A stretch of 57,763 bases of DNA from assembly GCA_937922045.1 (NCBI GenBank), contig CAKZXA010000009.1, positions 1 through 57,763 of the forward strand, given 5' to 3'. Origin of the DNA: an uncultured Acidimicrobiales bacterium. GTDB lineage: Bacteria; Actinomycetota; Acidimicrobiia; Acidimicrobiales; SZUA-35. Positions 1 to 57,763 of the stretch are shown in pieces (within the stretch, counting starts at the first letter, position 1; every line of letters starts with the position of its first letter). Below the pieces are notes generated by a model. The model ran no database searches. It was given only the letters and a program-made list of their open reading frames with translations, and had not been told where the DNA came from. The position numbers were made by a program, and so were the translations under genes.

Positions 1-1322
1 GCCAACACCGGGAAGGCGATCACGAGGATCAGGCCGACGATCTGCAGGCCCATGAACTGGAACATCCCGGCGTAGATATCTTTCAGGTCCCAGTGAGGGG
101 CTACCCCTTTGAGGAAGTAGGCCGACAGCGCAACCGGCGGCGAAAGCCATGCCGTCTGCAGCGTGACCGCAACCAGAATGCTGAACCACACCAGATCGAT
201 CCCGAGCCCATTGACGACCGGCAGAAGGATAGGGACGAAGATCAAGACGATCGGCACCCACTCAAGCGGCCATCCGAGGACAAAGATGAACAGCAGGATC
301 AAGCCGAGCATCACCAGCGGCGGCAGGCTCAAGCTCACCAGGCCATCGGCAACATAGTTTGCGCTCCCGAGCTTGGAGAACACAGCGCCGAAGAAGTTCG
401 AAGCCACGATCAAGATCATGATCATCGTTCCCGTCTCCAGCGTGGCCACCAGCGCCCGATTGAGCATCTTGACACCAAACTTGCCGCCGAAGATGGCCAG
501 CAGAATCGAGCCGGCCGCACCCATGGCGGAGGCTTCGGTAGGCGTGGCAAACCCCAACAGGATCGAGCCGAGCGTGGCTGAGATCAGCACGAGCGGCGGA
601 ACGATACCGGCCGCCACTTCGCGTACGATCTCGCCGACACTATCAGCACGCTCATCCTGAGGCAGAGGCGGACCCAGACTCGGATCTCGCCACGACCGGA
701 ACATTGCGTAGCCGGTGTACAAAGCGCTCAACATGATGCCGGGGAGAATGGCCGCGGCGAACAGGTCGAGCACCTTCACCCCAACCACCGGGGCCATAAC
801 CACCAGCATGATGCTGGGCGGGATGAGGATACCCAACGTGCCACCAGCGGTGATTGCCCCCGCCGACAAACGCGTGTCGTACCCGCTCTTCGTCATCGAA
901 GGGATCGCCATGAGCCCGATCAAGGTGACCGATGCCCCCACGATTCCCGTTGCCGCGGCAAAGATTGTGGCCGCGGCGATAACGGCGAGATACAACGAAC
1001 CCCGCAGGTTGGCGAGTGAGAGCTGAAGCGCTCTGAAAAGTCGATCCATCAACCCCGCCTGCTCCAAGACATAGCCCATGAGCAAGAACAGTGGCACGGC
1101 GGCCAGCGTTACATCGGTCATGACCTCGTAGGTCTTGCTGCTGAACAGGTTGAAGGCGGTGGATCCGAAACCGATGTAGCCAAAAGCGAAGCTCATAACG
1201 AGCAGTGTTTGGGCAATCGGGAAACCAACGACGATGGCACCGAAGAGGCAGGCCAGCATGATGATGCCGATCCACTCTGTTGGGATACCAACATCTATCT
1301 GTGCAAGGAGAAGGCCGATCAT
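1..1322 (-). CDS. dctM: TRAP transporter large permease DctM (3' end cut by window edge)
   Basis: Large integral-membrane subunit of a tripartite ATP-independent periplasmic (TRAP) transporter, which uses an ion gradient to import the carboxylate delivered by the binding protein. Read on the minus strand, the frame runs open from ATG at 1322 to base 1, about 440 codons, so only the C-terminus is missing. It is very hydrophobic with repeated membrane segments. DctM-like stretches include FAAATGIVGASVTLIG, GGTLGILIPPS and FATPTEASAMGA, the last two being hallmarks of the family. It starts 3 nt after the dctQ stop, so it is the last gene of the dctPQM operon. The substrate cannot be read from the permease. 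Its neighbours suggest a hydroxyacid such as gamma-hydroxybutyrate or 2-hydroxyglutarate, which is inference. Confidence 0.93.
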   Translation of the reverse strand, partial: MIGLLLAQIDVGIPTEWIGIIMLACLFGAIVVGFPIAQTLLVMSFAFGYIGFGSTAFNLFSSKTYEVMTDVTLAAVPLFLLMGYVLEQAGLMDRLFRALQLSLANLRGSLYLAVIAAATIFAAATGIVGASVTLIGLMAIPSMTKSGYDTRLSAGAITAGGTLGILIPPSIMLVVMAPVVGVKVLDLFAAAILPGIMLSALYTGYAMFRSWRDPSLGPPLPQDERADSVGEIVREVAAGIVPPLVLISATLGSILLGFATPTEASAMGAAGSILLAIFGGKFGVKMLNRALVATLETGTMIMILIVASNFFGAVFSKLGSANYVADGLVSLSLPPLVMLGLILLFIFVLGWPLEWVPIVLIFVPILLPVVNGLGIDLVWFSILVAVTLQTAWLSPPVALSAYFLKGVAPHWDLKDIYAGMFQFMGLQIVGLILVIAFPVL

Positions 1323-1325
1323 TAG

Positions 1326-1925
1326 TTAGGCGCGCTCCCATTCTCCAGATCGGGCTGCCCTGATCGACTTGACCAGCTCAGAGATCGATTGAAGCAACCA
1401 CAGAAGTAGCCCGATGGGAAGGGCTATCTTCAAGACCCAGAGAGGTAGGCCCGAGTTACTGGTGATCACTTCTTCACGGATGGAGAATGAGTTGAGTCCC
1501 TTCTCAGTAGCTATCTTCAACGCCAGCACCAGGGCAGGGATGAAGAGAAAGGCGTACACGATGGCGTCGGTGATGGCCTGACGCCTGGCCGACCAGTTGC
1601 GGTAGACGAAATCTGTTCGGATATGTCCGTTGCGCTTCAGCGTGAAGGCGGCACCGATGACGAAGTGAATCGAATAGAGGAAGTAGGCGAGGTCGTTCGC
1701 CCACGAGATCGAATCGTTGAACACCTGACGGCTGATGACATCGGCCACGAACACGAACACGAGCCCAAGCCCGAGCCAGGCCACGGCCTGACCCGTACCC
1801 TCCGAGAGGGCATTGATGGCATCAATGCCCCCTCGGTCGGTATTCCACGGTTCGTCTATTTCGGTGTTCTCGACATCGATCGCTACGCCGTACTCGGCGG
1901 CAATCTGTGTCTCGAGATCACTCAC
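1326..1925 (-). CDS. dctQ: TRAP transporter small permease DctQ
   Basis: Small membrane subunit of the TRAP transporter, 199 residues. The first ~40 residues are polar, longer than usual, followed by about four membrane segments (near 45-65, 80-100, 120-140 and 165-185). The sequence RQVFNDSISWANDLAYFLY matches the family's conserved region after TM1. The start is GTG at 1925, which overlaps the dctP stop in a GTGA quartet, indicating translational coupling. The stop lies 3 nt before the dctM start. Confidence in the family is high; substrate is unknown. Confidence 0.92.
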   Translation of the reverse strand: MSDLETQIAAEYGVAIDVENTEIDEPWNTDRGGIDAINALSEGTGQAVAWLGLGLVFVFVADVISRQVFNDSISWANDLAYFLYSIHFVIGAAFTLKRNGHIRTDFVYRNWSARRQAITDAIVYAFLFIPALVLALKIATEKGLNSFSIREEVITSNSGLPLWVLKIALPIGLLLWLLQSISELVKSIRAARSGEWERA

Positions 1926-3196
1926 GACGGGTCTGAGCCAACCTTCTCGGGGAAGTAGGTCTCGCCGATGGTTTGGTAAAGCTCGGTGATGGTCAAGCGG
2001 TAAGGCATGACCTCTTCGGCGTAGGCCCGCTGTGAATCACGAACCTCCTTGAAGAAGGGGTCTTCGGCCTCGAGCTCGTCGGCAACTTCGTTCCACGCAT
2101 TGGCAAACGCCTCGTAGAACTCTTCCGGCGTGTTCCAGATGTTGATTCCCTGAGCCTTGAGGTCGTTCACGGCCTGAGCGTTCTGGGTGATCGACAGGTT
2201 CTGGCTATCGACGATCGTGGCCTGAGCCGCAACCTTGATGATCATCTGAAGGTCGGCCGAGAGAGCCTCGAACCAATCCTTGTTGAGCAGTAGCTCACCG
2301 ATATCGGTGGACTGATGCAAACCCTGGAGGTAGTAGTCGGACCAGACGTCCTGGAAACCGAGTGCGGTGTCGTCGGAGGGGCTGATCCACTCAGCGCCTT
2401 CGATCAGGCCACTGTTGGCGGCCGGGATGATCTCGGAACCGGGCATGGCGATTGCTTCCATGCCTACCTTGTTGAACGCGTCACCAGGAAGGCCTGGAGG
2501 TGAACGGAACTTGATGCCCTGAAGGTCTTCGAGTGAGGTGATCTTCTTGCCGAACCAGCCGAAGGGGTCTGGGCCCATGGGAGCGATGGGCAACGGAATA
2601 ACGTTGACGCCGATCTCTTCTTGGTAAAGCCGCTCGTAGAGCTCAAGGCCGCCACCGTCGTACATCCAAGCCAGGGAAGTTGCTTGGTCCATGCCGGTTG
2701 AACCGACAGGCGGGTTCGAGAACAGGGCAGCCGCCTTGTTCTTGCCGTTCCAGTAGTTCGACCATGCGAAGCCGACGGGTACCACATCGTCGTTCACAGC
2801 ATCGAGGATCTCGAGAGCACCAACAACACCGCCGGATGGAACCACGGTGGCCTTGAGGCGGCCTTGCGACATCACACCGATCCGCTCGCCCCACGTAACG
2901 ATGAGGGCGTGGTAGACGGAGGTGGCCGGAACGCCGGTTTGAACAGTGAACTCAATGACCTCGCCACCCTGGGTCAGGTCGACTTCTTCTGCCTCGTCGT
3001 CGGTGTCGTCGCTTTCGCTCTGATCATCGGAGCTGTCCGATTCGGCCGAGCTATCGTCGCCACCTGCAGCATCGTCAGGGCCGCTGATGGCGTCGTTTGA
3101 GCAGCTTGCGGCAAAGAGCGCAAACGCAAAGAGTAGCGCTACAAACCGAAGAATCGAGCTGAAGCGCGACCTCGGCCGTGGATGTATCGAGTTCAT
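1922..3196 (-). CDS. dctP: TRAP transporter substrate-binding lipoprotein DctP
   Basis: Extracytoplasmic solute receptor of the TRAP system, 424 residues from the ATG at 3196. A further in-frame ATG exists upstream at 3274, but the 3196 start has a purine-rich GGGGGAA site just before it and puts a clean signal peptide at the N-terminus. The signal ends in a lipobox (LFAASC), so the mature protein should be lipid-anchored. After the Cys comes an unusually acidic Asp/Ser/Glu linker of about 40 residues, then a DctP fold with recognisable WGERIGVMSQGRLK and ITSLEDLQGIKFRSPPG motifs. It is first in the operon with dctQ and dctM, 138 bp downstream of the flavin/Fe-S dehydrogenase. That gap holds a 17-bp palindrome listed separately. 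Confidence 0.93.
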   Translation of the reverse strand: MNSIHPRPRSRFSSILRFVALLFAFALFAASCSNDAISGPDDAAGGDDSSAESDSSDDQSESDDTDDEAEEVDLTQGGEVIEFTVQTGVPATSVYHALIVTWGERIGVMSQGRLKATVVPSGGVVGALEILDAVNDDVVPVGFAWSNYWNGKNKAAALFSNPPVGSTGMDQATSLAWMYDGGGLELYERLYQEEIGVNVIPLPIAPMGPDPFGWFGKKITSLEDLQGIKFRSPPGLPGDAFNKVGMEAIAMPGSEIIPAANSGLIEGAEWISPSDDTALGFQDVWSDYYLQGLHQSTDIGELLLNKDWFEALSADLQMIIKVAAQATIVDSQNLSITQNAQAVNDLKAQGINIWNTPEEFYEAFANAWNEVADELEAEDPFFKEVRDSQRAYAEEVMPYRLTITELYQTIGETYFPEKVGSDPS

Positions 3197-3265
3197 GAGT
3201 TCCCCCGGGGAAGTGGTTTTTAGACGGCCAGTGCCGACGGTGCAAAGAACGATGCAACGGAACCT

Positions 3266-3282
3266 ATTCCACATGGTGGAAT
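3266..3282. promoter_or_regulatory. 17-bp palindrome upstream of dctP (candidate operator)
   Basis: ATTCCAC-ATG-GTGGAAT, two perfect 7-bp arms around a 3-nt centre, about 70 bp upstream of the dctP start in the short gap after the dehydrogenase gene. The half-site ATTCCAC recurs at 6240-6246 between the divergent dehydrogenase and transhydrogenase genes. IclR-family proteins bind short palindromes of this size and an IclR gene lies nearby, so this is a candidate operator. That assignment is inference. Confidence 0.4.
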
Positions 3283-3334
3283 TGCCGTTCTACCCGTTCT
3301 TAGCTACGAATCCTTGTCGATTCATCAACGACTG

Positions 3335-6211
3335 TCAACCATCGACGCCAATCGCTGATCCGATGGCATCCAGTGGATGCGTCAATGGTGAACTCCCATC
3401 CGCGAACCGAGCGCCTTGTGATCGACACGAGTACCCGGTGGCGACGGTTTGGATCGAGCCGTCGACAAGAGGCGCCCAACTTGCTTCCCATAGGGCTCGG
3501 GAAAGTTCCTGGTTTGCTGCCTCATGACCAAAGATCCCTGCCATTCCACAACAGCCGACGTCGCCCATGGTTACCCGATATCCCGCAGCGGCAAGGATCG
3601 CTTCCCACATCAATGGCCAACCGTTCGACGTGGCGGCCTCGGTACAATGAGGCAAATAGACAAGCTCACCACGCTGCCGATCACGCTGCTGATCATGCTG
3701 CTGATCAGGATCATGCTCACCGGTCAACGTCTTCAACCGGTCGAGGTGATCGACCAAGATCTCCGCAATGTTGCGCACCTGATCGGACGGGTAGCCGGCG
3801 AGCACCTCGGGGTATTCGCGTTGGTGGAGCAGGCCCGTCGCCGGTTCGATCGTGACCGGAATCGCTCCAACGGCAACGATGCTGTCGATCAGCGCCTGCT
3901 GTTTCTCGGCCGCACGAGCAAACCGCCGGCGAAGGCCCTTCACATGATCAAACTTGCCGGATGGAACGAAGTCGGCCACGGCCACACGCAGACCGAGGGC
4001 GCTCAGCACCCGACCAGCCTGAGCCAGCGTCGACGATTCGAGTGCGACGCTGAAGACGTCGGGCAGGATCACCACATGGGGATCGCTCACGTCGCCAAAC
4101 GTCGCCAAGCCGTGGCCGGTACGCTTGGCTGGCAAGGGCAGGTCGACCAGTCCCAAGGTTCTCCCAACTCGCCGAATGACAGGCGCGAGACCCGAAGGGA
4201 TCGGTACGCGGGATCCGGCAACCGCAACTTCCTCAAACCGCGAGAGCATACGATGCGAGATCGGCCGCTTTCGCCGGTCGTAGAAGCGTTCGAGGAAGCG
4301 CGACTTGAGTTCGGGGATGTCGACCTGAACCGGGCACTTTCCAGAACAGGCTGAGCACGATAGACACGAGTCGAAGTTAGTTGCCATGAGCTCTTCAAGC
4401 TCGAGGTCGTTCCCATCACCACGAGCCAGCCATGCCCGGATGAGATCGGCTCTTCCCTTCGGCGACAACGCTGGGTCCTGGGTCACCTTGTAGGACGGGC
4501 ACATCACCGCGGCCGAATCCCAGTTGAAGCACAACCCATTCCCGTTGCATGCAAACGCCGAGTCAAACTCCTCACGGGCAGCGACAGGAATCGAACGGTT
4601 GCTCACCCCACGGAGGGGGGCGCCGTCTAGCGGGATCAAGGCCAAGGAGCTGTTGTGGGGTCGGTACAACTTGCCGGGGTTAAACACGTCTTCAGGATCG
4701 AACACCGACTTGACCCGCCGCATCACGTCGATTGTCTGGGCGTCGAAAAATGTCTCCGCCGATTCGCCGCGGAAACCTCTGCCGTGCTCGCCCCACAACA
4801 CCCCGCCATACCGCGCCACCAGCTGTATGACCGCTTCGGTCACCTCTCGCAACATCGCCTCATGACCAGGGTCGGCGAGGTCGAGCGACGGCCTCACGTG
4901 GACACAACCAACATCGGCGTGGCCGAACATCCCATAGCTCAAGCCATAGGAATCGAGCAGCTGGCGAAAGTCGGCGATGAAGTCGCACATGGCGTCTACC
5001 GGCACCGCACAGTCCTCGACAAAGGCCGTCGGGCGGGCCTTGAGCTCGGGTCCGCCGCTGACCATGGCTGCCAGCAGGCCAACCGCGTCGGCCCGAACCT
5101 TCCACGCCGCTCGACAATCGGCCGGGTCGGTGAGCGTCAACAAGCCTTGTGAAGGCCCGATATCGAGCGCCGCGACGAGGTCGGCGAGTTGCATCTCGTC
5201 ACCCTCGCCTGCTTCGAACTCGAGCAATAGCACGCCGCCTGTGTGCTCCTCGACGATGTCGTCGAAGACCGGCCATGCCGGCGACGACCGGGCGGCGGCC
5301 AGGGTGTGCTCATCAAAGGACTCGATAGCGATCGGACCCATATCGCGCAATCTCACCGCATCGGCCAGAGCATCGATGAAGCTCGGGTAGACGACGACCA
5401 CAAGGTTTGTCGCCACCGGAACCTGTTCCAGCCGAACCTTTGCTTCGACCGTAATGGCCAGCGTCCCTTCCGAACCGACGAGCAAGGGCACCGGGTCGAT
5501 TCCTCCCGGTGTACGAAAGCGATCGATGCCATAGCCACTGAGCCCGCGGGCGACCTCGGGCACTCGGTTGGTCTCCGGTGACCAGCCGATCAGATCCATG
5601 TGATCGGCCAACTCGACCAAGGCTTTCCAAACCTCAGCGCCCCGCCCCTCGCCAGCGGCGCGCCTCAATGCTTCGTCGGTCGTCACCGGCTCGGCTCGCC
5701 AACGTGAACCATCATCGAGAAGAACATCGAGCGACACGACGTGGCGATGGGCTCGACCGTAACGAAGAGATCCCTTGCCGGCAGCGTCGGTAGCGATCAT
5801 GCCGCCGACCGTCGCCCGATTTGTGGTCGAGGTGTGGGGCGCCCAGAACAAGCCGTGTTCGCTCAACGCTGCATTCAACGCATCGGTCACGACCCCCGGT
5901 TGCACCACCGCCGTTTGGGCTGCAGGATCAACGGCGATCACATCATGGAGTCCGCGCTTGAGATCGACAGAGATGCCATCGGTCAAGCTCTGACCGTTGG
6001 TACCGGTTCCACCACCGCGGGCCACGATCGGCTTTCTTTCCGATGAACGAAAGTTCTGACGAACGAGGCGCTGAAGCTGTTCGACCGACGTCGGGACAGC
6101 CACAGCATGGGGACTGACCTGGTACACCGAGTTGTCGGTAGCGTAGACAGCGACGGTGGCGGGATCGCGGCGCAAGGCCACATCGGTCGTCTCTGCGTTC
6201 TCTCGTCTCAT
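3335..6211 (-). CDS. FAD-linked oxidase / Fe-S oxidoreductase fusion, D-2-hydroxyglutarate dehydrogenase-like (YdiJ type)
   Basis: A 958-residue single-chain fusion of a GlcD-type flavoprotein and a GlpC-type Fe-S module, the architecture of E. coli YdiJ. Such enzymes oxidise D-2-hydroxyacids and pass electrons to the respiratory chain. An FAD-binding PCMH domain (about 35-260) carries ARGGGTGTNGQS and TVGGMIATDAAGKGS. The FAD-oxidase C domain has GHADVGCVHVRP (about 430) and GEHGRG (about 474), matching the metal and substrate ligands of D-2-hydroxyglutarate dehydrogenases. Near 554 and 615 lie CNGNGLC and CLSCSACSGKCP, the latter a [4Fe-4S] motif. The C-terminal part has PHCTEA and a GCCGMAG cysteine cluster. 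The site AAAGGTGAT precedes ATG 6211. It is divergent from a transhydrogenase that makes D-2-hydroxyglutarate, which strengthens the substrate call. Confidence 0.85.
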   Translation of the reverse strand: MRRENAETTDVALRRDPATVAVYATDNSVYQVSPHAVAVPTSVEQLQRLVRQNFRSSERKPIVARGGGTGTNGQSLTDGISVDLKRGLHDVIAVDPAAQTAVVQPGVVTDALNAALSEHGLFWAPHTSTTNRATVGGMIATDAAGKGSLRYGRAHRHVVSLDVLLDDGSRWRAEPVTTDEALRRAAGEGRGAEVWKALVELADHMDLIGWSPETNRVPEVARGLSGYGIDRFRTPGGIDPVPLLVGSEGTLAITVEAKVRLEQVPVATNLVVVVYPSFIDALADAVRLRDMGPIAIESFDEHTLAAARSSPAWPVFDDIVEEHTGGVLLLEFEAGEGDEMQLADLVAALDIGPSQGLLTLTDPADCRAAWKVRADAVGLLAAMVSGGPELKARPTAFVEDCAVPVDAMCDFIADFRQLLDSYGLSYGMFGHADVGCVHVRPSLDLADPGHEAMLREVTEAVIQLVARYGGVLWGEHGRGFRGESAETFFDAQTIDVMRRVKSVFDPEDVFNPGKLYRPHNSSLALIPLDGAPLRGVSNRSIPVAAREEFDSAFACNGNGLCFNWDSAAVMCPSYKVTQDPALSPKGRADLIRAWLARGDGNDLELEELMATNFDSCLSCSACSGKCPVQVDIPELKSRFLERFYDRRKRPISHRMLSRFEEVAVAGSRVPIPSGLAPVIRRVGRTLGLVDLPLPAKRTGHGLATFGDVSDPHVVILPDVFSVALESSTLAQAGRVLSALGLRVAVADFVPSGKFDHVKGLRRRFARAAEKQQALIDSIVAVGAIPVTIEPATGLLHQREYPEVLAGYPSDQVRNIAEILVDHLDRLKTLTGEHDPDQQHDQQRDRQRGELVYLPHCTEAATSNGWPLMWEAILAAAGYRVTMGDVGCCGMAGIFGHEAANQELSRALWEASWAPLVDGSIQTVATGYSCRSQGARFADGSSPLTHPLDAIGSAIGVDG

Positions 6212-6287
6212 GGAATCACCTTTCCACCTTCACCCAATGATTCCACTATCCTCGGCACGAAGTTTGCTACACGGAGGCAACTGACTC

Positions 6288-7595
6288 ATGCAATGCCAAC
6301 ATTATGAACTCGGGCTCGCGGGCGCCGACACAGCATTCAGCGTTGATCCTTCAGCGGTCACCTTCGGTGCCGGATGCTTGGTTGAGGCAGGCGACATCGC
6401 TCGTTCCCTCGGCATTACACGTATCGCTCTGTTCACCGATGCCGTCTTGGCCACCACCGAACATGTGGCCAAGGTTATGACATCGCTGAAGGAAGCAAAC
6501 GTGGATGTCGCCCTCTACGACGAGGTCAGGGTGGAACCAACCGACATGTCGTTCCGCGCTGCGTCGAAATTCGCAGCCGACGCCAAGGTTGATGGCTACA
6601 TCTCGGTGGGAGGCGGATCGGTAATCGACACGGCAAAGGCCGCCAACCTCTACTCGACCTACCCGGCCGAGTTTCTAGCGTATGTAAACGCACCGATCGG
6701 TCTCGGCCAGCCAGTGCCGGGCCCCTTGCGTCCACATATCGCCTGCCCAACGACCTCGGGGACCGGAAGCGAGTGCACCGGAATCGCCGTCTTCGACCTG
6801 CTCGACATGAGGGCCAAGACAGGCATTGCCTCGAAGATGCTGCGACCAACCCGTGCCCTCGTCGACCCAGACTGCACCTTGACCCTGCCCTCGTCGGTCG
6901 TCGCCTCGAGCGGGTTCGACGTGCTTAGCCACGCTGTCGAGTCCTACACCGCTCGACAATACACCCGACGCCCAGCCCCCGACTCGCCTTCACAGCGACC
7001 CTCAAGCCAGGGGGCGAACCCCTGGAGCGACCTCGGTTGCGCTGAGGCGCTCCGGCTTCTCGGCCTTTACCTCGAGCGAGCGGTAGCGGACGCCAGCGAC
7101 GTCGAAGCCCGCCATCAACTGATGTGGGCCTCGACCCTGGCTGGCATCGCCTTCGGAAACGCTGGTTGCCATGCGCCTCACGGCATGTCCTATTCCGTTT
7201 CAGGTCTTTGTGAAACGTTCCAACCAGCCGGCTATCCCGACCACACCCCGATGGTGCCTCATGGCATGTCGGTCATCGTCAACTCACCCTCGGTTTTCCG
7301 AAACACGGCGAGCGGCGCCCCCGAACGTCACCTCGACGGCGCTCGCTGGCTAGGCGCCGACGTGTCAGGTGCCGGGCCGGAAGACGCCGGCAACATCCTG
7401 GCCGACCATCTCGTCGCCCTGATGCAGGCAACCGATATGCCGAACGGCCTCGAAGGCGTCGGCTACTCAGCCGACGATGTCGGTGCTCTCGTCGACGGCT
7501 CGATCAACCAGAGGCGTTTGTTGGACAACGCACCGATGACAATCGATCGAGAAGAACTCGAGGCAATGTATACCGGGGCACTCCGCTACTGGTAG
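6288..7595 (+). CDS. Hydroxyacid-oxoacid transhydrogenase (HOT/ADHFE1-like, iron-containing ADH family)
   Basis: A 435-residue group III alcohol dehydrogenase whose sequence follows human ADHFE1 closely. Known reaction of that family: gamma-hydroxybutyrate + 2-oxoglutarate gives succinate semialdehyde + D-2-hydroxyglutarate, with bound NAD recycled internally. Seen here are the NAD loop [40 protein letters not shown], and the metal ligands in [23 protein letters not shown] and MVPHGMSV. The insert [13 protein letters not shown] is typical of HOT and absent from ordinary iron ADHs. GGAGG at 6273-6277 lies 10 nt before ATG 6288. The divergent dehydrogenase can reoxidise the D-2-hydroxyglutarate product, closing the cycle. 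The last 10 bp overlap the 3' end of the convergent IclR gene. Confidence 0.88.
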
Positions 7596-8407
7596 GGGAG
7601 GCGCCCGAGTTGGCGGCGAGTCGTGTCGAGATTTAGGAGGGAGCGAATCTCATCGGCCGCCGCCATCACCTGGGCGGCCAACGCCCGTTGACGTTCGAGC
7701 GACATACGAACCGTCGGTGCCTGAACCGCCAGGGCGGCCACAGCTACCCCGTCGACGTTCAAGATCGGTGAGGCCACGCAGCGCACACCCTCGATGCTTT
7801 CCTCATTGTCCAGACTGAATCCATTGGTTCTGACCGTGGCCAGCTCGGCCGCGAATGCTTCGCTCTCGGTGATGGTCGTAGCCGTTACCCGCTCGAGAGC
7901 GAGCCGTGGCAGTGGCTCGCCGCTGAAGGCGAGAAGCGACTTGCCCATCGAGGTGCAGTGCAGTGGGATTCTGCTGCCAACCGGCTGATCAAATCGCAAC
8001 GTATGGTTGGACTCGACGCGGACAACGACGACCACCTCATCACCGTGGCGAATGCCGAGGTTGACCGATTCGCCGGTGACTGAGCCGAGACGTTCGAGCA
8101 CCGGCTGCACCTCGGAGAGATTGAGCGACTCGTTCGCACGTTGACCGAGAACGATCGCAGCATGGCCAAGTCGGTACCTCTCGGTCGACAGATCCTGCTC
8201 CAGGTAGGAAGCGTCGACCAGGGCGCGGACAATGCGGTGCGTGGTGCTCGGACTCAAGCCGACGCGTCCCGAAATCTGCGTGATGCCCTGTTCGGATGCA
8301 TCGATAAAGCTCGACAACACGTCGAGCGCCCGCGTAACTGCTTTGGTCCCGTTCGCCCGGCCGTTGACCGACGACGTTGATGGTTGAGGAGACGTCATCT
8401 TGTCCAC
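7586..8407 (-). CDS. IclR-family transcriptional regulator
   Basis: A 273-residue regulator with an N-terminal winged helix-turn-helix (about 25-85; [22 protein letters not shown]) and an IclR effector-binding domain (about 95-260). The signature [11 protein letters not shown] is followed by [18 protein letters not shown], both standard for the family. Start could be GTG 8407 or the in-frame ATG at 8398; a TACACT box sits immediately before the GTG. It converges on the transhydrogenase gene and is the only regulator near the TRAP/dehydrogenase/transhydrogenase cluster, so it probably controls those genes. Effector unknown. Confidence 0.92.
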
Positions 8408-8461
8408 AGTGTAGAGATGGTGAACCGCTGTCGTGCCAACCGATGCGTGCCGCGCTGGGAC

Positions 8462-9676
8462 CTATCCCAGGAACGACATCGCGATGGCGGCGTGGGCGGC
8501 TATCCCGTTGACCATTGCATCCTCATCCACCCGCATGTGATTCGAGTGGCAGGCGTGGGCGTGACGGGGGTCCTCGCCGGGAGGACAGACGCCGAGAAAT
8601 ACCATGGCCCCAGGAATTTCGTTGAGGACATAGCTCCAATCCTCGGCGGCCATGATGGGAGCCTTCAGCGCTCTGACGTTTTCCTCACCGACGACATCCC
8701 GCAGAATCGGCGTGGCCCAGGCAACAAACTCGTCATCGTTAACCGTCACCGGGTAGCCAGCCGAAAGTTCCACCGCAGCGGTGCAACCGTGAACGGCGGC
8801 AATGCCTTCGGCCACCTGCACGATCACGCTGCGCATGTGTTCTCTGGTCTTATCCGAGAAGGTGCGCAAGGTGCCCATCATCGTCACCGACTCGGGGATC
8901 ACGTTGTTGGTGGTGCCACCGTTGATGGCGGTGATGGTGAGAACGGCGGGATCGAAGACGTCGACCGTTCGCGTGAGACGAGTTTGGAGCGTTGTGACGA
9001 CTTCACAGGCCGCAGGCATCACGTCGATTGCGTGGTGGGGGGCTGAGGCGTGACCGCCCTGGCCGGAGATCGTGATGGTGACGGTGTCGGCTGCAGCCAA
9101 TAGGGGCCCAGGCTTCGTCTGCATGGCACCCGATTCCAGGTTCGGCGATATGTGGATGGCGAAACCGGCGTCAACGTTGTCGAGCAGCCCTTCTTCAATG
9201 GCGTACTTGGCCCCGTGATACCCCTCTTCTCCTGGCTGGAAAAAGAACTTGATTCTGCCCTTCAGCTCGCTCCGGCGAGCGTGGAGTAGGCGAGCGGCAC
9301 CGGCCAGCATGGCCACATGGGTGTCGTGGCCGCAGGCGTGCATCCGGCCTTCGGTTTCGCTGGCAAACGCCTCACCACTGTTCTCGGGCATCGGCAGGGC
9401 ATCCATATCACCCCGCAACAGAATCGTCGGGCCGTCCTCGCCGCCGTCCAGGGTGGCGACCACTGAGGTTAAGGCCTTGCCGGTCTCGATCGTGAGGTCG
9501 AGGCCAGCGAGCGCATCCAGCACCTTGGCCTGTGTCTTCGGGAGGTCGAGTCCGAGTTCTGGTTCACGATGAATGGCGCGTCGCAGGGAGATCACCGCCG
9601 GCATCAGATCCTGCGCTTCGGCACGCAGTCTGGCCGTGTCGAGAGTTTTCGGATCCGAGGGCACGATCAACGTCAT
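8462..9676 (-). CDS. M20-family metallo-amidohydrolase (hippurate / N-acyl amino acid hydrolase-like)
   Basis: A 404-residue cytoplasmic di-zinc peptidase of the M20D group, which cleave N-acyl or N-aryl amides from amino acids. Conserved metal and catalytic elements are HACGHDTHVAML (about 105-117), PGEEGYHGAKY (about 150, catalytic Glu pair) and FAIHISPNLESG. The lid/dimerisation domain contains GGHASAPH and TNVIPE-like NNVIPESV. The length is normal. ATG 9676 lies 7 nt after a TACGGT box, so the transcript is probably leaderless. The gene is divergent from the cyclotransferase gene with only 35 bp between start codons. Substrate cannot be assigned. Confidence 0.9.
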   Translation of the reverse strand: MTLIVPSDPKTLDTARLRAEAQDLMPAVISLRRAIHREPELGLDLPKTQAKVLDALAGLDLTIETGKALTSVVATLDGGEDGPTILLRGDMDALPMPENSGEAFASETEGRMHACGHDTHVAMLAGAARLLHARRSELKGRIKFFFQPGEEGYHGAKYAIEEGLLDNVDAGFAIHISPNLESGAMQTKPGPLLAAADTVTITISGQGGHASAPHHAIDVMPAACEVVTTLQTRLTRTVDVFDPAVLTITAINGGTTNNVIPESVTMMGTLRTFSDKTREHMRSVIVQVAEGIAAVHGCTAAVELSAGYPVTVNDDEFVAWATPILRDVVGEENVRALKAPIMAAEDWSYVLNEIPGAMVFLGVCPPGEDPRHAHACHSNHMRVDEDAMVNGIAAHAAIAMSFLG

Positions 9677-9683
9677 GAATGAA

Positions 9684-9689
9684 ACCGTA
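9684..9689 (-). promoter_or_regulatory. -10 box of M20 amidohydrolase gene
   Basis: TACGGT on the minus strand, 7 nt before ATG 9676, geometry of a leaderless start. It lies 9 bp from the opposing -10 box at 9699-9704. Confidence 0.5.
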
Positions 9690-9698
9690 GAGCGCAGC

Positions 9699-9704
9699 TA
9701 TCGT
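9699..9704 (+). promoter_or_regulatory. -10 box of glutamine cyclotransferase gene
   Basis: TATCGT, 7 nt before ATG 9712, suggesting a leaderless transcript. It faces away from the M20 promoter, so each -35 region must lie inside or next to the other gene's start. Confidence 0.45.
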
Positions 9705-9711
9705 TTGAGCA

Positions 9712-10587
9712 ATGCGACACCTCGGTTTGCTGCTCATCGCCCTGATCAGCACAGCATGTTTGGCAGCATGGTTAACGGCATGTTCAGCGGCGATATCGAG
9801 CGAAGCGACGCCTTCCACAACCATCATCGGGACCGCTCTATTCGAAGGCTCGGGGGACGACTTGTCGCCTGGCTTCACCGTCGAGGCCGTCTACCCTCAC
9901 GATCCCGCCGCCTACACCCAAGGTCTTGAGTTTCTCGACGAAGCGACACTGGTCGAGAGCACCGGTCTTCGAGGGAGTTCCACGCTACGCGTGGTCGATG
10001 CACCCAGTGGCGAAGCGTTGGAGGTGGCCGCGCTCCCCTCATCCCATTTCGGCGAAGGGGCCACGATCATCGAAAGCGGCGGCTCCACCAGCGTGTGGCA
10101 ACTCACCTGGCAGGAGGGCATCGCCACCCGCTGGTCGCTCGAACCCCTCGCCGCCACCGAACAAGTTTCCTACGACGGTGAGGGGTGGGGCTTGTGCGCG
10201 CAGGGTGGTCGGACGGCCGATCGCCTCGTGATGAGCGACGGATCGGCAACCCTGACCTTCCGCTCATCAGCCGACTTCTCGGTCCAGTCGACGATCGATG
10301 TCACCGATCGCGGCGTGCTCCTCACCAAGATCAACGAACTCGAATGTGTCGGCGGCGAGGTTTGGGCCAACGTCTACCAAACCAACTGGATCGTCGTGAT
10401 CGACACAACGACCGGCGAGGTCACGCGTCGTTATGATCTGTCCAGCCTTGTGCCCGAAACCTTCATCGACAGTACGGAGTTCGTCCTCAACGGAATCGCT
10501 TACCACGAACCGACCGACCGGTTTTGGGTCACCGGCAAACAATGGCCGGTGATGTACGAACTCAGCTTCGACCGAGAATCCGATTGA
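9712..10587 (+). CDS. Glutaminyl-peptide cyclotransferase-like lipoprotein (PF05096 type)
   Basis: A 291-residue protein of the plant/bacterial glutamine cyclotransferase family, five-bladed propellers that convert N-terminal Gln of peptides to pyroglutamate. The signal peptide ends in LTAC at Cys24, so the protein is likely a lipoprotein on the cell surface. The family opening YPHDPAAYTQGLEF is present (about 60-75). Other signatures are EGWGLC, LTKINELECVGGEVWANVY and LNGIAYHEPTDRFWVTGKQWP at the C-terminus, the usual end of the domain. The 3' end overlaps the convergent selenoprotein-like gene by 26 bp. The biological substrate is unknown. Confidence 0.85.
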   Translation: MRHLGLLLIALISTACLAAWLTACSAAISSEATPSTTIIGTALFEGSGDDLSPGFTVEAVYPHDPAAYTQGLEFLDEATLVESTGLRGSSTLRVVDAPSGEALEVAALPSSHFGEGATIIESGGSTSVWQLTWQEGIATRWSLEPLAATEQVSYDGEGWGLCAQGGRTADRLVMSDGSATLTFRSSADFSVQSTIDVTDRGVLLTKINELECVGGEVWANVYQTNWIVVIDTTTGEVTRRYDLSSLVPETFIDSTEFVLNGIAYHEPTDRFWVTGKQWPVMYELSFDRESD

Positions 10588-11179
10588 TCCAGGTCTCGTA
10601 GGCTTCCACGTCCTGGGCCCCGGGAATGGGGAGCACCTGGTTAAGGATCACGGTGGGGGCGGCGCCAACACCCATTTCCATCGCTTCGGTGTGCTCGGCT
10701 CGAACCTGGGTGGCCATCTCGGCGCCTTGTTCGACCAGGGCGCTAGCCAGCGCATCGCCATCTGCACCGATGGTGTTCGCAATCGCGATCTGCACCTCCG
10801 GGTTGGAGATATCTCGATTGTCGGTGAAATAGGCCTTCATCAAGCCCAGGTGAAAGGCGTGCCAGTGATCGGGCTGCTGGGCTTGGATCAGTTTGGCCGC
10901 CACATGGGGCTCCACCGAAGAGGCCGGTGGCGGATCTTGCGAGGCCCACACATTGAACTCGATCGACGACTCGAAGCTCGCCGGTCGAGCCCAAGACTCG
11001 GTGTAGGTCACGAACTTTTCAAGGCTACGCTCGGCCCGCTCCGGCCTGAGCAAAAAGGCCTTCCATTCAATCGTGATGGTGTCCCCCATCCGGTCGGCAA
11101 GCTCATCGAGGCGCACGGCCGCGACATAACACCAGGGTCAGAGAAAGTCTGACCAGACCGTCAGGGGGACAACCTTCAT
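10562..11179 (-). CDS. FrnE/DsbA-like thioredoxin-fold oxidoreductase, probable selenoprotein (in-frame TGA = Sec14)
   Basis: From ATG 11179 the frame reads MKVVPLTVWSDFL, then TGA (11138-11140), then PWCYVAAVRLDELA and on to 10562. FrnE/DsbA-family proteins have CPWCY here, so the TGA sits exactly at the first active-site cysteine, giving UPWC. The rest, 205 residues in all, is a normal FrnE-like DsbA domain ending with GVGAAPTVILNQVLPIPGAQ, which contains the cis-Pro region. GGAG lies 8 nt before the ATG. A hairpin of the bacterial SECIS kind begins 11 nt after the TGA. Without readthrough, translation could only begin at an internal GTG (11116), giving a protein without its active site. 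It follows a TIGR03086 gene by 15 bp, likely one operon. The alternative is a nonsense mutation. Sec machinery is not in this window. Confidence 0.75.
11104..11126 (-). promoter_or_regulatory. SECIS-like hairpin downstream of in-frame TGA
   Basis: In the mRNA, UGUCG pairs with CGAUG, there is a C-U mismatch, then GGC pairs with GCC around the loop CGUGC (11113-11117). The loop starts after 20 nt counted from the UGA and has G as its second base. Published models of bacterial SECIS elements ask for an apical loop roughly 16-37 nt after UGA with a G in the first two loop positions, so it fits. Two of the pairs are G-U wobbles. Folding was done by eye. Confidence 0.55.
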
Positions 11180-11194
11180 AACAAACGCTCCGCT

Positions 11195-11752
11195 CTAGAC
11201 CTGGCGACCGAGGAAGGCGGCCAGTTGATCGGCGGCGCAAGCATCGTCGGCGCACTGCTGCTCGGCACCGAAGGGGGCGCCTTCATCACCGCGGAACGAG
11301 TCCTGGATGTTGGCCCGTGCCGAGTCGAGTAGTGCTGATGCCAGCTCGGGGGCGAGATCGGTGCTTTGACCGGTGGCCTTGGCCAGGTCCCAACCATGGG
11401 TAAAGGTGTCGGTCGTCGCCAGACCCATCCATGCTGCGCCCGGCATATCGCCGAACGGGAGGCTGACCATACGGCCGAGGGCGCCTTCGGCCTCAAAGGC
11501 TGCGACCGAAGCTGCGGTCATCTTGTCGTAGGCGGCCAGGATGTCGCCCTGGGACCAATCGGTCTCATCGGCCGACGGTGCTTCACCGTTCATGGCGGAA
11601 GCAAAAAACGCTTGGCCACCGATGACGTGATTGACGAGTTCTTTAACGTTCCAGGATGCGCAGGGGGTCGACGCCTCCATTTGCTCGGCCTGAACGTTCT
11701 CAAGCACGGAGCGGGTGGCTGCGATCGCTTGTTGCAGCGGTTGTGTACTCAT
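11195..11752 (-). CDS. TIGR03086-family DinB-like metal-binding protein
   Basis: A 185-residue protein of the actinobacterial TIGR03086 / mycothiol-dependent maleylpyruvate isomerase-like group, with a four-helix DinB bundle. Seen: TPCASWNVKELVNHVIGGQAFF (about 29-50) with the first metal-ligand His, and the second motif TDTFTHGWDLAKATGQ (about 113-128) with the other His. AAAGGA precedes ATG 11752. It lies 15 bp upstream of the probable selenoprotein gene in the same direction, so both may serve thiol redox chemistry; that link is inference. The catalytic activity of this family is mostly unknown. Confidence 0.82.
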   Translation of the reverse strand: MSTQPLQQAIAATRSVLENVQAEQMEASTPCASWNVKELVNHVIGGQAFFASAMNGEAPSADETDWSQGDILAAYDKMTAASVAAFEAEGALGRMVSLPFGDMPGAAWMGLATTDTFTHGWDLAKATGQSTDLAPELASALLDSARANIQDSFRGDEGAPFGAEQQCADDACAADQLAAFLGRQV

Positions 11753-11819
11753 GTTGGATCCTTTCGCCTCATTAATGTGAAGGCCACTCTACCGACAAGC
11801 CAGGGCGACGGTTTGTTCA

Positions 11820-11825
11820 TAGACT
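11820..11825 (+). promoter_or_regulatory. -10 box of VIT transporter gene
   Basis: TAGACT, 7 nt before ATG 11833, consistent with a leaderless transcript. No convincing -35 element is visible. Confidence 0.45.
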
Positions 11826-11832
11826 TAGGGCT

Positions 11833-12585
11833 ATGGGAACAAGCCACGTGGAGGAACAGGACCACCATCATCACATGGTGCACAATCACCGTGATGTGCA
11901 GGGCGGTAGCGCTCGAGCCGCCATTTTTGGGGTCAGCGATGGGCTCGTGTCCAACGTGGCCTTGATTTTGGGCGTAGCCGCCGCCTCGACCGGATCGAGC
12001 ACGATTGCTGATGCCAACGCCGTGCTTATCGCTGGCACCTCGGGCTTGCTCGCCGGTGCAGCGTCGATGGCGGCTGGTGAATACGTGTCGATGAAAGCCC
12101 AGGCCGAACTGGTTGAGCGCGAGTTGGAAATCGAACGTCTCTCGATTGCCAACGAGCCGACGAAGGAACTGAAGGAGCTTCAGGCCATCTATGTGAGGCG
12201 TGGTGTCGAGGTCGACAAGGCGCGAGACATCGCCGAGGCCGTGATGTCCGATCCCGTCGTCGCCCTCGAAGTTCACGCCCGCGAAGAGCTAGGAGTCGAC
12301 CCCGATTCGGTCGGCAATCCGGTAGCGGCGGCGGCAGCGTCGTTTGTCGCTTTCGCCGTCGGCGCCCTGTTGCCACTGCTTCCATGGTTCTTCTCATCGG
12401 GGGGTGCTGCGACACTGGCTTCGATCGTGATCGGGCTGATCGCCGCCGCCACCGTCGGCGCACTTCTGGCCCGTTTCACCGAGCGCTCGGTGTTCCGCAC
12501 CGTCGCCCGGCAGGTGTCGTGGGCCACCGGCGCTTGCGTGCTGACCTGGGGCATCGGCTCCTGGCTCGGCGCTGTCGTGGCCTAG
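11833..12585 (+). CDS. VIT1/CCC1-family Fe2+/Mn2+ transporter
   Basis: A 250-residue membrane protein of the vacuolar iron transporter family. The N-terminus is His-rich (HHHHMVHNH), a plausible metal-binding tail. The family core follows: RAAIFGVSDGLVSNVALILG (TM1), then GLLAGAASMAAGEYVSMKAQ (TM2), then a cytoplasmic helical metal-binding stretch rich in Glu (about 90-150) with the ELGVDPDS motif, and three more membrane segments to the C-terminus. Members export or sequester iron or manganese. The transcript is probably leaderless. It is followed 21 bp later by threonine aldolase, which has its own -10 box. Confidence 0.9.
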   Translation: MGTSHVEEQDHHHHMVHNHRDVQGGSARAAIFGVSDGLVSNVALILGVAAASTGSSTIADANAVLIAGTSGLLAGAASMAAGEYVSMKAQAELVERELEIERLSIANEPTKELKELQAIYVRRGVEVDKARDIAEAVMSDPVVALEVHAREELGVDPDSVGNPVAAAAASFVAFAVGALLPLLPWFFSSGGAATLASIVIGLIAAATVGALLARFTERSVFRTVARQVSWATGACVLTWGIGSWLGAVVA

Positions 12586-12594
12586 ACCTCCTGC

Positions 12595-12600
12595 TACGGT
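12595..12600 (+). promoter_or_regulatory. -10 box of threonine aldolase gene
   Basis: TACGGT exactly 6 nt before ATG 12607, the same geometry as several other genes in this window (leaderless start). Confidence 0.5.
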
Positions 12601-12606
12601 CCGCGG

Positions 12607-13635
12607 ATGCACGACTTCTACTCCGATACGAAAACCAAGCCAACCGCCGCCATGCGTGAAGCCGTCCTGACCTGTGCGGTCGGCGATGAGCAGAAGAATG
12701 AGGATCCAACGACCATCGAGCTCTGCGATCGGGTTGCTGGTCTGCTGGGGAAAGAAGCCGCCGTCTTCCTGCCGTCGGGCACGATGTGCAACGAGATCGC
12801 TATCAACGTGCACACCAGCCCGGGTGACGAGGTGATCTGTGGCTCGGTCTCCCACATCGTGGCCTTCGAAGGGGGAGGGCCTGCCGCCATCAGTTCGGTC
12901 ATGATCCGAGCGCTCGATGGTGAACGAGGCTTCTTTGATCCGCACCAGGTCGCTCAGGCGGTCCGCCCCGACTCTCGCTACGCGCCGAAGAGCGCACTGT
13001 TGTCGGTCGAGCAAACATCCAACATGGGGGGAGGCGCCGTGTGGCCGGTCGCGACCCTCGGCGCCGTTGCCGCAGTCGCCAAGGACGCCGGGCTGCGCAC
13101 CCACATGGACGGGGCCCGGCTCATGAACGCCGTTGTCGCCAGCGGAACCGACGCAGCCGCTCATGCAAGCGGTTACGACTCGGTCTGGATCGACTTCACC
13201 AAGGGACTCGGCGCGCCCATCGGTGCAGTCCTCGCCGGCGACGCCGACTTCATCCATGCGGCCTGGCGGGTAAAGCAACGGCTCGGCGGAGCAATGCGCC
13301 AATCGGGAATTGCCGCTTCGATGTGCCTCTACGCGCTGGACCACAACGTCGACCGGTTGAACGACGATCACATGCTGGCAGCCGAGCTCGGCGAACGGAT
13401 CGGCGCCTTGTCTGCGGTCGAGATGGTGCTTCCGGTTGAAACAAACATCATCCTGTTCGATCTCGCTGAACATGCCCCGAGCGCTCCGAGCCTGGTGGAT
13501 TCGCTCGCCGGTGATGGCGTCTCGATCGGGGCCTTCAGCGAGCGGCGTATCCGAGTCGTGACCCACCTCGACGTCGGCCCCGCCAGCGGCGATGTGTTGC
13601 TCGACCGCCTCGCTCACCATCTGGGCGCTGGCTAG
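12607..13635 (+). CDS. ltaE: Low-specificity L-threonine aldolase (PLP-dependent)
   Basis: A 342-residue fold-type I PLP enzyme that splits threonine or allo-threonine to glycine and acetaldehyde. The N-terminus FYSDTKTKPTAAMREA matches the family's conserved opening. AAVFLPSGTMCNEIAI lies in the cofactor region, TSNMGGGAVWP and HMDGARLMNA (Asp contacting the PLP nitrogen) follow, and the Schiff-base Lys is in DFTKGLGAPIGAVLAG (about 198). Next comes WRVKQRLGGAMRQSGI, typical for the active site. The length is normal. It is preceded by a TACGGT box 6 nt from the ATG. Confidence 0.92.
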   Translation: MHDFYSDTKTKPTAAMREAVLTCAVGDEQKNEDPTTIELCDRVAGLLGKEAAVFLPSGTMCNEIAINVHTSPGDEVICGSVSHIVAFEGGGPAAISSVMIRALDGERGFFDPHQVAQAVRPDSRYAPKSALLSVEQTSNMGGGAVWPVATLGAVAAVAKDAGLRTHMDGARLMNAVVASGTDAAAHASGYDSVWIDFTKGLGAPIGAVLAGDADFIHAAWRVKQRLGGAMRQSGIAASMCLYALDHNVDRLNDDHMLAAELGERIGALSAVEMVLPVETNIILFDLAEHAPSAPSLVDSLAGDGVSIGAFSERRIRVVTHLDVGPASGDVLLDRLAHHLGAG

Positions 13636-13716
13636 CACACCTCGCCTTCGTTCCAGCGCCGACGCTATGGGAGACTTGGTTGCAGACCTACCAGCGATGA
13701 GTCCACGGGAGGACAC

Positions 13717-14599
13717 ATGGACGTCGGGATGCAGCTCATCTTTGCCAGCACCGGTTTTGAGTACGACGACACCGAGACATTTCAGCAAGAACTGACGATG
13801 GCGCATTTGGCCGAAGACCTCGGCTTCGATGTGCTCTGGGCGGTCGAGCATCACTTCTTCGACTACTCCTGGTGCCCCGACAATCTCCAACTGCTGTCGA
13901 GATGGATGAGAGCCGCGGCCGTTTCGACGAGGGTTCAGCCATGGTCGTCGAAGCGCTGCGCACCGGCTTCATCGAAGGTGACGGGCCGTACTACCAGCAA
14001 CCCCGCATCCAGATTCGCCCCAAACCCTCCTCCGACCTGGCCGGCCGGATCTACGCTGTGGCCTCGTCGGACGACTCGGTTGAGTCGGCGGCCCGACTCG
14101 GGGCGCGCATGGTCATGTTCGCCGACCGTTCGTGGACGAGCCGGATGCCGTCGATCACACGATGGCGAGACCTGTTTACCGAGTTCCATGGCGTCGAAGC
14201 TCCTCCCCCACTGACCGCCGACTTCTGCTATTGCCACCGCGATCCAGGTGTCGCCGAAGAACGGGCCAGGCAGTATCTGGGCACTATCTGGCCAGCGTGC
14301 TGGAGCACTATGAGGTGATGGGTGATCACTTCGCCGAGACCGAGGGCTACGACGCCTACGCCAAGGCAGCCGAGGTGTTGCGCAAGGTCGGCGAAAGCGG
14401 CTTCCTCGACGGGTTTATGGATGCCTCGGCCTACGGCACACCCGCTCAGATCATCGAACAGTTTGGGGCTCGACGCGAACTGATGGGCGACTTTGAGCTG
14501 GCTACAAACTTCCGCTTCGGTGGCATCCCGTTCGAGGAGGCAACCAACAGCATGCGACTCTTTGCCGCCGAGGTCTTACCCGAGCTACAAACCTGGTGA
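13717..14599 (+). pseudogene. Luciferase-like (LLM) flavin-dependent oxidoreductase, disrupted
   Basis: The first ~60 codons encode a good LLM N-terminus (MDVGMQLIFASTGFEYDD, AEDLGFDVLWAVEHHFFDY, WCPDNLQLL) with GGGAGG before the ATG. At about 13893 the frame is lost and homology resumes in the +3 frame at MDESRGRFDEGSAMVVEAL. Some 60-70 residues usually found between these parts are missing, so a deletion with frame change is indicated. A second break near 14270 shifts the frame again: RARQYL is followed by GHYLASVLEHYEV in the next frame, as if one base were lost in the repeated text TATCTGG. The C-terminal part then runs to the stop at 14599. Two independent lesions make decay more likely than sequencing error. 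Confidence 0.75.
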
Positions 14600-14635
14600 A
14601 CTCGTCGAACCGATGTGACGACTAGCCTCGTGGGC

Positions 14636-15697
14636 TCACCCGCCTGCTTCGGCGACGAGCACGATCTGGCCTGTTGCATGGTCCGACACGAGCAGCCCAC
14701 CATCGCTGACGACGAGATGTTGCGGTTGCGCCACGTCGTCGAGGAACACCCCCACCTCCACCGGGCCTTCGCCATCACCTGTGGTAGACACGGCCACCAC
14801 CTGGCCGCGATTCCAGAGCGCCACCAGCAGCACGTCAGGATCGAACGGTGAGCTGACAAGTGACGTTGGCGTGGCGCCAACGCCAAACAGTGCATGCGAC
14901 GCGAGGGTGGCGCCACAATCGGTGTCCACCGTCCCGAACTCGGCAACCGGTCGACGGTCGTCAACGCAACGAGGCCAGCCTGCATCATCACCCTGGGCGA
15001 CGACCACGAGCTCGTCGGAAGCACCAAGGCCGTCGTAGGTGCCGTCGGTCATCTCCACCGACCACAGTCGTCGCTGTTCGTCGAATGCGTGAGCGTAAGG
15101 ATTCTTGAACCCGGTGGCGTACACCACCGGCTCGCCAGGCGCCGCGCTCGAAGCTTTGGCAATGGTGTAGATCGTGCCCGATCCAGCGTCTGCTAGCGGT
15201 CCTTTTCTGGAACCGGATGTGCCGTAGTAGAGGGTGTCGTCCGGGCCGACGGTCAGCGTGCCCTCGGATCGACCGTTGAAGGGTAAGTCGTCGGCCACTA
15301 CTCGGCGGACTGCGCCGGGATCGAGCGATGTGACCGACAGCCGCCGTCGTTCCATGATCCAGAGGCGGTCGCCCGCAATCGCTATGCCGGTCGGCTTGTC
15401 GAGACCCTCCTGGAGCACCTCGGTGTTGCTGGGGTCGTCGCCATCGAGCCGGAGCACTCGACCGGTGCCACCGTTCTCGCTGCCGTTGAGTTCGGCGACG
15501 AGAAGATCACCATTCGGGGCGAACACCATCTGGGTTGGGCCGCCAAGCCCTTGTGTGTACACCGAAGCCGTGTAGCCTTCGCCAGCCTCGGGGGTGCCTG
15601 GGGTCGGCTCTGCCGCACTCCCGCAAGCGGGCGCAACGACAGCTACCAACAAGGCGGCGAGTAGCGGCCGGGCGGCGAACCTCGATCGACCGATCAG
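14636..15697 (-). CDS. Secreted six-bladed beta-propeller protein (ScyD/ScyE or sorbosone dehydrogenase-like)
   Basis: A secreted propeller with repeats such as GGPTQMVFAPNGDLLVAEL, LDKPTGIAIAGDRLWI, GRSEGTLTVGPDDTLYYG and GFKNPYAHAFDEQRRLW. A TTG at 15652 opens the frame inside the signal peptide. Translation more likely starts upstream, because the residues IGRSRFAARPLLAALL complete a proper signal ending in APAC. The only candidate upstream is a CTG at 15697 that overlaps the previous gene's stop as CTGA. All other junctions in this operon are 4-nt overlaps, which favours it. Family members include glucose/sorbosone dehydrogenase-like proteins and cyanobacterial ScyD/ScyE; PQQ binding cannot be shown here. 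Last gene of a four-gene operon. Confidence 0.7.
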   Translation of the reverse strand: MIGRSRFAARPLLAALLVAVVAPACGSAAEPTPGTPEAGEGYTASVYTQGLGGPTQMVFAPNGDLLVAELNGSENGGTGRVLRLDGDDPSNTEVLQEGLDKPTGIAIAGDRLWIMERRRLSVTSLDPGAVRRVVADDLPFNGRSEGTLTVGPDDTLYYGTSGSRKGPLADAGSGTIYTIAKASSAAPGEPVVYATGFKNPYAHAFDEQRRLWSVEMTDGTYDGLGASDELVVVAQGDDAGWPRCVDDRRPVAEFGTVDTDCGATLASHALFGVGATPTSLVSSPFDPDVLLVALWNRGQVVAVSTTGDGEGPVEVGVFLDDVAQPQHLVVSDGGLLVSDHATGQIVLVAEAGG

Positions 15698-16545
15698 ATC
15701 TCGCCTCTATGGAAGGCTCGCAGGCCCTTGGCCACCGCTTGCCCAATACACGACGAATGGGTACCACCATCGAGGAGGGTCTGGTGTAAACGCAGCGAGT
15801 CATAGCCCCGGCTGGTCAACCGCCGGACGAGTTCTTCGGCGTTGGCCCGCATGGCGAACAGGTGGGCGGTGCTGTTGTCGTCTTCAGCTGAGCCGACCGA
15901 GATGAACAGCTCACTCGACAGGTCCTCGGAGGCGGCGGCGAAGGCCTCTTCGGCATCGAGGATGACGCGATCGTCCCACCAGATCGACGGGCTGAACAGC
16001 ATCCAGCGGTCGAAAAGATCGGGGGTCTGCAGCATGGTGTGAAGGCCGAACAAGGCGCTGAAGCTATGACCAGCGAACCATCGCTCACCAAAGCGGTACC
16101 CCTCGGCCAGCAGGGGCAGAAGTTGGTTCTCGACGAACGCTCGGAACTCGTCGGCCCGACCGCATTCGCTCGCCTCGACACCCTTTACTCCCGCCTCCGG
16201 TGGCGGATTCCAGGGGGTAGGCGTGTACCAGCGGGCCCGCTGGCGCATGTACTCGCTGACCTTGGGTTCGGCAAAGGAAACACCGACCACGATCGCTTCG
16301 GGTGCCTCACGGCTCGTCGACATGATCCGCACCGCGTCGGCCATCGTGCCAAACAGCCATGGTCCGTCGAGGCAGACGATGACAGGCGGCGCTTCAAGCT
16401 GGTCATAGCGAGCAGGCAAATCAACCGACAGGACATGGTCGAGCCCCGTCATCTCGCACTGGATGACCTCGTGACTCGACGACCACGGCATGCTGACACC
16501 CTGTTCGATAACCGTTGGTTCGATGCTCATCCGTTCGATCGTCAC
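15694..16545 (-). CDS. Alpha/beta-hydrolase esterase (enterochelin esterase / putative esterase D-like)
   Basis: About 283 residues from GTG 16545, which overlaps the upstream stop as GTGA. A frame extension upstream to 16776 lies over the neighbouring gene and is not needed. The fold resembles Fes/esterase D proteins: LPARYDQLEAPPVIVCLDG (strand and oxyanion region), nucleophile elbow FAGHSFSALFGLH (Ser in G-H-S-F-S), acid in SVGSAEDDNSTAH and His in LLDGGTHSSCIGQA. No signal peptide is seen, so it is probably cytoplasmic. It is third in an operon with a flavin monooxygenase and another hydrolase. Substrate unknown. Confidence 0.8.
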   Translation of the reverse strand: MTIERMSIEPTVIEQGVSMPWSSSHEVIQCEMTGLDHVLSVDLPARYDQLEAPPVIVCLDGPWLFGTMADAVRIMSTSREAPEAIVVGVSFAEPKVSEYMRQRARWYTPTPWNPPPEAGVKGVEASECGRADEFRAFVENQLLPLLAEGYRFGERWFAGHSFSALFGLHTMLQTPDLFDRWMLFSPSIWWDDRVILDAEEAFAAASEDLSSELFISVGSAEDDNSTAHLFAMRANAEELVRRLTSRGYDSLRLHQTLLDGGTHSSCIGQAVAKGLRAFHRGEI

Positions 16546-17267
16546 CTTCCAGCCAAGGCCTTGGCCGTCGCCTCGGCAACCGCCACCGGCTGGTCCCAGT
16601 CGGCGAGATGCCCAGCCTCCTCGACGATATGGGTGCCAGCCATGTTGGGCAACGACTGGGCGAAACGGTCTAGGTAGCTGGGCGGCGCGAGCTGATCGTC
16701 GGCTCCCCACAAAATCGTTACCGGTGTCGACACGCGGTGAATGCGTTGCGCCAATCCGAATTCGGGGATCGGCCACACGAGGCTGGCCGCTGCGGTGCGG
16801 GTTTGGTAGCGAGATACGCCGTGTTCGATCAGGGCATCCCCGCTGAGATCATCCGGATCGTCGAAGAAGGGGGCGGTCACGGTTGGATCGGTGGTGAGCA
16901 GCCGCCGCTGAGCGCTGAGCGTTACGGCGAAGGGGTCGGCGATTGGATCGGCTTCGTCCCAAAGACCAAGGGGGGCAACAGCAACGATCTGGCTGAAGGC
17001 CTCAGGCCGAATGGCCGCGAGTTCAAGAGCGACCATGGCCCCCACCGACGTTGCGAGAATCGGAGCACCGGTTACGCCGGCATCGTCGATCGCGGCCGAC
17101 AACGCAAAAGTCCAGTCGGCGATCGTGCGGGTGGACGGGTCGGGTTCGGTGCCGCTGAAGCCGGGCAGATGCAACACCGCAGCGTCGAGGCCTGCTCCAT
17201 CCAGCGCCGACAGGATCGGTGCTTCGGTTGGGGTTCCGATGAGACCGTGGAGGTAACTGATCCTCAC
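16542..17267 (-). CDS. Alpha/beta-fold hydrolase
   Basis: About 241 residues starting at GTG 17267, which overlaps the upstream LLM stop as GTGA. The start is supported by the opening MRISYLHGLIGTPTEAP, a first strand with the oxyanion HG motif. The nucleophile elbow is ATSVGAMVAL, with Ala-Thr-Ser-Val-Gly instead of the usual G-x-S-x-G. The acid is in TILWGADDQLAPPSYLD and the catalytic His in VEEAGHLADWDQP. Cap region lies between about 120 and 175. It could hydrolyse a lactone or ester made by the flavin monooxygenase encoded just upstream, which is inference. Confidence 0.85.
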   Translation of the reverse strand: MRISYLHGLIGTPTEAPILSALDGAGLDAAVLHLPGFSGTEPDPSTRTIADWTFALSAAIDDAGVTGAPILATSVGAMVALELAAIRPEAFSQIVAVAPLGLWDEADPIADPFAVTLSAQRRLLTTDPTVTAPFFDDPDDLSGDALIEHGVSRYQTRTAAASLVWPIPEFGLAQRIHRVSTPVTILWGADDQLAPPSYLDRFAQSLPNMAGTHIVEEAGHLADWDQPVAVAEATAKALAGR

Positions 17268-18574
17268 GCTCCCGCCTCCACCGTTGATCCTGAAGATGCG
17301 GCCGTTGATGTGGCGTCCATTCCCTGAGGCCACCAGTGATCCTCCCACTCATCCTCGAATAGGCCTGCCAATTCGGGCAGCACCTTCTCACCGATGAGCT
17401 TGGTGTTGTACTTCACCAGCTCGGTCGACATATTGCCGAAGTGGGCCAGGGCCATGAGGTGACCAACGTTCATCGTGGTCGCTAACTCGTGCAACTTCTC
17501 GGTGACCTGGGTCGGGTTGCCGAGGATGATGTAGCCCTTCTCAATCATGGCTTCGAAGCTGAGTTGTTGGGCGCCGCCCGCTGGCTTCGCTTTCCCGGGC
17601 CCGGCGGCAGCCTTGGCTGCTTCCTGGCGGGCGGTTGCCTCGCGGGCGGCTCGGGCCACCATGCCTTCAACCCCAGCCCGCACCGTATTTGCCGTTTTGT
17701 AGCCGGGCGGATCGGCGAAACCGGCGTAGACGTGGAGACATCGATTGAAGAAGTACTCGGCCGGTTCGCGGTACAGCTCCCAGGCTTCAGCCTCGGTCTC
17801 GGCACACGCAATGAACTGGGCGAACCCGCCCTGAAACGGGTTGCGCGGCTTGCCCAACGATTCGAGTCGGTTCCAGAAGCCCTGCATCGTCTTCAACCCG
17901 GCCTTGTAGCCAAAGTACGACAGGTAGCAGTAGACCAGGTCGTTCTCCGCGCACCAGTCCCAGGTATCGACCGAGCCTCCGCCCGGGATCCAGATCGGTG
18001 GGTGCGGCTTCTGGACGGGGCGAGGCCACACGTTGACGTAGCGATGCTTGTTGTAGGTGCCGTTGAAGCTGAACACCTCGTCGGCGGTCCAGGCCTTGGT
18101 GATCAGCTCGACACCCTCGTGGTATCGCTCCCGGAGCGTCGCCGGATTGTGGCCGTAGGCGAAGATCGTGTCCATCGGCGAGCCCACCGGGAACCCGGCA
18201 ACGATCCGGCCGCCGGTGATGCTGTCGAGCATGGCGATCTCTTCAGCCACCCGGAGCGCGGGGTTGTAGAGGGCCACTGAATCGCCCAGCACAACGATCA
18301 CCGATTCGGGACAGGTGCGGGCCAGCGAGGCGGCGATGATGTTCGGACTGGGCATGAGCCCGTAGGCGTTGGAGTGATGCTCGTTGATACCCACGGCGTC
18401 GAACCCACAGGTAGCCGCGTACTCGAGCTGATCGATGTACTCGTTGTAGGCCCGATGGCCGACCTGGGGATCGTAAAGCCCTGGATCGATGTCGACCCAT
18501 ACCGAACGGTGCTCGACGGCGAAGTCGTCGGGCAGCTCCGGATACGGCATCAGATGAAAGAAAACCGTCTTCAT
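17264..18574 (-). CDS. LLM-class flavin-dependent oxidoreductase (luciferase-like monooxygenase)
   Basis: A 436-residue bacterial-luciferase-fold protein, longer than the usual ~330-380. Recognisable are FDAVGINEHHSNAYGLMPSP (active-site region), LDSITGGRIVAGFPVG, the FMN/F420 phosphate region PPIWIPGGGSVDTWDW, and a C-terminal NVGHLMALAHFGNMS. An Ala/Lys-rich insert (about 305-340) explains the extra length. ATG 18574 lies 6 nt after TAGGGT (leaderless). It heads a four-gene operon joined by 4-nt overlaps with two hydrolases and a secreted propeller. A monooxygenase plus hydrolases would suit oxidation of a ketone or heterocycle and cleavage of the product, but no substrate can be named. Confidence 0.87.
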   Translation of the reverse strand: MKTVFFHLMPYPELPDDFAVEHRSVWVDIDPGLYDPQVGHRAYNEYIDQLEYAATCGFDAVGINEHHSNAYGLMPSPNIIAASLARTCPESVIVVLGDSVALYNPALRVAEEIAMLDSITGGRIVAGFPVGSPMDTIFAYGHNPATLRERYHEGVELITKAWTADEVFSFNGTYNKHRYVNVWPRPVQKPHPPIWIPGGGSVDTWDWCAENDLVYCYLSYFGYKAGLKTMQGFWNRLESLGKPRNPFQGGFAQFIACAETEAEAWELYREPAEYFFNRCLHVYAGFADPPGYKTANTVRAGVEGMVARAAREATARQEAAKAAAGPGKAKPAGGAQQLSFEAMIEKGYIILGNPTQVTEKLHELATTMNVGHLMALAHFGNMSTELVKYNTKLIGEKVLPELAGLFEDEWEDHWWPQGMDATSTAASSGSTVEAGA

Positions 18575-18580
18575 AAGCCC

Positions 18581-18586
18581 ACCCTA
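18581..18586 (-). promoter_or_regulatory. -10 box of LLM operon
   Basis: TAGGGT on the minus strand, 6 nt before ATG 18574; candidate leaderless promoter for the four-gene operon running to 14636. Confidence 0.5.
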
Positions 18587-18622
18587 GTTTGGCCGCCACG
18601 CAGCCTCCTAATGTGCTTGGCG

Positions 18623-21600
18623 CTAGTGGCCAAACAGCGACCGATCGTCGTGAAAGAAGTTTCGAACCTCGGGACGGAAGTGAGAAAAGCCACTGATAAT
18701 CAGAAGTCGGCTGACCGACATATCCAGATCCACATGAACGATCTCTGGCACAGGTTCCCCAGCCTCTAACGTCGCCTCGAATACGTTGCCGACCTTTAGC
18801 CCCGTAAGCCGTTGATAAAACAACAAGACAAAGAGCGCGATGCCGAACGACGCTGGGCCGAGCATCACTAGCGGCCACAGGTCATTCCTCAATCCTTTGA
18901 CCGAGACCGTCAACCAACCCGAGGAAGCCGTTCCGGGGAAACCCGATGTCGACATAGCTGGCAACAAGGCATTCACGACCACGGCGGCGTAGGCGACCAG
19001 CAGCGTCGCGAGACACAACGATAGGAAGACTCGACGCCAGAGTGCCACGTCAAAATCAGACTCAGCGTTGGGGCTCTTGCCACCGGCGAACCCCGAGCTG
19101 GCCCCGCCCCAGGAACGCACTTTGCGTCGATACCTCATCGCCGATAGCCGTAGACCACGCACAGATTGGATCTCAGCTATGGCCAATGCTGTAGTTGCCT
19201 CTCTCTCAGAGCGGACGGCCTTATTCAGCGGCGGAGACGAAAGTATGTCTCGAACCTTAGGGGAGACGAGCCGGCGGTACTCGGCAAACTGTTGCCTCCG
19301 CTTTACTTGTCGCAAGCGCATGGCCAGCAATTCAATCGCGGTCGCTTCGAGTTGAACGCGAGCGTCAGCCGGCTGCTTCGGCACGCAACGAAGTCCGTAG
19401 GCGACAGCTGCCATCGCTTCATCCGGTTGTCCGTCAGCGAAGTAGGCAACAGCCAACGCCCGATGATGCACCTGATCTCGAGGGTCGAGGTCTACGGCAT
19501 ACTGAAATCGGCTAATCGACTCGGCATAGTCTGCCTCTCGATAAGCAACAACTCCAGTCAACAACTCGATCCTGGCATCATGAAGCGCAGTGCGGCGAGC
19601 CATTTTCAGTTCGGCGGATGCCTCAGAGAGTCGGTTGAGAGCAATCAGTAGCGCAGCCTTGTCTCGGCGTAAAGCACCTGAGTAGGGACGACGGGCCAGA
19701 GCGCGATCAAGATGACCGATCGACTCAACAATGACAGAGGTCCTCGACAACGCTTCACGATCGTGTTGACTACCTTCCGGCGCGAGCCGCCGGTTAGGCG
19801 GCCCATAACGCAACGCCATCAGGATCGCGTCGAGATGAATCTCGTCGACCGACGACCTGTCTGTTTTCTCAAGAGAATCCTCCGCTAAATCGATCCGTCT
19901 CCTTCGCTCCGATGAACCATGAGGCTTCAGCTCAGCGGAGGCAAGAGCCGACCAGGCTGCGACGATTCGACGTATGTCGCTCCCCAAAGGATCCTCAGCA
20001 GCGGCCGGCCCCCTTGCCGCTTCCGCCAGTGCTTCTTCATACAACCGATGCTCAAACAGAACTATGAGGTGCGCCACGCTGATGTGCTCATTGCGTGGAT
20101 GGCCATTATCGTTCTCAGATTTCAAGAGACGCTCAATCTCACCCTTAGCCTGCTTCGACTCACGACACATCAGCAACCAACGGATACGGAAAAGCTGTAC
20201 AATCCTGTCCGTCTTTCCGGTGTTCGGTTTCAACGTCAGGCTGGGTACCCGGTCTGATCTGGCTGCCAGACTGATCACCTGGTTGGTGTCAAACTGCTGA
20301 AGGATTCGCCGAGCTGCAGCCTTCCGATTGGCATCAAGGTGAGCTTCGGCGATTCTGAGCAACCGAAGCTGTGGGCGACGATCTGCAGGCCCCCCACCAA
20401 TTGGCCGCTCGCTTCGCAGATACCGTTCAAAGAGTTCGTCGGCCTTGGCGTAGTGGCCGAGGCGGCTCATCAACCGGCCACCCTCTATCTGAAGATCGCG
20501 TTCAAGACGCTTCAGGTAGTGGTTGTCAGGTTTGTTGATTCGAGCCAACCACTGCTCCACATCATTCACGATCCGAACAATCCGTTGATCGACTTGGCCT
20601 GGTTCCAGGTTGATCATCGCTGCAAGTCGGCCCCGCTGCCCTGAGATGATGTAGGGAGCCCCTTTTTCTGCCGACTCAAAGGCTTCAAGCGCTCGATCAA
20701 ACTCATCGAGATCGAAGTAGCACCATCCGCGCTCGACGTGCAAGAGCGACCGGTACCGTAAATGGACGCCTCGAGCGATGTCGTTGAAATCCATGGGTGA
20801 ACCCATCGAATCAGCTGGCTGGAGGGAACCGGGCAACCTTAGACGGTCCGGCTCTCTCAACCAGTCCAACAGAGCTATAGCCTCGTTGTGTCGCCCCTTG
20901 ACCCGAAGACATCGAACCAGGCCAATCCAGCCACTAACATCGTGCGGAGCAAGTCCAATCGCTTTGACAAAACCCCGAAGACCTCGACCGGAATCGCCAT
21001 GTTGCAGCTCCACCCACGCTTCAGCAATCGCTACCGTCGCTTCCGCGGTCGGGCTTAACGGCGCTATTCGTTGGCGATATCGTTTGAACGTCGTGACCAA
21101 ATTCTTCGTCGTGTCCAACGCAGATTCGGGGTCACGACGGGCTATGTCGACGAGGCCGTTTAGTCGCCACATTGCGACATCCTCCCGCGCCATGTTCAAG
21201 CCACCCTGCTCTGATTCAGCCGTAGGGCGGCCGTGTCTAGTTATCGATTCATTAGCGGTAGAAAACTGTCTTCTAGCCTCATCGAACTGCCAACGGCCTA
21301 TGTTCGCTAGACCAACTTCACGAGCAACCTCATCAGACCACAGCCGATGTGCATCCAGTGATTCTTTGGTTTGTCGGCTGACTAGGGATTTTGGCTCCCC
21401 GTAGGCCCCGAGCCCTTCCTCATCCACGAGTTCGACAATCTCGATGACATCCTCATGAAGGCCAAAGAGGTTGAGCAAGGACAACAAGCGAGCCAGAACC
21501 TGCTCACCTTCGGCATGATGCAGATTGGGGCCCAACAAGACGCTCGAAAAGTCCGCTTCCGATTGAGCTTGCTCTGGACACCGCCTCCGGCTCACCTCAA

Positions 21601-23113
21601 CCGTCGTCGAATGCAGAATAGCCTCGTACCACCCGACTGCTTCAGGTATCCGACCGACCCCCCGCAATAGATCGGCTATCGCCAGAAGCGCAGCCCAGCA
21701 ACGAGGTTGAGACAGTCTTGGAAATGCTGCAGTCGGGCTCAGCCTGCGAATAGCTTCTGTTAACTCCTCTTTTAGTCTCTCAGCCGGTGGGCGCAAAGCG
21801 AGTGGCCCGACCGAATGCTCGGCGATCTCGAAACGGAGAAACTCGGTCAAGCTCTTCAGATCCCAGCCCTCTAGCAACATCTTGGCCAGATCCATCGCGC
21901 TACGCTCGTCGCCACGTCGCAGGTGATAACCAATGGCGCTGTAGCTCTGACACGTCGGAACGACGCCACAGCCAGGCTCTTCACGATCTTCATCGACACC
22001 AATCGGCGAATTCTCGCTTCCCGGCGTCTCTGAATCGGTGCTCGTTGACGACGGCTCAGGTCGGGTCTCAAACCGACCGCCCTGGAACACTGTGATGAGT
22101 TCGTCAGCCTGTTTGCAAAGCTCAATTGCGGCTTGTGGCCGAGCTGTTGCCTCATTGGAAGCCTGGGTCCAGATGAGCAGAGCGCGTTCAATGTGCATGA
22201 AGCGTTGACCCTCGCCTCGCTCCAGGCCACCTGAGGCGCTGAATCCTTCGCTATGAAGTTCACCCCCATAAGCTTCGCAGAGCGCGATGACGTCATGGCC
22301 GAGCTCACGCGCCACTCGAACATGACCTATGCGAGCCGCCACATGCCCCGCTCCAGCAGGAGATGCAATGAGCTCCTCGAACAGCGTCAACGATTTCCGC
22401 AAATCCCCAACATCGTACGCAAGACCAGCCTGAAGGTACTGGAAGGTCGTACGGAATGGAACCATCCCGAGGTAGCGCGAGTATCGAGAACCAAGAGGTT
22501 CACTGCTCTGAGGTGAAGCGTCGTACATTGTCTGCGGCAGGCGATTCTTCACCTCCCGATAAAGGCGCTCTGCATCGTCGACCGTTCGACGGTACATCCC
22601 GCGATCACCGAGCGTTCTCGCTGATCGAATCGCACGCCGGTGCGCTCTGAGCTTCTCGATCATGAGCTCGGGACTATCGGTCAAGCTGAATGCCAGCTCA
22701 CCGGCTACCTCTCGATACTCTTGATCGACAAGAAAGTCGGTTACCAAAAGTTGATAACACTGCTTCGCTGTCCCTGTATGCAGTGCTACGTTCTTCAGAG
22801 AGGTTCGAACGTGCCCTTCAGCCAGATCTGACTTGAACGCCAAGATCGTGGCATAGTCGGCAACACTATGAACATATTCAGCATCGAACGTTCCTAGGTT
22901 TTGGCTAAACTCGCGACACAGTTGAGCCGCTCTTAGAAGCCTTGTCAATGCCTCACGATTACGCCCGAACTCGAAGCAAATTCGCCCCTGAGTAAGCAGA
23001 CCGAAGGCTCGCGTCCCCTTGTTTGAACTGTTCTCAGACTGCAGAGTCTGTTGCCACGCAACCTTGAAATCTCTTCGCCGATACGGATCAATAATGGCGG
23101 GATATTCAAACAT
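18623..23113 (-). CDS. Giant TPR-repeat membrane protein of unknown function (1496 residues)
   Basis: I do not recognise a named family. The sequence is almost wholly helical repeats of tetratricopeptide type. The clearest units include YRSLLHVERGWCYFDLDEFD, RALEAFESAEKG, VAYREADYAESISRFQYAVD, LDPRDQVHHRALAVAYFADG and QPDEAMAAVAYGLRCVP. No nuclease, kinase, NTPase or protease motif was found. Near the C-terminus are two membrane segments (about 1363-1384 and 1414-1436), then a 60-residue tail. There is no signal peptide, so the repeats probably face the cytoplasm. A Ser/Thr/Glu-rich low-complexity stretch lies near 355-385. GAGG lies 5 nt before ATG 23113. The gene looks less GC-rich than its neighbours (judged by eye) and stands alone between unrelated genes, so it may have been acquired. 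Confidence 0.85.
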   Translation of the reverse strand: MFEYPAIIDPYRRRDFKVAWQQTLQSENSSNKGTRAFGLLTQGRICFEFGRNREALTRLLRAAQLCREFSQNLGTFDAEYVHSVADYATILAFKSDLAEGHVRTSLKNVALHTGTAKQCYQLLVTDFLVDQEYREVAGELAFSLTDSPELMIEKLRAHRRAIRSARTLGDRGMYRRTVDDAERLYREVKNRLPQTMYDASPQSSEPLGSRYSRYLGMVPFRTTFQYLQAGLAYDVGDLRKSLTLFEELIASPAGAGHVAARIGHVRVARELGHDVIALCEAYGGELHSEGFSASGGLERGEGQRFMHIERALLIWTQASNEATARPQAAIELCKQADELITVFQGGRFETRPEPSSTSTDSETPGSENSPIGVDEDREEPGCGVVPTCQSYSAIGYHLRRGDERSAMDLAKMLLEGWDLKSLTEFLRFEIAEHSVGPLALRPPAERLKEELTEAIRRLSPTAAFPRLSQPRCWAALLAIADLLRGVGRIPEAVGWYEAILHSTTVEVSRRRCPEQAQSEADFSSVLLGPNLHHAEGEQVLARLLSLLNLFGLHEDVIEIVELVDEEGLGAYGEPKSLVSRQTKESLDAHRLWSDEVAREVGLANIGRWQFDEARRQFSTANESITRHGRPTAESEQGGLNMAREDVAMWRLNGLVDIARRDPESALDTTKNLVTTFKRYRQRIAPLSPTAEATVAIAEAWVELQHGDSGRGLRGFVKAIGLAPHDVSGWIGLVRCLRVKGRHNEAIALLDWLREPDRLRLPGSLQPADSMGSPMDFNDIARGVHLRYRSLLHVERGWCYFDLDEFDRALEAFESAEKGAPYIISGQRGRLAAMINLEPGQVDQRIVRIVNDVEQWLARINKPDNHYLKRLERDLQIEGGRLMSRLGHYAKADELFERYLRSERPIGGGPADRRPQLRLLRIAEAHLDANRKAAARRILQQFDTNQVISLAARSDRVPSLTLKPNTGKTDRIVQLFRIRWLLMCRESKQAKGEIERLLKSENDNGHPRNEHISVAHLIVLFEHRLYEEALAEAARGPAAAEDPLGSDIRRIVAAWSALASAELKPHGSSERRRRIDLAEDSLEKTDRSSVDEIHLDAILMALRYGPPNRRLAPEGSQHDREALSRTSVIVESIGHLDRALARRPYSGALRRDKAALLIALNRLSEASAELKMARRTALHDARIELLTGVVAYREADYAESISRFQYAVDLDPRDQVHHRALAVAYFADGQPDEAMAAVAYGLRCVPKQPADARVQLEATAIELLAMRLRQVKRRQQFAEYRRLVSPKVRDILSSPPLNKAVRSEREATTALAIAEIQSVRGLRLSAMRYRRKVRSWGGASSGFAGGKSPNAESDFDVALWRRVFLSLCLATLLVAYAAVVVNALLPAMSTSGFPGTASSGWLTVSVKGLRNDLWPLVMLGPASFGIALFVLLFYQRLTGLKVGNVFEATLEAGEPVPEIVHVDLDMSVSRLLIISGFSHFRPEVRNFFHDDRSLFGH

Positions 23114-23216
23114 ATCGCCTCGATTGCAATCAACTCACGACCACCACAACAAGCCATGCCTGCAGTTAGATGCCCAACCACCTTGATACCACAAGGCTAT
23201 ACGAATAGCATCTTCC

Positions 23217-24566
23217 TCATTCCTCTGGAGCCAAGGTGATCCGCATTTTCTTCAGGTTTGCTTCGCCCTTGTAGGCCAGTTCGGACTCAGCGGTTGCCGC
23301 TCCATACACACCTTTGGCCATCAGCGAACGTTCGTCGATGCGGCGCTGGCGGTAGATGTCGGCCCGGATCTCATGGTTGCGTTCCGATGCCGGTTCTGCT
23401 CCCACGGCGAACTCGATGAGGTGGCAGGCCAGCCGTAGGTTTCCGGCGGCCGCTAGCGCCGCCGCCCTGTCCGCCACCACGTCGGGGCCGCCAGCCAATC
23501 CGGCTACCTCGGTGGCTACCGCCGCATTCGACGCCGGCTTCAGCGAGGCGGGGTCGCCGTCCCACCAGCCGCCGTAGAGGCGCCAGATGTTGTGCACGAC
23601 AAACTCGGGCTCGTCGTAGATCGGCTTCAAAAACGGCAGGCCGAGCTCGGGTGGGTTGAGATCGATCGAATGCAGGATTTCGTCGAGCGTCGCCGCTGTG
23701 TTCATGGCGTCGAGAACCTCGCCCACCAGACGTTCCAGCACCGATGCGACGGTGTCGAGCACACCACCGATCCGTGTCTCGCCACTGATGGGCAAGCCGT
23801 GAGCAGGCACCAGCAGCTCGGGCTTCTTCGCCGCCATTCGACGCAAGCACTCGGCCCATTCCAGGGGATAGCGCTGCACCTTCTGCGGGTTGCCACAGTT
23901 GGGAAACACCCAGGTCAGCTGATCGCCAGCGGTGATCATCTTGTGCTCGGGAATCCAGGTCCAGGTGTGATCGTCGGTTTCGCCGAGAGCATGGTTGTGC
24001 TCGAAGGTCAGTCCACCGATCTCGTCGATCAGTTGGGTCCCGTACTCCACCGTCGGGTCGAGGGTGTCTTCGGGAACGAACGGCCGCTGGAGACGCTCAT
24101 CGTTGCGCAGCATGCTGGCTGGCAGGCCGCCAAACTGGCGCAGGTTGATGCCCTGGTTGTAGCCATTCGTTTTGCGGTATCGGGCCAGTCGGGCGGCAAG
24201 GTTGACCTGGCCGACCACTCGGATCGGGGCATGGCCTCGCTCGGCCTGATCGGCGGCAAGGCTGCGGCTGCCGCCTACATGGTCGATGTGACCGTGGGTG
24301 TAGACAAGGGTGTTGATCGGGTCGGTGGTCCACGTCCGCAACGATTCGGTCACCCTGCCGCCATGGGCCGGGCTCGATGAATCAAAGACCACGAGCCCGT
24401 CGCCGGTCCGAACTGCGACGAGATGGCTGAAGGCTTCGACCACCACCACCCCATCGGCGATCTCCGAGAGCTCAAAGCTGATCCGATTTGGGGGCGTTTC
24501 CGTGTCGCCGGTGTCGATCAAACGAGACGACAGCTCGAGAAGCGTGGGCGTTGCAGATGAAGCCAT
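23217..24566 (-). CDS. MBL-fold hydrolase, alkylsulfatase (SdsA1/BDS1)-like
   Basis: About 450 residues. The N-terminal metallo-beta-lactamase domain has the zinc motif YTHGHIDHVGG (about 93-103), with further ligands in NHALGETDDHTWTW and PAHGLPISG. The C-terminal half (about 270-380) resembles the alkyl sulfatase dimerisation domain (LLVPAHGLPI through EFVVHNIWRLYGGWWDGDP). Alkylsulfatases of this type hydrolyse primary alkyl sulfates to alcohol and sulfate. Two ATGs are possible, 24572 and 24566. The second lies exactly 6 nt after TACGGT, as in other leaderless genes here, so it is preferred. A zinc alcohol dehydrogenase gene ends just upstream and could oxidise the alcohol; that is inference. 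Confidence 0.87.
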   Translation of the reverse strand: MASSATPTLLELSSRLIDTGDTETPPNRISFELSEIADGVVVVEAFSHLVAVRTGDGLVVFDSSSPAHGGRVTESLRTWTTDPINTLVYTHGHIDHVGGSRSLAADQAERGHAPIRVVGQVNLAARLARYRKTNGYNQGINLRQFGGLPASMLRNDERLQRPFVPEDTLDPTVEYGTQLIDEIGGLTFEHNHALGETDDHTWTWIPEHKMITAGDQLTWVFPNCGNPQKVQRYPLEWAECLRRMAAKKPELLVPAHGLPISGETRIGGVLDTVASVLERLVGEVLDAMNTAATLDEILHSIDLNPPELGLPFLKPIYDEPEFVVHNIWRLYGGWWDGDPASLKPASNAAVATEVAGLAGGPDVVADRAAALAAAGNLRLACHLIEFAVGAEPASERNHEIRADIYRQRRIDERSLMAKGVYGAATAESELAYKGEANLKKMRITLAPEE

Positions 24567-24572
24567 CGTCAT

Positions 24573-24578
24573 ACCGTA
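24573..24578 (-). promoter_or_regulatory. -10 box of alkylsulfatase-like gene
   Basis: TACGGT on the minus strand directly before one ATG (24572) and 6 nt before a second (24566). The fixed N6-7 spacing elsewhere points to the second as the start. Confidence 0.45.
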
Positions 24579-24598
24579 GCCAGCCTGATTTGCTTCTC

Positions 24599-25591
24599 TT
24601 AAAACGAGACGCTGACCTTCAAGCAGTTATCGGTTCGCTCGTTGGCCATCTCCATCGCGTCCTGGATGCGGTCGATCGGAAGCAGGTGCGAGACGAGGTT
24701 CGAGACATCGATGTCGCCGCGGGCGATGAAGTCGACCGCGGCCGAGAACGAAGCGAGATCGGCTTCCTCCTGTGCGCCATAGACCGAGGCGACCCTCAGA
24801 CGCTTCCGAAAGAAGGCCGAGAAGTCGAACTGGACCGGCTCATCGCCGTCGGGAAGGCCGAACCACAACATTTGGGTGTCAGGGGCGACAAGGCTGGTGG
24901 ATTGAAGCAGGCTCTCTCGCCTGCCGACCGCCTCGACGAGGTAGTCGGCGCCGCGTCCTGCAGTCAGGTCGTCGACCACGCTCTTCAGATCGTCTCGGTC
25001 GACGTTGACGATGTGATCAGCGCCGTAGACACGCGATTGGGCGAGGCGGGCGTCGGATTTGTCGGCCACGATGATCGTGCCAGCTCCCAACCGCCTGAGC
25101 TGCCACGTGAAGAATAGACCGGCGGAACCTTGGCCCATGATCACGACTGTCCGCCCCACCACATCCGCCGGGTATTGACGCAGGGCGAAGATAACGGTGC
25201 CAAGCTGCTGAGCCATCAGTAGCTCCGACAGGTCGAGCTCGCTCTCAGGAAGTTGCACACACGAGCGGGCCGCGATCGTCTGGTACTCGGCGAACGTGGA
25301 GCCCACCGGCGCTGGCGGTGCACACAGCACAGCATCGCCAACCGCGAATCGCGGGTCGTTCGATTCTTCGACCCAACCGACCCCTTCGTGACCCGGGTAG
25401 CCAGGGTGGTAGGGTAGGTCAGCACGGCTGACCTCCCACCCATCGAAGAACTTATGCAGATCGCTTCCGCAGATCGATGCCGAATGCGAACGCACGAGCA
25501 GCTCGCCTTGGGCCGGCGCCACGATGGGCGCATCGACCAACTCCATACGCCCCAGTTCGACGAACTGAGCAGCCTTCATCGTCTCTGGCAT
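24599..25591 (-). CDS. Medium-chain zinc-dependent alcohol dehydrogenase
   Basis: About 330 residues of the MDR superfamily. The catalytic zinc site is marked by SICGSDLHKF (Cys) and GHEGVGWVEE (His-Glu), and the Rossmann NAD(P) fold by VVIMGQGSAGLFFTW. The structural-zinc cysteine cluster of classical ADHs is not evident. Start taken at MPETMKAAQF (25591); a longer frame to 25627 lacks typical N-terminal sequence. It is encoded in the same direction as, and just upstream of, the alkylsulfatase-like gene. Substrate unknown; threonine/sorbitol dehydrogenase-like relatives are possible. Confidence 0.88.
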   Translation of the reverse strand: MPETMKAAQFVELGRMELVDAPIVAPAQGELLVRSHSASICGSDLHKFFDGWEVSRADLPYHPGYPGHEGVGWVEESNDPRFAVGDAVLCAPPAPVGSTFAEYQTIAARSCVQLPESELDLSELLMAQQLGTVIFALRQYPADVVGRTVVIMGQGSAGLFFTWQLRRLGAGTIIVADKSDARLAQSRVYGADHIVNVDRDDLKSVVDDLTAGRGADYLVEAVGRRESLLQSTSLVAPDTQMLWFGLPDGDEPVQFDFSAFFRKRLRVASVYGAQEEADLASFSAAVDFIARGDIDVSNLVSHLLPIDRIQDAMEMANERTDNCLKVSVSF

Positions 25592-25640
25592 GCTCAACGA
25601 CTGTAGTGCGCGACCCTGACGAGACACTCATCGCCCGGTC

Positions 25641-25673
25641 CGTTCAGTCACCGTTCGGTCACCCTTCAGTCAC
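25641..25673. repeat. Three imperfect 11-bp tandem repeats at the coxL-like stop codon
   Basis: CGTTCAGTCAC, CGTTCGGTCAC and CCTTCAGTCAC lie head to tail across the 3' end and stop codon (25659-25661) of the large molybdenum protein gene. Origin probably slippage; function unknown. Confidence 0.6.
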
Positions 25674-27989
25674 GGTTCGAGGGGTGACAGCGGCGATCGA
25701 GGTCCACACCCTTTCGGGGCTGAGCGGCAGGTCGATGTGGCGCACGCCGAGGTGAGACAAGGCGTCGACCACAGCGTTCTGCACAGCAGGCACGCCACCG
25801 ATCGTTCCCGACTCGCCGATCCCTTTGAAGCCCAACGGGTTTTGCGGCGAGGGATGCTCGGTTAGATGTGATTCGAGTTGGGGCAGCACAGCTGCGGAAG
25901 GAATGCCGTAGTCGAGGAAGGAAGCGGTAAGGGGATTCCCATCCTCGTCGTAGACGAACTCTTCGAACAGGGCCTGGCCGATAGCTTGAACAACGCCACC
26001 GTGAACCTGACCGAGGGCCAGCATCGGGTTGAGGATGGTGCCAGCGTCATCCACGGTGACCATCCGACGTAGCTCGACGGCGCCGGTTTCAACATCGACC
26101 TCGACGACGGCCACATAGGCCCCATAGGGCGCGGTTGGCCCCTCCGGTTCATAGTCGACCTCGCACATGCAGGGCTTGCCGTCCGACGCCATCGCCTCGG
26201 CAACATCGCTCCAACCGACGGAGGCTGCGGCCGGGGCACCGGCCACATGGAACCGCCCATCGACGATCGAAAGGTCGAGCACAACGTCACCGACAGCAGC
26301 TTCGAGCAAGCCTGCCGCCGTCGCCTTCGCCTCGACCACCAGCTGCTCGGCGGCCATCGCCACCGCGCTCCCTGCCTTCTGCACAGATTTCGAGCCACCG
26401 GTGATACCGGTGCGGGGGACGACGTCGGTGTCGCCATGGACAACCTCGATCCGATCGACCGGCACCCCGGTCCGCTCCGAAACGAGCATCGCCCACGAGG
26501 TGTGGTGGCCCTGACCAAAGGGGGTCGATCCGGTGAGCACCCGGAGGCTTCCGTCGCTGCGAGCCTCAACCGCTCCATAGAGCGCTCCGGGATAACCGGC
26601 AGTGCGATCGATAAAGGTCGAAAGCCCGACGCCAAGCTGGAGCGATGCGCCCTCGGCCCGGCGTCGCCCCTGCTCAACCTTCAGTTCGTCGTAGCCGACT
26701 TCGGCGATGGCCAGCTCCAACGCGTCGTGGTAGTCGCCTGAGTCGTACAGCAGGCCGGTGGGATTCGTCCAAGGCAGCTCATCGGCTCGCAGCATGTTCT
26801 GACGGCGCACCGTCAGCGGATCGAGGCCAACTTCGGCGGCGAAGAGATCGACGGCACGGTCTACGGCCGCTCCGCCCTCGGGTCGGCCTGCCCCTCGGTA
26901 GGCAACGGTGGGCGTGGTGTGGGTGGTGACCACGTCGTAGGTCCAACGCGAGTTTGTCACCCGGAACGGCCCGGGCATTACCCGGCCAGCGTTGGCGGCC
27001 TGGGCTGCCGCCACCGCCGGGTAGGCACCAGCCTCCACCAGCACATGCATCTCCATGGCGGTGATCGTGCCGTCTCGATCGCCGCCGATGGTGAAGGTCT
27101 GGTATTGGGCTCGGGAGTGGCCGAGGCCAACCATGTCGGCCGATCGGTCGGGAACCCACCGCACGGGTCGGCCAAACGTTTTCGCCAGGAAGGGCAACAC
27201 CATGTCCTCGGCCGAGAATCCGGCCTTGGCTCCAAAGCTGCCGCCAACGTCGCGGGTGATCACCCGCACCCGTTCCGGCTCCAACCCGTAGAAGGTAGTG
27301 AGCGCCTTCTGGATCGGGTGGACACCTTGGCAAGAGATGTAGTGGACGAGCCGATCATCGTCGGTCCACGCCGAAGCAGCGGCCCGGGTTTCGAGCGGGC
27401 AGGGCGCAATCCGCTGATTGCGGAACGTCTCGCTCACTACCACATCGCAAGCAGAGAAGTCGATAGGTTCGTCGTTGAGGGCGGCGCTGGCAACGACATT
27501 CGATTCGAGATGATCGAACACTTTCGTCGAACTGTCGACGGCGAGCCGCGGATCGATCACCGGCGTTAGGGGTTCGTAGTCGACCACTACCAACTCGGCC
27601 GCATCGGCAGCTTGGGCTGCGGTTTCAGCCACCACGACCGCCACCGGCTCACCCACATAGCGCACCCGATCCGAAGCGAGGGGCCGACGCTCGGTACCCT
27701 CGGGATAGCCAGCCCCCGACGGCGGCAAACGTTCGAGCAGGCTGCCGTCCCAGATGAGATCGGCCGCGGTCACCACACCGACGACGCCAGGCATGGCGGC
27801 CGCCTCACTGGTCTCGATCCCGGCCACAACCGCATGGGCATGGATCGAGGTCACGAAACGAGCGACAAGAGGTTCCCTGTAACCCTCCCCGGCGAAGTCC
27901 AGGTTGGCGACGAAGGTTGAGTCGCCTCGTAGTAGTGCAGGGTCCTCGATCCGGGCCACCGATGTTCCAAGCAGAGAGGTCTGTGACAT
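25659..27989 (-). CDS. coxL: Xanthine oxidase-family molybdopterin-binding subunit, form II CoxL-like
   Basis: A 776-residue large subunit of the aerobic CO dehydrogenase / xanthine oxidase family. The active-site loop reads AYRGAGR (about 365), the signature of form II CoxL-like proteins; true CO dehydrogenases carry AYxCSFR. The N-terminal ADH_Cox domain (about 1-130) and molybdopterin domains follow, with GGSFGAKAGFSAEDM, GQGHHTSW, GGSKSVQKAG and GIGESGTIGGVPA near the C-terminus (catalytic Glu region). No medium FAD or small 2Fe-2S subunit gene lies beside it, so partners must be elsewhere. ATG 27989 is 6 nt after TAGGGT (leaderless). Physiological substrate of form II enzymes is largely unknown. 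Confidence 0.88.
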   Translation of the reverse strand: MSQTSLLGTSVARIEDPALLRGDSTFVANLDFAGEGYREPLVARFVTSIHAHAVVAGIETSEAAAMPGVVGVVTAADLIWDGSLLERLPPSGAGYPEGTERRPLASDRVRYVGEPVAVVVAETAAQAADAAELVVVDYEPLTPVIDPRLAVDSSTKVFDHLESNVVASAALNDEPIDFSACDVVVSETFRNQRIAPCPLETRAAASAWTDDDRLVHYISCQGVHPIQKALTTFYGLEPERVRVITRDVGGSFGAKAGFSAEDMVLPFLAKTFGRPVRWVPDRSADMVGLGHSRAQYQTFTIGGDRDGTITAMEMHVLVEAGAYPAVAAAQAANAGRVMPGPFRVTNSRWTYDVVTTHTTPTVAYRGAGRPEGGAAVDRAVDLFAAEVGLDPLTVRRQNMLRADELPWTNPTGLLYDSGDYHDALELAIAEVGYDELKVEQGRRRAEGASLQLGVGLSTFIDRTAGYPGALYGAVEARSDGSLRVLTGSTPFGQGHHTSWAMLVSERTGVPVDRIEVVHGDTDVVPRTGITGGSKSVQKAGSAVAMAAEQLVVEAKATAAGLLEAAVGDVVLDLSIVDGRFHVAGAPAAASVGWSDVAEAMASDGKPCMCEVDYEPEGPTAPYGAYVAVVEVDVETGAVELRRMVTVDDAGTILNPMLALGQVHGGVVQAIGQALFEEFVYDEDGNPLTASFLDYGIPSAAVLPQLESHLTEHPSPQNPLGFKGIGESGTIGGVPAVQNAVVDALSHLGVRHIDLPLSPERVWTSIAAVTPRTVTEG

Positions 27990-27995
27990 AGGGTG

Positions 27996-28001
27996 ACCCT
28001 A
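27996..28001 (-). promoter_or_regulatory. -10 box of coxL-like gene
   Basis: TAGGGT on the minus strand, 6 nt before ATG 27989; leaderless geometry. Confidence 0.5.
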
Positions 28002-28042
28002 GCCGTGGGGCGAGAGCAGCTCTAGTCGATGCCATGCCGCAA

Positions 28043-28088
28043 CCGCGGCAAGAGACACTGTGCCGCGCCCGCGGCAATAGACTCTGTG
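28043..28088. repeat. Two copies of a 20-bp GC-rich repeat, 26-bp period
   Basis: CCGCGGCAAGAGACACTGTG and CCGCGGCAATAGACTCTGTG lie 6 bp apart in the 180-bp gap upstream of the coxL-like promoter. They differ at two positions and each begins with the palindrome CCGCGG. They could be a regulator-binding pair or simple duplication; the rest of the gap shows nothing. Confidence 0.5.
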
Positions 28089-28169
28089 CATCGTGGTCAA
28101 TTCTCCACCGGCGGCGAGAGTTCTTGGCCTACTGCAACCACGATCCAGTTGGCGACAACGCGACCACGA

Positions 28170-29480
28170 TCAGTCGAGCTTGCCCAAAGACTTCAAATAG
28201 TGCACCAAGGGGTTCTCACCGCTGGCGGCTACGTCCGGGTGCTGCGCCAGGTACTGAGCTGAATCAAAGTCGGGTGAAGCAGCACGACCCTCGCGCCCAC
28301 CGTGTCGCAGGTAGTGGCCGAGCGGGTTGATCCCGTTGCGGGCCACGCCCCGATTCTGCTCCAAATAGAAGTGGGGATCGAACAAGCCTGACGCCAGCAC
28401 GGTACGCACGGTGTCGCTGGCCGTCGTATCAGCCTCAACCCCTTTTGAACGCTGGAGTTCGGTCCAAAGGTCAACGATCAGCGAGGCGATGCCATCGAAG
28501 TCTCGGTAGGCGGACGTTGCCTTGTCGTCGTCGGTTTGAGCCGCGGCAAAGAGATTTTCTCGTTCAGGAAAGAACCGCTGGCGCACCCAGTCGTTTGAAG
28601 CAGCGAACGCCTCGCGGTAGCGAGCGGCCCTTCCGGCGGGCAGCCGGTAGCCGGGTCCAACGCTCCAGCCTTCGAGGCGGCGCACAAGCCCAACCCGCGC
28701 CGGGTTGAGTGCTCCGTCGATCGCATACGGCAACTGTTCGTTCACCCGGCTCAGCACCTCGAGTTCCGAGGCCGACAAGCTGCGGTTCAGATCGCCGTCG
28801 CCATCACCGCGCTCGACGATGGAGGCATCTACCTCGACACCGACAACGTGGAGAAGATCCTCGATGATCGATCCGTTCACGAGTGCAGCCGACTCAAAGA
28901 GGCGAGGAACAACATTGCCCGAACCGAAGACCGACTCAAAGCGCTCCACCGTGGCCCGGTGATCGCAAACATGGCGGAAATAGACATCCGATGGTGGCGG
29001 CGGATGCAGCGATCGCGCCCCATGTTTCACAAGCGTCGAGTGGAGCGAGGCGGCGAGGGACGCCTGTTCCCGGAGATACACGATGACCGTGGTCTCGGTC
29101 ACGCCCAATGCACTCAGAACTCTGGCCAGGCGTTCCAGCTCCTCGGGCCGTCGGAGCCGCGAGTGGAGATGCTCCGAGGAGAACAGGACGCTGCCTAGCC
29201 CGGCGGCTCGGGCAGCTTCGGTTTCGGCGCCGAGTTCATCGGTCAATTGCCGTCGAAAGCGCTCGCGGCTAGCAGGCCCTTCTACCCCAGCTTCGCCCGA
29301 CCGGTCGTCGTTGCGATCGTCGTCATAGGCGGCGAGCGCCAACCGCCAGTTGTTTGTCTCGCCGGCGGCGCGAGTGTAGAGCACGCCCTGGTCGGCGAGT
29401 TCAGCGCGGCGATGGTGAAAGAAGGCCTGCAGCGTGGTGGTGGCGGTCTTCTCGGTACCGATGTGCAAGAAGCAATGCAT
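28170..29480 (-). CDS. Sulfotransferase-family protein with C-terminal FYL-NPDV-type repeats
   Basis: About 436 residues from ATG 29480 (MHCFLHIGTEKTATTTLQAFF). The opening matches the PAPS 5'-phosphosulfate loop of sulfotransferases (GTEKTATTTLQ). FSSEHLHSRL and VTETTVIVYLREQASLAASLHST follow, the latter the 3'-phosphate-binding region. These enzymes transfer sulfate from PAPS to a sugar, lipid or protein. The last ~70 residues hold two tandem units of about 35-40 residues (FDPHFYLEQNRGVARNGINP and FDSAQYLAQHPDVAASGENP, each followed by L-x-HYL). This module is often joined to glycosyltransferases and sulfotransferases acting on cell-surface glycans. A frame extension to 29654 overlaps the next gene and was not used. 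Confidence 0.82.
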   Translation of the reverse strand: MHCFLHIGTEKTATTTLQAFFHHRRAELADQGVLYTRAAGETNNWRLALAAYDDDRNDDRSGEAGVEGPASRERFRRQLTDELGAETEAARAAGLGSVLFSSEHLHSRLRRPEELERLARVLSALGVTETTVIVYLREQASLAASLHSTLVKHGARSLHPPPPSDVYFRHVCDHRATVERFESVFGSGNVVPRLFESAALVNGSIIEDLLHVVGVEVDASIVERGDGDGDLNRSLSASELEVLSRVNEQLPYAIDGALNPARVGLVRRLEGWSVGPGYRLPAGRAARYREAFAASNDWVRQRFFPERENLFAAAQTDDDKATSAYRDFDGIASLIVDLWTELQRSKGVEADTTASDTVRTVLASGLFDPHFYLEQNRGVARNGINPLGHYLRHGGREGRAASPDFDSAQYLAQHPDVAASGENPLVHYLKSLGKLD

Positions 29481-29602
29481 CGACGTCCGATCGTAGTTCT
29501 CGCGCGCTTCCGGATCGCCGATGCAAGCGCTGGCGTCGGAATCCAAAGGCCGACGTCGAAACCCTCGTACATGCCACGCTGGCCCATCGCTACTCGTAGA
29601 TG

Positions 29603-31078
29603 TCAGCGCATGATGAAAGGGTTGGCCATCGGTTCGCTTGAGGTGTTGATCCACGTGGCCTTGGTACGTGTGTACTCATAGATCACGTCGAGTCCAGCCT
29701 CTCGGCCGTAGCCGCTCAGGCCAAAGCCCCCGAAGGGGGAGATCGGCGAGATGGCTCGATAGGTGTTGACCCACACGATGCCCGAACGGATGGCGGCCGA
29801 GACTCGATGAGCGCGGGCCAAGTTCTCGGTGAACACGCCAGACCCGAGACCGAAGCGCGTGTCGTTAGCCAGCTCGATCGCTTCTTCCTCGGTGTCGAAC
29901 TTCAGCACCGACATCACCGGGCCAAACAATTCGACCTGGGTGCTGGCAACGCTCTGATCGGGGCAGCCGATCACGGTTGGCTCGTAGTACCAGCCGGTGT
30001 CGAAACCCTCGGGCACCTTACCCCCGGTGTGTACGGTCGCCCCCTGCTGCACCGATTCGGCCACCACGCGCTCGATGTTGAGCCGCTGAGCTTCGGTCGC
30101 CAGGGGGCCGACTTGGGTTTCAGCGGCGAGCGGATCGCCGATCCGGATGGCCTCGGCTCGCTCCACCAGCAGGGCTATGAACTCGTCATGGATTCCGGCC
30201 TGGACGAACACACGAGAGCCAGCCACACAGCTCTGGCCAGTAGCCCCAAAATTGCCAGCGACCGCGCCGTTGACCGCTCCTTCAAGATCGGCGTCGTCAA
30301 AGATAAGGATCGGCGACTTGCCACCGAGCTCCAGGGAGACGTGAGCAAAGTTTTCGGCCGTGTTGCGCACCACGTGGCGGGCGGCTTCAATCCCGCCGGT
30401 GAAGGCCACCCTGGCCACCTTCGGATGAGAGGTGAGCGCTCGGCCGCACGGTTCACCGAACCCGGTGATGATGTTGACGACACCGGGAGGAAAGCCCACC
30501 TGGTCGATCAGTTCAGCGAAGGCCAGCAAGGGGCCTGGCGCCTCTTCCGACGCCTTGATCACCACCGTGTTTCCCGCGGCGAGGGCCGGGCCGACCTTTG
30601 TGGCGGTGAGGAACATTTCAGCGTTCCAAGGCACCACCGCGGCCACAACCCCGATCGGTTCACGAGTGGTGAACACCGCCATGTTCGGCTTGTCGATCGG
30701 CAGCGTCGCACCCTGGATCTTGTCGGCCAACCCCGCGTAGTAGCGGTAGTAGTCGCCGACGTAGGCGGTCTGAGCCTTGGTCTCGACTGCCAGCTTGCCC
30801 GAATCGGTGGTTTCGATCTCACCAAGACGCTGAGCATCGGCCTCAACTGCGGCGGCTAGCGCGTAGAGAAGTTTGCCTCGCTCGGTGGCCGTCATCTGCG
30901 ACCACGGACCCTTGTACAGAGCGTGATGGGCGGCCTCGACCGCTCGATTAACATCCAACTCCGACGCCGCTGGGGCCGTGGCCCACACCTGCCCGGTGGC
31001 CGGGTTTAGCGACTCAAGAAGCGCCCCATCGGATGCTTCGCAGAAGTCACCGTCTATATAAAGCTTGAAGTGCTGCAT
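29603..31078 (-). CDS. NAD(P)-dependent aldehyde dehydrogenase
   Basis: A 491-residue member of the ALDH superfamily, normal length. Seen are the cofactor region VVPWNAEMFLTATKVGPALAAG, NIITGFGEPCG, the general-base Glu in VSLELGGKSPILIF (about 258) and the catalytic Cys in GQSCVAGSRVFV (about 291). FGPVMSVLKFDTEEEAIELA and SPFGGFGLSGYGREAGLD close the domain. It resembles betaine-/benzaldehyde-type ALDHs. The substrate cannot be fixed; an aldehyde from one of the alcohol dehydrogenases in the window is possible. It is followed by the sulfotransferase after 122 bp. Confidence 0.92.
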   Translation of the reverse strand: MQHFKLYIDGDFCEASDGALLESLNPATGQVWATAPAASELDVNRAVEAAHHALYKGPWSQMTATERGKLLYALAAAVEADAQRLGEIETTDSGKLAVETKAQTAYVGDYYRYYAGLADKIQGATLPIDKPNMAVFTTREPIGVVAAVVPWNAEMFLTATKVGPALAAGNTVVIKASEEAPGPLLAFAELIDQVGFPPGVVNIITGFGEPCGRALTSHPKVARVAFTGGIEAARHVVRNTAENFAHVSLELGGKSPILIFDDADLEGAVNGAVAGNFGATGQSCVAGSRVFVQAGIHDEFIALLVERAEAIRIGDPLAAETQVGPLATEAQRLNIERVVAESVQQGATVHTGGKVPEGFDTGWYYEPTVIGCPDQSVASTQVELFGPVMSVLKFDTEEEAIELANDTRFGLGSGVFTENLARAHRVSAAIRSGIVWVNTYRAISPISPFGGFGLSGYGREAGLDVIYEYTRTKATWINTSSEPMANPFIMR

Positions 31079-31113
31079 CGGCTGTCAACGTAGCACGCAG
31101 TACCAAACGAATG

Positions 31114-31788
31114 TCAGGCTTGCAGAACCCCGTCGACGATTTCGACCGTCCGGTCGCCAAAGTCGAGTACTCGATCATCGTGGGTGACGATGATGGCCGA
31201 CACACCGCGAGACTTGATCTCCCGATGCAGCAGCTCCATCACCTGACGTCCCAGCTTGGAGTCGAGGGCTGAGGTTGGCTCATCCACCAAAACCAGGGCC
31301 GGTTCGTTCATCAGAGCACGGCCGATCGCCACCCTCTGTTTCTGACCACCGGAGAGCTGTGAGGGCAGGTTGCCGGCACGGTCGGCCAAGCCCAGTTCGT
31401 CGAGCAATTCATTGGCTCGAGCTTTCGCCGCCTTGTCGATACGTCCACCGCCGAGCTGACGAACAGCCAGCAGGTTTTCCTTGGCCGTCAGGAAGGGGAC
31501 CAGGTTGACCGACTGAAACACGAAGCCAACCTGGTCTCGACGGAACCGGGCAAGTTCCTTGTCGCCCAAGTCGGTGACGTCGGTTCCACCTACGTCGACC
31601 AGGCCCGAGGTCGGGCGCAGCAGGGCGCCAGCCACCGTGAGTAGCGTGGTCTTGCCCGAGCCCGATGGTCCGATCAGGATCAGGATCTCTTCGTCGTCCA
31701 CCGTCAGGTCGACGTCGTCGAGGGCAACGACCTGCTGGTCGTCGGAACCGTAGACTTTGCGAACGTTGCTGAGGGTCAGAGCAGGCAT
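31114..31788 (-). CDS. ABC transporter ATPase, LolD/MacB/DevA type
   Basis: A 224-residue ATPase with Walker A GPSGSGKTTLL (about 38-48), Q-loop FVFQSVNLVPFL, signature LSGGQKQRVAIGRAL, Walker B ALVLVDEPTSALD and H-loop IIVTHDD. This composition is typical of the ATPases of MacB/DevBCA-like exporters that partner FtsX-fold permeases. Two such permeases are encoded directly upstream in the same direction (55-bp gap), so the three form one transporter for lipoprotein, lipid or peptide export from the membrane outer leaflet (family knowledge). Confidence 0.92.
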   Translation of the reverse strand: MPALTLSNVRKVYGSDDQQVVALDDVDLTVDDEEILILIGPSGSGKTTLLTVAGALLRPTSGLVDVGGTDVTDLGDKELARFRRDQVGFVFQSVNLVPFLTAKENLLAVRQLGGGRIDKAAKARANELLDELGLADRAGNLPSQLSGGQKQRVAIGRALMNEPALVLVDEPTSALDSKLGRQVMELLHREIKSRGVSAIIVTHDDRVLDFGDRTVEIVDGVLQA

Positions 31789-31843
31789 TTGTAGCTTTCA
31801 GAAAGACGAGACATGAACGACAGGGCTTGAACGGCCACAGGGG

Positions 31844-32944
31844 CTACCCGATGGCGCTGGCGGGATCGATTCGGAGCAAACGACGGGCGGTGAACAGGCT
31901 GCCGAGCACAGCGGTGACGATAGTGCCGACCGCGATCTGTAAGAGCCGAGAAGGCTCAAGCCTGATCGGCAGTTCGGGTGGGAGAAGGGCAACGAAGGCC
32001 AGGCTTAAGGCAAAGCCGACCGCCAAAGCCCCGATCGAGATGCCGACGGCCTGAACCGACACACCGGCCAGCAACTCGCTTGTTCGAGCCCCGATCGCTT
32101 TGAGCACGGCATACAAGCTCACACGCTCCAAGGTGATGAGAGCGAAGAACAAGGCGATGACCAGCAGGGTGATGATGAAGGTCACGCCGATGATTCCGCT
32201 GAAAGTAGACGACTGCTGCTGCACCACATCGAGGGCTCCGATCGCCTGCTCGGATGTGACGGGATCCAAACCATCGAGATCGGCTTGGCTCAAGGTGGCG
32301 GCCAGAGTCTCGGCATCGCCGGAGGAGGGCTGCACGACCAGGGCCTGGTGAAACCCGTCGGGTAGGAGGGCCGCCGGATTGGCCGCGGCCACAAGTTGCT
32401 GCCATTGATCCGAACCAACCCAGAGCGAGGGGGCAGCGTTGGTGAGGTCGTCGACCAAGGCCGTGATCGTCAAGGGTTGAGCGGTCGGGCCAAGGGCGAG
32501 TTGGTCGCCAACGTCGATGTCGATCACTCGGGCGAGCTGGCGGTCGACCACGACCGATCCGGCGGGTGGGGGATCGGGCAGTACGGCGGTGGAGAGGTCG
32601 TAGCCGAAGAGCACGACGTCTTCCAGCTCGTCGTTGGCCGCTCCCAACAAGCCGGCGACGGTGAAGGTGGCATCGAGCCGACCGACGCGAGCCACACCGT
32701 CTTGGGCTGCGAGAATCGAGTCAGCTTCGACCCCAACCCGGGAACGTTGAAGCTGACGTTTGGCCCCATCATCGAACACGATCACCGAATCGTCGTGGGC
32801 GCGATAGGCGCCGGTCTGGCTCATCTCCAACCCGTCGAGGAATCCTCCGAGAACAACGAGGAGGACCACGAGCAGGGTAAGGGCTCCAGCCACGGGCAGA
32901 AAGCGAAGGGGCTGGCGGAGCAATTCTTTCAAGGCAATGGACAT
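31844..32944 (-). CDS. FtsX-family ABC transporter permease (second subunit)
   Basis: 366 residues: one N-terminal membrane segment (about 17-37), a large extracytoplasmic domain (about 40-235) and three C-terminal segments (about 245-365) typical of FtsX/MacB permeases. The family motif ERVSLYAVLKAIGARTSELL is just before the TM3 region. ATG 32944 overlaps the upstream permease stop in TGATG, indicating translational coupling. It pairs with the 367-residue permease and the ATPase on either side; DevC-like. Confidence 0.88.
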   Translation of the reverse strand: MSIALKELLRQPLRFLPVAGALTLLVVLLVVLGGFLDGLEMSQTGAYRAHDDSVIVFDDGAKRQLQRSRVGVEADSILAAQDGVARVGRLDATFTVAGLLGAANDELEDVVLFGYDLSTAVLPDPPPAGSVVVDRQLARVIDIDVGDQLALGPTAQPLTITALVDDLTNAAPSLWVGSDQWQQLVAAANPAALLPDGFHQALVVQPSSGDAETLAATLSQADLDGLDPVTSEQAIGALDVVQQQSSTFSGIIGVTFIITLLVIALFFALITLERVSLYAVLKAIGARTSELLAGVSVQAVGISIGALAVGFALSLAFVALLPPELPIRLEPSRLLQIAVGTIVTAVLGSLFTARRLLRIDPASAIG

Positions 32945-34047
32945 CAGGCGACACTCCCGCCGGTCGTTGCTTCAATGGGATCGACGGACAGAACCCGACG
33001 AATAGCGCCAAGCGAGGCGAGGATCCCGAGCGCCAGGATGAAGCCGCTCGTCAGAATAGTGGTGCGCGGATCGAGCGAGGAGCCAAAGACGTCCTTCGCC
33101 AACTCCAGGAGGCCACCAGCGACGGCCACCCCGAGCAACACACCGAGACCAACCACGATCACGACCTGGATCAGTACCGGCTTGACCACATCCCATCGAC
33201 TCCCACCGATGGCCCGAAGCAGAACGAGGCTGCGCTGCTTCTGCACGGTGAGAATCAGGAAGAATACACCGGTCACGATGGTGACCACGATGAACAGGAG
33301 AAGATAGAGAATCGAGAACGACTGGGTGATCTGATCGGCGCCAGGCAACTCGTTGGCCGCGGTTGAGCGGTCCAACGCTTCGATGCCGCCAACGGTTTCG
33401 GTAATTCGCTCGGCCACAGTCGCCGGGTCTAACCCATCGTCGACGGCGACAGCTACCCACGACAGTGGGGCCGGAGCCTGGCCACCCGACCTCGTTTGCG
33501 TCACGGCCGCGAAATCGCTGTACGACACATACAGCGTCGTCGACACATCGAAGGCGGCTTCATCGGTCACGCCAACCGCCTCGAAGCTCATGCCCTCCAC
33601 CGTCAGCACATCGCCGATAGCGAACCCTTCAGCCAGAGACGTTGTACTGACGAGGGCCTCGCCAGGGGCGTTGGGCCTACGGCCATCATCGACCACAGCC
33701 GGACCCGCAAGCTGGTCTTCGAGACCAACGATCACGACGTCTTCGTCGGCACCGGCGACGCTGAAGATTCCTCGACCGACGGCGGAGGCCGAGGCAACAC
33801 CTTCGACCGCTCCTACCTCATCGACCGAGCCGGGGTTTAGGAAGCTCGCTGCCGGGTTTCCTCGGGCTCGTTCGTTGAAGACCAAGACATCAGCGTTGTT
33901 GTTTTCAATCCCGCCGGTAATGCCGAGCGTGAGGCTGCCAGCGACCGATTGAAAGAACAGGAGGAGCACGACGAGGAGCATCACCGCGCCGATGAGCAGC
34001 AAGAACCGTCCGAGCGATGCTCGAATCTCCTTGAAAGCAATAAACAC
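32944..34047 (-). CDS. FtsX-family ABC transporter permease (first subunit)
   Basis: 367 residues with the same layout: TM1 at about 14-35, an extracytoplasmic domain, then three C-terminal segments including the FtsX signature QRSLVLLRAIGGSRWDVVKP. Start is GTG 34047 with GAGG 6 nt upstream. It is the first gene of the exporter operon (permease, permease, ATPase). No membrane-fusion protein (DevB/MacA) is encoded nearby, as expected for an organism with one membrane. Confidence 0.88.
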   Translation of the reverse strand: MFIAFKEIRASLGRFLLLIGAVMLLVVLLLFFQSVAGSLTLGITGGIENNNADVLVFNERARGNPAASFLNPGSVDEVGAVEGVASASAVGRGIFSVAGADEDVVIVGLEDQLAGPAVVDDGRRPNAPGEALVSTTSLAEGFAIGDVLTVEGMSFEAVGVTDEAAFDVSTTLYVSYSDFAAVTQTRSGGQAPAPLSWVAVAVDDGLDPATVAERITETVGGIEALDRSTAANELPGADQITQSFSILYLLLFIVVTIVTGVFFLILTVQKQRSLVLLRAIGGSRWDVVKPVLIQVVIVVGLGVLLGVAVAGGLLELAKDVFGSSLDPRTTILTSGFILALGILASLGAIRRVLSVDPIEATTGGSVA

Positions 34048-34176
34048 GTACTACCTCGAGATGGTTGGTCGTCAGCGCAACCAGCGGTCGCGACTGTCGT
34101 TTTCTACGTAGCGGAAACCGTTGCGGATGCAGGATCTGTGGCCCCATTTGCCCTGTCGGTTTCCTTTGTGGCGAAC

Positions 34177-34182
34177 TAGGCT
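34177..34182 (+). promoter_or_regulatory. -10 box of DAO-family oxidase gene
   Basis: TAGGCT, 6 nt before ATG 34189; leaderless geometry. Confidence 0.45.
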
Positions 34183-34188
34183 GCCCGA

Positions 34189-35517
34189 ATGAACGACACT
34201 CCTACGTCTTGCGACGCAGTCGTCATCGGTGCCGGCGTCATCGGTTCGGCGGTCACCCTCGAACTTACTCGACGAGACTTGAACGTTATCAACCTCGACA
34301 AGCTCCCGGCGGCCGGTTACGGCTCGACGAGCTCTTCGGCCGCCATCATACGTTTCCACTACTCGACGTTGTCCGGTGTGGCCTTGTCGTGGGAGGCCAT
34401 GCATTGGTGGAGAGACTGGCCAAACCATGTCGGATCAGCCGAACACGATGAACTGGCCCAGTACGTGAAGATGCCGATGTTGATGGCCTTGGCACCCGGG
34501 GCCGAGCTGCCCCCCTTCTTCGCTCACTTCGACACCCTCGGTTTGCCCTACCGGATGGCCTCGATGGACGAGGTCGACGAGCGATGGCCCGGCTTCGATT
34601 GGGGGCTCTACGGCCCGCCGGCCGCCCTCGACGACACCACCTCGTCGTTCTGGGCCGACGAACCGAAGGGTCGGCATGAGAAGGCCTTGGTCATGGAGGA
34701 CGCCGGGTTCATCACCGACCCGGCGCTGGCGGCCCAAAACCTGGCGGCAGCAGCCGTGGCCGAAGGGGCCGAGTTCCGATTTCGCTCGGAGGTGGTGTCG
34801 ATCGACCGAAACGACGACGGCACCCGCGTCGCCGGGGTGACCCTGGCCGACGGCACCGCGATCTCGGCGCCGGTGGTGATCAACGTCGGCGGCCCACACT
34901 CCACCATTCTCAACCGGATGGCCGGGGTTGACGGCGAGATGGCTCGACGCGGTCGAGCGCTGCGACGCGAGGTCTACCTGGCACCAGCGCCCATGGAGCG
35001 TTTCGACAGCGAAGGCTTCATCATGGGCGACCTCGATGTCGGCGTGTACTTCCGGCCCGAACGCGGGAACAACATCCTCGTCGGCTCGACCGAGCCTGCG
35101 TGCGACCCCCTGGTCTGGGTTGAAGACCCGGACTCGCTCGACGAAACGCTCACCGAGGACGATTTCCAGGTGCACATGCTGCGCATCGCCCGGCGAATTC
35201 CCGGGTTTGGGATCCCCCACTCCAAGCAGGGGCTCGTGGCGATGTATGACGCCACCGAAGACTGGACACCCATCTACGATCGGTCGAGCCTCGACGGCTA
35301 CTACATGGCCTGTGGCACGAGCGGTAACCAGTTCAAGAACGCTCCGGTCGCTGGCTGGCTGATGGCCGAACTCGTCACCGCGGTCGAGGCCGGGCACGAC
35401 CATGATGTAGACCCACTAACACTCGACGGTCCGGTTACCGGTATGCCTATCGATATGCGCACCTTCAGCCGTCTCCGAGAGGTCGATGCAAGCGCTGGTA
35501 ACACCGTCCTCGGCTAG
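34189..35517 (+). CDS. FAD-dependent DAO-family amine oxidase/dehydrogenase
   Basis: A 442-residue flavoprotein of the glycine/D-amino-acid oxidase family. The dinucleotide motif is VIGAGVIGSAVTLELTRR at residues 11-28. VVINVGGPHS, a WTPIYDRSSLDGYYMACGTS region and a final SGNQFKNAPVAG block are typical of sarcosine / dimethylglycine oxidase-like enzymes. No folate-binding domain is attached. It may oxidise an N-methylated or secondary amine, but the substrate is unknown. It converges with the protease gene over a 204-bp gap that holds a strong hairpin. Confidence 0.87.
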   Translation: MNDTPTSCDAVVIGAGVIGSAVTLELTRRDLNVINLDKLPAAGYGSTSSSAAIIRFHYSTLSGVALSWEAMHWWRDWPNHVGSAEHDELAQYVKMPMLMALAPGAELPPFFAHFDTLGLPYRMASMDEVDERWPGFDWGLYGPPAALDDTTSSFWADEPKGRHEKALVMEDAGFITDPALAAQNLAAAAVAEGAEFRFRSEVVSIDRNDDGTRVAGVTLADGTAISAPVVINVGGPHSTILNRMAGVDGEMARRGRALRREVYLAPAPMERFDSEGFIMGDLDVGVYFRPERGNNILVGSTEPACDPLVWVEDPDSLDETLTEDDFQVHMLRIARRIPGFGIPHSKQGLVAMYDATEDWTPIYDRSSLDGYYMACGTSGNQFKNAPVAGWLMAELVTAVEAGHDHDVDPLTLDGPVTGMPIDMRTFSRLREVDASAGNTVLG

Positions 35518-35614
35518 TTCTTGCGGTGTCGGGTCGTTCCCAATCGGTATGCAAGAAGGACGTTCTGGCGGCGGTACTGATACAAAGATTCTCGCTGGCG
35601 GCTTGGTAAAACTT

Positions 35615-35665
35615 CGCCGGCAACGGTTCTGGCAGGGCAAGCCCTCCCAGAACCGTTAACCGGCG
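35615..35665. terminator. Long near-perfect hairpin between convergent genes (bidirectional terminator candidate)
   Basis: Arms CGCCGG / CCGGCG enclose AACGGTTCTGG / CCAGAACCGTT, a C-C mismatch, then AGGGC / GCCCT with an AA tip. In all 22 of about 24 positions pair. It lies in the 204-bp gap between the stop codons of the oxidase (+) and the protease (-). There is no clear U-tract on either side. The rest of the gap shows no gene. Confidence 0.7.
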
Positions 35666-35721
35666 CACTTGCGTCTTCAAGATCGCAGGCTTGACCTCGA
35701 AGACGAAAAGCGGACTGGGCG

Positions 35722-37764
35722 CTAACGGTTGCCCTGTTGCTTGCCGTTCCTCACCGAGACACGGTTGGACGTCGCCGTCGCAGACTCACCACCGCTGTTG
35801 GCGGCGTACACCTTGTACTGGTAGGTTCCGCGCCCAACGGAGTCGGTGAACGACGTCGTGTTGGCGTCTAGCGTCGCCACAGTCGTCGATCCCTTGACCG
35901 CGCCGCTTCCTCGCAGCGTTTCGCGAACAACGACGAAACGATCCTCGTTGGTCGAACGGTCAATCCATGTCACGTTGATCGTTCCGCCTGAGGCGCTGGC
36001 CTTGACGTTGCTCGGAGACAGAGGGACCGGGGTGACCGGGCCGGCGAACACGTCGATCGAAACCGAATCGCTCGCGGATGCTTTGCCGTCGCTGACGGTC
36101 AGCGTTACCTGGTAGAGACCAGTGGTTTCGTAGGTCACCGTCGTCGAGCTGCCGGTTGCCGTTGATCCGTTGCCGAGATTCCACGAATAGCTCAGTGGAT
36201 CGCCGTCGGGATCATTGCTGCCAGTAGCGGTCAGCGTGACCGCCAACGGGGCTTGCCCCGATGTGACGGACGCATTGGCCACTGCGGTGGGAGCGGTGTT
36301 TCCACCACCACCACCACCATCGGTCAAGGTCGGAAGCTTTCCTGAAAGTGAGTAGGCGCCGAGCGATCCGTAGTCTGAGTACCCGGTGGATCCAGGGCTA
36401 CCGGCACCGACACCATCGATAACGATGGCATAAGTGCCCGAACTCAGGTTGGTATCTACCGATGCGGCCAGACCGGCCGGATCGGCTGAGGCGACCTCGC
36501 CACCCGAAGCGTCAACCACACGAATCGACACATCGAGGTTTGGACCATCGGCCGCTACTGCTGCGTTGACCGAGAGTTGACCGCCGGTGGTGGTGAAGAC
36601 GAAATAATCACGGTCGGAACGGGTGGTGATAAAGCCGTTGAGATTCACCGAGGTTGAGGTGAGAACCGTGCCGCCAGCTATCGAATCGCCGTGATCGTCG
36701 GCTCGAAGCGGAGCGCCGCTCGATTCGATCAGGGAGAGGTCATCCTCCTTGTTGCTTGCGTCGTTGTATTCACCCTTGCTCCATTGGCTGACGTTCCTGT
36801 AGTAGCCAACACCCATAATCGGAGCCCAGTCGCCATGGCCCTGGTAGTACCCAACCGTCGATGTCCCGTCGTGGAAGAGGGAAAGGTTGTGGCCAGCTTC
36901 ATGAGATGCTGCCTCGGCCAGCGTTTTAGCCGACCGCGTGGTATTTGTGACCACCCAGCCGGGCTGGAGATAATCGTGGCTGTAGACCCCGTCGCTACGG
37001 ATACCGAACGTATCGAAAGCATTCAGATAGGCGACACCGCCGCAGCCACAATCGTAGATAATGTTCGGCGAGAAGGCGATCCGCGTCCCATAGCTATCGT
37101 CAGACTCAGTGGTCCTTCTGATCTTGTCAATACCAGGATCCTCGGTCGTGACATCGACGGCGAAGGGCGCATAATCCTCGGCTACCCGAGCCCAAACTTC
37201 CTGAATCAGAGTCAGTTCAGCATCGCTGAAGGCAGTGTCGCCATCCTGGCTGTAGGGCTCGGCGTAGGTATCGGACCGGCCCTGGGCCCAGGCACTACCG
37301 GCTGCCTCGTGACCATCGAAGTCCAGATAGATGACGCGCTTGGCTCCCGGCAGGCTGTGCAGTCGAAAGGTGTCGCTCAGCGCCGCGACTGGCGCTGAAG
37401 CTGCAGCATCATCTCGCACCGCAAGTTCCTCAATCAGCTCCTCGACAAAGAAGATATTCCCAGAGGGGCCGACCCACGCCGAATCGTCGGTGTTGAGGAG
37501 ACGACGCAGGGCATCCGGTTGCATCCCGTTCTCGATAGCGGCCGCAGGAAAATGCTTGCCCAGCGCTTGGATGGCACCAGCCCCCCTGACCGGCCGGTCC
37601 AAGACAACGTCTGGCATGCCGTCGGGTGGGGCGGCCGACACACCGGTCGGCAGAACGCCGGTCGCCATGCCGATCAGGAGTCCGACTGCAGCCAATGCGT
37701 AGGACAATCGACTGCGTAGAACAGCCATCGCCCTCTGTCGATTCGTGTGTGTACTTCTAGACAT
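35722..37764 (-). CDS. Secreted metzincin metalloprotease with PPC, PKD and fibronectin III domains
   Basis: 680 residues. A signal peptide (about 13-44) is followed by a propeptide-like region. The protease domain (about 140-345) has zinc site HEAGHNLSLFHDG and downstream IMGVGYY, a Met-turn that places it among the metzincins. A pre-peptidase C-terminal-like domain (about 355-480) follows, including DRDYFVFTTTGGQLSV. A PKD domain (about 490-575; DPDGDPLSYSWNLGNG) and a fibronectin type III domain (about 580-672) complete it. Gly and Ser linkers separate the domains. It is probably released or wall-attached and degrades extracellular protein. It sits 83 bp downstream of the sigma/anti-sigma pair in the same direction, so it may be a target or part of that operon. 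Confidence 0.9.
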   Translation of the reverse strand: MSRSTHTNRQRAMAVLRSRLSYALAAVGLLIGMATGVLPTGVSAAPPDGMPDVVLDRPVRGAGAIQALGKHFPAAAIENGMQPDALRRLLNTDDSAWVGPSGNIFFVEELIEELAVRDDAAASAPVAALSDTFRLHSLPGAKRVIYLDFDGHEAAGSAWAQGRSDTYAEPYSQDGDTAFSDAELTLIQEVWARVAEDYAPFAVDVTTEDPGIDKIRRTTESDDSYGTRIAFSPNIIYDCGCGGVAYLNAFDTFGIRSDGVYSHDYLQPGWVVTNTTRSAKTLAEAASHEAGHNLSLFHDGTSTVGYYQGHGDWAPIMGVGYYRNVSQWSKGEYNDASNKEDDLSLIESSGAPLRADDHGDSIAGGTVLTSTSVNLNGFITTRSDRDYFVFTTTGGQLSVNAAVAADGPNLDVSIRVVDASGGEVASADPAGLAASVDTNLSSGTYAIVIDGVGAGSPGSTGYSDYGSLGAYSLSGKLPTLTDGGGGGGNTAPTAVANASVTSGQAPLAVTLTATGSNDPDGDPLSYSWNLGNGSTATGSSTTVTYETTGLYQVTLTVSDGKASASDSVSIDVFAGPVTPVPLSPSNVKASASGGTINVTWIDRSTNEDRFVVVRETLRGSGAVKGSTTVATLDANTTSFTDSVGRGTYQYKVYAANSGGESATATSNRVSVRNGKQQGNR

Positions 37765-37847
37765 CGTGTGGTACTACCTGCTCTCGTTTGAGTTTCTTTT
37801 GGTGGTCTTGTGCGGCCAGTTGAGCTGACCTATTGCAGCACGTGTAT

Positions 37848-38765
37848 TCAAGGGTTCGACTGAACGACGACTCGGCAATCGGCGCACGAGACGACATACC
37901 TAGTTCCCTGTTTGGCAACACGTCTTGCGACAACCGAGACGACCATGCCGGGAACGAGACCTTCTGGGTGCCGATCAAACTGTTTCGTCTCATCAGGGCT
38001 GGATGCCGTTTGGTAGACGATGCCATCGATGATGATCCAGGATCCCGCATTGCACAGGGCCGGGTGGCTTTCAATCGTGCCATCGGTGCTCAAGGTACGT
38101 CGGCTGACGCAGTCGGTGTGCACCTCTGCTAGCACGCCGCGAACGGTGATAGTGTTGCCGTGCATACTGCTACTGGTCCTGAACTCCTCGTTCCCACTCG
38201 ATGCTGTGGTTGGGCTAGCAAGCTTCGCTTCGGTGGTTGGGGTTGGAGTCGCGGCGGCAGCGATCGACGTGGATTCAGATGTCGATTGCGGCGCTAGCGT
38301 CGTTTGCGACGCGGGCGGCGGTAGCTGAGGTTCGGCCCCGTCCGAGACCGTCGACGACATGGTGGACGTCGTCGACGGCTCATCAGGGCCGCCGCCCGCC
38401 GCGACGGCGGTTACCTCGACCACCGGGCGCGAAGCCTGCGGTGAATCAAGGTCGTCTGGCAGTGACCGGTTGAGCGATTCCCCGCCACCCGGTCTTGTCG
38501 AATTGTTTGCGGGCCCAATCTTGTTCTGGGTGAGATTCAGCACCGAAGGTACAAGGCCAACGAGAACGAGGGCGACCGCCGCCGTTGCGAGCAGCAAGCC
38601 GGCCCGGCTCCAACCAGCCGATACCTGCTGCTTCGGCTCTTTTGTCGGAAGCCGGTAAAGGTCACGTAGCGACTCGACCGATGGAGGTGTCACCCGGTCA
38701 AAGGCGCTGAAGTATTCAGCGATCAGCTCGTCGATATCGTTTTCGCCGTCGGGCCCAAGCGTCAT
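37848..38765 (-). CDS. Probable membrane-bound anti-sigma factor
   Basis: 305 residues with one membrane segment (about 53-73; LLLATAAVALVLVGLVP). The first ~50 residues are cytoplasmic and acidic at the start. A long Ser/Thr/Pro-rich extracytoplasmic linker (about 85-190) leads to a C-terminal domain of about 100 residues with four cysteines (DCVSRR, ALCNAG, SCADCRV). ATG 38765 overlaps the sigma-factor stop as ATGA, so the two proteins are made together. That coupling and the topology are the basis for the anti-sigma call; no zinc-finger HxxxCxxC motif is present, so the assignment is by context. The cysteines could sense envelope redox state. Confidence 0.6.
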   Translation of the reverse strand: MTLGPDGENDIDELIAEYFSAFDRVTPPSVESLRDLYRLPTKEPKQQVSAGWSRAGLLLATAAVALVLVGLVPSVLNLTQNKIGPANNSTRPGGGESLNRSLPDDLDSPQASRPVVEVTAVAAGGGPDEPSTTSTMSSTVSDGAEPQLPPPASQTTLAPQSTSESTSIAAAATPTPTTEAKLASPTTASSGNEEFRTSSSMHGNTITVRGVLAEVHTDCVSRRTLSTDGTIESHPALCNAGSWIIIDGIVYQTASSPDETKQFDRHPEGLVPGMVVSVVARRVAKQGTRYVVSCADCRVVVQSNP

Positions 38766-39292
38766 GTCTGCTCGATCCTCTCCCTCAGCTGACCGTGAGC
38801 ACGATGGAGCTGCACACGCACCGTGTTCGCGCTGGTACCCAACAGCTCAGCAATCTCGGGAGCGCTGAAGCCCCCGGCATAACGTAGAACGACAACCGCT
38901 CGACGCTGGTTTGGAAGGTCCATGAGTGAATCAACAAACTCAACCAGCGGAAAAGTACTGAAACTCATCTCACCCGCGACGAGGTCGAGCACCTCATCGA
39001 TCGGTTGATCCTCAGAGCGAGCTCGACGCTCACTCATGATCCCACCGGCGATCTTGAAGGCGCTGCGCCATATCCAGGCAGCAGGATCGCGAAGTTCCGT
39101 GCCTCGTGCTACCGCCTGGCTAAAGGTCTCAGCTGCGGCCTCACTGGCCAAATCTGCATCACCCGTATACGCCAGCAGCGACCTCCACAGCCGGACATGA
39201 TGTTCCCGGTAAACCGCCTCCACCCGTTCCATCTCCATACGGCCACTCGAAGCCTGCTCTACCTCTGGCCGATAGGTGATTAGAAATTCCAT
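38762..39292 (-). CDS. ECF-type RNA polymerase sigma factor
   Basis: 176 residues. Sigma-70 region 2 lies at about 25-90 (REHHVRLWRSLLAYTGDADLASEAAAETF), and region 4 at about 125-172 (LPNQRRAVVVLRYAGGFSAPEIAELLGTSANTVRVQLHRA), as in extracytoplasmic-function sigma factors. The start may be ATG 39292 or an internal ATG about 17 codons later. It is co-transcribed with the predicted anti-sigma factor (4-nt overlap) and lies upstream of the secreted protease gene. The 132-bp upstream gap holds a GGGCA-AAAA-TGCCC hairpin and a CTGTTAACAG palindrome of unknown role. Confidence 0.88.
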   Translation of the reverse strand: MEFLITYRPEVEQASSGRMEMERVEAVYREHHVRLWRSLLAYTGDADLASEAAAETFSQAVARGTELRDPAAWIWRSAFKIAGGIMSERRARSEDQPIDEVLDLVAGEMSFSTFPLVEFVDSLMDLPNQRRAVVVLRYAGGFSAPEIAELLGTSANTVRVQLHRAHGQLRERIEQT

Positions 39293-39322
39293 ACTTAGCT
39301 ACAGGGGGCAAAAATGCCCAAT

Positions 39323-39332
39323 CTGTTAACAG
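39323..39332. promoter_or_regulatory. CTGTTAACAG palindrome upstream of ECF sigma gene
   Basis: Perfect 10-bp palindrome about 30 bp upstream of the sigma-factor start codon, next to a small GGGCA-AAAA-TGCCC hairpin (39306-39319). Could be an operator or part of the promoter; no second copy was found. Confidence 0.25.
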
Positions 39333-39423
39333 CGGTGCCAAGAAATATGGATCTGTATGGTTTTGCCACGCCCCACGGCTAGAAAACGGCCACCGGCGCA
39401 GTCGTTCGCGAATGTCGGCGACG

Positions 39424-40749
39424 CTAGCGAAGTTGGCGGCGAACGTCGTCGGTGTGTTCGCCGAGTCGAGGGGCAGGGTTGCGAATCGACATTGGGCTCT
39501 TGGTGAAACGGATCGGCGGCCCGGGGTAGGTCACCTCTCGATCGAGCTGGGGCTGGTAAACATCGGTGGGAAATCCACGATCAACGAAATGAGGATCCTG
39601 CATCATCTCATCAGCCGACCACACCACGCCACACGCAATGCCACGGCTCTGCAGACCGAGGAAGGCCTCGTGAGCGGTGAGGTGCTGACCGATGAGCCGC
39701 ATCGCTCGACGGCCCGCCTTGAAGGTCGCATTGGCATCGGGGTCGCGGTCAACCTGGTCCATCGTCAAGTCTTCATACCCCCCACCACGCTCCAGGGCCG
39801 CGATCATGTCGGGCCCTGCTTCGTCCACGAGTTCAAGCTCGGTCAAGTAAGCCAGCAAGGCGTCGAAGTCGCGGCCCGACCTGGCCCCTGCCCCCGTATT
39901 CAGGTAACGCCCGTCGGCACACTCAACCTGAGCCGGCTCGGTCAGCGACGGTCGAGCGTGGCGACCTGTTTGACGATAAGGCTTCTGCTGCGAAGCGAGC
40001 CAGCCATGGCTACCGGCCTCGGTCGTGACGTTGGCGGCGGCGACCATCGAGACATCGAGAAACTGTCCGCCGAAGGCGTCGCGAGCCAGCAGGGCCGTCA
40101 TGGTCGCCATCACCGCAACATGGCATGCGGTCCGGATTCCTTGATCGCCACGAGATCGCATAGGGGCGAGGGTGTGGTCGTCATAGCCACACATCGCCAT
40201 CGGACCACCTCGGGCCATGATGGTTAGATCGGTCATTTCGGCGTGACGATGCCCCTCGGATACCGGACGACGCCACACTCGACCCAGCGGAGTGATCGAG
40301 ACCTGGATCAGCTGCTCGTTGACCGGAGGCGGCCCCAGCGCGCCCGCCGGCGGACTGGACCGGTGACGGCTGAGTGGCTGGCCGGTGAGGTCGGTGTAGT
40401 CGATGCCACGATCGGCCAGAAGGCCCGGCCGTTCAGCCTCGAGCAGGATGTCGGCCTCAGCCACAAGCTGACGGAAGAACTGTCGGCCAGGGCCCGTGTC
40501 GAGGTCGGCGACGACCGATCGCTTCGAGGTGTTGTCCGCCCACCAAGCCAAGCTGAGCTCGCTGTCGGCGATGAACCCCGCTGCAACATGGCGTCGCTCG
40601 GCGAACGGCTCGTAGGTTCGCTGCTCCGCCCCCTCCGGTGGTTCGACCAGAATCACGTCGGCGCCAGCATCAGCCAGCAGCTTGCCGGCAAAGGCACAAA
40701 AGGGATGCGCTATCTCGACGACCGTCAGGCCATGAAGTGGGCCAACCAT
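39424..40749 (-). CDS. Type III (CaiB/BaiF) CoA-transferase, subunit/paralogue 2
   Basis: 441 residues of the family III CoA-transferases, which move CoA between carboxylic acids. The N-terminus (LTVVEIAHPFCAFAGKLLADAGADVILVEPP) is the conserved opening. TSKRSVVADLDTGPGRQFFRQLVAEADILLE follows. The catalytic Asp is likely in SRGDQGIRTACHVAVMATM, and HPHFVDR-like QDPHFVDRGFP lies near the end. GAGGTGG precedes ATG 40749. It starts 12 bp after the stop of a second CaiB/BaiF gene, so the two may form a hetero-oligomer. Acyl donor and acceptor are unknown. Confidence 0.87.
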   Translation of the reverse strand: MVGPLHGLTVVEIAHPFCAFAGKLLADAGADVILVEPPEGAEQRTYEPFAERRHVAAGFIADSELSLAWWADNTSKRSVVADLDTGPGRQFFRQLVAEADILLEAERPGLLADRGIDYTDLTGQPLSRHRSSPPAGALGPPPVNEQLIQVSITPLGRVWRRPVSEGHRHAEMTDLTIMARGGPMAMCGYDDHTLAPMRSRGDQGIRTACHVAVMATMTALLARDAFGGQFLDVSMVAAANVTTEAGSHGWLASQQKPYRQTGRHARPSLTEPAQVECADGRYLNTGAGARSGRDFDALLAYLTELELVDEAGPDMIAALERGGGYEDLTMDQVDRDPDANATFKAGRRAMRLIGQHLTAHEAFLGLQSRGIACGVVWSADEMMQDPHFVDRGFPTDVYQPQLDREVTYPGPPIRFTKSPMSIRNPAPRLGEHTDDVRRQLR

Positions 40750-40761
40750 CAGCGATCCACC

Positions 40762-42009
40762 TCAGATGACTCCATTGCTTCGATACTTCGCCAGGGCCTT
40801 TTCCGACAACCCCAGGATCTCTCCGAACACGTAGGCGTTGTGTTCGCCGAGCGTTGGCGCCGGATACTCGATGGTCCATGGGGTCTTGGAAAACTCGACG
40901 GCCTGCCCATCTACGCGCATCGCCCCCATCTGCGGATGGTCGACGACCGGCCACAGATCTCGGCCTCCGGTTGCGATATCACCGTCGATCCGTTCGGCCG
41001 GGGTGCGCACTGCAGCGGCGGGCACACCGACCTCTTGCAACTCGTCCTCGATCTGCCACCGGCTGCGCTGCCGACACCACAATCCCAACAGCCGGTCGAG
41101 ATCATTCTCGAACTCGCGGCGGCCTTCGAGGGCGCGGAACTGTCGATGATTCAGCTCGAGGCGTACACCCTCGTGGCCCATGACGGCCAACAGGCTCTGC
41201 CAGTCGTCGTCGTCTCGGCACGAGATCGCCACCCACTCATCGTCCCCCTGGCATCGGTAGACACCATGGGGCACCATCAAGGGTGAGGTCGACCGGTTCG
41301 AATCTGGCGTTGTGGCGGATCGGGCGGTAGTGCCGTTCACCGACCAGTCGAGGACATCAGCACCGTGCAGGTTGCCCGCCGCCTCTGTGCATGAAAGGTC
41401 TACCCATTGCCCTTCCCCTGTTCGTTGACGATGCCAAAGCGCCATCATGATCGCCATCGCCATGTAGTAGGCGCCTGTGTGATCCAGATAGGAGTAACCC
41501 CAGCCAGCTGGTTCTTCATCGGCCAAGCCGACGGCGTGGGTCAGACCCGACACAGCTTGGGCTACCGGCCCCCAAGAGCGAAAGTCGCGGTAGGGGCCCG
41601 TATGGCCGAAACCACAGTTCGACACATAGATGATGTCGTCGCGAAGCTGACGCAACCGGGGGTAGTCGAAACCAAACTTCTCCATCACTCCGGCCGAGAA
41701 GTTCTCGGTGACCACGTCGGACGTAGCGATCAGATCGGCCAGAAGTTGGCGACCCTCATCGGTTCGCAGATTGATGGTGACCCCAAGCTTCTCAACATTG
41801 TGGTTGTTGAAGGCCCCGCCGTATTCAATACCACGGCGATCGTCTTTATAGGGTGGCGAACCTCGCAGGATGTCCCATTGGCCTTGTCGCACCGGATCTT
41901 CCACCCTGATCACCTCGGCGCCAAAGCTGGCGAGCCAGCGCGTTGCACCCGCACCGGCCAGCTGACCGGTCAGATCACATATTCGTAGGTGCGCAAGGGC
42001 GTCGCCCAC
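40762..42009 (-). CDS. Type III (CaiB/BaiF) CoA-transferase, subunit/paralogue 1
   Basis: 415 residues; opening LRICDLTGQLAGAGATRWLASFGAEVIRVEDP, then NHNVEKLGVTINLRTDEGRQLLADLI and SDVVTENFSAGVMEKFGFDY, all standard. The catalytic Asp is in SYLDHTGAYYMAMAIMMALW, followed by RTGEGQWVDLSCTEAA. Start is GTG 42009 with a strong AGAAGGAGG site. First of a two-gene operon with the 441-residue paralogue. Divergence between the two copies is large, so they are not a recent duplication. Confidence 0.88.
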   Translation of the reverse strand: MGDALAHLRICDLTGQLAGAGATRWLASFGAEVIRVEDPVRQGQWDILRGSPPYKDDRRGIEYGGAFNNHNVEKLGVTINLRTDEGRQLLADLIATSDVVTENFSAGVMEKFGFDYPRLRQLRDDIIYVSNCGFGHTGPYRDFRSWGPVAQAVSGLTHAVGLADEEPAGWGYSYLDHTGAYYMAMAIMMALWHRQRTGEGQWVDLSCTEAAGNLHGADVLDWSVNGTTARSATTPDSNRSTSPLMVPHGVYRCQGDDEWVAISCRDDDDWQSLLAVMGHEGVRLELNHRQFRALEGRREFENDLDRLLGLWCRQRSRWQIEDELQEVGVPAAAVRTPAERIDGDIATGGRDLWPVVDHPQMGAMRVDGQAVEFSKTPWTIEYPAPTLGEHNAYVFGEILGLSEKALAKYRSNGVI

Positions 42010-42118
42010 AGAACCGCCTCCTTCTGATGAGGGCGCGATGTTGGTGTGTGTCGATGGTGAGGCCCGCCCGCCCAGTACAGCCTATGCGACCGCTGTTTAC
42101 CAGCCGTGTCTGGCCGCC

Positions 42119-43528
42119 CTACAGAATCGAGGGGCGCCGACTGGCGTATCCAGTAACCGCTTCGAGCGCCTTCGCCGCTCGCAAGACATCTATATCACAC
42201 CACGGGCCGCCAATCACCTGCACGCCAACCGGCAAACCGGCGGGTGTAAAACCAGCGGGCAACGACAGGGCAGGCACCCCGAGAGCGGTGATTCGACAGC
42301 ACGACAGCATCCACTCGATGTAGTGCTCCATCTTCTGACCGGCCACCTCCATCGGGTATTCGGTCTCGATGGGGAACGGCGACACCTGGCTGACCGGAGC
42401 GAGGAGCAGGTCATAGTCGGCAAAGAAGGCGTTCGAGCGGTCCCACAGCACCTTGAGGTGGGTGTAGGCCGACATCACATCAGGGCCGGATAGGGCGAGA
42501 CCGCGGTCCATTTCGTCAACCACAGTGGCCTTGATCTGATCCCGGAAGGGCGCAAGGGCCTCAGCCTTCGAGGCAAACGAAAAGGCCCGCAGGGTGATAA
42601 AGCATTCGTCGGCGCCGGTGAAATCGGGTTCGGCTTCCTCGACCTCCCAACCAAGGTCGCTGGCCGAGCGAGCCATGTCGGCGACGGCGGCCGCCACATC
42701 AGCTTCAACCGGCAGCCCACCGAGCGTTGGCGAGTAGGCCACACGCAAGGGGCGATCAGGAGCGAGGATCTCGTCGGGCACGGCGAGGCCTCGACCGAGG
42801 GGGCAGGCGATCGATGGTTGAGCCATCACACCGAGGAGTAAGGCAACATCGTCGACCGAGCGGGCCATCGCCCCCATGACCGGCATTGGTTGCCATGAAT
42901 TGCCGGGCGATGGGTGGGGAATCGCTCCAGCCGTATTGCGGAAACCAACCACATTGTTCCAGCCGGCCGGGTTGCGAAGTGAGCCCCCGAAGTCGCTGCC
43001 GTCGGCGACCGACAGCATGCGACAAGCCAAACCAACGCCAGCACCTCCCGAAGAACCGCCTGCGGTGCGGGAGAGGTCGTAGGGGTTGAGCGTGGTGCCA
43101 TAGACCTCGTTGAAGGTGTGAGAACCGGCGCCGAACTCAGGGACGTTGGTCTTGCCGATGGCGACCGCACCGGCCTCCTTCATACGAGCGACGAACATGG
43201 CATCGGCGCTCGGCCGATTCCCGGCCGAGGCTAGCGAGCCTTCGCTGGTGGGAAAGTCGACGGTGGCGGCCAGATCCTTATGCGCCGTTACCAGTCCAGC
43301 CAAAGGGCCGAGCTCATCGGCCCGACCTGATGCGGTCGCCTCATCGATGGCGACCGCTCGTCTCTCGCCGACACTCGGGTCGAGCGCAACGATGGCGTTC
43401 ACCTTCGGATTGACCGCCTCGATCCGTTCCAGGTGGGCGGCTAGCAACTCGCGGGCCGACACCTCCTTGGATCGAATCATCGCCGTCTGCACGGTCGCCG
43501 GAAGATCACAAAGTCCGTCGTCGGACAT
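42119..43528 (-). CDS. Amidase (amidase signature family)
   Basis: About 469 residues from ATG 43528, preceded by AAGGA; a longer frame to 43708 has no family sequence. The amidase signature Ser-cisSer-Lys triad is visible: Lys in GLVTAHKDLAATVDFPTSEG (about 83) and the Ser pair in LSRTAGGSSGGAGVGLACRM (about 165-170), with DFGGSLRNPAGWNNVVGFR next. The family hydrolyses amides, including acylamides and nitrile-derived amides. It lies downstream of no obvious partner, and its substrate is unknown. A 110-bp gap separates it from the CoA-transferase operon. Confidence 0.9.
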   Translation of the reverse strand: MSDDGLCDLPATVQTAMIRSKEVSARELLAAHLERIEAVNPKVNAIVALDPSVGERRAVAIDEATASGRADELGPLAGLVTAHKDLAATVDFPTSEGSLASAGNRPSADAMFVARMKEAGAVAIGKTNVPEFGAGSHTFNEVYGTTLNPYDLSRTAGGSSGGAGVGLACRMLSVADGSDFGGSLRNPAGWNNVVGFRNTAGAIPHPSPGNSWQPMPVMGAMARSVDDVALLLGVMAQPSIACPLGRGLAVPDEILAPDRPLRVAYSPTLGGLPVEADVAAAVADMARSASDLGWEVEEAEPDFTGADECFITLRAFSFASKAEALAPFRDQIKATVVDEMDRGLALSGPDVMSAYTHLKVLWDRSNAFFADYDLLLAPVSQVSPFPIETEYPMEVAGQKMEHYIEWMLSCCRITALGVPALSLPAGFTPAGLPVGVQVIGGPWCDIDVLRAAKALEAVTGYASRRPSIL

Positions 43529-43730
43529 CTCAGCATCCTTCACTTCAGCAGTAGACACCGTCGTAGTTTGCCGCACGGTGCGATGAGATGTCGAACGTTG
43601 CTCGCGAGAACGTCGATTCCGGTGAGCACAGGCTGAACGGTCAGCCTGCTCACTCCCCAGTCGAGTACACCGAACGTCAGTGGCATCATTCGTAAACACC
43701 GGTGCCAAACAACCAGGGGTCCAGATCGCC

Positions 43731-43736
43731 TAGTCT
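43731..43736 (+). promoter_or_regulatory. -10 box of DUF1801 gene
   Basis: TAGTCT, 6 nt before ATG 43743; leaderless geometry. Confidence 0.45.
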
Positions 43737-43742
43737 GGAACC

Positions 43743-44186
43743 ATGGTTAGCAGCAATGCTCAAACGGTGGACGACTATCTCGGCGACCTGCCCAACGATC
43801 GGCGCGACCAGATCGCCGAGGTCCGCGATGTCATCCTGAAAAATCTCCCAGACGGCTATGTCGAAGCGATGAACTGGGGCATGATCAGCTACGAGATCCC
43901 ACTCGAACGCTGGCCTGACACCTACAACGGCAAGCCCCTGATGTTCGCTGCCCTGGCCTCACAAAAGAACCATATGGCCGTCTACCTCACCTCGGTCTAT
44001 GCCAACGAGGAGACGGCCGAATGGTTCCGCTCCGAGTACGAGGCCACCGGCAAGAAGCTCGACATGGGCAAGTCGTGCGTCCGATTCAAATCGATCGAGC
44101 AGCTACCGCTTGAGCTGATCGGCGAGGTGATCGCCGGTACCAGCGTCGACGAGCTCATCGCTATCCACCAGAGCAGCCATTCCTAG
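43743..44186 (+). CDS. DUF1801 (YdhG-like) domain protein
   Basis: 147 residues matching the DUF1801 fold: VDDYLGDLPNDRRDQIAEVRDVILKN at the start, then EAMNWGMISYEIP (usually EGIKWGxPxY), FAALASQKNHMAVYL, and KLDMGKSCVRFKSIEQLPLELIGEVI at the end. The family is related to frataxin-like folds and its function is poorly known. The 3' end overlaps the convergent GNAT remnant by 4 bp. Confidence 0.85.
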   Translation: MVSSNAQTVDDYLGDLPNDRRDQIAEVRDVILKNLPDGYVEAMNWGMISYEIPLERWPDTYNGKPLMFAALASQKNHMAVYLTSVYANEETAEWFRSEYEATGKKLDMGKSCVRFKSIEQLPLELIGEVIAGTSVDELIAIHQSSHS

Positions 44187-44422
44187 CTCTTTCCAGGACC
44201 GAGATCCCTAAACGAGATCGATCCGGTAGCGCACACCTGGGCCGCCACCGTGGTCTTGCGCGAACCGACGTTGTCGATCTCGGTCGTCAACTCGACGAAA
44301 CGCAAACCCTGATCTTTCGCGTGGGGCAGAATCTCGTTCAGCGCCTGAGCCGCATAGCCCTTGCGACGCTTCCATGCCACGACGTGATAACCGATATGAC
44401 CGAGCACATGTGTTGGCAACAT
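44183..44422 (-). pseudogene. GNAT acetyltransferase remnant
   Basis: 79 codons resembling only the C-terminal acetyl-CoA-binding half of a GNAT protein (GHIGYHVVAWKRRKGYAAQAL, then LRFVELTTEIDNVGSRKT). The N-terminal ~90 residues of a normal GNAT are missing; the frame upstream is Pro/Ala-rich and runs into the MMPL gene. The tail after NVGSRK also lacks the usual final strands. Likely a truncated, decaying gene. Confidence 0.55.
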
Positions 44423-44481
44423 CTCAGGTTCATCGTCGGGAGAAGGAGGTGAAGCGAGTGGTGGGGCAGCGCCCGCCCCGA

Positions 44482-46896
44482 CTACTGGGCTGAGCGTGCT
44501 CCCGACGTCGGCGCCAACGTGGCTGTGCCCGATGACGACGCTCCGGGGATCAGGGTTGCCGTTTGAGGCACGCCACTCCCTTCTATCTTCACGTTAGGAA
44601 GGAGTCGGTCAAGCCAGCGTGGCATCCACCAGTTGCGTTCGCCCAGCAACGCCATCGTTGCCGGGACCAGCAGCATGCGAACCAGGGTGGCGTCGAGAAA
44701 CACGGCGAGGGCCAAACCCAGACCAAACAGCTTGATCTCTCGCAGATCTTCGAACATGAACGAGCCGAAGACCACGACCATGATGGCAGCGGCCGCCGTG
44801 ATAACCCGAGCGGTTCCGGCGAGGCCGTCGGCCACCGAGTTCACCGGGTCGCCAGTGCGATCATACTCTTCTCGGATGCGGGACAGCATGAACACCTCAT
44901 AGTCCATGGACAGCCCGAACACGATCGCAAACAGCATCATCGGGATGAAGGGGTTGATCGGTCCTCCATCGATACCGAGCACAGAACCACCCCACCCCCA
45001 CTGGAACACGGCGACGACGACACCGTAGGCCGAGGCGATCGACAGCACGTTCATGAGCACGGCCTTGATCGGCACCAGGATCGACCGGAACACCGTCATC
45101 AGCAACACAAACGACAGGGCCAGCACCGCTCCGAAGAAGACCAACATTCGGCGAGCCAGGAAGGTGGTGATGTCGATATTGACGGCGGCCAATCCGGTCA
45201 CGTTGACGTCGAGCTCGGTTCCCCCGATCGCGGTGGGAATGACCGTGTTTCGAAGGGTGGCGACCAGTTCGTTTGTGGCCTCGTCCTGGGGTGACGTGGC
45301 GGGTAGGAGGTTCATCAGATAGGCCGATGGCGCAGCCTCATCGTTGGGGAAGGGTGGGGTCACCCCAGCCACGCCCGGCGTTTCGATCAAGGCCTGACGG
45401 AGGGCGGCCAGGGCCTCGTCGGACGGAGCCTCGGCCGACGGGGTTGGGCCGCCGGGAACAACCGTGATCAGCAGGGGGCCGTTGACCCCATCACCGAAAC
45501 CTTCAGCCATCAGGTCGTAGGCCTGGCGGGTTAGGGACTCTTCCGGGTAGTTACCTTCGTCGCTCCATCCCAAACGCATGTCGAGAACCGGGGCGGCCAA
45601 GATCAGGAGCACGGTTGCGCCGCCAGCGACCGCAAGAAGTGGACGCTGCTGGATGGCACGGCTCCAGCGGTAGGCGTAGGTCTCGCGCAGCGGCTTGACC
45701 CGGCGATGAGGTACAAGACGACGCAGGGGTGGAACAACCATGCTGAGCACCAGCGTTGCAGCCATGGCTGCAACCCCGGCGAGCGCCATCGTGGTCGATC
45801 CAATACCGAGACCCAGTAGGGCGAACGCAGCGCACCCGGCAGCGATCAGACCGCGCCAGCGGGTGACCTCAACCCGGTCACCGGCAAACCCCAACAAGGC
45901 GGGCAGCAAGGTGACCGAGGTGATCATTGTGGCCAACACCGTGATCGAGACACCGATCCCCATCCCAGCGATCCAACCAATACCAACAAGCAGCAAGCCG
46001 AGCATCGACACAACCACCGTCATCCCGGCGAAGATTACGGCCCGGCCTGCACTGTCCATGGCCGCGATCGTTGCGTCGCGAGGGTTCAAGCCTCGATGCA
46101 TTCCTTCGCGGTAGCGGGTAACGATGAAGAGGGCGTAGTCGATGCCAACACCGAGGCCGATCATCATGCCGAGCAGGGTGGTGAAATCGGGAACGGCGAG
46201 CATGTTGCTCAACAGCAGTGTCGCCCCGATACCAACGCCCACTCCCCCGATGGCCACCGCGATGGGTAGGCCCATGGCCAAGACCGACCCGAAGGCAAGA
46301 ATCAGAACCACGATGGCGAAGGCCACGCCGACCAGCTCGGTTTGGGGCGGTTCGATGTCGGCCAGATATTGGCCGCCTGGGAAAACCTGAAGCCCCTCAA
46401 TTTCAGGCGCATGCTCGGTGATGGCGCGCCCGATGAGGGTCGATTCGGTGTCGTCGATATCGGCCGAGAAATTGACCTGGGCGTAGGCCAGCTGATCGGC
46501 CAACGGACCCTCTCGGGCGATCTGGGCTCGACCCTGCTCGCCGTAGGGCGAGAGTACGGTCGCTCCCGGGTTCTGGGCCACACCGGTTTCATCGGGAAAC
46601 CCGGCGTTGACGGTGCTGAACAAGGCTTCCATCGCCGCTACAACCTTCAGATCATCGACACCCTGGTCGGCCCGAAACACGATCGTGCCCGACTGGCCAC
46701 CGGTCCCGAGATTGGCGAAGTGTTCCTCGAGCACCGCCATCCCCTCGGCGCTGTCGGAATCTGGTACGTCAGAGGTGGCCCCGAAGGCGGGGCCAACGGT
46801 GCCAGCGGCGCCGAGTATGGCGACGAAGGCGGCGAGCCAGAGCGCCACCGCCTTTCCTCGATGATCAAAACACCATGTGCTGATTGTGGTTACCAT
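44482..46896 (-). CDS. MMPL-family RND transporter
   Basis: 804 residues with about 12 membrane segments in two repeats, each one segment followed by an outside domain and five segments. Motifs include MIGLGVGIDYALFIVTRYREG and, in the second half, FGLSMDYEVFMLSRIREEYD, the conserved GxxxDY proton-relay motifs of actinobacterial MMPL proteins. GAGGAG precedes ATG 46896. Such proteins export lipids, siderophores or drugs by proton motive force. It is divergent from a NarL-type two-component system (165 bp), which may control it. The C-terminal tail (about 775-804) is polar and Thr/Ser-rich. Confidence 0.92.
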   Translation of the reverse strand: MVTTISTWCFDHRGKAVALWLAAFVAILGAAGTVGPAFGATSDVPDSDSAEGMAVLEEHFANLGTGGQSGTIVFRADQGVDDLKVVAAMEALFSTVNAGFPDETGVAQNPGATVLSPYGEQGRAQIAREGPLADQLAYAQVNFSADIDDTESTLIGRAITEHAPEIEGLQVFPGGQYLADIEPPQTELVGVAFAIVVLILAFGSVLAMGLPIAVAIGGVGVGIGATLLLSNMLAVPDFTTLLGMMIGLGVGIDYALFIVTRYREGMHRGLNPRDATIAAMDSAGRAVIFAGMTVVVSMLGLLLVGIGWIAGMGIGVSITVLATMITSVTLLPALLGFAGDRVEVTRWRGLIAAGCAAFALLGLGIGSTTMALAGVAAMAATLVLSMVVPPLRRLVPHRRVKPLRETYAYRWSRAIQQRPLLAVAGGATVLLILAAPVLDMRLGWSDEGNYPEESLTRQAYDLMAEGFGDGVNGPLLITVVPGGPTPSAEAPSDEALAALRQALIETPGVAGVTPPFPNDEAAPSAYLMNLLPATSPQDEATNELVATLRNTVIPTAIGGTELDVNVTGLAAVNIDITTFLARRMLVFFGAVLALSFVLLMTVFRSILVPIKAVLMNVLSIASAYGVVVAVFQWGWGGSVLGIDGGPINPFIPMMLFAIVFGLSMDYEVFMLSRIREEYDRTGDPVNSVADGLAGTARVITAAAAIMVVVFGSFMFEDLREIKLFGLGLALAVFLDATLVRMLLVPATMALLGERNWWMPRWLDRLLPNVKIEGSGVPQTATLIPGASSSGTATLAPTSGARSAQ

Positions 46897-47048
46897 CTGT
46901 GTCTCCTCAGTGGGGGTACTGCAAGTCGACCTCCATCGTCTCTCTCACGGCCTGCCGACCGCATCGGGTGTGTGGTCATTCATCGACCACCCGTTCGACC
47001 GATACGAGTTCATACTTTTGGCCGATCGCCTCGACGGCGCTCGTTCTC

Positions 47049-47054
47049 TAAACT
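47049..47054 (+). promoter_or_regulatory. -10 box of histidine kinase operon
   Basis: TAAACT, 7 nt before ATG 47062; leaderless geometry, in the divergent gap facing the MMPL gene. Confidence 0.45.
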
Positions 47055-47061
47055 CAGAGCT

Positions 47062-48237
47062 ATGTCGGCCGCCGAATTTCTCAACATGTGTCATGATCCT
47101 CGGCCTCCCGGCGCGCCAAGACGGGTTTGGCGAGATTGGCTCGTGCTCGGACTAGCGATTGTTGGCGCCTTTGTGGAGATCGTGCTCCGCTCCGACATCG
47201 TTTGGCCTGCGCTTGCACTCACAGCGGCACTCGTCGCCCTGCCCTTATTGCTGTGGCGTCGTACCTATCCACTTCTAACCGTTGCGCTGGGCTTCGGCTC
47301 GATGACGGTCTTTAGCTTGGCGGCGATCGCATTCGAGGCGGCACCGATCGGCCTCTATGCCATGGCCGCCTTGATGGTCCTGCCCTATTCGCTTTTCCGG
47401 TGGGGATCGGGACGCGAGGCAACGATCGGTCTCGGCATCATGGTTGGCACCTGGGCGACAAGCGTGCTCGCCGACTACAGCGGTGTTGGTGACACGATCG
47501 GTGGGCTGATCGTGTTGCTGTTCCCCGTTGTGTTGGGATCGATGGTCCGCTTTCAGGCGAAAGCTCGTAGTCAGGAGATCGAGCAGGCGAAGTCGCTCAC
47601 CCGGGAGCAGTTGGCCCGCGAACTTCACGATTCGGTCGCTCATCACGTTTCGGCTATCGCCATTCAGGCCCAGGGCGGACGGGCGGTCGCGGCCACCGAT
47701 CCAACCAAGGCCGCCGACGTGCTCGGCGTTATCGAAGAAGAAGCGGCGAGAGCACTGACCGAGATGCGCAACATGGTGGGTGCGCTGCGCGACGGCACCG
47801 GCGTCGATCTCACCCCCCAACCTGGGGTGGCCGACATCGAGAGACTTTCGGCCACCGCAGGCTCTATCGATGGGCCAGTGGTTGGCAACAGCCCCACGAT
47901 CGACGTCGAGCTCCTTGGCGACCTGAACAATCTGCGCCCATCGGTCGACACCGCCCTCTACCGCCTCGCCCAGGAGTCGATCACCAACTCGCTGCGCCAT
48001 GCCCGCAATGCTTCTCTGGTGCGGGTTCGGGTGTTAGGCGACGACGAGTCGGTGCGGCTCACCGTGCACGACGACGGCATCGCGAATCCTCCACCGATTT
48101 CCAGCCCCGGCTTTGGCCTGGTCGGCATGGCCGAGCGGGCCAAGTTGTTAGGCGGCACGCTCACCGCTGGACCTGGCGGACCCGGTCGCGGATGGACGGT
48201 TCAGGCCGTGCTGCCGCGAGATGGCGCTGCGGCGTGA
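47062..48237 (+). CDS. Sensor histidine kinase (HisKA_3 / NarX-DesK type)
   Basis: 391 residues from ATG 47062. The same frame is open far upstream, but that part is antisense to the MMPL gene. Four or five membrane segments (about 28-165) are followed by the dimerisation helix with the phospho-acceptor His in QLARELHDSVAHHVSAIAIQ (about 193) and an HATPase domain with ESITNSLRHARN (N-box), VHDDGIANPP (G1) and GFGLVGMAERAKLLGG (G2). No large extracellular domain, so it probably senses a membrane signal. The stop overlaps the regulator start as GTGA. Likely controls the divergent MMPL pump. Confidence 0.92.
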   Translation: MSAAEFLNMCHDPRPPGAPRRVWRDWLVLGLAIVGAFVEIVLRSDIVWPALALTAALVALPLLLWRRTYPLLTVALGFGSMTVFSLAAIAFEAAPIGLYAMAALMVLPYSLFRWGSGREATIGLGIMVGTWATSVLADYSGVGDTIGGLIVLLFPVVLGSMVRFQAKARSQEIEQAKSLTREQLARELHDSVAHHVSAIAIQAQGGRAVAATDPTKAADVLGVIEEEAARALTEMRNMVGALRDGTGVDLTPQPGVADIERLSATAGSIDGPVVGNSPTIDVELLGDLNNLRPSVDTALYRLAQESITNSLRHARNASLVRVRVLGDDESVRLTVHDDGIANPPPISSPGFGLVGMAERAKLLGGTLTAGPGGPGRGWTVQAVLPRDGAAA

Positions 48238-48890
48238 GTATCCGGGTACTCATCGCCGACGATCAAGACCTGGTTCGCACCGGGCTCAGGATGATCCTGG
48301 ACGCCCAGCCCACCATCGAGGTGGTGGCCGAGGCCGCCGACGGGCGCGCTGCGGTCGAACTGGCCCGGCAACATCGGCCTGATGTTTGCCTCTTCGACAT
48401 CCGCATGCCGGAACTCGACGGCATCGAGGCCACCCGTCTTCTGGCTGGGATCGACGTCGCCGATCCGCTAGCGGTCGTGGTCATCACCACCTTTGATCTG
48501 GACGAGTATGTGCACGGAGCGCTCAAGGCTGGCGCTCGTGGTTTCCTGCTCAAAGACGCCGGGCCCGATCTTCTCGTGCAGGCGATTCAGGCCGCAGCGA
48601 ACGGCGACGCATTGATCGCTCCGAGTATCACCGCACGTCTGTTGGAGGCATTCTCTCAGCCCCAGCCGGGCGATACCCCAGTCCAGCCGATCGAAGCGCT
48701 CACCGAACGCGAGGAGGAAGTGTTGGTGACCGTCGCTCGCGGCCGGACCAACGCCGAAGTGGCCGACGAACTCCACATCAGCCTGAGTACAGTAAAAACC
48801 CACCTCGCCAGCCTGATGAACAAGCTCGGGGCCCGCAATCGGGTTGAGATCGCCATGTGGGCCTACGAAACCGGCCGCCTGGCTAGCTGA
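48234..48890 (+). CDS. NarL/LuxR-type response regulator
   Basis: 218 residues from GTG 48234 (MSIRVLIADDQDLVRTGLRM). Receiver domain with acidic pocket DDQ at 9-11, phospho-acceptor Asp in VCLFDIRMPELDG (about 53), Thr in VVVITTFD and Lys in GFLLKDAG. The C-terminal LuxR-type HTH (about 150-215) reads LTEREEEVLVTVARGRTNAEVADELHISLSTVKTHLASLMNKL. Translationally coupled to the kinase. Confidence 0.94.
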   Translation: MSIRVLIADDQDLVRTGLRMILDAQPTIEVVAEAADGRAAVELARQHRPDVCLFDIRMPELDGIEATRLLAGIDVADPLAVVVITTFDLDEYVHGALKAGARGFLLKDAGPDLLVQAIQAAANGDALIAPSITARLLEAFSQPQPGDTPVQPIEALTEREEEVLVTVARGRTNAEVADELHISLSTVKTHLASLMNKLGARNRVEIAMWAYETGRLAS

Positions 48891-49001
48891 GTCCGCTCGC
48901 TCGACGAGCCGTGCCCCGCTCACCGACTCCGAGGGTTAGGATCGTGGTCGAATGATTCCATCGACCAGAAGCCCTCATCGACAATACAGGCAGCAACCGC
49001 C

Positions 49002-49916
49002 TTGCTAGGCGGCGTCAGCCGAGGCGTACAAGATGCTGTCGTTTCCGCGCTCAGCAGTCTGTTCTCCCACGGTCCTACACCGCTCGAAAACACGCTCGAC
49101 TATCGGGGCGACTCTGGTTTGCTCGGTCCGGACTCGGTCTCCTGGCGAGTTATCGGCGATGCGGCCGTGTTCGTCGGCGGCATTCGGGCTCTGGTCATTC
49201 AGGCCGCTCATCCCGAGGTGGTCGCCGGTGTCGAAGACCATTCGGCCTATCGACACGATCCGTTGGGTCGGCTGTCGCGCACCTCGGTCTACGTCACCGA
49301 GACCACCTATGGCGCAATGCCCGAAGTTGAGGCGGCCGTCCAGGTTGTGCGCCAGGCTCATCGACCCGTTCATGGCACCTCGGAGCGGAACCTTCCCTAC
49401 AGCGCCAGCCGGCCGGAGATGGCAGCATGGGTGCACAATGTCCTTACCGATTCCTTTCTCGCCGCTTACCAGGCCTACGGCCCTGAGCCACTGAGCCCAG
49501 CCGATGCCGATCGATTTGTAGCCGAACAGTCTCGGATCGGTGCCCTGCTCGATGCGAAGCCTCTACCTCAAGCCGCGGACGAGCTCAGCGCCTGGATCCT
49601 CGATCACCCCGATCGGCAACCGACAAAAGGTCAAACGAACGCCATCGAATTCCTTCGCTCACCACCTTTGAGTCCACCGATCAAGATCGGGTACCGCCTG
49701 CTGTTCGACGCAGCCCTCGCCACCGTCCCAAACGACCTGCTCTCCCAACTTGGGCTTGAAGCCCCACGGTCAGCGGCCACTATCGGCAGGCGATCGACAA
49801 CCGCTCTCCGTTGGGCTCTAGGCGCATCACCGGCCTGGCAGGTCGCGCTCGTTCGCTGCGATGCCCCGATTCCCAAAGGCGTATTCCGCCAACCACTTCC
49901 CGTCCACCCCCGCTGA
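49002..49916 (+). CDS. Oxygenase MpaB family / DUF2236 protein
   Basis: 304 residues. Core signatures of DUF2236 are GDAAVFVGGIRALVIQAAHPEVVAGVEDHS (about 50-80), DPLGRLSRTSVYVTETTYG, RQAHRPVHGT and YSASRPEMAAWVHNVLTDSFLAAY. Conserved His and Arg residues suggest heme binding as in latex-clearing protein and MpaB relatives. The start is uncertain: TTG 49002 is used because no ATG or GTG lies upstream in frame. An ATG at 48952 with a possible -10 box is in another frame and closes at a TAG. The substrate is unknown. Confidence 0.8.
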   Translation: MLGGVSRGVQDAVVSALSSLFSHGPTPLENTLDYRGDSGLLGPDSVSWRVIGDAAVFVGGIRALVIQAAHPEVVAGVEDHSAYRHDPLGRLSRTSVYVTETTYGAMPEVEAAVQVVRQAHRPVHGTSERNLPYSASRPEMAAWVHNVLTDSFLAAYQAYGPEPLSPADADRFVAEQSRIGALLDAKPLPQAADELSAWILDHPDRQPTKGQTNAIEFLRSPPLSPPIKIGYRLLFDAALATVPNDLLSQLGLEAPRSAATIGRRSTTALRWALGASPAWQVALVRCDAPIPKGVFRQPLPVHPR

Positions 49917-49935
49917 CCTGGGACCGGGCGAACCG

Positions 49936-51804
49936 TCAGCTCTCGTCGCGCACGAGGCGATGGTAGAGGTCGGCGTAGAGGCCTTCGGCCGCGAGCAACT
50001 CGTCGTGGGTGCCGTGTTCGACGAGTGCTCCTTCGTCGAGGACGAGGATCTGATCGGCCTGGGTAATCGTCGACAATCGATGGGCGATCACCACGGCGGT
50101 CCGTCCGTTCAGCGCCTTGGCCAGCGCTTCTTGAACCAGCGCTTCATTCTCGGAATCGAGATGGCTGGTGGCTTCGTCGAGGATTACCATCGACGGGTTT
50201 TTGAGCAACATGCGAGCTATCGACAGGCGCTGCTTCTCGCCACCGGACATCCGGTACCCGCGCTCACCCACCACCGTCTTATAGCCAGCGGGCAACGACC
50301 GAACCACGTCGAGAATCTGGGCGGCTTCGCAGGCTACGTCCAACTCGTCGTCGGTTGCGTCGGGCTTGGCATAGCGAAGATTGTCACCGATCGACTCGTG
50401 GAACAGGTGGGGGTCTTGCACCACCACACCAATGGCCTGGCGCAACGAGGCCTGGGTGAGCGAACTCACGGCAGCGCCGTCGATGAGCACAGCCCCCTCC
50501 GTCACGTCGTACAAGCGCGGGATGAGAGCGGTTAGCGTGGTTTTGCCTGCTCCCGATGGGCCGACAACCGCCACCAGCTGGCCGGGCTCGATCACGAAAC
50601 TCAGGTTGCGTAGTACAGGCTCGCCCCGCTCGATCGCCTCGCCCTCGACCACAACCGACTCCGGCGTTTCCAACCCGGGCACAATCAGCTCATCTGAACC
50701 CGGATACCGAAAGGTCACGTCAGCGAACTCGATGTGCCCCTTGGGGTCGACCAGCGTCACTGCGTCGGGAGCGTCGGTCAACGGGCTCGGTGCGTCGAGC
50801 ACTTCGAAGACCCGGTCGAAGGAGACCAGGGCCGTGAGCACATCGATGCGGGCGTTGGTCAAGCTCGTCAGCGGCATGTAGATCCGGCCAACGAGCAAGC
50901 CCATCGTGGCCAGCACACCAATTTTGATATCACCGTTGATGGCGAAGAGACCGCCCAGCCCGTAGACCATGGCGGTACCGATGGCACCCAGCAGGGTGAG
51001 GACCGTCATAAACCCACGGGTGAAGATGGCCGAACGGATCCCGATATCACGCACCTGTCCGGCACGGTCGGAGAAGAGTTCGAGCTCGTCGTCGCCCCGG
51101 CCGAACAGCTTGACCAGCAGCGCACCCGACACGTTGAAACGCTCGGTCATGGTGGAGTTCATCGCTGCATTCAGCTCCATGCCGTCGCGCGTGATCCCCT
51201 GCTGGATACGACCGATCCGCCGGTAAGGCAGAACAAACATTGGGGTGAGAATCAAGGCCAGGAGGGTGAGGCGCCACTCGAGGGCGAACATGGCCAGCAG
51301 CGTGGTGGCCAAGGTGATCACGTTGGAAACCACGGAGCCGAGGGTGGTTGTGAGTGCCCGTTGGGCCCCGATCACGTCATTGTTCAGCCGGTTCGTCAGC
51401 GTTCCCGTCTGGGTGCGGGTGAAGAAGGCGATCGGCAGCCGCTGCACATGGTCGAAGAGAGCGACCCGCAGGTCGTAGATCACGCCTTCGCCGATGCGTG
51501 AAGACCAGTAGCGTTCGGCCAAGCCAACCAAGCCCTGGAAAAGGGCGGCGGCCACGATGGCGGCAGCGAAAATGGCGAGCAGCCCGCGGTCTTCGTTGGG
51601 TATCGCTCGATCGATGATCGATCCGAACAGCAGCGCAGGCACGAGGCCGAACAGGCTGCCAAAGACCACCGAAGCCAAGAACCCGACGACCTGGGTTCGG
51701 TAGGGGCTAGCGAAGCGCCAGATGCGGAGCGCAGTGTCCCGGCCGATCTCGACTCCCTTGACCGCGTCGGCGTTGCGCGGCCACAGCATGTGCATTCCCA
51801 TCAT
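49936..51804 (-). CDS. ABC exporter half-transporter (fused permease-ATPase, MsbA/MdlB type)
   Basis: About 622 residues from ATG 51804 (a longer frame to 51915 lacks family sequence; ATG 51801 is also possible). Six membrane segments (about 30-320) include the domain motif FTRTQTGTLTNRLNNDV. The ATPase domain (about 340-605) has Walker A GPSGAGKTTL, signature MSGGEKQRLSIARMLL, Walker B MVILDEATSHLD and His in VIAHRLST. An acidic insertion (about 365-385) separates the first strand from Walker A. It should act as a homodimer exporting a lipid or drug, as no partner gene is adjacent. Confidence 0.92.
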   Translation of the reverse strand: MMGMHMLWPRNADAVKGVEIGRDTALRIWRFASPYRTQVVGFLASVVFGSLFGLVPALLFGSIIDRAIPNEDRGLLAIFAAAIVAAALFQGLVGLAERYWSSRIGEGVIYDLRVALFDHVQRLPIAFFTRTQTGTLTNRLNNDVIGAQRALTTTLGSVVSNVITLATTLLAMFALEWRLTLLALILTPMFVLPYRRIGRIQQGITRDGMELNAAMNSTMTERFNVSGALLVKLFGRGDDELELFSDRAGQVRDIGIRSAIFTRGFMTVLTLLGAIGTAMVYGLGGLFAINGDIKIGVLATMGLLVGRIYMPLTSLTNARIDVLTALVSFDRVFEVLDAPSPLTDAPDAVTLVDPKGHIEFADVTFRYPGSDELIVPGLETPESVVVEGEAIERGEPVLRNLSFVIEPGQLVAVVGPSGAGKTTLTALIPRLYDVTEGAVLIDGAAVSSLTQASLRQAIGVVVQDPHLFHESIGDNLRYAKPDATDDELDVACEAAQILDVVRSLPAGYKTVVGERGYRMSGGEKQRLSIARMLLKNPSMVILDEATSHLDSENEALVQEALAKALNGRTAVVIAHRLSTITQADQILVLDEGALVEHGTHDELLAAEGLYADLYHRLVRDES

Positions 51805-51996
51805 CCCCCTCAGCCTATGAGCAAATACCAACGCAGGGGGCCGGGTCGGTACGTTCTTAACCGTCGGTTCTGTAAGATGAGGGCAGTCACTAGATCGGGC
51901 TGGCGCCTTACTCACGGCGGTGGGTCAGCGTGTAATGTTCTCCCGATCGAGGCGACCCAATGGCGGGTGCTAGGAAACTTGGTTAGCAATACAACT

Positions 51997-53019
51997 ATGG
52001 GACTTCGAGATATTTTCTCGACGGCCAAACCGGTCGCCGAACTACAGCGTCTCAACCGCTTCGACCCCTTCCTGAGGGATTCGGATCTGCGTGCAGCTTT
52101 CCGCGCCCTGATGGAAGGCGACTGGGGCAGGCTCGAAACCTTCATGGAATCAAGCCCCAAGGCTTGGATCTTCTCTCAGATCATCACGAGTCCTGTGGTG
52201 GGTATTGAACGCGTCAACCTTGAGCGTTGGGTCGATACTCGTCAGAACCATTTCGCCCGCATCCTGCTGGCTGGCGTCATCCTGCGCGACGCCTTCGAAA
52301 TGAGGAATGCGGCAACCCCTGAGGACATCGTCGGCGATATCACCTACGAGGAAGATCCCGAGATCATCCACGCCTACGACAGCGCTATCGCTGAAGCCGA
52401 AAGTATGCTCAGGGACGTTGTACGTGAACGGCCAGCGATGGCCGACCCATGGATTTTCCTTCTCATAAGCGGTCGCGGCGCAGGGGTACCGCTCGAAGAG
52501 CTCCGGCAACGCTTCGACAACGCTCACTCCCGAGCCCCGTTCCGACCAGACGCCTGCCGCGAATACCTTCAAAGTCTCACCGAGAAGTGGGGTGGCTCAC
52601 AGACTGCGGTCTTTGATTTTGCTCGCTGGCTTGAGCTTGAAGCGCCACCAGGATCCCCAGCCCGAGAAGCGTTGCCGATCGCTCACATCGAACAGGGCCT
52701 TGTCGATCCAACCGGTGCCACAATCACCGGCTACCTGGCCAATCCCGATGTTGCCGAGGAGCTCACCGCTTCGCTGCTCAACTTCCTCAACGCCACCGCG
52801 GTCGAGGCACCGACCGCCTCGCTCGGCGCGCTCAATGCCTACGCCTTGGCCGTGCCGCCTCAGAACGCCCGAGCGGCCCGCCTCATCGAAGATCTCTTCG
52901 AACGGATCGACAATCGGCCGACCGACTATCCGTGGAGCTTGTACCGGGAAGGCATCACGAAAGTCTTCGGCGAGGTCCAGAACGAACAGAGTCGGTCAGC
53001 AGCTCAGTTCAGCGAGTAA
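51997..53019 (+). CDS. Uncharacterised soluble protein (DUF4034-like)
   Basis: 340 residues from ATG 51997; upstream in-frame sequence to 51790 is not protein-like. No signal peptide or membrane segment. It is helical and Trp/Glu-rich with MEGDWGRLETFMESSP, RWVDTRQNHFARILLAGVIL, RERPAMADPWIFLL and YLQSLTEKWGGSQTAVFDFARW. The last motif recalls the KWGGS region of DUF4034 proteins, so a distant relationship is possible. No catalytic residues can be named. A Rieske oxygenase gene follows 69 bp later in the same direction. Confidence 0.75.
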   Translation: MGLRDIFSTAKPVAELQRLNRFDPFLRDSDLRAAFRALMEGDWGRLETFMESSPKAWIFSQIITSPVVGIERVNLERWVDTRQNHFARILLAGVILRDAFEMRNAATPEDIVGDITYEEDPEIIHAYDSAIAEAESMLRDVVRERPAMADPWIFLLISGRGAGVPLEELRQRFDNAHSRAPFRPDACREYLQSLTEKWGGSQTAVFDFARWLELEAPPGSPAREALPIAHIEQGLVDPTGATITGYLANPDVAEELTASLLNFLNATAVEAPTASLGALNAYALAVPPQNARAARLIEDLFERIDNRPTDYPWSLYREGITKVFGEVQNEQSRSAAQFSE

Positions 53020-53088
53020 CAGACGTGGGTGGCTGGTCCGCGACTCCTCGGCCCCACCCTTGACCTCGGACAACTCGATTGGCAAGCT

Positions 53089-54381
53089 ATGGCGATGAGC
53101 GTTGACTGGATGAGCGACAAGCAGTGGAGGGGGACGCGGGCCCCGCTGGTTGAGAGCACGGGGCTTCACCCTGATGCCTACACCGACGACGCCTTCTTTC
53201 AGCTTGAGCAGGAACGGCTCTTTGAACGTTCCTGGGTGTGCGTCGGGGTGGCTTCAGAGGTCGCCGATGGCGAGCGAATGTTGGTACGCAAGGTCGGTTC
53301 GCGCTCCATCGTGATCACGCGGGACGGCACCGGCAACTTTCATGGCTTCGTGAACTCGTGCCGGCATCGAGGAACCGAGCTGGCCGAGACCGACTGTGAC
53401 ATCAACAACACGATCCGCTGCCCCTACCACCGTTGGACCTACAGTCTCGACGGCAACCTGATCGCCACTCCCCTCTTCGACGAGGTTCCCCGCCCCGGTT
53501 TCGACAAGGCCGATTTCAGCCTGATTCCCGTGAGGGTTGAAACATGGGGACCGTTGCTCTTTGCCTGCATGGCGAGCGACACGCCAGCCCTGAGCACCTG
53601 GCTCGGTGATCTGCCCGAGCGGATGGCGGGCTACCGCCTCGATGAGTGGGTGCTCCGCGAACAGCAGGAAGTGGAGATCGCAGCGAACTGGAAGCTGATC
53701 ACCGAGAACTTCCAGGAGTACTACCACCTACGTTGGGTCCACCCCGAGCTTTCGAAGGTCTCACGGGTGGCCGATCACTACCGGTACCAAGGGCCGGGTA
53801 TGTATTGCGGCCAGACGACCACCCCCGTGTCCGACGACGACCGTGGCGACTGGCTGGCTATGCCAGCTCGCCCTGGCTTAGATGAGTCGGACGGGTGTAG
53901 CGGTCGCTTCGTCGCCCTGTTTCCAAACGTGATGCTGTCAGTCTTGCCGAACCACATCTTCCTGATGCGGTTGGAACCGGTGGCGCCTGGGGTCACACGA
54001 GAAACCTGCACCTTTCTTTTGCCACCCGAGAGCGGTGAGGTCTCGGGCGAGGCGTTCGAGTCGACTCGCACCTTCTGGCTTGAGGTGAACGACGAAGACA
54101 TCAACATCGTGCAGCGATCGCAGCGCGGCCTGACCGCGGGCCACATCAGCCCTGGGCCGCTGGCTCCCCGCTTCGAAGAGCCGCTGCATCGCTTTCAGAA
54201 CATGGTTGCCGACATGGTCACCCTCGACTCCTTGAACGACCTGAAGGTGCCCATCGGCGACACCAACGATGAGGCAGCTCGTCTTGGCACCGCGGCCAAC
54301 CCAACACCTCCCGCGATCGACCTGCCTACCAGTACTCTTCGTAGTGGATCGATCCGGGCGAGCGGCGCCGATCCAACGTGA
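53089..54381 (+). CDS. Rieske non-heme iron oxygenase alpha subunit
   Basis: About 430 residues. The Rieske 2Fe-2S cluster motif is CRHRGTEL and CPYHRWTY (C-x-H, 17-residue gap, C-x2-H; about 82-105). The mononuclear iron site is in NFQEYYHLRWVHPEL (about 202-216), with two His and an electron-bridging acidic residue before them. The catalytic domain ends near 410. Layout resembles choline monooxygenase / glycine-betaine or carnitine oxygenase alpha subunits, which act as trimers. Start taken as ATG 53089; GTG 53029 is possible. It converges on a flavin/FNR reductase gene and overlaps its 3' end by 56 bp, so the reductase is its likely electron donor. Confidence 0.88.
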   Translation: MAMSVDWMSDKQWRGTRAPLVESTGLHPDAYTDDAFFQLEQERLFERSWVCVGVASEVADGERMLVRKVGSRSIVITRDGTGNFHGFVNSCRHRGTELAETDCDINNTIRCPYHRWTYSLDGNLIATPLFDEVPRPGFDKADFSLIPVRVETWGPLLFACMASDTPALSTWLGDLPERMAGYRLDEWVLREQQEVEIAANWKLITENFQEYYHLRWVHPELSKVSRVADHYRYQGPGMYCGQTTTPVSDDDRGDWLAMPARPGLDESDGCSGRFVALFPNVMLSVLPNHIFLMRLEPVAPGVTRETCTFLLPPESGEVSGEAFESTRTFWLEVNDEDINIVQRSQRGLTAGHISPGPLAPRFEEPLHRFQNMVADMVTLDSLNDLKVPIGDTNDEAARLGTAANPTPPAIDLPTSTLRSGSIRASGADPT

Positions 54382-56161
54382 AGCCTTGGGCGGTGAGCAG
54401 CTCAACGACGCCGGTTGTTGCTGGGAAGTGTTCGACCCCATCATCGCCCTGCTCAGGCAGGCCGATCATTGCCGGGTTGCCACAGAGGAAAATGTGGGTT
54501 GACGCCGGGTCGAGTGTGATCCCGAGGTCCTTGCCGAATACATCGTCGCGGATCAGGTCTTGGATGTAGCGCTTGGGAACATCCGGCTCTCGGGTTGGGA
54601 GGGGCAGGTAGTGGTAGTTCGGGTAGCGCTCTTCGAGCTGCCGGTGCTTGTCCAGGTAGCCAAGATCTTGCCATTGGCGAACCGAGACCGCCGACACGAG
54701 AGGGCCGACATGACCCTTGCGGAGAAGTTCCACCGCCATTGCGTTGTGGGGAGCCTCGCCGGTGCCCGTAGAGAGGAGGATCACCGCACAATGGGGGTCC
54801 TGCACCGAGGCCAGGGTGTAGCGGCCTGCCACTTTCGGGCCGAGATAGATCCGATCGCCCGGGCGTTTCAGAGCGAGTCGAGGGGTGAGCGCTGGCACAT
54901 TCTCCGGCGTCGGTTTGACCAACACGATATAGAACTCGAGCTCGTCGAGACCGCCCTCGTCGGTTAGGTAGCCGTGGTCATCAAACATGCGGCTGGAGAT
55001 CGAGTAGGAACGGCGGATGAGCTTATCCCAGCGGTTGTCGAGCGTTGGGTCGACGGCATCGTCGAGCCGGTCCTCCCAGAACCCGAGACCCAACGAGGCG
55101 TACTGACCGGGCAGGTAGCTCGTGTCGCCATGATCAGGCTTGACCCGCAGAACCCAAAGATCCGAGTGGGTCGGTTCAAAGTGAGTGATGACGGCGTTGT
55201 AGTGCTCGTCTCGTAGCTCTTCGATGGCGCCCTGATGGCGCAGCCGCTTCGCCACCGGCGATGCCGGTTCATCCAACTCAAGGTCGGGAAAACAGGCCTC
55301 AGCGATGGCGGTGCCGATCCTCCAGCCAGGGGCCGAGGTTGGGGGCGACTCAGCCGTAGGTTCGCCAAGGAAGAAGACCTTGCCCGTTGCCATCGCAGCC
55401 TTGCTCACACCAGCACCCAGCGGTACCGGCGTGACCCGCGGCGTGGCGAACGTTACCTGATCGAACTGGAGATCAGGAGTTCGGCGATCATCGAAGAAGG
55501 CCATCGGAAAGCCGTCGACCACGCCGATCTGATCGGGAACCGAGCGGTAGAGAACGGTGACTTTACGCTCCCGCTCGAGGCGCCGCAGCATGTTGTCACC
55601 CGCAGGCGAAAGCTTGGTCGGGTCCATACCACCGGCGGCCAAAACCACCCGATTGCCGCGCTCTATGGCCGTTGCCGTGAGTTCGATGGCGTGATCGGTG
55701 TAGCCAACGACAAGCACGTCCTGGTCGCCAACCTCGGGGGCCACTCCGAGATGGATCCGGTCGGAGTCGGGTACCGGCATCGGCGGCCGCCAGCCATCGA
55801 CCGGATGACGCTCGGCTACCAGCACCGCCTTGGTGCGATAACTCAGCCTGTTGGTGTTCACCGCCAAATCGCCGCTCGAGCCGATTACATCGATCGACTC
55901 GACGGTTTCGCCGTAGCCAACGTCGAGCTGGTTGTCACCCACGAGTTCGGGAAACACGACCGCATTGCCAGGCTCGACGACACGAATCGACGCAAGCCCC
56001 GAACGCAGCGAAGACACCGCCACCGACAAGCCGCCAGCCGACCCTCCGACAATGACGAGATCGTAGGCATGCAGTTCATTCTCGGGCCGTGCAGTCTCGG
56101 GCCGCGCATTCTCGGGCCGTGCAGTCTCGGATGCGGTTGTCTGATCGGGGCCATCGGGCAT
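54326..56161 (-). CDS. Fused FAD/NAD-binding and ferredoxin-NADP reductase-type oxidoreductase
   Basis: 611 residues. The N-terminal half (about 25-310) is a pyridine-nucleotide-disulfide-type flavin domain with LVIVGGSAGGLSVAVSSL and VLVVGYTDHAIELTATAIER. The C-terminal half (about 330-611) is a ferredoxin-NADP reductase: FAD site IRRSYSISS, NADP loop STGTGEAPHNAM, FLCGNPAMIG and a final EEYW, an aromatic end typical of bacterial FNRs. It has no 2Fe-2S ferredoxin domain. TATCTT lies 7 nt before ATG 56161. Residues near the N-terminus repeat ARPEN/ARPET, from a 15-bp DNA repeat. It faces the Rieske oxygenase gene and shares 56 bp with it. It probably passes electrons from NAD(P)H to a ferredoxin or directly to that oxygenase, which is inference. 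Confidence 0.85.
   Translation of the reverse strand: MPDGPDQTTASETARPENARPETARPENELHAYDLVIVGGSAGGLSVAVSSLRSGLASIRVVEPGNAVVFPELVGDNQLDVGYGETVESIDVIGSSGDLAVNTNRLSYRTKAVLVAERHPVDGWRPPMPVPDSDRIHLGVAPEVGDQDVLVVGYTDHAIELTATAIERGNRVVLAAGGMDPTKLSPAGDNMLRRLERERKVTVLYRSVPDQIGVVDGFPMAFFDDRRTPDLQFDQVTFATPRVTPVPLGAGVSKAAMATGKVFFLGEPTAESPPTSAPGWRIGTAIAEACFPDLELDEPASPVAKRLRHQGAIEELRDEHYNAVITHFEPTHSDLWVLRVKPDHGDTSYLPGQYASLGLGFWEDRLDDAVDPTLDNRWDKLIRRSYSISSRMFDDHGYLTDEGGLDELEFYIVLVKPTPENVPALTPRLALKRPGDRIYLGPKVAGRYTLASVQDPHCAVILLSTGTGEAPHNAMAVELLRKGHVGPLVSAVSVRQWQDLGYLDKHRQLEERYPNYHYLPLPTREPDVPKRYIQDLIRDDVFGKDLGITLDPASTHIFLCGNPAMIGLPEQGDDGVEHFPATTGVVELLTAQGFTLDRRRSPGSIHYEEYW
56077..56130. repeat. 15-bp tandem repeat in the reductase N-terminus
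   Basis: Alternating units CATTCTCGGGCCGTG and CAGTCTCGGGCCGCG, about 3.6 copies (a 30-bp period repeated nearly twice). It encodes the ARPEN/ARPET residues before the flavin domain. A likely slippage site that could vary in length between strains. Confidence 0.75.
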
Positions 56162-56168
56162 AGGCCTG

Positions 56169-56174
56169 AAGATA
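56169..56174 (-). promoter_or_regulatory. -10 box of the fused reductase gene
   Basis: TATCTT on the minus strand, 7 nt before ATG 56161; leaderless geometry. Confidence 0.4.
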
Positions 56175-56321
56175 GCCGGTCAACGTTGGGCGACCCCGAA
56201 CCCAAGATCGACAGATACTGCCCATAGGTGCCCCGGGGTGGATCGAAGCAAGTACAGCCGATGTAGAACGTGGTTCAGTTTCTCCGTCAGGCTGGATTTC
56301 TAGCTGATTGTCCATGGCGTT

Positions 56322-56747
56322 TTATCCGGTCGTGCGGTCGCGACGGGCGCCACTCCAGATCGCCCAGATGCCTCCGACGGCGACGGTGGCGCCTGTGCTT
56401 GCGGCAACGATCGCTGCAAGCATGGCGCCTCTGACGTCGAGGACAGCGGTTGCGATCCACAGCTCGACGGCGCAAAGCGAGCCGATGGCCGAGGCAATGA
56501 TGGCTACCCGGTTGCCGGCTTGGTGAGCTCGCGTGTACAGCCAGACGCCGAACAGAGCCAGCGTCGCAGGAGCCTCGGTAGCGACGAGGACCCAGTTGTT
56601 GTCCACGACACCCCAAACCAGGCCAACGAGACAGGTAGCTCCCACGACGAGTACAACCGTGGCCGGCGCTATTCCCAAGATCGTTTGGCCCTGAGGCTCA
56701 GAATCTCCGGGTTTTGCGGGAGTGATGACTGTTTCTTGCTTGACCAT
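56322..56747 (-). CDS. Small four-TM membrane protein under MerR-type promoter
   Basis: 141 residues from ATG 56747 (MVKQETVITPAK). A polar N-terminus is followed by four predicted membrane segments (about 32-52, 56-74, 83-103 and 112-132). No family is recognised; it has no obvious metal-binding motif. Start chosen because the -10 box TACGGT ends 6 nt before this ATG, whereas an earlier in-frame ATG (56768) lies upstream of that box and could not be on a transcript begun there. The promoter has a 19-bp spacer with a dyad, so the nearby MerR regulator should control this gene. The 160 bp after it hold nothing recognisable. Confidence 0.75.
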   Translation of the reverse strand: MVKQETVITPAKPGDSEPQGQTILGIAPATVVLVVGATCLVGLVWGVVDNNWVLVATEAPATLALFGVWLYTRAHQAGNRVAIIASAIGSLCAVELWIATAVLDVRGAMLAAIVAASTGATVAVGGIWAIWSGARRDRTTG

Positions 56748-56753
56748 GGCTCG

Positions 56754-56784
56754 ACCGTACGACCTCATGCCAGCAAGAGGTCAA
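56754..56784 (-). promoter_or_regulatory. MerR-type promoter and operator for the 141-residue membrane protein gene
   Basis: -35 TTGACC (56779-56784) and -10 TACGGT (56754-56759) are 19 bp apart, the long spacer characteristic of MerR-activated promoters. A perfect dyad GACCTC / GAGGTC (56777-56782 and 56761-56766) with 10 bp between lies in the spacer. ATG 56747 is 6 nt past the -10. The promoter overlaps the 3' end of the preceding 77-residue gene. Confidence 0.75.
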
Positions 56785-57014
56785 GGGGTTTTTGCGGTCT
56801 TCTCGCTAGCTCGCTGGCTGGCGAACCGACGCAACGCCACCACAGACCAAACCGCTTCGAGAACAGCAAAGATCCATGCCCCTGAGGCGACTCCGTAGGC
56901 GGCTGTCACCGCACAGGCGGCTGCGAAGACAGCAATCCATGTGGTTCCCCGATCTTCCAGGGCGTAGGAGACGACCATGGTTGCAGCTGCGCTGGCACCG
57001 AAGAGCGTCAGCAT
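56781..57014 (-). CDS. Small hydrophobic membrane protein (77 residues)
   Basis: 77 residues with about three membrane stretches: LFGASAAATMVVSYAL, WIAVFAAACAVTAAYGVA and AWIFAVLEAVWSVVALRRF. The last motif (GAWxFxVLEAVWxxVALRRF) is of a kind seen in small unnamed actinobacterial proteins. ATG 57014 overlaps the merR stop by 7 nt, so it is translated from the same transcript. Probably part of the MerR-controlled response; function unknown. Confidence 0.75.
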   Translation of the reverse strand: MLTLFGASAAATMVVSYALEDRGTTWIAVFAAACAVTAAYGVASGAWIFAVLEAVWSVVALRRFASQRASEKTAKTP

Positions 57015-57388
57015 GGGTCAGGGCGCTCATAGCGGTCGCAGCCGGCGACGACCTGACAACCACAGGACTGAACGTCGGCGAGCATGGAGATCATGACATC
57101 GAGACGATCTCTTCGCTCGTGCAGCTCGGTGAGCTTGGCACCGACAAGCTCTCGCCAGCCACCTGCCGTGTCATCGAGTATCAGGCTGATCTCTTCCAGC
57201 GAGAATCCCGACTCTTGGGCTCGCCTCACAAAGTTGACGCGGCCGACCGTGTCCGGATCGAAGCGGCGTTTCCCGCTGACACGCGTCCTGGTCTGGATCA
57301 GGCCGATGGCATCGTAGTAGCGCACGGCCGACACCGATAGGCCGACGCGGTCAGCGATCTGACCGATGGATAGAAGCTGATCGGTCAC
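57008..57388 (-). CDS. MerR-family transcriptional regulator
   Basis: 126 residues from GTG 57388. N-terminal winged HTH (LLSIGQIADRVGLSVSAVRYYDAIGLI, about 5-31) with the wing region KRRFDPDTVGRVNFVRRAQESGFSLEEISLIL. Then comes the dimerisation helix (about 80-108) and a Cys-bearing tail (SCGCQVVAGC and a final DPC). Four cysteines at the C-terminus suit a metal- or thiol-sensing member, but the spacing does not match MerR, ZntR or CueR exactly, so the effector is unknown. The operon has its own MerR-type promoter at 57587-57617, pointing to autoregulation. The next gene overlaps its stop. Confidence 0.93.
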   Translation of the reverse strand: MTDQLLSIGQIADRVGLSVSAVRYYDAIGLIQTRTRVSGKRRFDPDTVGRVNFVRRAQESGFSLEEISLILDDTAGGWRELVGAKLTELHERRDRLDVMISMLADVQSCGCQVVAGCDRYERPDPC

Positions 57389-57448
57389 GTCCGGTGTCCA
57401 GTCATGGCGAGAATGACGCCAAGCCCCGCTGCGTTCTCCGTCGTGACC

Positions 57449-57580
57449 TCAAGGTGATGTCAACGAGAGTGCTGCGAGATCGGCCCACTCCAAGCCTTGG
57501 GCGCTCAGCTCAACGAGGCTGAGCGTGCAGGCAACCGCAGTCTCCGAAACGTCGTCGGCATCCGTTTGCGTTGTATCCAT
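57449..57580 (-). pseudogene. Truncated leaderless small ORF at the head of the merR operon
   Basis: 43 codons from ATG 57580, 6 nt after the MerR-type -10 box. The sequence VACTLSLVELSAQGLEWADLAAL resembles the N-terminus of small (~100-residue) actinobacterial proteins often encoded beside MerR genes, whose C-terminal half with paired cysteines is missing here. A TGA at 57449-57451 ends it. The same frame continues 20 codons into the merR start. It may be a remnant now serving as a leader ORF. Confidence that it is translated is moderate. Confidence 0.45.
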
Positions 57581-57586
57581 AGACTC

Positions 57587-57617
57587 ACGCTACGACCTCA
57601 TGTTGACTTGATGTCAA
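57587..57617 (-). promoter_or_regulatory. MerR-type promoter and operator of the merR operon
   Basis: -35 TTGACA (57612-57617) and -10 TAGCGT (57587-57592) are 19 bp apart. The dyad GACATC / GAGGTC (57610-57615 and 57594-57599) has the same 10-bp centre as the operator at 56761-56782 and differs in one base. The start codon at 57580 is again 6 nt past the -10. Confidence 0.7.
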
Positions 57618-57731
57618 GGGGTCGTTCGACGAAGCTAGGCATTGTGTTCTGCGGCTGCCTCCGCCATGTCCGTCCAAATCCGTGCCTCACCGTTTGGAAA
57701 CACACGCGTCGGTGTGGGTCCTAGTAGCGCC

Positions 57732-57737
57732 TACGGT
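57732..57737 (+). promoter_or_regulatory. Possible -10 box for a gene leaving the window
   Basis: TACGGT, 6 nt before GTG 57744, the same spacing as the leaderless genes in this window. The 115 bp between it and the merR promoter hold nothing else recognisable. Confidence 0.3.
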
Positions 57738-57743
57738 GTGACC

Positions 57744-57763
57744 GTGAGGCTGAACACACTTGG
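57744..57763 (+). CDS. Possible start of a gene cut by the window end
   Basis: GTG followed by six codons (RLNTL and on) to the edge. The only support is the TACGGT box 6 nt upstream; identity cannot be judged. Confidence 0.2.

Follow-up and report, generated by a model that had tools for sequence, protein, structure and literature searches.

DsbA-like selenoproteins with a UxxC motif have been in print since 2005, so the kind of protein treated here is already known. In the passages of the reports that we consulted, nine sequences of COG2761 were described from the Sargasso Sea in 2005 (PMC1088965) and 'DsbA 1' in GOS in 2008 (PMC2398784). Such proteins were recorded for 41 organisms in 2016 and return in reviews of 2022 and 2026, in the latter under the name 'DsbA-like protein form 1' (PMC13188914). 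By these descriptions, the published proteins likewise belong to PF01323, carry Sec as the first residue of UxxC and have a bacterial SECIS just downstream. Our comparison with this set is one of descriptions; the clade reported here comes from the assembled genomes of one order and is almost wholly Sec. No description of it was found in the consulted passages of the selenoprotein and SECIS literature (PMC13188914, PMC9312934, PMC1794560, PMC2398784, PMC5029168, PMC1088965, PMC12013277), and none by title in the literature on FrnE selenoprotein, Acidimicrobi selenocysteine and 2-hydroxychromene-2-carboxylate isomerase selenoprotein. What is added here is a clade almost wholly Sec across one order, whose SECIS covaries and which no NCBIfam model fits.

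Among solved structures, FrnE of Deinococcus radiodurans (5co3, 5cnw) and SCO1869 of Streptomyces coelicolor (3gl5) share the fold of the product with TM-scores of 0.79-0.82 over the query, and their CPWCY motif aligns with UPWCY here. They differ in having Cys for Sec, longer chains (239-260 residues) and an identity of 19-20%. COG2761 is, we presume, the COG of FrnE. A similar fold is found in DsbM of Pseudomonas aeruginosa (5hfi; TM-score 0.74, 17% identity), a cytosolic disulfide reductase which we take to be without Sec. Regarding the recoding signal, the SECIS of E. coli fdhF has a GU in a small apical loop and a distance to the UGA similar to the one observed here. In contrast to fdhF, loop positions 1 and 4 of our hairpin pair by covariation and the fifth base, a C, is unpaired.

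The gene and its predicted product

The window, which is the whole stretch of 57,763 nucleotides analysed here from an uncultured Acidimicrobiales bacterium, carries the FrnE/DsbA-like gene on its minus strand (10562-11179). The frame opens with an ATG (11177-11179, minus strand) behind a likely ribosome site, GGAG at 11188-11191, identified by eye 8 nt 5' of the start. It ends with a TGA at 10562-10564, and its sole interruption is the TGA at 11138-11140 (minus strand), which is followed by CCC TGG TGT TAT, that is PWCY. Reading through this codon gives 205 residues with zero other stops and an N-terminus of MKVVPLTVWSDFL-U-PWCY, in which the UGA would specify Sec14, the first residue of the U-P-W-C active site. 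The first-pass annotation had described an open frame with ATG, ribosome site and a single TGA ahead of PWCY, and had placed this TGA exactly at the first redox Cys to give U-x-x-C. Both statements were confirmed, and the codon is TGA in 59/59 close relatives. Cys17 (11129-11131, minus strand) is the second and presumably resolving residue of UxxC, and Pro175 (10655-10657, minus strand) is likely the cis-proline at the active site, judging from the DsbA fold; both columns are invariant (22/22).

The product matches PF01323 with 74.9 bits (cut-off 25.6). An AlphaFold model built on the 22 window and locus sequences, with Cys placed at the UGA, reached a mean pLDDT of 95.8. Together with Foldseek it points to a thioredoxin fold with a helical insertion and a CxxC-type site at the start of the first helix, which is predicted to begin at residue 15, directly behind the UGA residue. 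The active-site motif is invariant in all 22 sequences. FrnE of D. radiodurans was the best structural match, followed by SCO1869, and these are also the nearest solved sequences. By eye, no signal peptide was apparent. None of the NCBIfam models fits: the best one scored 27.7 bits (cut-off 92.75), and the family of thioredoxin-like (seleno)lipoproteins 27.1 bits (cut-off 190). Therefore, this conserved redox enzyme will probably be annotated incorrectly, with its active site missing.

Conservation of the UGA codon and the selenocysteine machinery

Relatives were searched in 397 genomes of the source's order, with up to seven candidates scored per genome, and 238 of these genomes gave at least one match at E 0.001. 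All 59 near-full-length matches of at least 146.5 bits, the window included, contain one TGA and are otherwise free of stops; the fetched DNA places this TGA on the same active-site codon in 59/59. Three partial matches were left out of this count, namely G324 C107 (residues 4-76, with the TGA), G356 C131 (residues 94-201, at a contig end) and G238 C39 (residues 153-205). A copy from elsewhere in the phylum (L117) has the same single TGA, which brings the close TGA copies to 60. Of 396 genomes sampled from the phylum, just three gave a match at E 1e-25, and two of these three (the window's own genome and G034) belong to the order. It is mainly the presence of one TGA at this codon in 59/59 near-full-length matches that excludes chance. 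The first-pass annotation had counted further disabling mutations in homologues as a sign against its reading; the aligned homologues keep the TGA without decay, none of the 59 having a further stop.

Protein-level selection acts on both sides of the TGA, since third codon positions differ most before and after it. Over the 11 preceding codons third positions differ at 0.63, compared with 0.26 and 0.27 at first and second positions; over the 30 following codons the values are 0.57 compared with 0.31 and 0.20. Moreover, the terminal stop, taken as the first stop past the Sec codon, is itself TGA in 20/59 close copies including the window's gene, and UGA is thus not reassigned altogether.

The genome assembly comprises 4.88 Mb in 128 contigs and is 96.87% complete. 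A missing SelB or tRNA-Sec would have spoken against a selenoprotein, as had been noted beforehand; selA, selB, selC and selD were all found in this same genome, each above its curated cut-off. The tRNA-Sec gene scored 67.1 bits (gathering score 47) and has the anticodon UCA (tca by ARAGORN); it begins at base 2 of its contig (L001, G000:C89:2-93). Profile matches to selB (253.5 bits) and the adjoining selA (400.3 bits) lie on C103, and selD was matched with 359.9 bits. The selD gene (L019, G000:C14:85125-86042) has one in-frame TGA, in SHGAG-U-AAKLG, and is itself likely a selenoprotein gene; its hairpin reads GGCGCA-GGUUC-UGCGCC, with the loop beginning 32 nt past the selD TGA. An fdhA-like gene (L119, G000:C36:5689-7563) also has one TGA, in NRT-U-HAP, and a hairpin loop GGUCU. 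It scored 665.6 bits, 0.65 under the cut-off of 666.25, and the first 50 positions of the profile match apart, in a different open frame at C36:3025-3174.

At E 1e-30, selA was matched in 54/59 genomes with the TGA gene and in 237/397 overall (Fisher P 7e-9, kinship ignored). Restricting the comparison to genomes with a completeness of at least 90% and a contamination of at most 5% (rounded) gives 33/33 and 141/259 (P 1.3e-8, kinship ignored). The five TGA genomes in which the selA match is absent (G170, G311, G327, G359, G376) are each just 72-83% complete.

No Cys version of at least 146 bits occurred among the matches scored in the order's 397 genomes searched here; a selA match at E 1e-30 is missing from 160 of them. 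This supports a reading that we put forward tentatively: in the order, the enzyme may work only with Sec14, with Cys being no substitute, and the gene may have been lost and not converted together with the Sec system. It is countered by three close Cys versions (L051-L053, TGC) in the same score range from another collection, two in Actinomycetota MAGs (order not given) and one in a record titled Deltaproteobacteria. If the tentative reading is true, the gene would contribute, along with fdhA and selD, to the retention of the Sec system in these lineages, and the enzyme's substrate would call for selenol chemistry. Since Cys versions are nearly absent, the family offers a natural test of what Sec does beyond Cys.

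A second, distant FrnE-like set of the same order (L086-L096) also has TGA at this codon; these 11 copies were selected as TGA rows. Some of its members share a genome with a close-family copy (G209, G249). In the tree, the Cys versions L100, L104 and L108 are nested with copies of the distant Sec set, a possible Sec/Cys switch in the order. A single origin of Sec is not shown by this tree, on which the label needs four changes and the starred branches force three. Support is weak (86/68, 89/76) for the forks by which the Cys members L051-L054 come to lie among Sec ones, and the tree program warns of long branches (L054-L056, L081, L092). In viral contigs no relative was found by the six patterns used, one of which held the Cys form of the motif. 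Matches in plasmids comprise 259 records, none of which reaches 60% identity (28.5-29.9% among the matches listed).

The hairpin downstream of the UGA

Counting the first base after the UGA as +1, the candidate SECIS hairpin extends from +13 to +33 (11105-11125, minus strand). It has a 5-nt apical loop, CGUGC (11113-11117, minus strand), 20 nt from the UGA, on a 7-bp stem interrupted by one C-U mismatch. Pairing joins positions 13-20 to 33-26 and, around the invariant GU (22-23), position 21 to 24, leaving C25 unpaired. Loop position 2 is G and position 3 is U in 58/58 distinct rows of the alignment. Loop positions 1 and 4 pair in 95% of rows and covary among relatives, compared with 24% pairing for positions 1 and 5.

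Over the 58 distinct rows 92.5% of cells are paired, compared with 83.1% in shuffles, and the covariation score is 0.345 compared with 0.176; for each of these two values 0/500 shuffles were as high. Changes on both sides were counted in 44 cells (15.3 in shuffles), and structures slid by 1-3 columns gave covariation scores of 0.03-0.11. Two of the five measures lie within the shuffles (double-change pairs, 402/500 as high; further pair types, 72/500), and kinship can raise the others. RNAalifold recovered the six-pair core of the stem unasked, without 21:24. This last pair surpasses every other pair of columns in mutual information, a value perhaps raised by kinship, and is not dictated by the protein because it joins two synonymous third-codon positions. 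Conserved Val and Arg codons also fix G22, U23, C25 and G26. The 60-sequence alignment provides a covariation-based picture of one bacterial SECIS, with the GU dinucleotide held by a covarying pair.

Each gene was also recoded synonymously 500 times with its own codon usage, and pairing as well as folding energy of +10 to +36 were compared with the recodings. Pairing reached P<0.05 in 50/60 close TGA copies, in 1/26 Cys copies and in 0/3 close Cys copies (L051-L053); for folding energy the counts were 38/60, 0/26 and 0/3. Among the 60 TGA copies, pairing falls short in ten and folding energy in 22, the window's own copy being among the 22: its pairing of 8/9 has a P of 0.006, and its folding energy of -8.6 kcal/mol (+10 to +36) is not significant against recoding (P 0.17). 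Kinship accounts for part of the contrast with the Cys copies, as the pairs tested derive from the close family, to which 23 of the 26 Cys copies are only distantly related. Likewise, the failure of the 11 distant TGA copies (0/11 for pairing, 1/11 for folding energy) is not evidence of a missing SECIS, because the pairs were defined on the close family. For these reasons, the recoding test speaks for the close family only. As judged by eye, L086-L090 seem to have a like hairpin, with the loop GGUCC, about 9 nt further downstream; L091 is without GU there.

In the consulted parts of its description, the bSECIS model has an apical loop of 3-9 nt and an upper stem of 4-16 bp (PMC13188914 Fig. 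2 legend), a G at loop position 1, 2 or both, a spacing of 16-37 nt from UGA to loop, and a minimum free energy of -7.5 kcal/mol or lower (PMC13188914). The window's hairpin agrees with it as so described in loop size, stem size, early G, spacing (20 nt) and energy (-8.6). Several relatives' hairpins are weaker in energy, for example that of L024 (-2.1). The same source gives a loop N1-G-[G/U]-N-N2 with N1 and N2 paired as 'mostly' found, which in that passage means usual and not required (PMC13188914); read literally as positions 1 and 5, this pairing is absent from the window's hairpin. A hairpin with a GU-containing 5-nt loop at the distance expected of a bacterial SECIS had been part of the first-pass annotation. 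This holds, the core constraints of the published model fit, and the SECIS claim is stronger than it was put there because the stem covaries.

RNAfold keeps the hairpin when given +1 to +48 and prefers a competing fold (-11.6) for +10 to +51. In Rfam, no match to the hairpin was found; four weak matches lie far under their gathering scores. To call the selD and fdhA loops (GGUUC, GGUCU) built just like this one would be too strong: RNAfold pairs positions 1:5 in selD (G-GUU-C), and common to the three loops are just five nucleotides beginning N-G-U.

Proposed mechanism, alternatives and gene neighbourhood

We consider it close to certain that the gene encodes a cytosolic FrnE/DsbA-like thiol-disulfide oxidoreductase in which the UGA at 11138-11140 is recoded as Sec14 via SelB and the hairpin. 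The initial proposal of a probable selenoprotein with Sec in a FrnE/DsbA-like active site is supported by the relatives, the Sec machinery and the covarying hairpin. Comparison of sequences supports the conservation of the UGA, the covarying SECIS, the Sec machinery and the predicted fold. As to Sec insertion, cytosolic location, redox direction and substrate, we infer the following course. With the UGA in the ribosome, SelB carrying Sec-tRNA(UCA) would bind the downstream hairpin, and Sec would be inserted instead of termination. The selenol of U14 would act as the nucleophile on disulfides beside cis-Pro175, and the intermediate would be resolved by C17. The most likely reaction is cytosolic disulfide reduction or isomerisation, perhaps of disulfides with mycothiol.

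A pseudogene or a sequencing error would mean that a Cys codon was mutated or misread to TGA without any function. One base separates TGA from TGC or TGT and the assembly is a draft of 128 contigs, but a recurrence at one codon in 59 assemblies is not expected of sequencing errors. The single TGA without another stop in 59/59 near-full-length close matches, the third-position excess on both sides of it and the covarying hairpin make this explanation exceedingly improbable. Hardly more credible is a UGA read as Cys or Trp by a changed code or tRNA. The Cys versions do have Cys at the homologous residue; however, UGA still stops this gene and 20/59 close copies, a tRNA-Sec with UCA as well as SelA, SelB and SelD are present, and the three close Cys copies do not show the hairpin. 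Some bacteria put Cys in place of Sec under selenium lack, and such a replacement may occur here as an effect of growth conditions. We give equally little credence to a true product that starts downstream at a GTG (184 aa ORF, 10562-11116), with the upstream part not in the same protein. A gene caller without recoding would probably pick this ORF, yet it lacks the first strand and the whole active site, and both the protein-level constraint in the 11 codons before the TGA and the motif invariant in 22/22 argue against such a start.

A different question is whether the selenoprotein performs glutathione- or mycothiol-S-transfer or HCCA-isomerase-like work and not disulfide exchange. The structural neighbours include HCCA isomerase and kappa-class glutathione transferase, and the protein encoded upstream belongs to a mycothiol-linked family. 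To our knowledge, neither of these two enzymes uses a CxxC site, whereas the UxxC motif is kept here, the best structural matches are disulfide oxidoreductases and the upstream gene is not found beside relatives. We therefore regard such activities as unlikely, though less so than the explanations above, and prefer disulfide exchange by a Sec-containing oxidoreductase.

The upstream gene, MDMPI_N/DinB-like and of TIGR03086, lies 15 nt off on the same strand (11195-11752, minus strand), and co-transcription with the selenoprotein gene is possible. Its membership in TIGR03086 and MDMPI_N hints at mycothiol, and an MshC-like match in the genome lies below its cut-off (418.1 compared with 485.1 bits); as the neighbour is not conserved, the two pointers to a mycothiol role are the window's own neighbour and this sub-cut-off match. 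Neighbours were searched at 73 loci with flanks of about 0.1 to 5 kb per side, comprising 62 close-family copies (three of them Cys) and the 11 distant TGA copies. No conserved partner gene was found in the 73 loci. The largest neighbour groups, in 14-16 loci each, are CrcB-like membrane, PNPOx-like, acyl-CoA-synthetase-like and seryl-tRNA-synthetase-like proteins (named by eye). No gene like that of TIGR03086 adjoins any other of the 73 loci, so the arrangement occurs in the window only; the sole distant TIGR03086-like match is at L065, 775 nt off on the other strand.

A scan of promoters and terminators gave nothing above chance. A weak terminator-like stem at 11149-11164 (minus strand), just 5' of the UGA, is the one found compared with 1.0 expected by chance. 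At its 3' end, the selenoprotein gene overlaps by 26 bases (10562-10587) with a converging glutamine cyclotransferase-like gene (9712-10587, plus strand).
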